Of a stretch of 34,712 nt of DNA, positions 1 through 34,712 are shown one piece after another; positions within the stretch are counted from its first letter, which is position 1; each line of letters opens with the position of its first letter. This DNA comes from Actinomycetes bacterium. Its GTDB lineage: Bacteria; Actinomycetota; Acidimicrobiia; Acidimicrobiales; Bog-793. The notes below the pieces were generated by a model, which ran no database searches, was not told the origin of the DNA, and saw nothing but the letters and a program-made list of their open reading frames with translations. The stretch covers positions 1-34,712 of the forward strand of contig JAJZZB010000020.1 in NCBI GenBank assembly GCA_021797795.1, written 5' to 3'. A program made the position numbers and the translations under genes.

Positions 1-1081
1 CGAGGAGAAAGAGCCGCCCCGGCCAGCGCGCCACGGCGAGCGCCGCGCACCCAGCGGCGGCCGCCGCAAAGGGCGAGCCGGCGTAGGGGGCGACGCTGCC
101 GGGGTGGCGCCGGTCGAGGGGGGCCGCCGCGCTCCCGTAGCCGAGCCGCTGGCGGGCGAGGCCGCCGGGGCCCCTCCTCACGAGGTGCCCGACGGCGACC
201 GACGGCTCGTAGCGGGCCGCCCAGCCCGCCGCCTGCAGGCGGCGGACGAGGTCGACGTCCTCGCCGTAGCGGAGCGACTCGTCGAAGCCGCCCACCTCGC
301 CAAGTGCTCGCCGGCGGCAGGCGAGGGCTGCCGCCGGGACGTAGGAGAGCCGGCGTCCCGTCCCGACGAGCCCCGGGGTCCCGCCGAGATCGAGCGGCGA
401 CTCGCGCTCCTCATAGGAGGCGATCGCCCCGGCACGACCGGCGGGCACCGCCCTCACCCGGGGGGCGACGAGGCCGACCCGCTCGTCGTGGAAGTGGGCG
501 GCGAGGGACTCGAGGAGGCGGAGAGCCTCGCCGGGGCCGAGCACGGTGTCGGCGTCGAGGAAGAGGAGGAGCTCGCTCGAGGGCGCCGCCTCCCGGCGGG
601 CCCCCTCGTTGCGGGCCGCCGCCGGCCCGCCGCAGCGGGGCCGGAGGACGACGGTGGCACCGGCGGCACCGGCCGCCCGGCGGGCGGCCAGGCCGCCGTC
701 GGGAGAGCCGTCGTCGACGACGACGACCGGCGCCCCCGCCGCCCGAAGCGAGGCGAGGAGGGACGCCAAGCTGGCCGGCGGCGTGCGCACCGGGACGACG
801 ACGCTCACCGGGAAGCACCGGCAGCGGTGGTCGGGGCGCGGGTGGGCGAGGCCGGCGTCGACGAGGTGCTCGAGGAGGGCGCCCGACCCCTCGACCGGCG
901 CACCGCCTCCTGCCGGGGCGAGGGCCGCCTCGAGGGCGGCCGCACCCCTCGGGCTCAGGCGGACCAGCCGCACCGGCTCGCCGCCGAGCAGGAGTCCGCC
1001 CGGGAGCCGGCGGACCCGCGGGTCGAGCAGGTAGCGGCGCTCAGTCGAAGGTGAGGATGCCGCGGATGTTCTTCCCCGCAC
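1..1081 (-). CDS. mftF: Mycofactocin glycosyltransferase MftF (3' end outside window)
   Basis: Family 2 glycosyltransferase that adds sugars to the finished mycofactocin cofactor. About 360 N-terminal residues are visible and the frame stays open to the left edge. After a short N-terminal part resembling MftF (RRYLLDPRVRRLPGG) comes the GT-A domain: FPVSVVVPVR, VVVVDDGSPDGG, the DAD motif in LLLFLDADT, and GGFDESLRYGEDVDL, the acceptor-site signature of the family. The start is inferred: a GTG at 1081 with GAGGA five bases upstream, lying inside the end of the alcohol dehydrogenase gene (about 40 nt overlap). The next in-frame choices are poorer. It is the last gene seen of the mycofactocin operon, which fits the usual end position of mftF. 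The family assignment is strong; the exact start is less sure. Confidence 0.9.
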   Translation of the reverse strand, partial: MRGRTSAASSPSTERRYLLDPRVRRLPGGLLLGGEPVRLVRLSPRGAAALEAALAPAGGGAPVEGSGALLEHLVDAGLAHPRPDHRCRCFPVSVVVPVRTPPASLASLLASLRAAGAPVVVVDDGSPDGGLAARRAAGAAGATVVLRPRCGGPAAARNEGARREAAPSSELLLFLDADTVLGPGEALRLLESLAAHFHDERVGLVAPRVRAVPAGRAGAIASYEERESPLDLGGTPGLVGTGRRLSYVPAAALACRRRALGEVGGFDESLRYGEDVDLVRRLQAAGWAARYEPSVAVGHLVRRGPGGLARQRLGYGSAAAPLDRRHPGSVAPYAGSPFAAAAAGCAALAVARWPGRLFLL

Positions 1082-2156
1082 GCATGTCCTCGTAGCCCTG
1101 GTTGATCTCGTCCAGGCTGTAGGTCTTCGTGATGAGGTCGTCGAGGTTCAGCTGGCCGCTCTGGTAGAGCTGGAGCAGCCGCGGGATGTCGACGCGGGGG
1201 TTGCCGCCGCCGAACAGAGAGCCGCGCAGCTGCTTGTGCCAGAGGGTCAGCTCGAACAGGCTCAGGCTCACCTGGCTCTGGGCGAAGGGGGCGATCGCCG
1301 TCACGACGACGTTCCCCCCCTTGCGCACGAGCGACATGACGGGGGCGACGAGGTCGCCGCGGGCCACGTCGACGGTGATGACGGCCGAGTCGGCGAGCTG
1401 GCCCGAGGTCATGTCGTTCACGAGCGAGAACGCCGAGTAGACGTCCGGGGCGGTGTGGGTGGCACCGAGGCGCTTGGCGAACTCGCGCTTGGACTCGATC
1501 GGGTCGACGGCGACGATCGAGCGGGCGCCGGCGATCTTGGCCCCCTGGACGGCGTTCGAGCCGATGCCGCCGATGCCGACCACGACGACGACGTCGCCCG
1601 GCTGCACCCCGGCGGTGTGGACGGCCGAGCCCCACCCAGTCGTGACTCCACAGCTGACGAGGGCGGCCTTGTCGAGGGGCAGCTCCCTGTCGATCTTCAC
1701 GACCGAGGCCTCGTGGACGACCTGGTGGGTGGCGAAGCAGCCGACGAGCGACATCGGGCCGAGTCCCTGCCCCCCCTTGGAGCGCATGCGATGGACGCCG
1801 TTCGAGATCGGGACGCCCATCATGAGGTGCTGGCCGAGGTCGCACAGCGTCTGGTGTCCGCTCGAGCACCAGCGGCAGTGGCCGCAGGAGGGGATGAAGC
1901 TCATCACCACGTGGTCGCCGGGCTCGAGGTTGGACACGCCCTCGCCCACCTTCTCGACGACCCCGGCGCCCTCGTGGCCGCCCACAGCCGGCAGGGCGAT
2001 CGGGATGTCGCCGGTGACGAGGTGCTCGTCGGAGTGGCAGAGGCCGGCAGCGGTCATCCTCACGAGCACCTCGGAGGACACCGGGTCGTCGAGCTCGACC
2101 TCCTCGACGCTCCACGGGCTGTTGAGCTCCCACAAGATCGCTGCCCTGGCCTGCAC
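1041..2156 (-). CDS. NDMA-type, mycofactocin-dependent zinc alcohol dehydrogenase
   Basis: Zinc-dependent medium-chain alcohol dehydrogenase of 371 residues. Visible features are catalytic-zinc ligands Cys40, His61 and Glu62 (GGHEGAGVVEKVG), structural-zinc cysteines 91, 94, 97 and 105 (CGHCRWC...C), and a Rossmann loop VVVVGIGGIGS. Length and sequence resemble the NDMA-dependent alcohol dehydrogenases of actinobacteria. These hold a nicotinamide cofactor that does not exchange freely and are re-oxidised by mycofactocin in the cell (family knowledge). The GTG start at 2156 is chosen because GGGAGG lies 8 nt upstream and the protein then begins at the usual MQARAAILWE; a longer open frame upstream only reads through the neighbouring SDR gene. 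A 77-nt gap with a hairpin separates it from the SDR, so its expression may differ from the rest of the operon. The substrate alcohol is unknown. Confidence 0.92.
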   Translation of the reverse strand: MQARAAILWELNSPWSVEEVELDDPVSSEVLVRMTAAGLCHSDEHLVTGDIPIALPAVGGHEGAGVVEKVGEGVSNLEPGDHVVMSFIPSCGHCRWCSSGHQTLCDLGQHLMMGVPISNGVHRMRSKGGQGLGPMSLVGCFATHQVVHEASVVKIDRELPLDKAALVSCGVTTGWGSAVHTAGVQPGDVVVVVGIGGIGSNAVQGAKIAGARSIVAVDPIESKREFAKRLGATHTAPDVYSAFSLVNDMTSGQLADSAVITVDVARGDLVAPVMSLVRKGGNVVVTAIAPFAQSQVSLSLFELTLWHKQLRGSLFGGGNPRVDIPRLLQLYQSGQLNLDDLITKTYSLDEINQGYEDMRAGKNIRGILTFD

Positions 2157-2200
2157 GAGGGGACCTCCCGCTGTCGGACGACGGTGCGAGACGCTAGCAC

Positions 2201-2215
2201 CGGCCCTTCGGGCCG
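2201..2215 (-). other. Intergenic hairpin between SDR and alcohol dehydrogenase genes
   Basis: A perfect 6-bp inverted repeat (CGGCCC / GGGCCG) with a 3-nt loop lies in the only sizeable gap (77 nt) in the lower part of the mycofactocin operon. There is no T-run, so it is not a classic terminator. It may be an mRNA processing or attenuation element, which is inference. Confidence 0.35.
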
Positions 2216-2233
2216 AACCCGGCGCGGCGGACG

Positions 2234-3061
2234 CTACCGGGAGGTCATGCCGGCGTCGACCGGCAGCACGGCCCCGGTCACGCCGCTCGAGGCCGGCCCG
2301 GCGAGGAAGGCGACCGCCTCGGCGATCTCCTCGGGGTCGAGCAGGCGGGGGTCGAGGTGGTGGACGGCGAGCTCCTCGGGCTCGGCGAGGCCGTAGACCG
2401 CCGCGCTCGCCCTCAGCATCTCGGTGCGGGTCGAGCCGGGCGCCACGACGTTCGCCGTCACCCCCGCCGGGCCGAGCTCGGCCGCCAGGCTGCGGATCAG
2501 CCCGACGACGGCGTGCTTGGCCGCCACGTAGGCGGACAGCTGCGGCAGGCCGACCACCGCCCCGGCGGAGGCGACGGCGACGATCCGGCCGCGGCGGGGG
2601 CTCTGGCGGGCGAGGAGCTCCGGCACGGCCGCCCTCACGAGCCGCCAGACACCCGTGGCGTTGATCCCGACCATCGCCTCCCAGGTGGCCTCGGGCACCT
2701 CCCAGCTCGGCGTGCCGCCGGCGATCGCCCCGGCGACGGCGACCGCCACGTCGAGGCCGCCGAGCTCGCTCCTCGCGAGGGCGACGGCGCCGTCGAGCGC
2801 CGCCTGGTCGCGGACGTCGCCGACCGAGGTGAGGACCGAGCCGGCTCCCGACCGCCGGCACCGGTCGGCGACCGCCTCGAGGTCCGCCTCCCGGGCGAGC
2901 GGGTAGGCGAGCGCCTCGTCGTCGGCGCAGCGGTCGAACAGGACGAGGGAGAAGCCCTCCCGGGCGAGGCGGGAGGCGACTGCGGCCCCGATCCCCCGGG
3001 CGGCCCCGGTGACGATGGCGACGGTGCTCTCTCCTCCCCCGCCCGCAGCCTGCCGGTTCAC
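2234..3061 (-). CDS. Mycofactocin-coupled short-chain dehydrogenase/reductase
   Basis: SDR oxidoreductase of 275 residues, probably oxidising an alcohol with a tightly held NAD that is recycled by mycofactocin. Visible are the nucleotide motif TGAARGIG (residues 18-25), a candidate catalytic Ser165, and Tyr178/Lys182 in YVAAK. Between the second strand and the next helix sits an insert (AYPLAREADLEAVADRCR) of the kind that marks mycofactocin-associated SDRs and is thought to cover the cofactor. The usual NNAG is altered to AVAGA. The GTG start overlaps the stop of the ETF beta gene (GTGA), which suggests translational coupling. The substrate is not known. Confidence 0.88.
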   Translation of the reverse strand: MNRQAAGGGGESTVAIVTGAARGIGAAVASRLAREGFSLVLFDRCADDEALAYPLAREADLEAVADRCRRSGAGSVLTSVGDVRDQAALDGAVALARSELGGLDVAVAVAGAIAGGTPSWEVPEATWEAMVGINATGVWRLVRAAVPELLARQSPRRGRIVAVASAGAVVGLPQLSAYVAAKHAVVGLIRSLAAELGPAGVTANVVAPGSTRTEMLRASAAVYGLAEPEELAVHHLDPRLLDPEEIAEAVAFLAGPASSGVTGAVLPVDAGMTSR

Positions 3062-3888
3062 GGGAGCTCCCCCCAGGCCGCCAGGGCCTCGAGGATCGCC
3101 TCGGCCGCCTCCTCTGGCCCGAGCGTCACGACCCGCGCCCTGCCCGCCGGCGCCTCGGCGCCGATGAGCGCCCGCACCCGGTCGGCGGCGTGCTCCCCGG
3201 GCGGCGGGGGGACGACCCGGGCGCGGGGGCGGAAGGGGGCGCGGCCCACCACGTGCGGGGCGGGACGGCGCGGCGGCGGGGCCGCCTCGATCCGGACCGG
3301 TGCCCGGCGCGCCTCGAGCATCAGGTGGAGGGAGGCCCGGCGGAGCCGGGCGGTCCCGCCCTCGCAGGAGGCGACGGCCGGGCCCTCCACTCTGAGGCGC
3401 TCCCGGCGCCCGCCGTCGAGGCGCCGGAGCCCAGAGAAGCCGCCCGCCCCCGCGCCGAGGTCGACCTCGAGCAGCCCGAGCGCCTGGGCGACGCCGAGCT
3501 CGGCCGCCAGGAAGGCCGGGACGGCACCGCTCCCCCGGTCGAGGCTCACGTCCCCGCACCATACGAGACCGGCGCCGGCGACGTGGGGGGCAAGTGCGCG
3601 GGCCACCTCGCAGCTCGGGGAGCCGGGCTCGATCGCCACCCGGACGAGCTCTGCGGCGCCGGCGGCCGCCGCCTGGCGGAGGACGCCGTCGGCCTCCGGC
3701 CCGCCGGCGCTCACCACCCGCACCGCCGCCCCGGTCCCCTCGGCGGCGCGCAGCGCCCACTCGAGCGCCGCCTCGTCCGCCGGGGAGACCCCGAGCGAGC
3801 GCGGGTCGGGACGGATCTCGCCGGTGAGCGGGTCGACCCCGGCGCGGAGCTCGACGGCCTTCCAGCAGACGGCGACGAGAGGGCGCAT
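3058..3888 (-). CDS. etfB: Electron transfer flavoprotein beta subunit (FixA-like)
   Basis: ETF beta/FixA-type subunit of 276 residues, expected to pair with the ETF alpha encoded at 5481-6401. The ETF fold is recognised from the N-terminal VAVCWKAVE and from the nucleotide-binding region SLDRGSGAVPAFLAAELG, which corresponds to the D..T.Q..P..A..L segment of classic ETF beta but has Ala where Gln is usual. The N-terminal half is thus divergent from housekeeping EtfB. A long Pro/Arg-rich stretch lies at about residues 195-230. The gene starts 2 nt after the fixX stop and overlaps the SDR start by 4 nt. Whether it binds AMP or a second flavin cannot be decided from sequence alone. Confidence 0.82.
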   Translation of the reverse strand: MRPLVAVCWKAVELRAGVDPLTGEIRPDPRSLGVSPADEAALEWALRAAEGTGAAVRVVSAGGPEADGVLRQAAAAGAAELVRVAIEPGSPSCEVARALAPHVAGAGLVWCGDVSLDRGSGAVPAFLAAELGVAQALGLLEVDLGAGAGGFSGLRRLDGGRRERLRVEGPAVASCEGGTARLRRASLHLMLEARRAPVRIEAAPPPRRPAPHVVGRAPFRPRARVVPPPPGEHAADRVRALIGAEAPAGRARVVTLGPEEAAEAILEALAAWGELP

Positions 3889-3890
3889 CC

Positions 3891-4187
3891 TCAGCCCCTC
3901 CGGTAGACGACGCCGGCGCCGCCCTCGGGGTAGCTCCAGGAGATCGCCCCCTTCTCGTTGCAGACGAGATAGCAGCCTCCGCACTCGAAGCACTGCTCGT
4001 AGTTGAACAGGATCCCACCGTCGGCGATCGGCACGAAGAGCCTCGCCGGGCAGGCCGTGACGCACGCCCGTGTGGTGCAGCCCCGGCAGGCGTCGCCGTC
4101 GACGGTGATGTGGGCGGCCGGTGCCGGGCGGAACTCGGTCGTCGCCATGACGTCCTCGAAGGAGACGGCGGCCGATCGCCTCGTCAT
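3891..4187 (-). CDS. fixX: FixX-type ferredoxin, two 4Fe-4S motifs
   Basis: Ferredoxin-like electron carrier of 98 residues, expected partner of FixC. Two cysteine sets are complete: Cys34, 37, 42 and 46 followed by Pro (CX2CX4CX3CP), and Cys66, 69, 72 and 76 (CX2CX2CX3C). The ending (SWSYPEGGAGVVYRRG) closely resembles the C-terminus of nitrogen-fixation FixX proteins. The ATG at 4187 is chosen over the internal ATG at 4148 because it overlaps the fixC stop (ATGA) and because the extra residues (SFEDV...) align with the N-terminus of known FixX. It probably passes electrons between FixC and the membrane quinone or another acceptor. Confidence 0.88.
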   Translation of the reverse strand: MTRRSAAVSFEDVMATTEFRPAPAAHITVDGDACRGCTTRACVTACPARLFVPIADGGILFNYEQCFECGGCYLVCNEKGAISWSYPEGGAGVVYRRG

Positions 4188-5488
4188 CCGAAGGTCCTCC
4201 AGGCCCGCCAGCCGTCTCGGAGGAGGTCGCCGAGACCGACGCCCGAGCGCCGGGCGGCCCGGCGCGCCATCTGGACGACGCCCGGCTTCGGCGCCGGGTT
4301 GCGCACGGTGAACAGCTCCTCGACGAGGTTGCAGACCATCTCGGGGTAGCGGCGCTGCACCCGCTCGGAGAGGACGAGCCCGGGAGCGTGCCGCAGCCTG
4401 CGGTGGTCGGCCAGCACGAAGCCCGAGGACAGGCGGGCCTCGTAGCCGGCCAGTCCCCTCCTCGTCGTGTCCCCGGCCACCAGCGCCTCGGCCGCCGCCT
4501 CGCCGGCGGCCGACCCCGACGCCATGGCGAAGTTGACGCCCTCGAGCCAGATGCCCGCCGCCAGGCACATGCCTGCGGCGTCACCGGCGACGAGGATGCC
4601 GTCGCCTGCGAGGCGCGGCATCATCTCGAGGCCGGCCTCGGGGATGAGGTGGGCGCCGAACTCGACGACCTCGCCCCCATCCACGAGCGGGGCGATGGCG
4701 GGGTGGGCGGTGAGGCCGGCGAGCACCTCCTCGGGCCGGACGGCCGAGCGCGAGAGGCCGTCGAGGGAGAGGACGACCCCGACCGAGAGCGTGTCGCGGT
4801 TGGTGTAGAGGAAGCCGCCGCCGGGGACCTCGCCCGTGCCGCCGAGGATCTCGAAGTCCGCCCCCTCCCCCGGCGCCAGGCCGAAGCGCCGCTCGATCTC
4901 GGCCTCGGGGAGGCGGAGGACCTGTTTCACCCCGAGGGTGTAGTGGGACGGGTCGGGCGCCTCGGCGAGCCCCGCCTCCTTGGCGAGGAGGGCGTTCACG
5001 CCGTCGCAGGCGACGACCACGCCCGCTCCGATCTCACCTCCCGGCCGGTCCGTCCTGACGCCGACGACGGCGCCCGAGGCGTCCACGAGCAGTCCTGTCG
5101 CCGTCGTCGAGCAGACGAGCACCGCCCCTTCCGCCTCGGCCTGTGCCGCCAGCCAGGCGTCGAACTCGGGCCGCAGCGCGGTCGCCCCGTTGTAGGGAGC
5201 CTCGCCCCAGGCGCTCGAGCGGAAGTCGACGGCGAGGGACTGGGTGGCCGTCAGCACCATCGTCACCCGCCGCGTCACGAAGCGCTCGAGCGGCGCCTCC
5301 TCGGCCCAGCGCGGCAGGATGCCGTCGAGCACCCTCGCGTAGACGACGCCCCCGTAGAGGTTCTTCGAGCCGGGGAAGGGACCCCGCTCGAGCAGGCAGA
5401 CCGACCGCCCCGCCCGGGCGAGCTGTAGGGCGGCCATCGAGCCGGCCGGCCCGGCGCCGACGACGACGGCGTCGAAGCGCTCAGCCAC
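4184..5488 (-). CDS. fixC: FixC-type ETF:quinone oxidoreductase flavoprotein
   Basis: FAD-dependent oxidoreductase of 434 residues that would receive electrons from the ETF and, with FixX, hand them to quinone. The N-terminal dinucleotide motif is VVVGAGPAGSMAA; a second FAD signature, DGILVAGDAAGMCLA, lies near residue 300, followed by LEGVNFAMASG as in FixC/ETF-QO. The length matches FixC rather than mitochondrial-type ETF-QO (about 550-600), whose extra C-terminal iron-sulfur domain is here supplied by the separate fixX. It overlaps etfA by 8 nt and fixX by 3-4 nt. The presence of FixCX in a mycofactocin operon suggests its electrons come from the cofactor or its enzymes. Confidence 0.9.
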   Translation of the reverse strand: MAERFDAVVVGAGPAGSMAALQLARAGRSVCLLERGPFPGSKNLYGGVVYARVLDGILPRWAEEAPLERFVTRRVTMVLTATQSLAVDFRSSAWGEAPYNGATALRPEFDAWLAAQAEAEGAVLVCSTTATGLLVDASGAVVGVRTDRPGGEIGAGVVVACDGVNALLAKEAGLAEAPDPSHYTLGVKQVLRLPEAEIERRFGLAPGEGADFEILGGTGEVPGGGFLYTNRDTLSVGVVLSLDGLSRSAVRPEEVLAGLTAHPAIAPLVDGGEVVEFGAHLIPEAGLEMMPRLAGDGILVAGDAAGMCLAAGIWLEGVNFAMASGSAAGEAAAEALVAGDTTRRGLAGYEARLSSGFVLADHRRLRHAPGLVLSERVQRRYPEMVCNLVEELFTVRNPAPKPGVVQMARRAARRSGVGLGDLLRDGWRAWRTFG

Positions 5489-6401
5489 CGGCGCGCCCCT
5501 CCAGCCGCTCGGAGAGGGCCCGCAGGGTGGCGCCCGCGTCCGCCACGACGGCGAGATCGGCCATCGCCATCATCGGGCAGCTCGGGTCGAGGTTGACCGA
5601 GATCACGTGCTCGGGCTCACCGAGGCCGCCGACGTGCTGGGCGGCGCCCGAGATCCCGAAGGCGACGTACAGGCGCGGGCGGACCGAGACGCCGGTGGTC
5701 CCGATCTGGCGGTCGTGGGCGGCGAGCCCGGCGTCGGTGAGGACCCGGGTGGCACCGACGGCCGCCCCGAGGCGCTCGCCGACCTCGAACAGCCTCGGCA
5801 GCTCCTCGCCGGGAAGGCCCGCGCCCGCCGCCAGGATCCGCCCCGCCTCGGAGAGGTCGACTGCCGCCGGGTCGGGGTCGACCGTCCCGAGCACCTCGGC
5901 GTCGGCGGGCCCACCTGCCCGAGCCGGCGGGTTCTCCCGCAGCTCCACCTCGGCAGGCGGCGCCCCCGGACGCCGGGGAGCCGGCGACCGGGCGCCCGGG
6001 AGCAGCGTCGCCACGAAGGGCCCGCCGGCCGAGAGCTCGACGTTCTGTGCGCCACCCATGGCGACCACGGTGGCACCACGGGGGCCGACCCGGATCGCCC
6101 CGGCGAGAAGCGGCCGGTCGAGCTCGGCCGCCAGCCGCGGGGCGAGGTCGCGGCCGTCGGGGGAGGCGGGAAGGACGACCACGTCCTCCTCGGCCACGAG
6201 CGGGGCGACGAGGGCGGCGAAGCGGGCGGGGGCGAACGGGCCCGCCTCGAGGCGGGCGAGGCGGACGGCACTCTCGCGGAGCAGGCCGACGGCCTGCTCG
6301 GTGCCCTCACCGACCACGAGCGCCCGGCCGCCTGCCTCGGCGAGGGCCTCGAGGGTGCCGGCCGGCAGCTCGCCGGCGCGGACGGGGACGACGGCGATCA
6401 C
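5481..6401 (-). CDS. etfA: Electron transfer flavoprotein alpha subunit (FixB-like)
   Basis: ETF alpha subunit of 306 residues. The C-terminal FAD domain is clear: YVAFGISGAAQHVGG, then VISVNLDPSCPMMAMADLAVVADA, matching the family pattern in which the loop SGA-QH and the following N-D residues hold FAD. The N-terminal half is divergent and Ala/Gly-rich, as expected for the less conserved ETF domain I. The GTG start is fixed by its GTGA overlap with the upstream FadH/OYE gene. With etfB, fixC and fixX it forms a complete FixABCX-like set, although the gene order (alpha, C, X, beta) differs from nitrogen-fixation clusters. Confidence 0.88.
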   Translation of the reverse strand: MIAVVPVRAGELPAGTLEALAEAGGRALVVGEGTEQAVGLLRESAVRLARLEAGPFAPARFAALVAPLVAEEDVVVLPASPDGRDLAPRLAAELDRPLLAGAIRVGPRGATVVAMGGAQNVELSAGGPFVATLLPGARSPAPRRPGAPPAEVELRENPPARAGGPADAEVLGTVDPDPAAVDLSEAGRILAAGAGLPGEELPRLFEVGERLGAAVGATRVLTDAGLAAHDRQIGTTGVSVRPRLYVAFGISGAAQHVGGLGEPEHVISVNLDPSCPMMAMADLAVVADAGATLRALSERLEGRAGG

Positions 6402-8380
6402 AGCGACGCCCCCACCCGCTCGCCCTCGATCACGGCCGCGTGGGCCCGGCGGGGCGCCACGCAGTCGCCGGCCCGCTGGCAGGTGAGCGAGGGAGCGGCC
6501 GCGGCGAGCTCCAGGTAGAGGCGGTCGTCGGCCTGCGGCGGGACCGCCAGGACCACCCAGTCGACGCGGCGCCGCTCCTCCCGCCCGGTCGGGTGGTGCA
6601 GCAGGACGACGGCGTCGTCCGTCATCGCCGTGACGACGCGGTCGGTCGAGAGGGCGATCTGCTTGGCGGCCGCCCGCATGGCGAACCCCTCGAGGTCGAG
6701 CGTCACGCCGAGATCCTGTCCCACCACCATCGCCGGGGTGACGATCTCGACCTCCGCCCCCCGATCGGCCAGGAGCTCGGCGACACTCGTCGCCTGGTGG
6801 AAGCCGAGCTCGTCGACGACGAGGACGCGGCCTCCCGGGGCCCGGAGGCCGGCGAGCACCTCGGTGACGTCGGCCACCTGCACGCCAGAGGAGCGGTCGA
6901 CCCAGTAGGGGTCCTCCGGGAGGGAGCCGGTGGCGACGACGACGGCCCTCGGAGACCGGGCGAGCACGGAGGCGGCGTCGGCCGCCGTCCCGAGCTCGAG
7001 GCGCACCCCGAGCGCCCGGCAGTCGGCCACCTGGTTGCGGACGAGGTCGCCGAGCTCCGCCCGGTTGGGGACGAGCGCCGCCAGGCGGACGTTGCCGCCC
7101 GGCGCCTCGCGCTGCTCCAGCACGACGACCTCGTGGCCCCGGCGGGCGGCCGCGACGGCGGCCTGCAGTCCGGCGGGCCCGGCGCCGACGACGACGACCG
7201 GCCCACCGGCGGGCGGCGGAGAGCACGCTCGGCGGGAGGCGGGCGACCGGCCGAGGTGCTCGTGTCCGGTGAAGGGGTTCTCGATGCAGCCGAGGAAGCG
7301 GTTGAGCCCCATCCGCCCGACGCACTCCTGGTTGCAGGACAGGCAGAGCCGGATCGACCCGGTCCTGCCCTCTCGCGCCTTGCGGGCGAAGTCCGGGTCG
7401 GCGATCTGGCCCCGGACGACGCCGACCAGGTCGGCGTGGCCCTCGGAGAGGGCCCGCTCGGCCTGGAGGGGATCCTTGATGCGGCCGACGCCGACGACCG
7501 GGAGCTCGACGGCGTCCCGGATGGCCGAGGAGACGAAGCTCGCGTAGCCGGGCGGGACGTGCATGGAGGCCTCGATCATGTAGAGGCTGGCCGTCGCCAC
7601 CCCGATCGAGGTGTTGACGTAGTCGACCCAGCCGGTCCGCTCCACCATGCGGGCGACTGCGACGGCGTCCTCGATGGTCGTCCCTCCCTCCACCAGCTCG
7701 TCGCCGCACAGGCGCACGCCGACGGCCATGTCGGGCCCGACGGCCCGGCGGACCGCCGACAGCAGCTCGAGCAGCAGGCGGGCCCGCCCCTCGAGGCTCC
7801 CGCCGTAGCGGTCGGTCCGAAGGTTCGTCACCGGCGAGAGGAAGCCGCGGACGATCGAGCTGTGGGAGCACTGGAGCTCGACGCCGTCGAAGCCGCCCTT
7901 TCTGCAGTGGGTGGCGACCGTGGCATATCCCTCGACGATCTCGGCGATCTCCTCCTCGTCGACTGCGTGCGGCACCTCGCGGAACAGCGGGTCGGCGACC
8001 GGGGACGGGGCCCAGACCGCACGGCGCGTGTACATGCCCGAGGACTGGCCGCCGTTGTGGTTGATCTGGGCGAAGATCGGCGTGCCGTGCCGGTGCACCG
8101 CCTCGGTGATGCGCCGGTAGCCCGCCACGACCTCGGGTCGATAGCCGTGGATGAGCTTCTCGTAGGGCCAGTCGGTCGGATGGGTCGAGTGCTCCTCGGT
8201 GATGATGAGGCCGGCGCCACCCTCGGCCCGGGCGGCGTAGTAGGCGGCGTGCTGCTCGCTCGGCAGCCCGTCCTCGGCGTAGTTCGTGAGGTGGGCCGAG
8301 AAGACGATGCGGTTCGGGAGGACGACCGGGCCGACCCTGAGGGGCGAGAACAGCAGCGGGTAGCGCTGGCTACGGGTCAC
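6398..8380 (-). CDS. Mycofactocin-system FadH/OYE-family oxidoreductase (first of two)
   Basis: Multidomain flavoenzyme of 660 residues resembling 2,4-dienoyl-CoA reductase and trimethylamine dehydrogenase. Order: an FMN-binding OYE-type barrel (about 1-340, with INHNGGQSSG and FDGVELQ), a 4Fe-4S motif at Cys346, 349, 353 and 365 (CLSCNQEC...C), then an FAD/NAD-type domain beginning VVVVGAGPAG (about 395). Such proteins pass electrons flavin to iron-sulfur cluster to flavin. The Tyr that E. coli FadH uses as proton donor aligns with Ser175, so its chemistry is probably different. GTGA overlaps on both sides tie it to the other OYE gene and to etfA, suggesting that it feeds or draws electrons from the ETF. 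Confidence 0.88.
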   Translation of the reverse strand: MTRSQRYPLLFSPLRVGPVVLPNRIVFSAHLTNYAEDGLPSEQHAAYYAARAEGGAGLIITEEHSTHPTDWPYEKLIHGYRPEVVAGYRRITEAVHRHGTPIFAQINHNGGQSSGMYTRRAVWAPSPVADPLFREVPHAVDEEEIAEIVEGYATVATHCRKGGFDGVELQCSHSSIVRGFLSPVTNLRTDRYGGSLEGRARLLLELLSAVRRAVGPDMAVGVRLCGDELVEGGTTIEDAVAVARMVERTGWVDYVNTSIGVATASLYMIEASMHVPPGYASFVSSAIRDAVELPVVGVGRIKDPLQAERALSEGHADLVGVVRGQIADPDFARKAREGRTGSIRLCLSCNQECVGRMGLNRFLGCIENPFTGHEHLGRSPASRRACSPPPAGGPVVVVGAGPAGLQAAVAAARRGHEVVVLEQREAPGGNVRLAALVPNRAELGDLVRNQVADCRALGVRLELGTAADAASVLARSPRAVVVATGSLPEDPYWVDRSSGVQVADVTEVLAGLRAPGGRVLVVDELGFHQATSVAELLADRGAEVEIVTPAMVVGQDLGVTLDLEGFAMRAAAKQIALSTDRVVTAMTDDAVVLLHHPTGREERRRVDWVVLAVPPQADDRLYLELAAAAPSLTCQRAGDCVAPRRAHAAVIEGERVGASL

Positions 8381-10395
8381 GGGGCCACCGCCTGGTCGAG
8401 GGGCGCCGGCGGGCGGCTGGCACCGGCGAGGCCGAGGGCCGCCCACCTCCCCTCGAGGACGGCCTCGTGGATCGTCCGGGGGGCGACGGCGTCGCCCGCC
8501 AGCCACAGCCGGTCGGGCTTGCGGCCGGCGCTCGCCAGGCAGGCCCGCCAGAGGGCGTCGTCGGCCAGGCGGTGGCCGGCGTCGACGAGGAGGGCGCCGG
8601 GGACCACCCGGCGCCTCCCGCTGAAGCGGTCCTCGATCGTGACGGCCTGCGCCGAGACGGAGCGGACGAGCGAGTGGATGGCGACCTCGACCCCGGCCCG
8701 GGCCAGGCGGACGTTCGCCGGCGCCAGGTCGCCGCTCCTCGCGAGCTGCTCGCCGGCGACGAAGTCGGGCGTGACGAGGGTGACGGCGCTCCCGAACCCG
8801 GCGAGGAGCTCGGCCACCCCGACGCCGACCGGGCCCCCGACCGGGTCGGAGACGACGGCGGCGGCGGGGACGGGCGCACCCGGCAGGCGCTCGGCCGCCA
8901 GCACCTCGGCGGCCGAGGTGACGGGCGCCGGCGCCACGGCCTCGTAGGTCGCCCTGCCCGGCCTCGACCCCGTGCAGAGGACGACCGGCCCCTCGTGGGC
9001 GTCGAGGCGCTCGAGCGTCGCCTCCTCGCCGTAGGCGAGCTCGACCCCGAGCAGGCGGCAGGACCGCTCGAGGAAGAGGACGAGGCCCCCGAGCCGCTCC
9101 CGCCCGGGGAGGCGGGCGGCGGCGGCGGCCGCCATCCCACCGGCGCTGTCGCCCCGCTCGAGCAGCGTCACGGCGAAGCCGGCGAGCGCCGCCACGCGGG
9201 CGCACTCGAGGCCGGCCGGCCCGGCGCCGACGACGAGCAGGTGGCGGCCCCTCCCGGGGAGGAGCCCGCCGAGCCCGTCCGGGTCGGGCTCGAGGTCCTC
9301 GTAGCCGCTGCGCGGCTCGCCGATGCAGCTCACGATCGGGTTGCGGACGTCGCGCACCTGGCAGCTCTGGTTGCACAGCACGCAAGGGCGGACGGCGTCG
9401 TCCTCGCCCGCCACGAGCTTGCCGGCGGCGGCTGCGTCGGCGATCTGGGCCCGGGTCATCTCGACGGCGTCGGCCTCGCCGGCGCCGACGATCTCCCTCG
9501 CGAGCTGCGGGTCGACGATCGAGCCCTGGGCGACGACGGCGACGCCGGCCGGGAGAGCGCGGCGCACGGCGGCGGCGAGGTGCCGGTTGAAGCCGGCGGG
9601 GACGTGGCTGTCCGGGCGGGTGGCGGCCGTGGCGAAGGCCGACCCCGTCACGACGGTGGCGTAGTCGAAGCCAGCCCGCTCCCCACCGGCGAGCCGGCCG
9701 AGGGCGGCGACCGCCTGGTCGGGGACGATGCCCGCCCACGGCGCCAGCTCGTCGCAGGAGATCCTGAGGCCGAGCACCCCGCCGGGCGCCTCCCGCCGGA
9801 CCTCCTCGAGCACCTCGGCGAGGAGGCGGAGACGGTCCTGCCCGTATCGGTCGCGGCGGTGGTTGGTGAGGCCGGAGGCGAACTGGCGAAGCAGGCTGTA
9901 CTGGCCGGCGTTCACCTCGACCCCGTCGCAGCCGGCCTCGAGCGCCAGGCGTGCAGCCGCGCCGAAGCCGGCGACGAGGTCGGCGAGGTCGGCCGCCTCC
10001 ATCTCCTTTGGCACCTCACGGCTCACGACGTCGGGCACCCGCGAGGGCCCCCACAGCGCCGACTGGTGGTACGCGCTCGAGCCCTGGCCACCGGCGTGGC
10101 CGAGGGCGGCGAGGACGAGAGCCCCCTCTTCGTGGCAGGCGACTGCCACCTCCGCCCAACCCTCGGCGCACTCGGCCGCCAGCGGCGCCCGCTCGTAGGG
10201 CCAGTCCGAGGGGTGGACCGAGGCCTCCTCGACGACGACCACGCCGGCGCCGCCGGCCGCCCGGGCCCGGTAGTAGGCGACGTGGCGCCGGGAGAGCGAC
10301 CGGCGGCGACCGAGGTTCGTCTCGTGGGGACCGAAGACGACCCGGTTGCGGGCCGTGGCGGGGCCGAGCCGGAGCGGGTCGGCGAGGGTGGTCAC
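8377..10395 (-). CDS. Mycofactocin-system FadH/OYE-family oxidoreductase (second of two)
   Basis: Paralogue of the adjacent gene, 672 residues, with the same layout: an FMN barrel (LGHAGGQGSS, CDGVEVNAG, TNHRRDRYG), a 4Fe-4S motif at Cys338, 341, 345 and 357, and a C-terminal domain starting LLVVGAGPAG (about 387). The FadH proton-donor Tyr aligns with Ser167. It shares an SHVP-G segment with its paralogue that could be part of a common substrate site. The two are clearly diverged and not a recent duplication. The GTG start overlaps the mftC stop. The pair may form a heteromer or act on different substrates; this cannot be told from sequence. Confidence 0.87.
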   Translation of the reverse strand: MTTLADPLRLGPATARNRVVFGPHETNLGRRRSLSRRHVAYYRARAAGGAGVVVVEEASVHPSDWPYERAPLAAECAEGWAEVAVACHEEGALVLAALGHAGGQGSSAYHQSALWGPSRVPDVVSREVPKEMEAADLADLVAGFGAAARLALEAGCDGVEVNAGQYSLLRQFASGLTNHRRDRYGQDRLRLLAEVLEEVRREAPGGVLGLRISCDELAPWAGIVPDQAVAALGRLAGGERAGFDYATVVTGSAFATAATRPDSHVPAGFNRHLAAAVRRALPAGVAVVAQGSIVDPQLAREIVGAGEADAVEMTRAQIADAAAAGKLVAGEDDAVRPCVLCNQSCQVRDVRNPIVSCIGEPRSGYEDLEPDPDGLGGLLPGRGRHLLVVGAGPAGLECARVAALAGFAVTLLERGDSAGGMAAAAAARLPGRERLGGLVLFLERSCRLLGVELAYGEEATLERLDAHEGPVVLCTGSRPGRATYEAVAPAPVTSAAEVLAAERLPGAPVPAAAVVSDPVGGPVGVGVAELLAGFGSAVTLVTPDFVAGEQLARSGDLAPANVRLARAGVEVAIHSLVRSVSAQAVTIEDRFSGRRRVVPGALLVDAGHRLADDALWRACLASAGRKPDRLWLAGDAVAPRTIHEAVLEGRWAALGLAGASRPPAPLDQAVAP

Positions 10396-11543
10396 CGACG
10401 GGTGGCGCCGAGGGCGACCGCCACCGGGGGGGAGCCGTCGGCGGCGGGCTTCGAGTGGCCTGCCGCCACCTCCGGCCGGGCGCCCAGCGGCACCGCCGAG
10501 AGGGCCGCCTCGCCGTGCCCGAGGACGCACTCGGGGTCCGGCCCGTCGAGGGGGAGGCCGGTGAAGAACTTCGCCGCCATGCAGCCGCCGTGGCAGGCGG
10601 CGTACGCCCCGCAGGCGTTGCAGGCGCCGGCAGCCTGCGGCTGGCGGAGGGAGCCGAACAGCCCCGACGTGCGCCACACCCCCGCGAAGCCACCCGGGGC
10701 CCGCACGCTCCCCGCCTTGAACTCGGGGTGCATGACGAAGGGGCAGGCGTAGACGTCGCCGACCGGGTCGACGAGGCAGACCACCCTCCCGGCGCCGCAC
10801 AGGTTGAGCCCCGGGAGCGGCTCGTCGCCGAGGGGAGCCAGGTGGAAGAAGGAGTCCCCGGTCAAGACGTCGGGGTGCTCGACGAGGAAGCGGTGGACCC
10901 CGGCCAGCTGGGCGGGAGAGGGACGCAGCTCGTCCCAGCTGCGCGCCCCGCGCCCGGACGGCCGCAGCCTCGTCAGGCGCAGCTCGGCCCCGTGGCGCCC
11001 GGCGAGCTCGAGGAGCTCGTCGAGCTCGCCGGCGTTGTGGCGGGTGACGACGACGCTCACCTTGAACTTCGAAAAGCCCGCCCCGGCGAGATTCTCCATC
11101 GCCCGGCGGGCCGCCGCGTAGCTCCCCGGGCCGCGGACCAAGTCGTTCGACTCCGGCCGGGCGCCGTCCAGGCTGATCTGGATGTCGAGGTAGTCCATGG
11201 CGGCGTACCGGCGGGCCCGCTCGGGTGAGAGGGTCGTCCCGTTGGTGGAGAACTTGACGCCGACGCCGTGGCCGATGGCGTGCTCGACGAGGTCGGTGAA
11301 GTCGGGCCGGAGGGTCGGCTCGCCCCCGCCGAGATTGACGTAGAAGACCCGCATCGCCGCCAGCTCGTCGAGGAAGCCGGTCGCCTCGGCCGTTGTCAGC
11401 TCCCGGGCGTCGCGCCGGCCCGAGCTCGACAGGCAGTGGATGCAGGCGAGGTTGCAGCCGTAGGTGAGCTCCCAGGTGAGGCAGATCGGTGCCTCCAGCC
11501 CGGCTGCCAGCTCGTCGGCGAGCCGCCCGGTCTCAGCGGGCAC
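10392..11543 (-). CDS. mftC: Mycofactocin radical SAM maturase MftC
   Basis: Radical SAM/SPASM enzyme of 383 residues that decarboxylates and cross-links the C-terminal Val-Tyr of MftA to begin cofactor synthesis. The radical SAM cluster motif is CNLACIHC (Cys30, 34, 37), followed by YVNLGGGEPTLRP. The C-terminal SPASM region has the auxiliary-cluster cysteines (CGAGRVVCLVDPVGDVYACPF, then CNACGAYAACHGGC and a late Cys in PECVLG). The GTG start lies 11 nt inside mftB. A C-terminal tail of about 40 residues rich in Ala, Pro and Gly follows the last cluster ligand. Confidence 0.97.
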   Translation of the reverse strand: MPAETGRLADELAAGLEAPICLTWELTYGCNLACIHCLSSSGRRDARELTTAEATGFLDELAAMRVFYVNLGGGEPTLRPDFTDLVEHAIGHGVGVKFSTNGTTLSPERARRYAAMDYLDIQISLDGARPESNDLVRGPGSYAAARRAMENLAGAGFSKFKVSVVVTRHNAGELDELLELAGRHGAELRLTRLRPSGRGARSWDELRPSPAQLAGVHRFLVEHPDVLTGDSFFHLAPLGDEPLPGLNLCGAGRVVCLVDPVGDVYACPFVMHPEFKAGSVRAPGGFAGVWRTSGLFGSLRQPQAAGACNACGAYAACHGGCMAAKFFTGLPLDGPDPECVLGHGEAALSAVPLGARPEVAAGHSKPAADGSPPVAVALGATRR

Positions 11544-11814
11544 GGATCACCTGGCTTTCGTGCAGGGCGGCCAGGGCGCGGGCGAACCTCGGCCGGAGCT
11601 CGGCGGCGATGCCACCCGCCTCCATGGCCGAGGTGGCAGAGCGGTGGGCGCCGAGGCGCCCGAGCAGCTCGACGAGCTCGCTCGAGCGGACGAAGCTGAG
11701 GCGGCGGTTGCCGTAGTGGTAGGCGAGCGCCCCGAACGGCTCGGGGCGGAGCGCCACCGCCGGGTCGAGCTCGTAGGGCTGGTCGGGGTCGAAGCTGGCC
11801 CCGGGACCGGTCAC
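11533..11814 (-). CDS. mftB: Mycofactocin peptide chaperone MftB
   Basis: RRE-type recognition protein of 93 residues that binds the MftA precursor and presents it to MftC. It begins with the family-like FDPDQPYELDPAVALRPEPFGALAYHYGNRRLSFV, followed by a helical C-terminal half. The GTG start at 11814, seven nt after the mftA stop, gives the normal family length; a longer open frame upstream reads only through mftA in another frame. Position between mftA and mftC and the 11-nt overlap with mftC support the call. Confidence 0.93.
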   Translation of the reverse strand: MTGPGASFDPDQPYELDPAVALRPEPFGALAYHYGNRRLSFVRSSELVELLGRLGAHRSATSAMEAGGIAAELRPRFARALAALHESQVIRAR

Positions 11815-11821
11815 CGCCGGC

Positions 11822-11983
11822 TCAGTAGACCCCGCACATGCCATCGATCGAGATCTCCTCGACGAGCAGCTCCTCTTCGACGAGTCCGCCGGCCACCGCC
11901 TGGTCGCGGTCCACCTCGCCGGGGGCCGCCGGGCCGGTGGTGCCGGCGCCGGTGACGGGATCGCAGACGACGACTTCTGGCAT
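11822..11983 (-). CDS. mftA: Mycofactocin precursor peptide MftA
   Basis: Ribosomal precursor of the redox cofactor mycofactocin, 53 residues. The C-terminal EELLVEEISIDGMCGVY is the hallmark of MftA; Val52 and Tyr53 are the residues modified by MftC and later released. The ATG at 11983 has a good ribosome site (CGGAGG, 8 nt upstream). The leader is longer than I recall for mycobacterial MftA (about 30 residues), with an acidic Gly/Pro/Ala-rich N-terminal half and an additional Cys7. The gene is first in the operon, followed by mftB. Confidence 0.97.
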   Translation of the reverse strand: MPEVVVCDPVTGAGTTGPAAPGEVDRDQAVAGGLVEEELLVEEISIDGMCGVY

Positions 11984-12006
11984 CGAGCGGACCTCCGGTG
12001 GATCGG

Positions 12007-12023
12007 GGCGGGCACGGCCCGCC
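12007..12023 (-). promoter_or_regulatory. Hairpin in the mftA 5' leader
   Basis: A perfect 7-bp inverted repeat (GGCGGGC / GCCCGCC, 3-nt loop) lies between the putative mftA promoter and its ribosome site. No T-run follows. It could partly terminate readthrough from pilO, protect the mRNA, or bind a regulator; this is inference. Confidence 0.45.
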
Positions 12024-12027
12024 GCAT

Positions 12028-12052
12028 GGGCGCGAAGTATAACGACGCGCCC
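12028..12052 (-). promoter_or_regulatory. Putative mftA promoter/operator
   Basis: A perfect 7-bp inverted repeat (GGGCGCG / CGCGCCC, 11-nt spacer) encloses TATACT on the minus strand (12036-12041), a good -10 match and unusually AT-rich for this window. No clear -35 is seen. A -10 box inside a palindrome is a typical repressor operator arrangement; MftR, a TetR-type regulator, is known in other mycofactocin systems but no regulator gene is visible here. The predicted transcript start would lie about 45 nt before mftA. Confidence 0.5.
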
Positions 12053-12075
12053 TTCGGCGGCCCCAGTCCGAGCGG

Positions 12076-12696
12076 TCAGCCCGCAGGGGCGGCCGTCACG
12101 GTCCCGGCGAAGTAGGCCGTCCCCGTGATGGTCATGGTGAAGGGCACCCCGTCCCGGTTCAACACGTCGTAGGCCGGGTTCGGAGCCGCCGTCGGCGTCG
12201 GATTGATCGACTGGATCGTGATCAGCCTCGGCAGCGAGTACAGGTCGCTCAGGAACTTGACGACGTTGGCGTGCGGCCCCGTCACCGTGAGCGAGACCGG
12301 GATCGTGCTGAGGGTGCTCGGGGCGACCGCCCCGGTCGTCGTGTTGGCCGTCACGCTCGTGATGTCGACGTGGTCGGAGTTCGACAGCTTGCCGAGCTGG
12401 TAGACGAGCTGGCCCTGCTCGGGTTGGACCGGGACCTGCGAGCCGAAGAAGGTGAGGAACGTCTGGTACTTCGTGACGAATCCCGCCTCGGCGATGAGCT
12501 GGGCCAGCTGGGCGTGCAGCGAGGAGATCTCGGTCACCTGCTGCTGCTTCTGGGCGTTCACCGAGGCCAGCTTGCTGGTCTCCGGCGCCCACCAGGCGAA
12601 GTAGAAGGCGATGATCAGCACGATGACCGCCCCGATGGCGCCGAGCACCCGGGGACGCTTGAGGACGTCGGTGTTGACAGAGTTGAGCTTGCTCAC
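12076..12696 (-). CDS. pilO: Type IV pilus assembly protein PilO
   Basis: Inner-membrane alignment protein of 206 residues. One membrane segment at about residues 17-36, then a coiled-coil-like stretch (about 40-70, ending LHAQLAQLIAE), then a ferredoxin-like C-terminal domain (SLTVTGPHANVVKFLSDLYSLPRLITIQSI) typical of PilO. It would pair with the PilN part of the upstream fusion protein. The GTG start overlaps the stop of that gene (GTGA). It is the last gene of the pilus operon; mftA begins about 90 nt further on. Confidence 0.88.
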   Translation of the reverse strand: MSKLNSVNTDVLKRPRVLGAIGAVIVLIIAFYFAWWAPETSKLASVNAQKQQQVTEISSLHAQLAQLIAEAGFVTKYQTFLTFFGSQVPVQPEQGQLVYQLGKLSNSDHVDITSVTANTTTGAVAPSTLSTIPVSLTVTGPHANVVKFLSDLYSLPRLITIQSINPTPTAAPNPAYDVLNRDGVPFTMTITGTAYFAGTVTAAPAG

Positions 12697-14420
12697 TTGG
12701 GCTGCACCTCGAACTTGTTGAGGCGGCTCGACTGGATCGTCCCGAGGACGTCCAGCTGGGCCGACCAGGTGACGGTGTTCCCGGAGGGGTGCGAAAGGCC
12801 CGTGTTGCTCACGACCCTGAACTGCGACGAGGTCTCGAAGGTGTTGATCCAGGTCCGGAAGTACGGGAAGCCGAGGTTCGTCGTCATGTTGACGTTCACC
12901 GTCGCGATGACGACCGTCTCCCGCTGGGCCTGGGTCTGCGAGGCCGGCGGCGGCGTGGTGGTCGCCGGCGCCCCCGTGCTCGTCACCGGTGCCACCGGCG
13001 GCGAGTACGAGCCCGAGAACGAGGTCACCGAGCCGCCCTTCGGCGTGTCCTTCGCCAGGTCGGAGAGCACGGCCGGCCAGTTGACCTCGTTGCCGAGGAT
13101 GGGGGCGACCGAGCTCTGGTCGCTCTTGATGCTGGCGTAGGCCCTGGCCGCCTTGTTCTTCTGGGCGATCTGAAGGTGCAGGGAGGTGATCTCGACCTTC
13201 TGGCTGGCGACGCCGTTCTCGGCGTTGTGGACGTCGAGGTAGCGGAGCACCCCGAGGCCGACGAGGCAGACGACGACGACCACGGCAGCCGCCAGCACGC
13301 CCCGCTCGACGCGCTGCTGGCGCCGGGCGGCGGTGATCTCGGGCGGGAGGAGGTCGAGCGACTTCACCCCTGCCGCGTCCGGAAGGGCGAGGCCGAGGAC
13401 GGTCGAGACGAGCGGGTCCCGCCGCAGCAGGTCGTCCGGGCTCAGGTTGAGCGCCGTGGCGTCGACCCGGGCGAGGGCGCTGCCGGGGACGACCTCGGCC
13501 CTCGTCTGCTGCTGGAGGCGCTCGGCGAAGCCGGCGAGGCGGGCGCCGCCGCCGGTGAGCTTCACCCGGCGGACCTCGTGGCGGCTCGGCAGGGTGGAGT
13601 AGTAGTCGACCGAGCTGCGGATCTCCGTCACGAGCGACGAGGCCGCCTCGCCGGCGGCCGTGGCGGCCGCCCGGTACTGCGGGCCGGTCTTGTCGAGGTT
13701 GCGCTTGGTGCTCTCGGCGTCGTCGATCGGCAGGTCGAGGGCGCCGGCGATGGCGGCCGTGACCGTGTCGCCGCCTTCGGCGATCGTGCGGACGAAGTGC
13801 GGCACGCCGTCCTCGTGGACCACGATGGTGGTGAGGCCGCTGCCGATCGAGACGATGGCCTCCGGGCCGTTCGAGGGGATGGCCGGGTCGTAGAGCGCAC
13901 GCACGAGCGCCGTCGAGGACAGGTCGACCGACATCGGCGTCAGCCCCGCAGCCGTCACCGCCGCCAGCAGCGGCTCGACGAGGTCCCGGTGGGCTGCCGC
14001 CAGCAGGACCCGGCGCGCCGGGTTGCCGTCGGAGGAGACGACGTCCTCGAGCGGCCGTGCCGACAGCAGCGTCTTGTCGACCGGGAAGGGGATGACGTCG
14101 AGCGCCTGCAGCCGGACGGCCGAGTCGAGCTCGCCGTCGGGCACCCGGGGCATGTCGAGCTCACGGGTGATGGCCCGCAGGCCCGCCACACCGAGATGGA
14201 CCTCCTTGGTCTTGAATCCCCCCTCCTTCACGCAGCGCTCGATGGCGCTCGCGACGGCGGTGACGTCGACGACCGTGCCGTCGACGACCGACCTCGGAGG
14301 GAGACGGACCTGGCCGAGGTTGAGCAGCTTTGCCTTGCCACCGCTCACCTGGACCTCGGCGATCCGCACTGCGCTGTTGCTGATCTCGAGGCCGAGACGC
14401 CTCGCTGACTTCGCCCCCAT
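12693..14420 (-). CDS. pilM-pilN: Fused PilM-PilN type IV pilus assembly protein
   Basis: Protein of 575 residues that joins two normally separate subunits. Residues 1 to about 348 are PilM, an actin-like ATP-binding protein (GLEISNSAVRIAEV, IVSIGSGLTTIVV, VKLTGGGARLAGF). LDLLP at 355-359 matches the short INLLP peptide by which PilN docks on PilM; a membrane segment follows (about 374-392), then a PilN-like extracytoplasmic domain with a Thr/Pro/Ala-rich loop. The ATG at 14420 is preferred over the TTG one codon earlier because AGGAG lies at the proper distance. There is a 58-nt gap from pilC. It would anchor the PilM ring to the membrane in a fixed 1:1 ratio with PilN. Confidence 0.92.
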   Translation of the reverse strand: MGAKSARRLGLEISNSAVRIAEVQVSGGKAKLLNLGQVRLPPRSVVDGTVVDVTAVASAIERCVKEGGFKTKEVHLGVAGLRAITRELDMPRVPDGELDSAVRLQALDVIPFPVDKTLLSARPLEDVVSSDGNPARRVLLAAAHRDLVEPLLAAVTAAGLTPMSVDLSSTALVRALYDPAIPSNGPEAIVSIGSGLTTIVVHEDGVPHFVRTIAEGGDTVTAAIAGALDLPIDDAESTKRNLDKTGPQYRAAATAAGEAASSLVTEIRSSVDYYSTLPSRHEVRRVKLTGGGARLAGFAERLQQQTRAEVVPGSALARVDATALNLSPDDLLRRDPLVSTVLGLALPDAAGVKSLDLLPPEITAARRQQRVERGVLAAAVVVVVCLVGLGVLRYLDVHNAENGVASQKVEITSLHLQIAQKNKAARAYASIKSDQSSVAPILGNEVNWPAVLSDLAKDTPKGGSVTSFSGSYSPPVAPVTSTGAPATTTPPPASQTQAQRETVVIATVNVNMTTNLGFPYFRTWINTFETSSQFRVVSNTGLSHPSGNTVTWSAQLDVLGTIQSSRLNKFEVQPK

Positions 14421-14478
14421 CAACGACTCCTGTCTGCTGCGTACGACGTCCGACTGGTGCTTCGCAACGGGTGGGGCG

Positions 14479-15723
14479 TCACGCGGAGGATCCGTTCTTC
14501 TGGATGATCGAGTAGATGTTGAACATCGGGAGGTACATCGAGACGACGATGGCTCCGATGGCCGCGCCCATCGTGACGATGAGGAGCGGCTCGAGGATGG
14601 AGGTGAGGCTCTCGACGGTGGCGTTGACCTCGTTGTCGTAGAAGGTGGCGACCTTGTCGAGCATGGCGTCGAGGGCGCCGGACTCCTCCCCGGTCTCGAT
14701 CATCTGGGTGACCATGATGGGCATGACCGGGCTCTGGCCGAGCGAGGAGGAGAGCGAGCGGCCCTCGCGCACGCCGTCCTGGGCGGCCCGCACGGCGTCG
14801 GCCACGAGCTGGTTGCCGCTGTTGTCGGCCACGATGTCGAGCGACTCGATGATCGGCACACCGGCAGTGAGCAGCGAGGCGAGGGTGGCGGTGAAGCGGG
14901 CGAGCGCCACCTTGTGGGCGAGCGGCCCGAACACCGGCGGCTTCAGCTTGAAGGCGTCCCACTTCCGCCGCCCGTTCGGCGTCGAGATCCACTTGCGGAA
15001 GCCGATGATGATCGCCGCCACCACCGCGATGACCACGAGCAGCCAGATGCTGGCGATGACGTTGGAGATGGTGATCACGATCTGGGTCGGGACCGGCAGG
15101 GGGGCGTGCAGGGAGGCAAAGAGCTTCTTGAAGATCGGGACGACGAAGATCATGAGCGCCGTCACGATGACGATGACGAGGCAGACGACGATCGCCGGGT
15201 AGCTCATCGCCGACTTGACCTTGCTGCGCAGCTCGACCTGCTTCTCGAGTGTCGTCGAGAGCTTGAGGAGCACCATGTCGAGCTGGCCGCCGGCCTCTCC
15301 GGCCCGCACCATCGAGACGTACAGCGGCGGGAAGACCTTCGGCAGCTTCTCGATGGCCTGCGAGAGGGACGAACCCTGCTCGACGTCCTGGCGGACCGCG
15401 ACGAGCGCCTCCCGGAGGGGCTTCGACTCGAGCTGGTCGGCGAGGACGCCGAGCGCCCGGACGAGGGTGAGCCCGGCCGAGACCATCGTGGCGAGCTGGC
15501 GGCTCATGAGCGCCACGTCCTTCAGCTTCACCCGGTCGGTGACGCCTGGGATGTGGATCTCCTTCTTCAGGCCGACCTTGCTGGCCGCCTTGATCTCGAC
15601 CGGGGCGAAGCCCATGTCGCGCAGCTTGGTCGACACGAGGGCGAGCGAGTCCGCCTCGAGCGAGCCGGAGATGAGCCGACCGTCGCGGTCGCGCACCTTG
15701 TAGTCGAAGGTGGTGGTTGGCAT
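14479..15723 (-). CDS. pilC: Type IV pilus inner-membrane platform protein PilC
   Basis: Polytopic platform protein of 414 residues on which the PilB and PilT motors act. It has two repeated T2SSF domains, about 70-190 (SRQLATMVSAGLTLVRAL) and about 275-400 (FTATLASLLTAGVPIIESL), each with a GE-G-L motif (RAGEAGGQLD; ETGEESGALD), and three membrane segments. The N-terminal FDYKVRDRDGRLISGSLEADS is typical of the family. ATG start, 8 nt after the pilT stop. Confidence 0.96.
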   Translation of the reverse strand: MPTTTFDYKVRDRDGRLISGSLEADSLALVSTKLRDMGFAPVEIKAASKVGLKKEIHIPGVTDRVKLKDVALMSRQLATMVSAGLTLVRALGVLADQLESKPLREALVAVRQDVEQGSSLSQAIEKLPKVFPPLYVSMVRAGEAGGQLDMVLLKLSTTLEKQVELRSKVKSAMSYPAIVVCLVIVIVTALMIFVVPIFKKLFASLHAPLPVPTQIVITISNVIASIWLLVVIAVVAAIIIGFRKWISTPNGRRKWDAFKLKPPVFGPLAHKVALARFTATLASLLTAGVPIIESLDIVADNSGNQLVADAVRAAQDGVREGRSLSSSLGQSPVMPIMVTQMIETGEESGALDAMLDKVATFYDNEVNATVESLTSILEPLLIVTMGAAIGAIVVSMYLPMFNIYSIIQKNGSSA

Positions 15724-15731
15724 CGGCCGGA

Positions 15732-17570
15732 TCAGCCTTTCAGGTGGTCGCGGAGCTCGGCCGGGTCGTGGCAGCGGTCGAAGGCGACGGCCTCGGTGAT
15801 CCGGCCGTCCTTCACCGCGCGGGCGAGGCCTTGGTCCATGGTCTGCATCCCGAGAGATCCGCCCGTCTGCATGAGCGAGTAGATCTGGTGGGTCTTGGCG
15901 GAACGGACGAGGTTCCTGATGGCGGGGGTGCAGATCATCACCTCTGCCACCGGGACCCGCCCGAGGCCGGTGGCGCTGATGATCAGCTGCTGGGTGACGA
16001 CCGCCTCGAGGGAGCCGGCGAGCTGGATCCTCACCTGGTCCTGCTGGGCGGTCGGGAAGACGTCGATGATGCGGTCGACGGTCTGGGGCGCATCCTGGGT
16101 GTGCAGGGTGGCGAAGACGAGGTGGCCGGTCTCGGCGGCCGTGAGGGCGGTGGCGATCGTCTCGGTGTCGCGCATCTCCCCGACGAGGATGACGTCGGGG
16201 TCCTGGCGCAGCACGTGGCGGAGCGCCTCGGCGAACGAGGTGGTGTCGGCGCCCACCTCGCGCTGGTTGATGATCGCCCGCTGGTGACTGTGGAGGAACT
16301 CGATCGGGTCCTCGATCGTCATGATGTGGAGCGGCTTGGACCGGTTGATGATGCTGATGAGCGACGCCAGCGTCGTCGACTTGCCCGAGCCGGTCGGGCC
16401 GGTGACGAGGACGAGGCCCCGGCGCAGCTCGGCGAAGCTCGAGACGACCTCGGGGAGCCCGAGTGAGTCGAAGGCCGGGATCTCGTGCGGGATCGACCGG
16501 AGCACGGCGCCGATGGTCCCCCGCTGCTGGAAGACGTTCACGCGAAAGCGCCCGACCCCGACGATCATGTGGGAGGTGTCGAGCTCCCGCTCGGCCTCGA
16601 AGCGCTCCCGCAGGGTCTGGGTGAGGATGCGGTAGAGCATCTCCCTGATCTGCTCGTTGTCGAGCCGGACCACGTTCTCGATCGGCCGGAGCGAGCCGTC
16701 GATGCGGATCATCGGCGGTAGCTGGGTCGTGAGGTGGAGGTCGGAGGCACCGTTCTCGACGGCGTAGGTGAGCAGCTCGTCGAGGTCGAGGCCGCCGGTC
16801 ATCCCCGAGGGCTGGAAGGACCCCGGCACGTGCCCGGCGAAGTGCTCCTCGAGCTCGTCGAGTGCCATCATCCTGCCCGTGACGGGTGCCGCTGCCGCCG
16901 CCATCTGGGCCGTCGCCGGAGGCGGAGGAGGCGGAGGAGGCGGAGCCACGACGGGCGAGTCGAAGGCCGACGAGTGTCCGTTGCCGGCGATGTCGTCGCT
17001 GAGGCTGGACTGGACCGAGGCGGCGCCGACAGGGACCTCGGCCGACATCTGCCCGAGGTCGGTCCCCTGGGTCGCCGAGGCGGTGGCGCCATCGGCCGCG
17101 CCCGAGGCGAGCCGCGGGTAGACGGCTGCCATGATGCGATCGATGCCGGCGGGATCGGCCAGGACGCAGCCGGTGATCTCCCGCTCGAGGAACTCCGACA
17201 GCTGGCGGAGCTCCGTCGACGAGATGGGCTCGGCGCAGGCGAGCGTGAGCCGGTCGTCCTCGAGCCGGTAGCCGATGGCGCCGATCTCCCGGGCGAGGAG
17301 CTCGGGGACGAGCTTGAAGGCCTCGCCCATCGGGCGGTCGGCGAAGATGTCGACGCTCTCGAGGCCCGAGAGCTTGGCGAGCTCGGCGAGTGCCACGTGC
17401 GGCTCGATCTCGTGGTGCTGGACGAGCACGGCCGCCACCGGGCGACCGGACTCCGCCGCCTCGGAGAGGGCGGAGCTCCCCGCCTCGCTCGAGACGACCC
17501 CCTTGGCGGCGAGAGCCGCGACGAGCCGCCGCGACCACTCAGATGCCTGGCGTGTTCCACCGATGCTCAT
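15732..17570 (-). CDS. pilT: PilT-type retraction ATPase with an added N-terminal domain
   Basis: Hexameric motor ATPase of 612 residues; usual PilT is about 350. Residues from about 262 on are PilT: Walker A GPTGSGKST (391-399), Asp box TIEDPIE, Walker B DPDVILVGEMRD, His box GHLVFATLHT, and AIRNLVRS, the PilT retraction motif. Before it are a domain like the N-terminal domain of PilB/GspE (about 40-150, LAELAKLSGL...) and a low-complexity linker with nine consecutive prolines (210-218). The ATG start overlaps the pilB stop (ATGA), so the extension and both motors are coupled. The N-terminal domain could bind a regulator or nucleotide; this is inference. Confidence 0.93.
   Translation of the reverse strand: MSIGGTRQASEWSRRLVAALAAKGVVSSEAGSSALSEAAESGRPVAAVLVQHHEIEPHVALAELAKLSGLESVDIFADRPMGEAFKLVPELLAREIGAIGYRLEDDRLTLACAEPISSTELRQLSEFLEREITGCVLADPAGIDRIMAAVYPRLASGAADGATASATQGTDLGQMSAEVPVGAASVQSSLSDDIAGNGHSSAFDSPVVAPPPPPPPPPATAQMAAAAAPVTGRMMALDELEEHFAGHVPGSFQPSGMTGGLDLDELLTYAVENGASDLHLTTQLPPMIRIDGSLRPIENVVRLDNEQIREMLYRILTQTLRERFEAERELDTSHMIVGVGRFRVNVFQQRGTIGAVLRSIPHEIPAFDSLGLPEVVSSFAELRRGLVLVTGPTGSGKSTTLASLISIINRSKPLHIMTIEDPIEFLHSHQRAIINQREVGADTTSFAEALRHVLRQDPDVILVGEMRDTETIATALTAAETGHLVFATLHTQDAPQTVDRIIDVFPTAQQDQVRIQLAGSLEAVVTQQLIISATGLGRVPVAEVMICTPAIRNLVRSAKTHQIYSLMQTGGSLGMQTMDQGLARAVKDGRITEAVAFDRCHDPAELRDHLKG
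16918..16944. repeat. Three 9-bp tandem repeats encoding the poly-Pro linker
   Basis: Three perfect copies of GGAGGCGGA on the plus strand lie inside pilT and encode most of its poly-proline run. Any change in copy number keeps the reading frame, so it would alter linker length and not switch the gene off. Confidence 0.85.
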
Positions 17571-19960
17571 GCGACCACCCTCAGCACTTCCTCGAGGCTC
17601 GTGAGACCGAGCGCTGCCTTGCGCAGGCCGTCGTGGCGGAGGGGGATCATCCCCTGCTCGACACCCAGCCGGTTGATGTCGGCGACCGAGGCTCCGGCGA
17701 TGACGGAGCGCTCGATCTCCTCGGTGATGAGCAGGAGCTCGTGCAGCGCGATCCGTCCCCGGTACCCGGTCCGGCTGCAGGCCTGGCAGCCGACCGCCCG
17801 GCGAAAGCGCGGAGCTCCTTGCGGAGGCAGGTCTTCCTCGGTCCATCCGAAGGTGGCCAGCTCCTCCTCGGTGGGCTCGTACTCCTCGTTGCAGTTCTCG
17901 CAGAGCTGCCGGGCGAGCCGCTGGGCGACCACGCAGTCGAGCGAGGAGCCGACAAGGAAGGGCTCGACACCCATCTCGACGAGACGCATCGGCGTGCCGG
18001 CGGCGTCGTTGGTGTGCAGGCTTGACAGGACGAGGTGACCGGTGAGGGCCGCCTCGATGGCGATGACCGCAGTCTCCCGGTCGCGCACCTCGCCGACGAG
18101 GATGATGTCGGGGTCCGAGCGCAGGATCGAGCGCAGCGTGCTGGCAAAGGTGAGCCCCGCCTTCGGGTTCACCTGGACCTGGTTCACCCCGGGCAGCTGG
18201 TACTCGACCGGGTCCTCGACCGTGATGAGGTTGCGCTCGGGGTTGTTCAGCGCGTTCAAGGTGGCATACAGGGTGGTCGACTTGCCCGACCCGGTCGGGC
18301 CCGTGACGAGGATGGTCCCGTAGGGCTTGCGGAAGGCGGCCTCGTAGCGCTTCTTCACCGTCGGGAGGAAGCCGAGGTCAGACAGGTCGAGCATGGCGTT
18401 CGACTTGTCGAGCACCCGCATGACGACCTTCTCGCCATGGACGGTGGGAAGCGTCGCCACCCGGAGGTCGACCTGGCGGTGGCCTGCCGACAGCGAGATC
18501 CGGCCGTCCTGGGGGATCCGGTGCTCGGCGATGTCGAGGCTCGCCATGACCTTGAGCCGCGTCGTGACCCCGCCGTGGATCGCCTTCGGCGAGCGGGTGA
18601 TGTCGTGCATCACGCCGTCGATCCGGAACCGGATCCGCAGGTCGTCGGCGCTCGGCTCGATGTGGACGTCGCTCGCCCTCTCCTGGAGCGCCTGGCGGAG
18701 GATCAGGTTGACGTACTTGATGATCGGGGCGTCCTCGACGACGGCGTGCAGGTCGGTGAGCCCGATGCCGCCCTGCTCGGGCGTCGACCGGCTGACCGCC
18801 GAACGCGCCGCCTCGGCCGTCTCCTCGTCCCTGCGGTACATCCTCGAGATGTACTCGGCCACCTGGCGCGGGCTCGAGACGACCGTCTTGAAGTCCCGCC
18901 CGAGCAGCGTCCGCAGGTCGTCGAGGGCGAAGACGTCGGACGGGTTGGCGAGCGCCACGATCGGCGCCTCTCCCCGAAAGCCGATGGGCAGCACCTGGTG
19001 GCGACGGGCCATCGCCTCGGGCAGGATCGCCACGGCCGTCGGGTCGAAGGTCCAGTCGTTCAGGTCGACGAAGTCCATGCCGACCTCGGCCGCCATCGCC
19101 CGGATGAGGTCCTCCTCCGAGACGAGGCCGAGCTCGCCGAGGATGTCGGCGAGCGGGCGGCCGGTCGCCGCCTGCTCGCGCAGCGCCGCCTCCATCTCCT
19201 CGGGCGTCACCTGGCCGGAGGACACGAGGACGTCGGCGAGCGCAGGCGCCTTGGCGGGCACCTTGTCCGGCTCGTCCTCGCCACCGCCCGGCAGGACGGC
19301 TTCGATGGCGGCGGCCAGCTCGAGGTCGGCCCGGCTGAGGATGGGCTCGGGCGCCGTGTGCGCCGGCGCCTCGACCGGCTCCCCCTCTGAGACCACCACC
19401 GGCTCGGGCTCGGCCGCCTCGGGCTCGGCCGCCTCGGCCTGCTCGTCGGCGGGCGCCTCCCCCGGCGGAGCGGCCTCGGCTGCCGCCTCCTCGGCGACGG
19501 CCGCCGGTTCCTCTGCGGCAGGACCCCCGGGCGCCTCGTCGTGCGACGGAGCACTGGCCTCGGGCGCCGACTCGACGGCCGGTGGCGCCGCCGGTGTCAC
19601 CGCCCGCGGGCTCACGGGGCCGCCACTCCCGGCGTACATGCGTTGGATGTAGGCGTCGATCTGCGAGGCGCAGGCGACGACGGCGTGGATGTCCCGCCCG
19701 ATGACCGTCTTCAGGTCGTCCATGGCGAGGACGTTGTCGGGCGTGGCGACTGCGACGACCGGCGTGCCGTACTTCCACCCCACCGCCAAGGCGTGCTGGC
19801 GACGGGCGAGCTGCTCGGGCAGCAGAGAGGCCGCCGCCGCGTTGAGCGGGTAGCGGTCGAGGTCGACGTACTCGAGCCCCACCTCCCGGGCGAGCGCGCG
19901 AGCCTCGTCGATCTCGGCTTTGGAGGGTGCGACGCGCCGGCGTGTCTCAGTGGCGCTCAT
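17567..19960 (-). CDS. pilB: Type IV pilus extension ATPase PilB
   Basis: Extension motor of 797 residues, longer than usual (about 560). The C-terminal ATPase has Walker A GPTGSGKST, Asp box VEDPVEY, Walker B DPDIILVGEVRD, His box GHLVLSSLHTND and a zinc tetracysteine pair (CENC, CQAC). There are two copies of the N-terminal GspE/MshE-type domain: one at about 15-110 and another at about 235-375, joined by a long Ala/Glu/Pro-rich linker (about 115-215). The second begins LADVLVSSGQVTPEEMEAAL, resembling domains that bind cyclic-di-GMP in MshE. ATG start, first gene of the pilus operon. Confidence 0.95.
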   Translation of the reverse strand: MSATETRRRVAPSKAEIDEARALAREVGLEYVDLDRYPLNAAAASLLPEQLARRQHALAVGWKYGTPVVAVATPDNVLAMDDLKTVIGRDIHAVVACASQIDAYIQRMYAGSGGPVSPRAVTPAAPPAVESAPEASAPSHDEAPGGPAAEEPAAVAEEAAAEAAPPGEAPADEQAEAAEPEAAEPEPVVVSEGEPVEAPAHTAPEPILSRADLELAAAIEAVLPGGGEDEPDKVPAKAPALADVLVSSGQVTPEEMEAALREQAATGRPLADILGELGLVSEEDLIRAMAAEVGMDFVDLNDWTFDPTAVAILPEAMARRHQVLPIGFRGEAPIVALANPSDVFALDDLRTLLGRDFKTVVSSPRQVAEYISRMYRRDEETAEAARSAVSRSTPEQGGIGLTDLHAVVEDAPIIKYVNLILRQALQERASDVHIEPSADDLRIRFRIDGVMHDITRSPKAIHGGVTTRLKVMASLDIAEHRIPQDGRISLSAGHRQVDLRVATLPTVHGEKVVMRVLDKSNAMLDLSDLGFLPTVKKRYEAAFRKPYGTILVTGPTGSGKSTTLYATLNALNNPERNLITVEDPVEYQLPGVNQVQVNPKAGLTFASTLRSILRSDPDIILVGEVRDRETAVIAIEAALTGHLVLSSLHTNDAAGTPMRLVEMGVEPFLVGSSLDCVVAQRLARQLCENCNEEYEPTEEELATFGWTEEDLPPQGAPRFRRAVGCQACSRTGYRGRIALHELLLITEEIERSVIAGASVADINRLGVEQGMIPLRHDGLRKAALGLTSLEEVLRVVA

Positions 19961-20248
19961 GACGGTTCCCCCCGCACCGGGCTTCGGACGCGTCCCGACC
20001 GACCCCGTCGTGGTCGTCCATCCCCCTCACCTTCCTCCCCTCGCCCCGGCACTACTCTCCCACCTTCAGCGGTCGAGATCGCGCCCACAGCGTTCACGCC
20101 AACACAGATTGTAGGCTAATGCGAGGGAGCTTGACGAACAAAGGGTCAGACCTGGTGACCGGGCGCTCAGATCGGGGCGGGCGACGCCTCGGCGCGTCGC
20201 TCCTCTTCATGCCGTGACCAGGACAGATGATCGGGGAAGGGCCGAGCA
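19961..20248. promoter_or_regulatory. Divergent control region between pilB and pilD
   Basis: This 288-nt gap must drive pilB leftward and pilD rightward. On the minus strand TACAAT (20108-20113) is a fair -10 for pilB, with no good -35 at the proper distance. On the plus strand TTGACG (20131-20136) is a fair -35 for pilD, with only a weak -10. A purine-rich GGGGAAGG about 9 nt before 20249 can serve as the pilD ribosome site. No gene is seen in it. Confidence 0.4.
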
Positions 20249-21037
20249 ATGGGCACCGAACAGCTGAGCGCACTCGCCGCCGTCCCCGCCGGCCTCATCG
20301 GTCTCGTGGCCGGCTCGTTCGCCGGCGTGGTCGTCGACCGGGTCCCCGCAGGCGGCTCGGTGATCCGGCCCCCTTCCCACTGTGACGCCTGTGGAACGCC
20401 GCTCCGGGCCTCGGACAACATCCCGGTCGTCTCGTATCTCGCCCTGCGGGGCCGCTGTCACCACTGCAGGGCACGCATCCCCCTCCGCGTGCTCATGACC
20501 GAGCTCGTCACCGCCGGGGTGTTCGTCCTCCTCGCGTTCCGCCTGCCGACACTATGGGCGCTTCCCGCCTACTGCGTCCTCGCCGCAGGCCTCGTCGCCC
20601 TGTCGGCCATCGACCTCGACGTGCGGCGCCTGCCGACGCCGGTCGTCTACTGGACGGGCGCGATCGGCGCCGCCGGCCTCGTCCTCGCGAGCGCCGGGAG
20701 CGGGCGGTGGACGGCCCTCGCCTCGGCAGCGATCGGCGGGGCGGCGTGCTTCGCCGTCTTCTTCGCCATCTTCTTCGCCGTCCCGAAGGGGATGGGCTTC
20801 GGGGACGTCCGCCTGGCGACGCTGTGCGGCGTCTTCCTCGGCTGGCTCGGCCTCCGCCTCGTCCCGCTCGGCATCCTGCTCGGCTTCGTCGTGGCCGGGC
20901 TGCCGGCGATCGCCCTCGTCGTGCTCGGGAGGGCGACCCGTAAGAGCCAGCTCCCCTTCGGGCCCTTCCTGGCGGCCGGGACCCTCGTCGGGGTCTGTTT
21001 CGGGCCGGCCATCCTGCACGCCCTCCCGCTGTTCTGA
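20249..21037 (+). CDS. pilD: Prepilin leader peptidase/methyltransferase PilD
   Basis: Membrane aspartyl protease of 262 residues that cuts and methylates type IV prepilins. Cys45, 48, 70 and 73 form the cytosolic zinc-type CXXC...CXXC insert. The catalytic aspartates are in SAIDLD (Asp122) and GMGFGD (Asp186). Several membrane segments follow. It lies divergently from the pilus operon, sharing its control region. No pilin substrate gene is in the window, so prepilins must be encoded elsewhere. Confidence 0.96.
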   Translation: MGTEQLSALAAVPAGLIGLVAGSFAGVVVDRVPAGGSVIRPPSHCDACGTPLRASDNIPVVSYLALRGRCHHCRARIPLRVLMTELVTAGVFVLLAFRLPTLWALPAYCVLAAGLVALSAIDLDVRRLPTPVVYWTGAIGAAGLVLASAGSGRWTALASAAIGGAACFAVFFAIFFAVPKGMGFGDVRLATLCGVFLGWLGLRLVPLGILLGFVVAGLPAIALVVLGRATRKSQLPFGPFLAAGTLVGVCFGPAILHALPLF

Positions 21038-21079
21038 GCCTGCGGTGTCCCACAGCGGCAACGAGAAGATGATGGCCTC

Positions 21080-21385
21080 GTGAGGACGAAGAGGCGGTGG
21101 GTGCTCGTCGCCGCGCTGGTGGGGACCGTTGCCTGGACGGTGCTGCTCCGCCGCCTCGGCTACCGGGTCGGGACGAGCACGGTCGTCCGGTGCCGGAGGG
21201 ACCACCTCTTCACGACCGTCTGGATCCCGGGAGCCTCGTTCAAGTCGATCCGGCTCGGCTTCTGGCGGGTGCAGCGCTGCCCGGTGGGCCGGCACTGGTC
21301 ACTCGTGGCCCCGGTCCGCGAGGCAGCCCTCAGCGCCGAGGAGCGGGCGGAAGCCGCCGGGCACCGGGACGTCCGCATCCCCTGA
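21080..21385 (+). CDS. Small conserved membrane-anchored protein, function unknown
   Basis: Protein of 101 residues with an N-terminal basic stretch and membrane segment (about 8-24), then a compact domain with VVRCRRDHLFTTVWIPG and RVQRCPVGRHWSLVAPVR. The spaced Cys/His residues (C...H ... C...H) look like a possible metal site. I recognise the pattern as that of an uncharacterised protein found in other actinobacteria, but no function is known to me. GTG start 42 nt after pilD; the ribosome site is weak. Confidence 0.75.
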   Translation: MRTKRRWVLVAALVGTVAWTVLLRRLGYRVGTSTVVRCRRDHLFTTVWIPGASFKSIRLGFWRVQRCPVGRHWSLVAPVREAALSAEERAEAAGHRDVRIP

Positions 21386-21412
21386 GCGGCGGAGCGCCGC
21401 ACAGGCGGGGGC

Positions 21413-22510
21413 TCAGCGGGCGCCGGAGGGGACGAGACCGCGCTGTTGCAGCGCGACCCGCAGGTCGTGCGGGTTCGAGGCGGCCTGGGTGGCCGACCGC
21501 AGGTCGATCATGCCCTGCTCGAGCAGGCTGACGAGCGCCTGGTCGAAGGTCTGCATGCCGTAGTACTCGCCTTCGCGGATGATCTGGCTGATGTCGCTCC
21601 CGCGGACGGGGTCGATGATCGACTGCTGGATCCGTCCGTTGACCATCATGATCTCGAGAGCGGGGACCCGCCCTGTACCGTCGATCGTCGGGACGAGCCG
21701 CTGGCAGATGGTCCCCTTCAGCGCGCCGGCGAGGCTGATGCGGGCCTGCTTTTGCTGCTCTGGCGGGAAGAAGTCGATGATCCGGTTGATCGTCTCGACG
21801 GCGTCGACGGTGTGGAGCGTCGAGAAGACGAGGTGGCCGGTCTCGGCCGCAGACAGGGCCGTCGCCACCGTCTCGGTGTCGCGCATCTCGCCGACGAGGA
21901 TGACGTCGGGGTCCTCTCGAAGGGCGGCACGAAGCGCCGTCAGGAAGCTCCTCGTGTCGAAGCCGACCTCGCGCTGGCTGATGGCGGCGACCTCGTCGCG
22001 GTGCAGCACCTCGATCGGGTCCTCGATCGTCACGATGTTGCACTCGCGTCTGCGGTTGATGTGGTCGATCATGGCGGCGAGCGTCGTCGTCTTGCCCGAG
22101 CCCGTCGGTCCGGTGACGAGGACGAGGCCGCGCTGCTCGTCGGCGAGGCGCCGGATCGTCTCGGGCAGGTTCAGGTCGCTGAAGTCCCGGGCCGAGGAGC
22201 GCACGAGGCGGAAGACCATGCCGACCGAGCCGCGCTGGCGGTAGACGTTCACCCGGAAGCGACCGAGGCCCATGATGGCGTAGGCGAAGTCCGCCTCCCA
22301 GTTCTCCTCGAAGCTGTCCCAGAGACGCTCGTGCATGATCTCCCTGGCGATGGCCTCGAGGTCGGCAGGCTGGGGACCGGTCTCGTCCTCCAAGCGCAGA
22401 AGGTCGCCGTTCACCCGGATTCGCGGAGGCGACCCGACCTTCAGGTGAAGGTCCGAGCCGTCGGCGTCCGCCAGGCGGCGGAGGAGTCGATCCAGGTCCC
22501 CGCGATTCAT
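21413..22510 (-). CDS. pilT2: Second PilT-type retraction ATPase
   Basis: Motor ATPase of 365 residues, the standard PilT length, without the extra N-terminal domain of the operon copy. Visible are SDLHLKVGSPPRIRVNGDL, Walker A GPTGSGKTT, Asp box TIEDPIE, Walker B DPDVILVGEMRD and His box GHLVFSTLHT. The AIRNLIRE-type retraction motif is replaced by NGRIQQSIID, so it may be an accessory or PilU-like motor. It is transcribed alone. The ATG at 22510 has no real ribosome site and lies very close to a putative promoter, suggesting a leaderless mRNA. Confidence 0.93.
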   Translation of the reverse strand: MNRGDLDRLLRRLADADGSDLHLKVGSPPRIRVNGDLLRLEDETGPQPADLEAIAREIMHERLWDSFEENWEADFAYAIMGLGRFRVNVYRQRGSVGMVFRLVRSSARDFSDLNLPETIRRLADEQRGLVLVTGPTGSGKTTTLAAMIDHINRRRECNIVTIEDPIEVLHRDEVAAISQREVGFDTRSFLTALRAALREDPDVILVGEMRDTETVATALSAAETGHLVFSTLHTVDAVETINRIIDFFPPEQQKQARISLAGALKGTICQRLVPTIDGTGRVPALEIMMVNGRIQQSIIDPVRGSDISQIIREGEYYGMQTFDQALVSLLEQGMIDLRSATQAASNPHDLRVALQQRGLVPSGAR

Positions 22511-22519
22511 ATTGCCTGA

Positions 22520-22548
22520 ATCGTCGCACAATTCGGTCGCGGTGGCAA
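22520..22548 (-). promoter_or_regulatory. Putative promoter of the second pilT
   Basis: TTGCCA and GACGAT on the minus strand are separated by 17 nt, a good actinobacterial -35/-10 pair. The -10 ends about 9 nt before the ATG at 22510, so transcription would start at or next to the start codon. Confidence 0.4.
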
Positions 22549-22658
22549 TCTGTGGGCGCCCGACCACTCTCGGCGTGCACTCCTCGCGCCGAGCAGGTAG
22601 CCTGGTGACGAGCCTCGTCGGGGTACGGCCCCGGCCCGGAGGCGACGAGGGGGTAGCA

Positions 22659-23090
22659 ATGGGGGCAGTCGGAAAGCTCGTGTACCGGAGGGCGCCGTCG
22701 CCCCCGCCCGGAGCGGACCTGGTGAACGCCGAGAAGCTCGAGCTCGTCGGCGTGCAGCTCGTGGGCGAGGTCGGGGAGACCGGCTTCGAGGTCCCGCGGC
22801 TCAGCCTGCGCTTTGACGGGAAGGGGATCCTCGTGCGCAATGCGGAGGGCGCCGTGGTATCCCACATCGCCTGGGTGAACCTGCGGCGCCTGCGCGTCGC
22901 CGCCCGCCGCAAGAAGCGGGCGGCCGAGCGCACCGAGCTCGAGATCGAGAGCGACCGCACGCGCCACCGCTTCGTCGTCCCGAACGTCGACCCGAGCGTG
23001 CTGTGCATCTCGCTCAGAGCCGTCTCGGCCCGCTACGCCCGCACGGGCCTCGTGGAGGACGGGACGAAGAGCCTGCTGCGGATCCGCTGA
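22659..23090 (+). CDS. Uncharacterised basic protein
   Basis: Protein of 143 residues; I do not recognise the family. After a proline-rich start (SPPPGADL) it has alternating hydrophobic segments suggesting a beta-rich fold, a very basic patch (RRLRVAARRKKRAAER) and a second beta-like stretch. The ATG at 22659 is chosen because GAGGGGG precedes it at a proper distance; the open frame extends further upstream but without a better start. It is divergent from pilT2, with a 148-nt shared control region. A PH- or GRAM-like domain is possible but not supported by any motif. Confidence 0.65.
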   Translation: MGAVGKLVYRRAPSPPPGADLVNAEKLELVGVQLVGEVGETGFEVPRLSLRFDGKGILVRNAEGAVVSHIAWVNLRRLRVAARRKKRAAERTELEIESDRTRHRFVVPNVDPSVLCISLRAVSARYARTGLVEDGTKSLLRIR

Positions 23091-23284
23091 GGCTCCCACC
23101 TGGGGCAGAGCCGCTTCGGCCCACTCGAGGGCGGGATGAGCCCGTCTCGGCATGAGGATCCTGTCCGCCGGGTAATGCCGGGCCCGTGACGTACCCCCAG
23201 CTAGAGGCTTCCTCCCCCGAATCGTCACTGAATCGGAACGGAAAACCGCTTTGCGGCGCCGAGAGCAAGCGGCAAGATGCTGCC

Positions 23285-23686
23285 ATGACCACGCTGCCAC
23301 CCCCCTCGGCACGGGCCTTTGACGCACCGCGTTCCCCCGCTGCGGCCACCGTCGCGTCGTCGACCCCGGCCGGTGCACCAGGTTCGGAGAGCGACTTCCT
23401 GGTACTCGACTCGTGTCACTCGACGTGGCTCTTCGACGTCGCCGGGCGCCGCTTCCGGAGGGTGCTGAAGGGGCTCGACGTCGATCCGTCGCTCGCCGCG
23501 ACGGACTGGCGGCCCTACGAGCGGCTCGAGCTCGCCGAGGGCTCGGAGGCCTTCGTCGTGGTGCTCAACGCGGCCGGCACCCGCCGGATCCGCTCCTGGC
23601 GCCACGTCGACGGCTGCGAGCAGTGCGAGGGCGAGCAGACCTCCGAGCTCTCGCTCGAGGATCTGCGCCGGCTCTCCCACGCCTAG
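23285..23686 (+). CDS. Small conserved protein, function unknown
   Basis: Protein of 133 residues. After a low-complexity N-terminus the core reads LVLDSCHSTWLFDVAGRRFRR and further on TDWRPYERLEL, SEAFVVVLN and RSWRHVDGCEQCEGEQ. Its Cys residues (CEQC) and His are candidate metal ligands. The ATG at 23285 is chosen, but a GTG at 23186 in the same frame would add 33 residues that look non-coding. It precedes bpa with a 39-nt gap and may share its transcript. I know no function for it. Confidence 0.65.
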   Translation: MTTLPPPSARAFDAPRSPAAATVASSTPAGAPGSESDFLVLDSCHSTWLFDVAGRRFRRVLKGLDVDPSLAATDWRPYERLELAEGSEAFVVVLNAAGTRRIRSWRHVDGCEQCEGEQTSELSLEDLRRLSHA

Positions 23687-23725
23687 GCTGGAGGGCGTGG
23701 CCCTCTCCATCTCGAGCCTTGCAGC

Positions 23726-24235
23726 ATGAGCGATCCAGTCCACGAGCCGCCTGAGGCCGCCCGCCCGGTCCTCGTCGGCGAGGACATCGGCACCGATGTC
23801 CAGCCCGGCGCAGAAGAGGACCGCTCCCCGGTCGACTCGGTCGAGCAGCCCGCCAAGGTCATGCGGATCGGCGCCATGACCAAGCAGCTCCTCGAGGAGG
23901 TGCGCCAGGCCCCGCTCGACGAGGCGAGCCGCATCCGGCTGAAGGACATCTACGAGACCTCCGTCCGGGAGCTGGCCGCCGGGCTCTCCCCCGACTTGGC
24001 GGGTGAGCTCGACCGGTTGGCGCTCCCCTTCGAGTCGAACTCCCCGAGCGACGCCGAGCTGCGCGTCGCCCAAGCCCAGCTCGTCGGGTGGCTCGAGGGC
24101 CTCTTCCACGGCATCCAGGCGACGCTGTTCGCCCAGCAGATGGCCGCCCGATCGCAGCTCGACGAGTTCCGCCAGCGGGGACTTCCTCCCGGCCAGCACC
24201 CTCCGACCGACACCCGCCCGGGCAACTACCTCTAG
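23726..24235 (+). CDS. bpa: Bacterial proteasome activator Bpa/PafE
   Basis: ATP-independent ring activator of the 20S proteasome, 169 residues (mycobacterial PafE is about 174). The helical core is strongly conserved: PAKVMRIGAMTKQLLEEVR, APLDEASRIRLKDIYETSVREL, then SDAELRVAQAQLVGWLEGLF and HGIQATLFAQQMAARSQL. The protein ends GNYL, close to the GQYL tail by which Bpa docks into the proteasome alpha ring. The N-terminal 40 residues are acidic and probably disordered. Its presence implies a 20S proteasome elsewhere in the genome. Confidence 0.95.
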   Translation: MSDPVHEPPEAARPVLVGEDIGTDVQPGAEEDRSPVDSVEQPAKVMRIGAMTKQLLEEVRQAPLDEASRIRLKDIYETSVRELAAGLSPDLAGELDRLALPFESNSPSDAELRVAQAQLVGWLEGLFHGIQATLFAQQMAARSQLDEFRQRGLPPGQHPPTDTRPGNYL

Positions 24236-24326
24236 GCGGCTCGGCGGGGCCAGGCGCCGAGGTCCTCGACCACGCCGCCCCGGAGCGCGGTATCGTCGGG
24301 CAGGCCGTGAAGTTACACGGCTGTCA

Positions 24327-24361
24327 TTCGTCCACAGCCTGTGGACGAAGCCTGTGGACAG
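24327..24361. promoter_or_regulatory. Cluster of three DnaA-box-like sites upstream of dnaE
   Basis: TCGTCCACA on the plus strand (24328-24336) and, on the minus strand, TCGTCCACA (24340-24348) and CTGTCCACA (24353-24361) each differ by one base from the actinobacterial DnaA box TTGTCCACA. The first two form a perfect 23-nt palindrome (24327-24349); the last two are direct repeats of GCCTGTGGAC 13 nt apart. The cluster ends 35 nt before the dnaE start, so it may be an operator for DnaA or another regulator. Confidence 0.6.
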
Positions 24362-24396
24362 GGCGTGGGTAACGAGTGCAGGAGGGGTCGAGGCAG

Positions 24397-27300
24397 ATGG
24401 CGACCGGTTCGAGGGATTCCTTCGTCCACCTGCACACCCACACCGAGTACTCGATGCTCGACGGCGCCGCCCGCATCGGTGACGTCGTCGCCGCCGCCGT
24501 CGAGGACGGTCAGCCGGCGCTCGCCATCACCGACCACGGCAACATGTACGGCGTCCTCGACTTCTACAAGGAGTGCCGTTCGAAGGGGATCAACCCGGTC
24601 ATCGGGACCGAGGCCTACATGGCGCGCAGCTCCCGGCACGAGCGGCCGGTCCGCAGGGGCCGCATCGACGACACCGGCGGCGAGGGCGAGCGCGGGGAGA
24701 AGCTCTACTACCACCTCACCCTCCTCGCCGAGACGACCGAGGGCTACCGCAACCTCGTCAAGCTGTCGTCGGCCGCCTACCTCGAGGGCTACTACTACAA
24801 GCCCCGGGTCGACTGGGAGCTGCTCGAGCGCCACCACGAAGGCCTCATCGCCACGACGGGCTGCCTCGGCGGGGTCGTCCTGCAGGCCCTCCTCGCCGGC
24901 CAGCAGGCCGAGGCGAAGGCGCTCGCCGGCCGCCTGCAGGACATCTTCGGGCGCGACAACCTCTTCGTCGAGCTGCAGGACCACGCCCTGGCGGACCAGA
25001 AGCGGACGAACCCGTTGCTCGTCGACATCGCCCGTTCGCTGAACGCCCCGCTCGTCGCCACCAACGACAGCCACTACTGCCGCCGCGAGGACGCCGTCGC
25101 CCACGATGCCCTGTTGTGCGTCCAGACCGGGGCCAACATCGACGACCCGAAGCGCTTCAAGTTCGACGGCAAGGAGCACTACCTGAAGGCGGCCGCCGAG
25201 ATGCGACAGCTGTTCTCCGAGCTCCCCGACGCCTGCGACAACACGCTGTGGATCGCCGAGCGGGCCTTTGTCGAGCTCGAGCTCGGCAAGCCGGCCCTCC
25301 CCCGCTTCCCTGTCCCGCCCGAGTTCGAGCGGTCGAGCTACGAGGAGTCGGCGGAGGCCTACCTCCGCCACCTCACCTACGAGGGGGCGGCCGAGCGCTA
25401 CGGCGCCACGCTCCCGCCCGAGGTGCGCGAGCGGCTCGACTACGAGCTCGGCGTGATCTCGGACATGGCCTTTCCCGCCTACTTCCTCGTCGTCTGGGAC
25501 CTCATCCGCTACGCGAGGGAGGCCGGCATCCGGGTCGGCCCGGGCCGCGGGTCGGCCGCCGGCTGCTGCGTCGCCTACTGCCTTCGGATCGTCGACCTCG
25601 ACCCGATCCGCTACGACCTGCTCTTCGAGCGCTTCCTGAACCCCGGGCGCAAGCAGATGCCCGACATCGACATGGACTTCGACGAGCGCCGCCGGGGGGA
25701 GATGATCCGGTACGCGGCCGAGCGCTACGGCTCTGACCACGTCGCCCAGATCGTCACATTTTCGACGATCAAGGCCCGGGCCGCCGTCCGCGACGCCGCC
25801 CGGGTGCTCGGCTACCCCTACGCCCTCGGCGACCGGATCGCGAAGGCCATGCCGCCGCTCGTCATGGGCCGGGACACCCCCTTGAAGGCCTGCCTCGAGA
25901 AGATCGAGGGCTACGAGGACGGCCACGTGGCAGCCGCCGAGCTGCGCCAGCTCTACGACGAGGACCCCGAGGCCAAGCGGGTCATCGACGTCGCCAAGGG
26001 CCTCGAGAACCTGCGGCGCCAGGACGGGATCCACGCGGCCGCCGTCGTCATCACCGACGAGCCGCTCACCGAGTACCTCCCCGTCCAACGCAAGCCCGAG
26101 CCCGGCCAGCCGCCGGAGGACGCTCCGATCGTCACTCAGTACGAGATGCACGGGGTCGAGGACCTCGGCCTGTTGAAGATGGACTTCCTCGGGCTGCGCA
26201 ACCTGTCGGTGATCGAGATGGCGCTCGACCTGATCGAGCAGAGCACCGGCGAGCGCCTCGACATCGACAACGTCCCCCTCGACGACGAGAAGACCTTCGA
26301 GATGCTGCGCCGGGCCGAGACGATCGGCGTCTTCCAGCTCGAGGGGGGTGCCATGCGGACGACGCTGAGGGCGTTGGCGCCGACCTCCTTCAACGACGTG
26401 GCCGCCCTCGTCGCCCTCTACCGGCCGGGCCCGATGGCGGCCAACATGCACCGGGACTACCCCGAGCTGAAGAACGGGCGCAAGGCGCTCGAGTACCTCC
26501 ATCCCGACATGGAGACGATCCTCGGCGACACCTACGGGCTGATGCTCTACCAGGAGTCGGTCATGCGGGTCGCCCAACGCTTCGCCGGCTACAGCCTCGA
26601 GGAGGCCGACAACCTCCGCAAGGCGTGCGGGAAGAAGATCCGCTCCCTCATCGCGGCCGAGCGGGAGAAGTTCGTGAAGGGCTGCATCGACCAGGGCTAT
26701 GGGGAGAAGCTCGGCACCGACCTGTTCGACATCATCGAGCCCTTCGCCGACTACGCCTTCAACAAGTCGCACTCCTTCGGCTACGGCCTCGTCGTCTACC
26801 AGACCGCCTGGCTGAAGGCGAACCACCCCGTCGAGTACCTGGCTGCCCTCCTCTCCTCGGTGAAGGACGACAAGGACAAGACGGCGGTCTACCTCTCCGA
26901 GTGCCGGGCACTCGGCATCGAGGTCCGTTGCCCCGACATCAACGCCTCGATGTCGAACTTCACGACGCTGCCGGCGGACGAGGCGGCGAACCGCCCGGCA
27001 GGGCGGAGAGGCAACTCGCCCGGTGTCATCACCTTCGGGCTCTCGGCCGTCCGCAACGTCGGCTCCGCCCTCGTCGAGCTCATCGTGAAGGAGCGGGACG
27101 CGAGCGGGCCCTTCGCCGACTTCTACGACTTCTGCCAGCGGGTGGACCCGAGCGTGCTCAACAAGCGGGCCGTCGAGTCACTCGCCAAGGCCGGCGCCTT
27201 CGACTCCTTCGGCCACTCCCGCCAGGGGCTCTGCCTCGTCGCCGACGACATCATCGACCGGACGCTCACCCGGAGGAGAGAGAAGGAGCAGGGGATCGCC

Positions 27301-28047
27301 ACCCTCTTCTCGGTCCTCGTGCCCGAGGAAGGTGAGAGCGAGCACGCCTTCGACGACACGCGCGTGCCGATCCCCGAGACCGAGTTCCAGAAGTCCGAGC
27401 GGCTCGGCTTCGAGAAGGAGATGCTCGGACTGTACGTCTCGGACCACCCACTGCTCGGTCTCGAGCACGCCCTCCGCCGACTCGCCGAACACCGCGTACG
27501 CGACGTCCTCGAATCGCAGTCGGGAGGGGCCGCCGGCTACTCGCCCGACGGCGGGCCGGCCACACTCGGCTCCGTCACGACCGGCGGCATCGTCACGGGC
27601 CTCACCCGCCGCTACACCCGCCGGGGAGAGCTGATGGCGAGCTTCACCCTGGAGGACCTCGAGGCGGCCGTCGAGGTGATGGTCTTCCCGAAGACGATGC
27701 AGGAGTACGGCGGCCTGCTCGAGGAGGACGCCGTCGTGGTCCTCCGGGCCCGCCTCGACACCCGGGAGGAGCAGGTGAAGCTGATCGTGCTCGAGGTCCG
27801 CCGCCCCGAGCTCGTCCCGGCCGACGACGGGGCGCCGATCGTCGTCACGCTCCCCCTCCACCGCCTCACAGACTCGATGGTCCGCCAGCTGAAAGAGCTC
27901 GTCGTGGACCACCCCGGTCCTGCTCCCATCCACCTGAAGGTCGGGGCGAAGGAGCTCCGCCTCCCCTCCCAGTTCAACGTCGACCCCCGCGGGGGGATCA
28001 TCGGTGCGCTGAAGGAGCTCTTCGGCGGGAGCGCCGTCGCCTCCTGA
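24397..28047 (+). CDS. dnaE: DNA polymerase III alpha subunit DnaE
   Basis: Replicative DNA polymerase catalytic subunit, 1216 residues. Domains in order: the PHP domain at the N-terminus (HLHTHTEYSMLDG, then ITDHGNMYG), the polymerase core with GRGSAAG (about 381) and PDIDMDFDE (about 421), a middle finger region (FNKSHSFGYG), and a C-terminal OB-fold (GGIVTGLTRRYTRRGELMASF) near residue 1065. The ATG at 24397 is chosen because AGGAGGGG lies 9 nt upstream; a GTG at 24376 has no ribosome site. It follows a cluster of DnaA-like boxes. Length and features match actinobacterial DnaE1, the essential polymerase. Confidence 0.98.
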   Translation: MATGSRDSFVHLHTHTEYSMLDGAARIGDVVAAAVEDGQPALAITDHGNMYGVLDFYKECRSKGINPVIGTEAYMARSSRHERPVRRGRIDDTGGEGERGEKLYYHLTLLAETTEGYRNLVKLSSAAYLEGYYYKPRVDWELLERHHEGLIATTGCLGGVVLQALLAGQQAEAKALAGRLQDIFGRDNLFVELQDHALADQKRTNPLLVDIARSLNAPLVATNDSHYCRREDAVAHDALLCVQTGANIDDPKRFKFDGKEHYLKAAAEMRQLFSELPDACDNTLWIAERAFVELELGKPALPRFPVPPEFERSSYEESAEAYLRHLTYEGAAERYGATLPPEVRERLDYELGVISDMAFPAYFLVVWDLIRYAREAGIRVGPGRGSAAGCCVAYCLRIVDLDPIRYDLLFERFLNPGRKQMPDIDMDFDERRRGEMIRYAAERYGSDHVAQIVTFSTIKARAAVRDAARVLGYPYALGDRIAKAMPPLVMGRDTPLKACLEKIEGYEDGHVAAAELRQLYDEDPEAKRVIDVAKGLENLRRQDGIHAAAVVITDEPLTEYLPVQRKPEPGQPPEDAPIVTQYEMHGVEDLGLLKMDFLGLRNLSVIEMALDLIEQSTGERLDIDNVPLDDEKTFEMLRRAETIGVFQLEGGAMRTTLRALAPTSFNDVAALVALYRPGPMAANMHRDYPELKNGRKALEYLHPDMETILGDTYGLMLYQESVMRVAQRFAGYSLEEADNLRKACGKKIRSLIAAEREKFVKGCIDQGYGEKLGTDLFDIIEPFADYAFNKSHSFGYGLVVYQTAWLKANHPVEYLAALLSSVKDDKDKTAVYLSECRALGIEVRCPDINASMSNFTTLPADEAANRPAGRRGNSPGVITFGLSAVRNVGSALVELIVKERDASGPFADFYDFCQRVDPSVLNKRAVESLAKAGAFDSFGHSRQGLCLVADDIIDRTLTRRREKEQGIATLFSVLVPEEGESEHAFDDTRVPIPETEFQKSERLGFEKEMLGLYVSDHPLLGLEHALRRLAEHRVRDVLESQSGGAAGYSPDGGPATLGSVTTGGIVTGLTRRYTRRGELMASFTLEDLEAAVEVMVFPKTMQEYGGLLEEDAVVVLRARLDTREEQVKLIVLEVRRPELVPADDGAPIVVTLPLHRLTDSMVRQLKELVVDHPGPAPIHLKVGAKELRLPSQFNVDPRGGIIGALKELFGGSAVAS

Positions 28048-28065
28048 GGCGGGCGAGGCCTGGAA

Positions 28066-28085
28066 GAGCCGTCCTTCGACGGTTT
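28066..28085 (+). terminator. Possible dnaE terminator
   Basis: A hairpin 18 nt after the dnaE stop has a 5-bp core (CCGTC / GACGG, CTTC loop), extended by G-T and A-T pairs, and runs into TTTGG. The T-run is short, so termination may be partial. Confidence 0.4.
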
Positions 28086-28143
28086 GGCTCATCGGCGGCC
28101 CGTCAGCAGGCGGCTGACGGGGAGGCCCGGCATCGACCCATAG

Positions 28144-28575
28144 GTCCTCGACGACCGTCCGACCGCCGCCCGGCCCGCCACGCTGCAGCCGGACGGGATC
28201 AGCAGCTGGCTCGGCGGGGCGTGGTCGGACGTCCTCCGCTGCCTCGGACGTGACGGGGCTGCCCCGACCGGCCCGCCGCCGGCCCGCTTCCACCGCCTCC
28301 ACGCCGCCGATTCGACGTCGAGAGCGGGTTCCAAGTGGGGGGCGGGACCCGGGCGGCAGCCCTCTCGCCCCCCGGCCACGTGGCCACCACCCGTCCACGC
28401 CGGCTCCTACGACCACGTGGAGCCGGTCTGCGAGCGGCTCGACGAAAGAGGGGCGTACCGGCGGAGCTCCCGGGCGATCTACGACAGCGTTCCCGAGACC
28501 GAGCGCGGTCACCCGACGTGGCAGACCGAGCTCCTCAAGCTGCACCACCAGGCGCGTCGGCGCCTAGCCAGCTGA
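28144..28575 (+). pseudogene. Frameshifted GyrI-like (effector-binding domain) gene remnant
   Basis: Three open stretches in two frames join into one GyrI-like/AraC effector-binding domain. Frame 1 reads VLDDRPTAARPATLQ...WSDVLRCLG...PTGPPPARFH; from about 28311 the next frame reads FDVESGFQVGG and AAALSPPGHVATT; after about 28392 the first frame resumes HAGSYDHVEPVCERL ... ETERGHPTWQTELL. The pattern fits a 1-nt loss near 28310 and a 1-nt gain near 28392. A TAG stands at 28141-28143 where the N-terminus should continue and no start is visible. So it is either a decayed gene or a region of sequence error. Such domains bind small hydrophobic or cationic ligands. Confidence 0.72.
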
Positions 28576-28607
28576 GTCCCTCGCTTCCCCGTTTCCCCTG
28601 GCCGTAG

Positions 28608-28653
28608 CGGCGGGGTCGCCTCGCGCGGGCAATCGGGCGTGGCGACCCCGCCG
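28608..28653. repeat. 13-bp inverted repeat between GyrI-like remnant and next gene
   Basis: A perfect 13-bp inverted repeat (CGGCGGGGTCGCC and its complement) has a 20-nt loop. Neither strand shows a T-run after it. It lies about 10 nt before a TAGAAT (28664-28669) that could be the -10 for the gene at 28810. It may be a terminator-like element or a regulator site. Confidence 0.55.
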
Positions 28654-28809
28654 TCGTTGGGCGTAGAATGTTGCGAGCCCAGGCGGGCGTGGTGCGTGAC
28701 CGACGCACATGACCCCCTGGCACAGCCACCTGTGGTGGGCGCCTCCGCGTGGGTGCTCAGCCCGGGGGCACTCAGAACAGTGCGACGGTCACGGGAGCAC
28801 GATACGCAT

Positions 28810-29493
28810 ATGTCCAACGGCATCGAGGTCTCCACGAAGGATTGCACGGCGCTCACCGACGCCGAGCTCGCCGAGATGGCGGACCTGTCGACCGCCTCGC
28901 GGGCGGCGGCGTTCAGCGTCGGTTTCCTCTCCAAGCAGCGCGAGGAGTGGGTCCTCGTCACCCACGCCCGCGAGGAGGGGAAGCTGCGCGGCTACGCCCT
29001 GTCGACCCTCGAGCGCATCGGAGGGACCCCGAGCCTTCTCATCGGCCTCGCCTCGTTCACCCGCACCCGCTGCGCCCCCCAGTGCGTCGACGCCGTCATG
29101 CACGACCTCTACCGGCGGGCGGTGCTCGCCTTCCCCGACGAGGACGTCCTCGTCGGTACCCGCCTCGCCCACCCCGCCGGCTACCGGGCCTTCGTCGGGC
29201 TGGAGGAGATCGTCCCGCGCCCAGAGCACAAGGCGACCGGCGAGGAGCGGGCCTGGGGCCGCCGCCTCGCCAAGCGCTTCGGCGCCGAGGGGCGGCTCGA
29301 CGACCGCACGTTCATCATCACCGGGGACGAGGAGATGGCCGGCCTGTTCGACTTCGAGCCCGCCAAGGAGCCGAAGGAGGCAGCGCTGTTCGAAGCCGCC
29401 TTCGCCGAGCTCGAGGCGGGCCGCTACGACACCCAGGTCGCCTTCGGCTGGGCGATGGCGGAGGCGCTCGCCGAGGGAGCCCTGCCGAAGTAG
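28810..29493 (+). CDS. Uncharacterised protein, possibly GNAT-like
   Basis: Protein of 227 residues. The N-terminal two-thirds (ALTDAELAEMADLSTASRAAAFSVGF, EEWVLVTHAREEGKLRGYALSTLERI, SLLIGLASF, AHPAGYRAFVGLEEIVPRP) have the helix-strand pattern and late G-Y-R-A-F of acetyltransferase-like folds, but no clear acetyl-CoA loop is visible. The C-terminus is helical and acidic. The ATG at 28810 is chosen as the start of recognisable protein; GGGAG lies 13 nt upstream, which is far. The open frame extends back to 28639 but those residues look non-coding. Function unknown. Confidence 0.65.
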   Translation: MSNGIEVSTKDCTALTDAELAEMADLSTASRAAAFSVGFLSKQREEWVLVTHAREEGKLRGYALSTLERIGGTPSLLIGLASFTRTRCAPQCVDAVMHDLYRRAVLAFPDEDVLVGTRLAHPAGYRAFVGLEEIVPRPEHKATGEERAWGRRLAKRFGAEGRLDDRTFIITGDEEMAGLFDFEPAKEPKEAALFEAAFAELEAGRYDTQVAFGWAMAEALAEGALPK

Positions 29494-29579
29494 CCGCCCT
29501 CGCGGGGTCCCGCGTCGGTGGTAGCCACCACAGCGGGTATCCACCGCGCCGGACCGTCGTCGGGCCACACTGTCGGGCC

Positions 29580-30515
29580 GTGACGCTCGCCCTCGTCCTC
29601 GGTGCCGGCGGACTCGTCGGCATCGCCCATCACGCCGGGGTCCTCGCCGCCCTCGAGGAGGAGCTCGGCCTCGGCGAGGAGCGCATCGACCTCGTTGTCG
29701 GCACCTCCGCCGGCAGCGCCGTCGGCGCCTACCTCAGGGCGGGCTACCGACCCGACCAGCTGATGGAGCGGACGGCTGACCTCGGGGCGGCTGCGCCCGC
29801 CGTCCTGGCGGAAGGTCCGCTCGCGCTGCTGCGCCATGGGATCGGCTCGGCCTACGTTCTCGCACGGGCCTCGGTGCGGGTTCCGAGCCTTCTCTCGCTG
29901 TCGCCCTTCCCGAGCCTCCGCCGCGCCTTCCCGGGCGGGCTCGTCTCGATGGGGGACGGCATGGGCATCCTCGAGCGGGAGCTCCCCCGCGCCTGGCCGG
30001 CCCGTGACCTCTGGCTCGCCTCCTACGACCTCGTCTCCCGCCGCCGCGTCGTGCTCGGTCGCGGGCACTCGCCCTACACCGGCCTGCCCGAGGCGGTGCG
30101 GGCCTCGTGCGCCATCCCGGGCGTCTACCTCCCGGTGCATGTCGGCGGGAGCGTCCTCGTCGACGGGGGTGCCTGGTCGCTCACGAACCTCGACCTGGCG
30201 GCGACGGCCGGCGCCACCCGCGTGGTCTGCATCGCCCCGATGGCCTACGACCCCGACCGGCCGCCCGACGCCGGCAACCGACTGGCCCGGGAGGTGGCGA
30301 CCCGCCTCCTCGCCCGGGAGACCGCACGCCTCCGGCGGCAGGGAACCGAGGTGCTCGTGCTCTCCCCCGGCCCGGCCGAGGTGAAGGCCCAGGGGCTCAA
30401 CCTGATGCGAACGAGCGGGCTCGAGAAGGTTGCCGCCATCGCCTTCGCCGAGACGACGGCGTCGCTGCGGCACTCGCCGCAGGCGAGCGCATGGCGCGAC
30501 GAGCTGGTCGCCTGA
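29580..30515 (+). CDS. Patatin-like phospholipase
   Basis: Serine lipase/esterase of the patatin family, 311 residues. The oxyanion loop GAGGLVG is at residues 8-14, the nucleophile Ser43 in GTSAG, and the partner Asp195 in VDGGAW, forming the Ser-Asp dyad. There is no signal peptide, so it is probably cytoplasmic or bound to the inner face of the membrane. The GTG at 29580 lets the protein begin just before the oxyanion loop, as usual. It may cleave acyl chains from membrane lipids; the natural substrate is unknown. Confidence 0.9.
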   Translation: MTLALVLGAGGLVGIAHHAGVLAALEEELGLGEERIDLVVGTSAGSAVGAYLRAGYRPDQLMERTADLGAAAPAVLAEGPLALLRHGIGSAYVLARASVRVPSLLSLSPFPSLRRAFPGGLVSMGDGMGILERELPRAWPARDLWLASYDLVSRRRVVLGRGHSPYTGLPEAVRASCAIPGVYLPVHVGGSVLVDGGAWSLTNLDLAATAGATRVVCIAPMAYDPDRPPDAGNRLAREVATRLLARETARLRRQGTEVLVLSPGPAEVKAQGLNLMRTSGLEKVAAIAFAETTASLRHSPQASAWRDELVA

Positions 30516-30521
30516 GGGGAC

Positions 30522-31274
30522 TCAGAGCTCGGGGAGGACGCCGAGGACGACCTTTCGCACCTGGCTGCCCGCAGGACGATCGAAGCCGGCAACGAGGTAG
30601 ACCGGCACCGTCGGCTCGATGCCAGGGCCGACGACGGCGGTCCGCAGCGCCCGGGCGTGCGCCGCCCTCCCGCGCTTCGGCGTCCGTCCAGCGGCCGTCG
30701 GGAGATGTCCCTGCTGTAGCCAGGCACTGGCGCCGGCGCCGAGCGGGAGGGCGTGGGCGTGGTCCCCGAGGAGGAAGTGGGCGATGCCCGGGTTCTCGCC
30801 GACCAGGCGCACCCGGCCGCCGGTCGGTGCGAGGACGACCACGGACGGCCTCCTTGCCTCCAGGTCGACGAAGGAGACCGACGGGCCGAGGCTACCGAGG
30901 AGGCCGCCCTCGTCGTCGCGGCGGGCGACGCCGTCAAGGAGGCGGCGCAGCGAGCGCCGGCTCGGGCGGCTCCCCTCGATCGCCCCGGCCAGCTCGACCG
31001 CTTCGGGCCGCGAGGGGTCCCAGGGGTCGACGGTCGGCGCCAGGGTGAGCTCGATCGGCGCCAGGGGCTCGGCGAGGAGGGCCGGGGCCGCCTCCTCGAA
31101 CCCGGGCGTACTCCTGATGAGCGCTCCGGTGGCGAGGTCCATCACTACCCAGTCGGGAGCGGGCGCGAGTAGGACGCAGTGCAGCGTGGCGTCCGGCTCG
31201 TCGAGCCTCTTGCGGCCGGGAACGAGGCCCCGAGCCACCTGCGGGGGCCTCGTGCGCGTCACGGCGACCATCAT
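30522..31274 (-). CDS. Uncharacterised protein
   Basis: Protein of 250 residues that I do not recognise. It contains LHCVLLAPAPDWVVMDLATGALIRS near the N-terminus, a run of hydrophobic strands (ARRPSVVVLAPTGGRVRLVG, IAHFLLGDHAHALPLGAG) and an ending of VPVYLVAGFDRP and KVVLGVLPEL. No membrane segment or signal peptide is seen. It starts at the first of two ATG codons at 31274. Its stop is 6 nt from the convergent patatin gene and it follows the thioredoxin-domain gene on the same strand by 83 nt. Confidence 0.65.
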   Translation of the reverse strand: MMVAVTRTRPPQVARGLVPGRKRLDEPDATLHCVLLAPAPDWVVMDLATGALIRSTPGFEEAAPALLAEPLAPIELTLAPTVDPWDPSRPEAVELAGAIEGSRPSRRSLRRLLDGVARRDDEGGLLGSLGPSVSFVDLEARRPSVVVLAPTGGRVRLVGENPGIAHFLLGDHAHALPLGAGASAWLQQGHLPTAAGRTPKRGRAAHARALRTAVVGPGIEPTVPVYLVAGFDRPAGSQVRKVVLGVLPEL

Positions 31275-31357
31275 GGCGCGCGCCCCGTAGGCCCCGCGTG
31301 CTCTTTCGGCTGTGATGCGCCCTTCGCCGGGAAAATTCTCCGCAGCCGCCGGATCCG

Positions 31358-33427
31358 CTAGGCCGGGGTAACCCCGAGCAGCTCGAGCTCCTGCTCCACC
31401 TCGGCGACCGTGCGGGCCGGCAGGCGGCAGACACCCGCCCGGCAGACGTAGACCGCCTCGGTCTCTCTGCCCTCGAGCAGCGGGAGCACGGGAGCGGAGT
31501 CATCCGGGCGGCCTGCCCGCCACTCGTAGACGGCGGTGGGCAGGAACCGGCGCCGCAGGTCAGGCAGCAGCTCGGCTCCCGCCCCGACGGCCGCCACCTC
31601 CACCATCCCTCCCGTCACGAGCTCGGCGCCCCAGAGCAGCTCGGGAACGGCGGTCGGCGCACGGGTGATCAGCTCGCGTGCCCCCTCGACGATGCGTCCG
31701 GCCGCTTCGGTGAGCGCCGGGTCGTCGAGGAGAGCGCCGAGACGGGCGAGGCCGATCGCCCCGACGGCCGCCGCGCTCGGGATCACCCCGTCCCCGCTCT
31801 CCGACGGCCGGACGACGAGCGCCTCGCCGCCCGCACGGGTCGTGAAGACCGCCCCCGTCTCCTGGTCGACGAAGTCGCCGAGCAGCTCGTCGGCAAGCGA
31901 GCGCGCCGAGGCGAGATGGCTCGGGCGGCCCGTCAGCTGGAACAGCTCCACCAGCGCGACCACAAGCCAGGCGACGTCGGCGGCGAAGCCCGGGATCGGC
32001 GGCCGTCCGTCGTGGCGGACCGCCCGGGGCGTCACTCCCCCGTTTCTCGCCCGGGCCTCGAGGAGGACCGCTGCGATCTGTTCGGCGGCCGACCGGTAGG
32101 TCTCGTCGCCGGTCGCCGCCGCCGCCTCGGCGAGGACGGAGCAGGCCATGGCGTTCCACTCGACGAGCACCTTGTCGTCGAGACCCGGGCGCACCCGGTC
32201 CTCTCGCCGCGCGGCGAGCAGCTCCCGGGCCCGCTCGATCTCTGGCGGCCGGGCAAGCACGCCCCGCCTGGCGGCGACGAGGATGTTCCGGCCTTCGAAG
32301 TTGCCGCCCTCTGTAACGCCGTACCAGGAGGCAGCCGGCCCGGCGAGCTCGGGCCCGAGCACCTCGGTGAGCTCGTCGGGTGTCCAGACGTAGAAACGGC
32401 CTTCCTCGCCTTCGGAGTCGGCATCCTCGGCGGATGAGAGCGCTCCCGACCCGTGGGCGAGACGGGACAGGACGTACCCGAGCGTCTCGTCGAGCACCTG
32501 GCGCCAGCGCTCGTCACCGGTCATCTGCCATGCGTGGAGGTGGACGCGGGCCAGCAGGGCCTGGTCGTAGAGCATCTTCTCGAAGTGCGGGACGGCCCAG
32601 GACCGGTCGACCGAGTAGCGGCTGAAGCCGCCGCCGAGGTGGTCGTAGATGCCCCCGGAGTCCATCGCCTCGAGGGTCGCAAGCACCATCTCGAGGGGGG
32701 AGGGTCCCGCCTCCGGGCGGACGCCGGAGGCCGCCGCCCGGAGCAGCAGGTCGAGGAGGAGCGGCTGGGGGAACTTCGGCGCCGAGCCGAACCCTCCGTG
32801 CTCCTCGTCGAAGAGCTCGGCGAGACGCCCGCAGGCCTCCCCGATCGCCCGGCGGACCTCCTCGGAGCCGAGCAGCGAGCCGGCCTGCCCCCCGCCGGAC
32901 ACCGCCGCGGGCGGCTGCAGCCGCCCGGCGACGGCGCCGGCAAGAGAGTCGGCCTGCGACTCGACGTCGGCGCGGCGGTTGGACCAGACGTCGGCGACGG
33001 CGCCCAGCACCTGGCGGAACGACGGCATGCCCTGGCGGGGAGCGTTCGGGAAGTAGGTGCCGGCGAAAAAGGGACGCCCGTCGGGGGTGGCGAAGACGCT
33101 CATCGGCCAGCCGCCCTGCCCGGTGGCGGCGACGACGGCCTCCATGTAGACGGAGTCGACGTCGGGTCGCTCCTCCCGGTCAACCTTCACCGCCACGACC
33201 GTCTCGTTCATCTGGCGGGCCGTCTCGGGGTCGGAGAAGGACTCGCGCGCCATGACGTGGCACCAGTGGCAGGACGAGTAGCCGATCGAGAGGAAGAGCG
33301 GGCGGTCGAGCTCTCTCGCCCGCCGGAGTGCCTCCTCCCCCCAGGGGTACCAGTCGACGGGATCGAAGCGGTGCTGGCGCAGGTAGGGGCTCTGCTCGGC
33401 TGCGAGCCGGTTCTCCGTAGCGCTCAT
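31358..33427 (-). CDS. YyaL/DUF255 thioredoxin-domain protein
   Basis: Protein of 689 residues with an N-terminal thioredoxin-like domain and a C-terminal (alpha/alpha)6 barrel. It begins [28 protein letters not shown], the family signature, and has CHWC at residues 53-56 as the redox motif. Further family marks are [41 protein letters not shown] and [12 protein letters not shown]. The barrel resembles glycosidases and epimerases, but the reaction is not known for bacterial members. No signal peptide is seen, so it is probably cytoplasmic. It is divergent from the SDR gene with only 24 nt between starts. Confidence 0.93.
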
Positions 33428-33451
33428 CTCTCGCAAATTAGGGTGAGTCGC

Positions 33452-34021
33452 ATGGAGCTCAGGTTGGACGGCAAGGTGGCGCTGATCACGGGCGGCTCGC
33501 GGGGCATCCGGCTCGCGACCGCCAAGCGCTTCGCCGAGGCAGGAGCCCGGGTGATGATCACCTCGCGCAACGAGGAGGCTCTCGAGAAGGCCACGAACGA
33601 GATCCCGGGCGAGGCAGCGTGGTTCGTCGCCAACGCCGGCGAGCCGGATCAGGCGAAGGCATGTTTCGAGGCGACGATGGAGCGCTGCGGTTCGATCGAC
33701 ATCCTCGTCAACAACGCAGGGACCAACGCCTACTTCGGACCGATCGCCGAGATCGACCTGCCCCGGGCCACCAAGACCGTCCAGCTCAACCAGATGGCAG
33801 TCCTCGTCTGGAGCCAGCTTGCGGCCTCGGCCTCGATGAGGGCGAACGGCGGCTCCATCATCAACATGGCCTCGATCGGCGGCTACCAGGCGGAGCCCGG
33901 GATCGGCTGGTACAACGTCACCAAGGCCGCCGTCATCCACCTCACGAGGCAGCCCGCCGGCGAGCTCGGCCCTGAGGTGAGGGTGAACGCCATCGCTCCG
34001 GGTGACCTGTGTCCGAGTTAA
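33452..34021 (+). pseudogene. SDR oxidoreductase truncated by an insertion sequence
   Basis: Short-chain dehydrogenase cut to 189 residues instead of about 250. The core is present: [33 protein letters not shown] and the catalytic YNVTK. It reads well to VNAIAPG and then turns into insertion-sequence DNA, ending DLCPS. The nucleotide motif is GGSRGIRLA, with Arg in place of the last Gly of TGxxxGxG, and RQPAGEL has Pro where a helix-forming Leu is usual. So the copy is probably inactive. Its substrate is unknown. Confidence 0.85.
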
Positions 34022-34712
34022 CGATAGGGATCCCGGCTGATTCAAACCACATCATCGGGTCTCCGGCTTGGTTGTCGGTCGGGTGCTGCGATGGTAGGCG
34101 AGACGCCGCAGCCGCGCTGCTTCGAGTCCGGCCTCTCGGGCCTTGCGGATGGCGCGACCGCGCCCTTCGTGCTCGTCGTCGGGGGTCACGTATCCGATGC
34201 CAGCATGGAGACGAACTCCGTTCCATCTCGGCCGGATGACATCGAGCTCCCGGCGCAGCACCTCGATGTCGGTGATCTTCTCCAAGTGGGGGTACTCGGC
34301 CTTCAAGTGCCCGTTGAAGCTCTCGATCCAGGCCTGGTCGGTCGGGGTACCGGGCCGGCCGAAGTGCTGGGCGATGGCGCACAGCGCCATGAACTCGCGC
34401 GTCGACCCCGAGGTCATCTGGGCACCGTTGTCCGAGACGGCGAGCAGGATGGGACGGGCGGGGTCGTCGGTCGCAACGTCCACTCGGCCGTCGGCCCGCC
34501 GCTCGACGACGTCGAGGAGGCCCTCTTTCGCCAAGGCGTTGGTGAAGACGATCTCGACCTGGGTCGAGGTCTCCTCCACCGAGACGATGTGATCCAGCCA
34601 CTTCCTCGAGACGAGGTCCTCGACGATGATCACGGCTGCGCCGCAGCGGGGGAAGTGCGTCGTGTCGTACACCCAGATCTGCTTGGGCCGGTACTCCACC
34701 CAGTCGGGGAAC
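34004..34712 (-). mobile_element. IS3-family-like insertion sequence, partial (runs off right edge)
   Basis: The left end is placed near 34004, where the SDR protein match breaks off and TGACCTGTG begins; the exact end is not certain because the other end is outside. It carries a DDE transposase gene on the minus strand, reading out of the right edge. Its insertion into the SDR gene removed the C-terminus of that gene. Confidence 0.75.
34052..34712 (-). CDS. IS3-type transposase, integrase core (5' end outside window)
   Basis: C-terminal part (about 220 residues) of an IS3-type OrfB. The catalytic residues are Asp in WVYDTTHF, Asp in SDNGAQ and Glu in WIESFNGHLK, with 35 residues between the last two, the DD(35)E pattern of the family. 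The frame stays open upstream to the right edge (FPDW before EYRPKQ), so the internal GTG at 34699 is not the true start. It ends KPETR about 50 nt inside the presumed IS end. Confidence 0.9.
   Translation of the reverse strand, partial: FPDWVEYRPKQIWVYDTTHFPRCGAAVIIVEDLVSRKWLDHIVSVEETSTQVEIVFTNALAKEGLLDVVERRADGRVDVATDDPARPILLAVSDNGAQMTSGSTREFMALCAIAQHFGRPGTPTDQAWIESFNGHLKAEYPHLEKITDIEVLRRELDVIRPRWNGVRLHAGIGYVTPDDEHEGRGRAIRKAREAGLEAARLRRLAYHRSTRPTTKPETR

Follow-up and report, generated by a model that had tools for sequence, protein, structure and literature searches.

The stretch of DNA analysed here (the window; 34,712 nucleotides of contig JAJZZB010000020.1, assembly GCA_021797795.1) carries pilMN, a gene that encodes PilM and a PilN-type protein as one continuous chain. 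The product very probably serves a monoderm type IVa pilus (T4aP) as a single-chain stator subunit, with its LDLLP peptide docked in cis and with PilM and PilN held at a fixed 1:1 ratio. What is new is how the fusion is distributed among Acidimicrobiia, that it has appeared repeatedly in Actinomycetota and that the docking motif is conserved in the fused proteins. The surprise is limited because PilM plus PilN as one chain is already known from Clostridioides difficile and from GspL.

Gene structure, domains and locus

The features of the pilus locus are listed in Table 1. The pilMN gene starts with an ATG at 14420 on the minus strand, with AGGAG standing a few bases 5′ of it, and ends with a TGA at 12695-12693; a TTG at 14423, upstream of the ATG, is a possible alternative start. 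The frame contains no internal stops and runs from PilM through a short linker and LDLLP into a membrane helix and a PilN-type domain, which bears out the first-pass annotation, where PilM had been described as continuing into a docking peptide, a membrane segment and an outer domain. GC3 stays even along the gene (0.95 for the PilM part, 0.93 for the junction, 0.98 for the PilN part and 0.96 overall), which indicates a single coding frame throughout. Both proteins are present in one chain without a separate pilN, which is what defines a PilM-PilN fusion, and no second PilN-like match was found in the genome at E <= 0.001.

Table 1. Positions in the window of pilMN, its parts and the surrounding pilus genes
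Feature	Residues	Nucleotides	Strand	Basis or remark
pilO		12076..12696	minus	PF04350 E 2.6e-8; GTG start overlaps the pilMN stop
pilMN fusion gene		12693..14420	minus	575 aa and TGA stop; one open frame
PilM actin-like domain	10-346	13383..14393	minus	PF11104, TIGR01175; matches together span 8-346
PilN-type docking motif LDLLP	355-359	13344..13358	minus	conserved in relatives; aligns with INLLP of 5EOU
Predicted transmembrane segment	about 374-392	13245..13301	minus	hydropathy; within long helix 360-443 (model secondary structure)
PilN-type outer domain	463-559	12744..13034	minus	predicted models, Foldseek, VIA
pilC platform protein		14479..15726, start approximate	minus	T2SSF E 8.3e-67
pilT-family ATPase with MshEN domain		15732..17606, start approximate	minus	TIGR01420 E 1.9e-145; MshEN E 3.5e-8
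pilB extension ATPase		17567..19960	minus	TIGR02538 E 4.4e-197; score 656 bits (cut-off 676)
Prepilin peptidase, PilD-like		20249..21037	plus	PF06750 E 1.3e-29; PF01478 E 6.3e-12

Profile searches place the N-terminal part in the PilM family, with 166 bits for TIGR01175 (cut-off 133; E 9.8e-49) and 144 bits for PF11104 (cut-off 27; E 4.9e-42). Structural comparison of the predicted model gives the PilM fold as well, with a VIA Z of 38.3 to 2YCH (rmsd 2.7 over 333 residues) and of 37.9 to 5EOU. The C-terminal half yielded no sequence match to the Pfam PilN family PF05137, and even at E <= 0.1 this profile matched only three of the 46 relatives, with a lowest E-value of 0.0025; the half is called PilN-type because the naming rests on homology to unfused PilN and not on PF05137. 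This homology to the PilN encoded beside pilM in relatives was found by hhalign, in which the family profile of the fused C-terminal halves (A3, 46 fused rows) matched that of unfused actinobacterial PilN (A4, 23 rows) with a probability of 99.8 and an E-value of 6e-30, the aligned region reaching from the motif to the C-terminus. The C-terminal half modelled alone reached a pLDDT of 87.0, and its best Foldseek match was the outer domain of Thermus thermophilus PilN, 4BHQ (E 1.9e-3). VIA-align scored the outer domain with Z 9.1 to PulL (5HL8), 9.0 to PilO (2RJZ), 8.7 to XcpY, 8.0 to EpsL and 6.8 to PilN (4BHQ); the top ranking of GspL outer domains and PilO for this predicted domain is what the fold family leads one to expect. 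The half combines the N-terminal docking motif, the single membrane helix and the ferredoxin-like outer domain by which PilN is recognised, the helix and the fold being predicted.

Upstream of pilMN and on the same strand lie pilC, the gene for a pilT-family ATPase and pilB. An additional T2SSE-family ATPase, distinct from PilB and PilT, is encoded next to this locus (21413-23008, minus strand; PF00437 E 5e-47), and the mycofactocin genes mftB and mftC follow pilO at 10392-12027 (minus strand), a neighbourhood seen, among the loci read, only in the nearest relatives (L135-L137). The source genome comprises 3.8 Mb in 324 contigs. No match to the secretin family PF00263 was found in this genome, which is 94 percent complete, and its two N-methyl pilin matches are both located on a different contig. 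Among fused loci of relatives, a PilO match is present in 122 of the 139 with 700 bases downstream; the pilC-pilMN order is not general, as PilC precedes only 32 of the 101 fused loci with 1500 bases before the frame.

Docking motif, linker and predicted cis docking

The full-length AlphaFold model has a pLDDT of 90.1, and residues 341-360, which adopt no regular structure past 345, have a mean pLDDT of 95-96. The docking motif reaches a pLDDT of 95 in the presence of PilM, and residues 352-361 average 68 when PilM is omitted. The best Foldseek match of the full model is 5EOU (E 6.1e-31), a chimera of Pseudomonas aeruginosa PilM and PilN(1-12) reported in McCallum 2016. In 5EOU, the PilN docking peptide follows PilM at nearly the same spacing as in the natural junction, and an alignment of the two proteins runs through INLLP and LDLLP. 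The structural alignment likewise extends through the motif, to residue 360 of the model and residue 366 of the chain; unlike the window protein, 5EOU is a laboratory construct that contains neither membrane helix nor outer domain. The model superposes more closely on PilN-bound PilM (2.7 Å for 2YCH and 3.0 Å for 5EOU) than on the free form of P. aeruginosa PilM (4.5 Å), a gap that was measured against the structures of one bacterium and may partly be a PilN-independent domain opening. From the model, we infer that LDLLP turns back and occupies the cleft of the PilM to which it is joined.

The motif is conserved in the fused proteins. Across an alignment of complete fused proteins, 145 after removal of redundancy, position 356 holds Asn, Asp or Ser in 137, Leu-357 is present in 140 and Pro-359 in 130, and by information content these positions rank seventh, eighth and fifth, respectively, within the PilN half. 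Invariance of the motif Pro in two further alignments was disregarded, as A1 was hand-picked (44/79) and the rows of A3 were selected by a pattern that requires this Pro. Conservation despite the tether suggests that docking still matters. Docking is not universal among fused proteins, because the Pro is gone in 15 of 145, some of which read RINLLG or RINLTT, and the motif is unrecognised in 7 of 79. In two loci, L276 (G727) and L205, the pilMN frame breaks directly after RINLLG, possibly through an assembly frameshift. The linker measures 5-8 residues in 64 of 72 motif-bearing fused proteins. At 63 unfused loci, pilN starts from -4 to +3 nt relative to the pilM stop in 57, and the motif starts two to seven residues into PilN; the fused linker is therefore of the length expected from direct joining of pilM and pilN. 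Because unfused pilN mostly abuts the pilM stop and end-to-end joining yields the correct linker, the fusion would be easily reached.

The short linker bears on three other readings of the same frame. PilM and PilN are thought to form rings (PMC6916266 and PMC8389850), in which the LDLLP of one chain might occupy the PilM cleft of its neighbour, and such domain-swapped docking would likewise preserve the motif. Docking in trans is nevertheless unlikely, since in the monomer model the motif is already positioned with confidence in the absence of a neighbour, at the site taken by the same-chain peptide in 5EOU, and the shortness of the linker also counts against it. Cleavage of the chain into PilM and PilN in the cell, which would make the fusion purely genetic, appears improbable; nothing that favours it was found, and a linker that is short in most relatives and predicted confidently leaves little space for a cut. 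A free PilN made in addition from an internal start just before LDLLP, giving two products from one frame, is slightly less probable again. The window does contain a GTG at the place expected for the start of an unfused pilN, three codons ahead of LDLLP, but no SD-like core precedes it, and a start at this place is absent from most fused genes. Candidate starts make up 49 of the 864 codons in the 12-codon stretches before the motif of 72 fused genes, or 5.7 percent, compared with 6.7 percent over the whole genes. With neither an SD-like core nor an enrichment of start codons, an internal start for a separate PilN was rejected. Docking in cis within an intact chain is retained as the preferred reading in what follows.

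Proposed stator function and relation to known systems

We propose that pilMN encodes a cytoplasmic-membrane stator subunit as a single chain. Each LDLLP would dock, as modelled, in the cleft of its own PilM, and PilM would thereby be poised in its PilN-bound form, at a permanent 1:1 ratio with PilN. By analogy with established T4aP biology, the outer domain would pair with PilO and the PilM part would serve as the socket for PilB and PilT, so that ATPase motion could reach the membrane platform. According to published work, PilM assembles into a ring and binds the N-terminal end of PilN (PMC6916266), the T. thermophilus ATPase is stimulated by PilM and PilN together and not by PilM alone (PMC6325625), and PilM is a stator socket contested by the extension and retraction ATPases (PMC11656802). 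The fusion would abolish the exchange of subunits, and docking and undocking of the peptide would stay possible. It had been argued in the first-pass annotation that the covalent link prevents PilM from leaving PilN and thus limits models of dynamic exchange; this is correct insofar as a whole PilM cannot swap its PilN, but it does not extend to the peptide, which may still leave the groove.

If binding between PilM and PilN were a mere tether, the motif should decay after the covalent link is made, yet it persists in most fused proteins. It is conceivable, although we are doubtful, that Acidimicrobiia have a cis latch, in which the peptide, maintained by selection although the partners cannot come apart, takes PilM from a docked to an undocked state and back within one chain, and that the T4aP stator needs this switch and not exchange. 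If so, the repeated fusion would be a natural experiment that separates conformational-switch from subunit-exchange models. With the motif conserved in an order-wide fusion, one can ask whether the binding of PilM to PilN acts as a switch or only tethers the two, and the secretin-less locus would be a simple setting for studying the role of the stator in assembly.

The C. difficile protein, reported as a PilM-PilN fusion (PMC6916266), resembles the window protein in combining PilM and PilN in one protein of a monoderm T4aP; it belongs to a different phylum and is likened here by that description and not by sequence. According to a proposal in the same source, the PilN of monoderms has a different motif, located at the C-terminus. 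EpsL/PulL (GspL) of the T2SS has been termed a natural PilM-PilN fusion (PMC6325625 and PMC10191384). The periplasmic domains of PulL, XcpY and EpsL share the fold of the window outer domain (VIA Z 8.0-9.1). Unlike GspL, the window protein is matched by neither the T2SSL nor the GspL_C profile of Pfam at E <= 0.1, and unlike the GspL system, its locus has PilT and its genome has no secretin match. To our knowledge, GspL has no INLLP docking peptide. GspL cytoplasmic domains were absent among the best 50 structural matches listed, which is no evidence of a difference. The Amuc_1101 family NF045709 gave a match that crosses the junction (residues 54-460, E 1.2e-34), but the protein is not a member of this family because its score of 120 bits falls short of the cut-off of 650. 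Where PilM and PilN are separate, as in other Actinomycetota, they are homologous to the two halves and are encoded by two genes, with pilN mostly beginning at or beside the pilM stop. No published report of a PilM-PilN fusion in Acidimicrobiia was found in a literature search for which subscription papers were largely outside reach.

Distribution of the fusion in Actinomycetota

In the order sample, 92 of 298 genomes matched PilM, 88 of them above the cut-off. Among these 88, the genes are fused in 83 and cut by a contig end in 5, and none has solely a separate PilM. The loci of 90 of the 92 genomes were read, leaving out G382 and G411, both below the cut-off; the two below-cut-off matches that were read contain no PilM by our own profile. 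One genome, G321, has an additional separate PilM that groups with sequences of other orders. The fusion is present in Actinobacteria bacterium IMCC26256, whose genome is complete, and in a cultured isolate, Aciditerrimonas ferrireducens MV1, and the named relatives are Acidimicrobiaceae or Acidimicrobiales records. An assembly or frameshift error that merged two genes might be suspected in a draft as fragmented as that of the window genome, but it has next to no probability given an order-wide fusion that includes a complete genome and an isolate, and given a junction whose GC3 is even with both halves. The frameshift that the first-pass annotation had named as its refuting case is ruled out by the many independent assemblies.

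In the phylum sample, PilM was found in 193 of 296 genomes, of which the three in the window's own order are all fused. Outside the order, 5 of 190 PilM-bearing genomes have the fusion, namely G016, from another order of the same class, and G218, G154, G100 (family f48) and G111 (family f51) from outside the class; the other genomes have listed frames too short for both proteins, are cut by a contig end or were read as separate, among them four with long frames. The survey of actinobacteria that had been suggested for the fusion thus finds a trait of the order and not a general trait of Actinomycetota. In the class sample, PilM was present in 125 of 395 genomes, and the 40 loci read include fused and unfused states in other orders. 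A quick, unrooted PilM-domain tree of 109 chosen rows, made without bootstrap, places all 56 Acidimicrobiia fused rows on one side of a branch with an SH-aLRT of 99. The fused label needs four changes on this tree, which we place as one for the Acidimicrobiia group and three in f48/f51; as the tree is unrooted, gain and loss of the fusion are not distinguishable. Long PilM frames in families f34 and f25 were rejected as fusions, since PilM itself is long there, and PilM frames of 490-740 aa without a PilN part occur in several other actinobacterial families (L065, L067, L291). Two records titled Candidatus Dormiibacterota and Bifidobacterium breve (L189 and L199) have the Acidimicrobiia-type fused gene, and their titles or bins are probably wrong.

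One position within PilM varies with this clade. Residue 191 of the pilMN product, which we take to be the Asp/Asn position of the PilM phosphate-2 loop, is mostly Ser in fused Acidimicrobiia, with Asp or Asn kept in 4 of 146 proteins compared with 19 of 24 in unfused Acidimicrobiia. The loss was rejected as a consequence of the fusion because fusions outside the Acidimicrobiia clade do not share it; it is an unexplained correlate that marks the Acidimicrobiia fused clade. Judging from this change, the handling of nucleotide by PilM may be different in the clade. Residue 19 was matched by alignment to Lys-26 of T. thermophilus, a residue named in PMC6325625; the Lys-to-Arg change at this position was rejected as a fusion-linked trait, as Arg is equally common in unfused Acidimicrobiia.

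Follow-up and report, generated by a model that had tools for sequence, protein, structure and literature searches.

Three putative DnaA boxes in a dnaA-type triad adjoin a candidate operator shared with recA upstream of dnaE in an Acidimicrobiales genome

The leader of dnaE, the gene for the DNA polymerase III alpha subunit, in a 3.8-Mb actinobacterial draft genome (324 contigs) carries three putative DnaA boxes, beside which lies a second, unrelated inverted repeat. Judged from sequence comparisons, DnaA probably lowers dnaE transcription from this triad, with a second regulator, shared with recA, at the adjoining repeat. The arrangement suggests a coupling of polymerase supply to replication initiation and, perhaps, to DNA damage. 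Little is understood of how bacteria adjust their replicative polymerase to the number of forks; with a conserved dnaA-type triad at dnaE, such a link becomes directly testable in actinobacteria.

The dnaE locus and its three boxes

The window (the whole stretch of 34,712 nucleotides that was analysed) has its closest dnaE relatives among Acidimicrobiales metagenome genomes. The start of dnaE is placed at ATG 24397, with AGGAGG 11 nt upstream; GTG 24376 also opens a frame. The features of the region are as follows.

23726..24235, + strand: bpa (bacterial proteasome activator), the gene 5' of dnaE (Pfam PF10759, E 2e-64)
24291..24296, + strand: likely -10 hexamer in the dnaE promoter, TATCGT (inferred in the case of the window)
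24311..24328, no strand: inverted repeat AGTTACA-CGGC-TGTCATT (0 mismatches to the consensus ARYNACA-N4-TGTNRYT)
24327..24349, no strand: perfect 23-nt inverted repeat TTCGTCCACAG-C-CTGTGGACGAA, formed by two facing DnaA boxes (sequence)
24328..24336, + strand: putative DnaA box 1, TCGTCCACA (one mismatch from TTGTCCACA; position kept in relatives)
24340..24348, - strand: putative DnaA box 2, TCGTCCACA (one mismatch from TTGTCCACA; kept in relatives)
24353..24361, - strand: putative DnaA box 3, CTGTCCACA (one mismatch from TTGTCCACA; kept in relatives)
24380..24385, + strand: Shine-Dalgarno sequence of dnaE, AGGAGG (sequence)
24397..28047, + strand: dnaE, DNA polymerase III alpha subunit with PHP, alpha NTPase, finger, HHH and OB domains (Pfam, translation)

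A preliminary description of this DNA had reported three 9-mers, each one base from TTGTCCACA, two of them forming a perfect 23-nt palindrome, in a cluster ending 35 nt before the dnaE start; all of this was confirmed at exactly the positions given there (palindrome at 24327-24349, end of box 3 at 24361, ATG at 24397). Boxes 1 and 2 face each other 3 bp apart, and box 3, oriented as box 2 and 13 bp further on, follows it in tandem at a distance of 4 bp, so that the gaps between the cores are 3 and 7. Among the relatives with facing cores, the three flanking bases are fully complementary in 0/9, and the palindromy is therefore incidental, a by-product of two facing boxes: the conserved feature is the boxes, not the palindrome as such.

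The same description had called three such sites in this space unlikely by chance, which holds for the clustering (all three within 34 nt is unusual) but not for the number, as the 3 matches to the 9-mer in the window lie within the shuffled range (average 1.7, with at least 3 in 23 of 100 shuffles). Single YYRTCCACA words are common (163 in the genome, versus 116 for the reversed pattern), and so a lone box says little and a cluster says much. Over the whole 3.8-Mb genome there are 3 facing pairs TCCACA-N0-8-TGTGGA (one at dnaE, one in the dnaA promoter and one inside a gene reading like an NADH dehydrogenase subunit) and 2 copies of the triad TCCACA-N2-4-TGTGGA-N6-8-TGTGGA, one at dnaE and the other upstream of dnaA.

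The same triad at dnaA

When the triad was searched for without reference to any gene, with the reversed pattern as control, it was found in 230/395 genomes of the class Acidimicrobiia (controls, 0) and in 173/396 genomes of a sample of the phylum (no match listed for the reversed pattern). Examination of 52 triad loci in two batches placed 47 directly upstream of dnaA, 3 upstream of dnaE (the window, L141 and L167) and 2 elsewhere, one of these next to parB. The dominant core gaps at the dnaA triads are 2 or 3, and 6, and the dnaA promoter of one member of a more distant family (L153, TTCGTCCACACCTGTGGACGAAGCCTGTGGA) matches the dnaE triad of the window nearly letter for letter. TANNNT is not enriched 5' of the dnaA triads (15/48, with 15.2 expected). 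Two genomes of the window genome's own family (L142 and L143) each have two copies of the triad approximately 6 kb apart, one of which, in L142, adjoins parB.

The DnaA of this organism has a canonical domain IV, which includes the sequence RDHTTVIHA and can be aligned with DnaA DNA-binding domains of solved structure. Because the triad marks dnaA promoters, the L153 promoter is nearly identical and this DNA-binding domain is an ordinary one, DnaA is the expected ligand of the dnaE triad and, by a wide margin, its best-supported candidate. The preliminary reading of the 9-mers as DnaA boxes is well supported by their clustering, the occurrence of the same triad at dnaA promoters, conservation upstream of dnaE orthologs and the canonical DnaA.

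Conservation upstream of dnaE

The regions upstream of dnaE in 80 relatives contain 5.0 TCCACA cores per kb, versus 0.263 per kb in the rest of the loci, a 19-fold ratio that is no pure promoter comparison, because coding sequence makes up most of the background. Two cores within 45 bp of each other were found in 22/80 dnaE upstream regions and not once in 674 kb of background; the conservation in relatives whose absence the preliminary description had named as grounds for abandoning its reading is thus present. L002, L015 and L003, the nearest three relatives by path, each have boxes together with the inverted repeat, as the window does. The number and spacing of the boxes vary among relatives, some keeping boxes 1 and 3 only.

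On the DnaE tree, members with the box trait are scattered through both main branches and the trait changes 17 times, so either it is ancient and has been lost many times or it has repeatedly been regained. Of 51 relatives with the inverted repeat, 23 (about half) lack boxes at dnaE, which, together with the 17 changes, argues that DnaA input at dnaE is not essential. The raw association of boxes with the inverted repeat is strong (28/51 versus 3/30, p 5e-5); correlated gain and loss of the two on the tree is not significant.

A second inverted repeat shared with recA

The inverted repeat that abuts box 1 was absent from the preliminary description and is more widespread at dnaE than the boxes, being present with at most 1 mismatch in 49/81 dnaE upstream regions (0.0017 expected per 280 nt). 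Its half-sites vary without covariation, the pattern expected where a protein dimer binds and not that of a stem in RNA. A TANNNT sequence stands 3-21 nt 5' of the repeat in 36/48 loci (2.3 expected), and because this -10-like element lies just 5' of the repeat, the repeat and the DnaA boxes probably occupy the transcription start and the sequence that follows it.

The repeat is also found, with at most 1 mismatch, upstream of recA in 18/19 genomes. In most members of the window's order it comes immediately after the LexA box; in other families it has the LexA box on one side and a PafBC-like promoter on the other. At recA of the window's own genome (L259, G000:C316) the repeat (AACTACACTGCTGTAACA, 1 mismatch) begins 1 nt after a near-consensus LexA box (CGAACGTGTGTTTG), an adjacency seen in several other Acidimicrobiales recA promoters. 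Since this operator-like repeat is conserved and also stands upstream of recA, another regulator probably binds beside the boxes; the repeat is likely the operator of a dimeric regulator common to dnaE and recA.

Two known regulators were considered as owners of the repeat and rejected. The LexA box CGAAC-N4-GTTCG is present at both lexA and recA of these genomes and was not seen in the dnaE leader of the window; the inverted repeat is found in 0/14 lexA upstream regions (best, 3 mismatches), all 14 of which carry CGAAC-N4-GTTCG with at most 1 mismatch. The PafBC motif (TTGTCRGTG-N8-TANNNT) differs from the repeat and sits downstream of it at recA. The site of the WYL activator DriD (ATACGAC-N7-GTCGTAT) is similar in size but different in its letters.

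Copies of the repeat occur at several other kinds of loci. In two other actinobacterial families it precedes a conserved WhiB-like gene by 12-15 nt (L207, L209, L210, L215, L218 and L220, near 1501; Pfam Whib for L207 and L215). It lies upstream of sbcD-like nuclease genes in L214 and L217 (near 1501), likewise from other families, in keeping with a repair regulon, and 11-14 nt before the start of a small conserved protein (HTCAPPR...VCPDCGS...) in L206 and L208 (near 1520), the L206 copy of which has no Pfam match. Within the window's own genome, the sole other near-strict copies (L087 and L088, position 1501) stand approximately 20-40 nt before apparent transposase start codons and look incidental, perhaps being insertion-sequence ends. 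In L184-L187 (near 1501) the repeat occurs together with DnaA-like boxes in intergenic DNA that has rhomboid, sortase and crgA-like genes as neighbours; the L187 composite lies between a 77-aa crgA-like open reading frame and a convergent rhomboid gene. Where read, these flanking genes are convergent, so the composite is unlikely to be a promoter element and is possibly a DnaA reservoir.

Proposed regulation of dnaE and alternatives

DnaA is predicted to occupy the dnaE triad cooperatively, as at the dnaA triad. With the triad downstream of the likely -10, bound DnaA would cover the early transcribed region, and we infer that abundant free active DnaA would reduce dnaE transcription, as in dnaA autoregulation, rather than activate it or simply be titrated. 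The supply of polymerase III would thereby follow initiation. The second dimeric regulator, acting also at recA, would bind the adjoining repeat, through which dnaE would receive a further signal, possibly of replication stress or DNA damage. It is possible, rather than probable, that in the dnaE leader DnaA boxes work together with this dimeric regulator's operator to set polymerase III supply from initiation status and damage together; that the regulator governs a LexA-independent regulon and acts also at recA beside LexA in deep-branching Actinomycetota; and that in some families it acts as well at other repair and regulatory genes (sbcD and whiB-like).

The triad might instead bind DnaA in order to titrate or store it, in the manner of datA or DARS, and lie near dnaE by accident, dnaE itself not being regulated. 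The patchy presence of the triad at dnaE would fit such a role, and this explanation, though unlikely, keeps some weight because a similar composite of repeat and boxes lies in the convergent rhomboid/crgA intergenic region of other families (L184-L187). Nevertheless, nearly all triads in the class immediately precede the dnaA or dnaE start, and a passive site need not track two replication genes. Considerably less probable is that a regulator other than DnaA binds the facing repeat TCCACAGcCTGTGGA: TCCACA-N3-TGTGGA would make a plausible dimer operator and has an unrelated inverted repeat alongside, but the varying number and spacing of the boxes fit monomeric 9-mers and not one dimer site, and the arrangement marks dnaA promoters throughout the phylum.

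The palindrome could also act in RNA, as an attenuator or other hairpin in the dnaE 5' untranslated region, and the RNA of the window can indeed form a strong stem there. This is very improbable, given flanks that are fully complementary in none of the nine relatives with facing cores, a third copy that is a direct repeat and the absence of covariation in the pairs of the adjoining inverted repeat; a structured RNA leader was rejected, with no compensatory base changes and no Rfam match. A chance cluster without function, to which the shuffled counts of 9-mers in the window lend some colour, can be practically dismissed in view of the clustering, the conservation in relatives and the identity with the dnaA arrangement. 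Regulation of dnaE by DnaA at the triad, with a second regulator at the adjoining repeat, remains the preferred reading.

Comparison with known systems

Judged by title and abstract, none of the papers found that name both Acidimicrobiia and DnaA deals with this subject. What appears to be new is the placing of a dnaA-type triad before dnaE, in a class that has been little studied, together with a putative operator for which no description was found. The companion site, which recA and dnaE have in common in several actinobacterial families, suggests a regulator acting on replication and repair genes, distinct from LexA and from an obvious PafBC promoter.

Loci such as datA and DARS of E. coli, which titrate or recycle DnaA, consist of box clusters away from oriC with a site for a companion protein; the likeness to the window lies in the box cluster and companion site, by general description alone. 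Mycobacterial recA promoters are controlled by PafBC and LexA (PMC5656591). The recA genes of the genomes studied here likewise have a LexA box, and several have a promoter like TTGTCRGTG-N8-TANNNT, but to these the repeat common to recA and dnaE adds a third element, which matches neither the LexA box nor the PafBC motif.

In E. coli, DnaA prefers pairs of boxes 2-3 bp apart, modelled in tandem, and double DnaA boxes are found at polA, mutH/DARS2, purH and nrdA (PMC11317965). The window resembles these in having closely spaced boxes upstream of a replication gene, as E. coli has upstream of replication and nucleotide genes; none of its pairs is of the tandem type with 9-mers 2-3 bp apart, since boxes 1 and 2 face each other and boxes 2 and 3 are separated by 4 bp.

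The DnaA of Borrelia burgdorferi binds 5' of dnaE in gel shifts, and also 5' of dnaX-ebfC (PMC9879097); as far as found in the literature, this binding is the only report of DnaA at dnaE. In both cases DnaA sits in the promoter region of the gene for the polymerase III alpha subunit (in the window, as predicted from sequence), but Borrelia, of a distant phylum, has one predicted box, without a described triad or companion operator.

Control of replication genes by DnaA is established (PMC8203912, PMC11317965), and dnaA itself is autoregulated through DnaA boxes in E. coli, B. subtilis, Streptomyces and mycobacteria (PMC8203912). With dnaA autoregulation the window shares the same core and the same order of elements (a forward box, a reverse box and a second reverse box, with 2-4 nt and then 6-8 nt between their cores); it differs in that its triad stands at dnaE, with gaps of 3 and 7 and a second inverted repeat adjoining.
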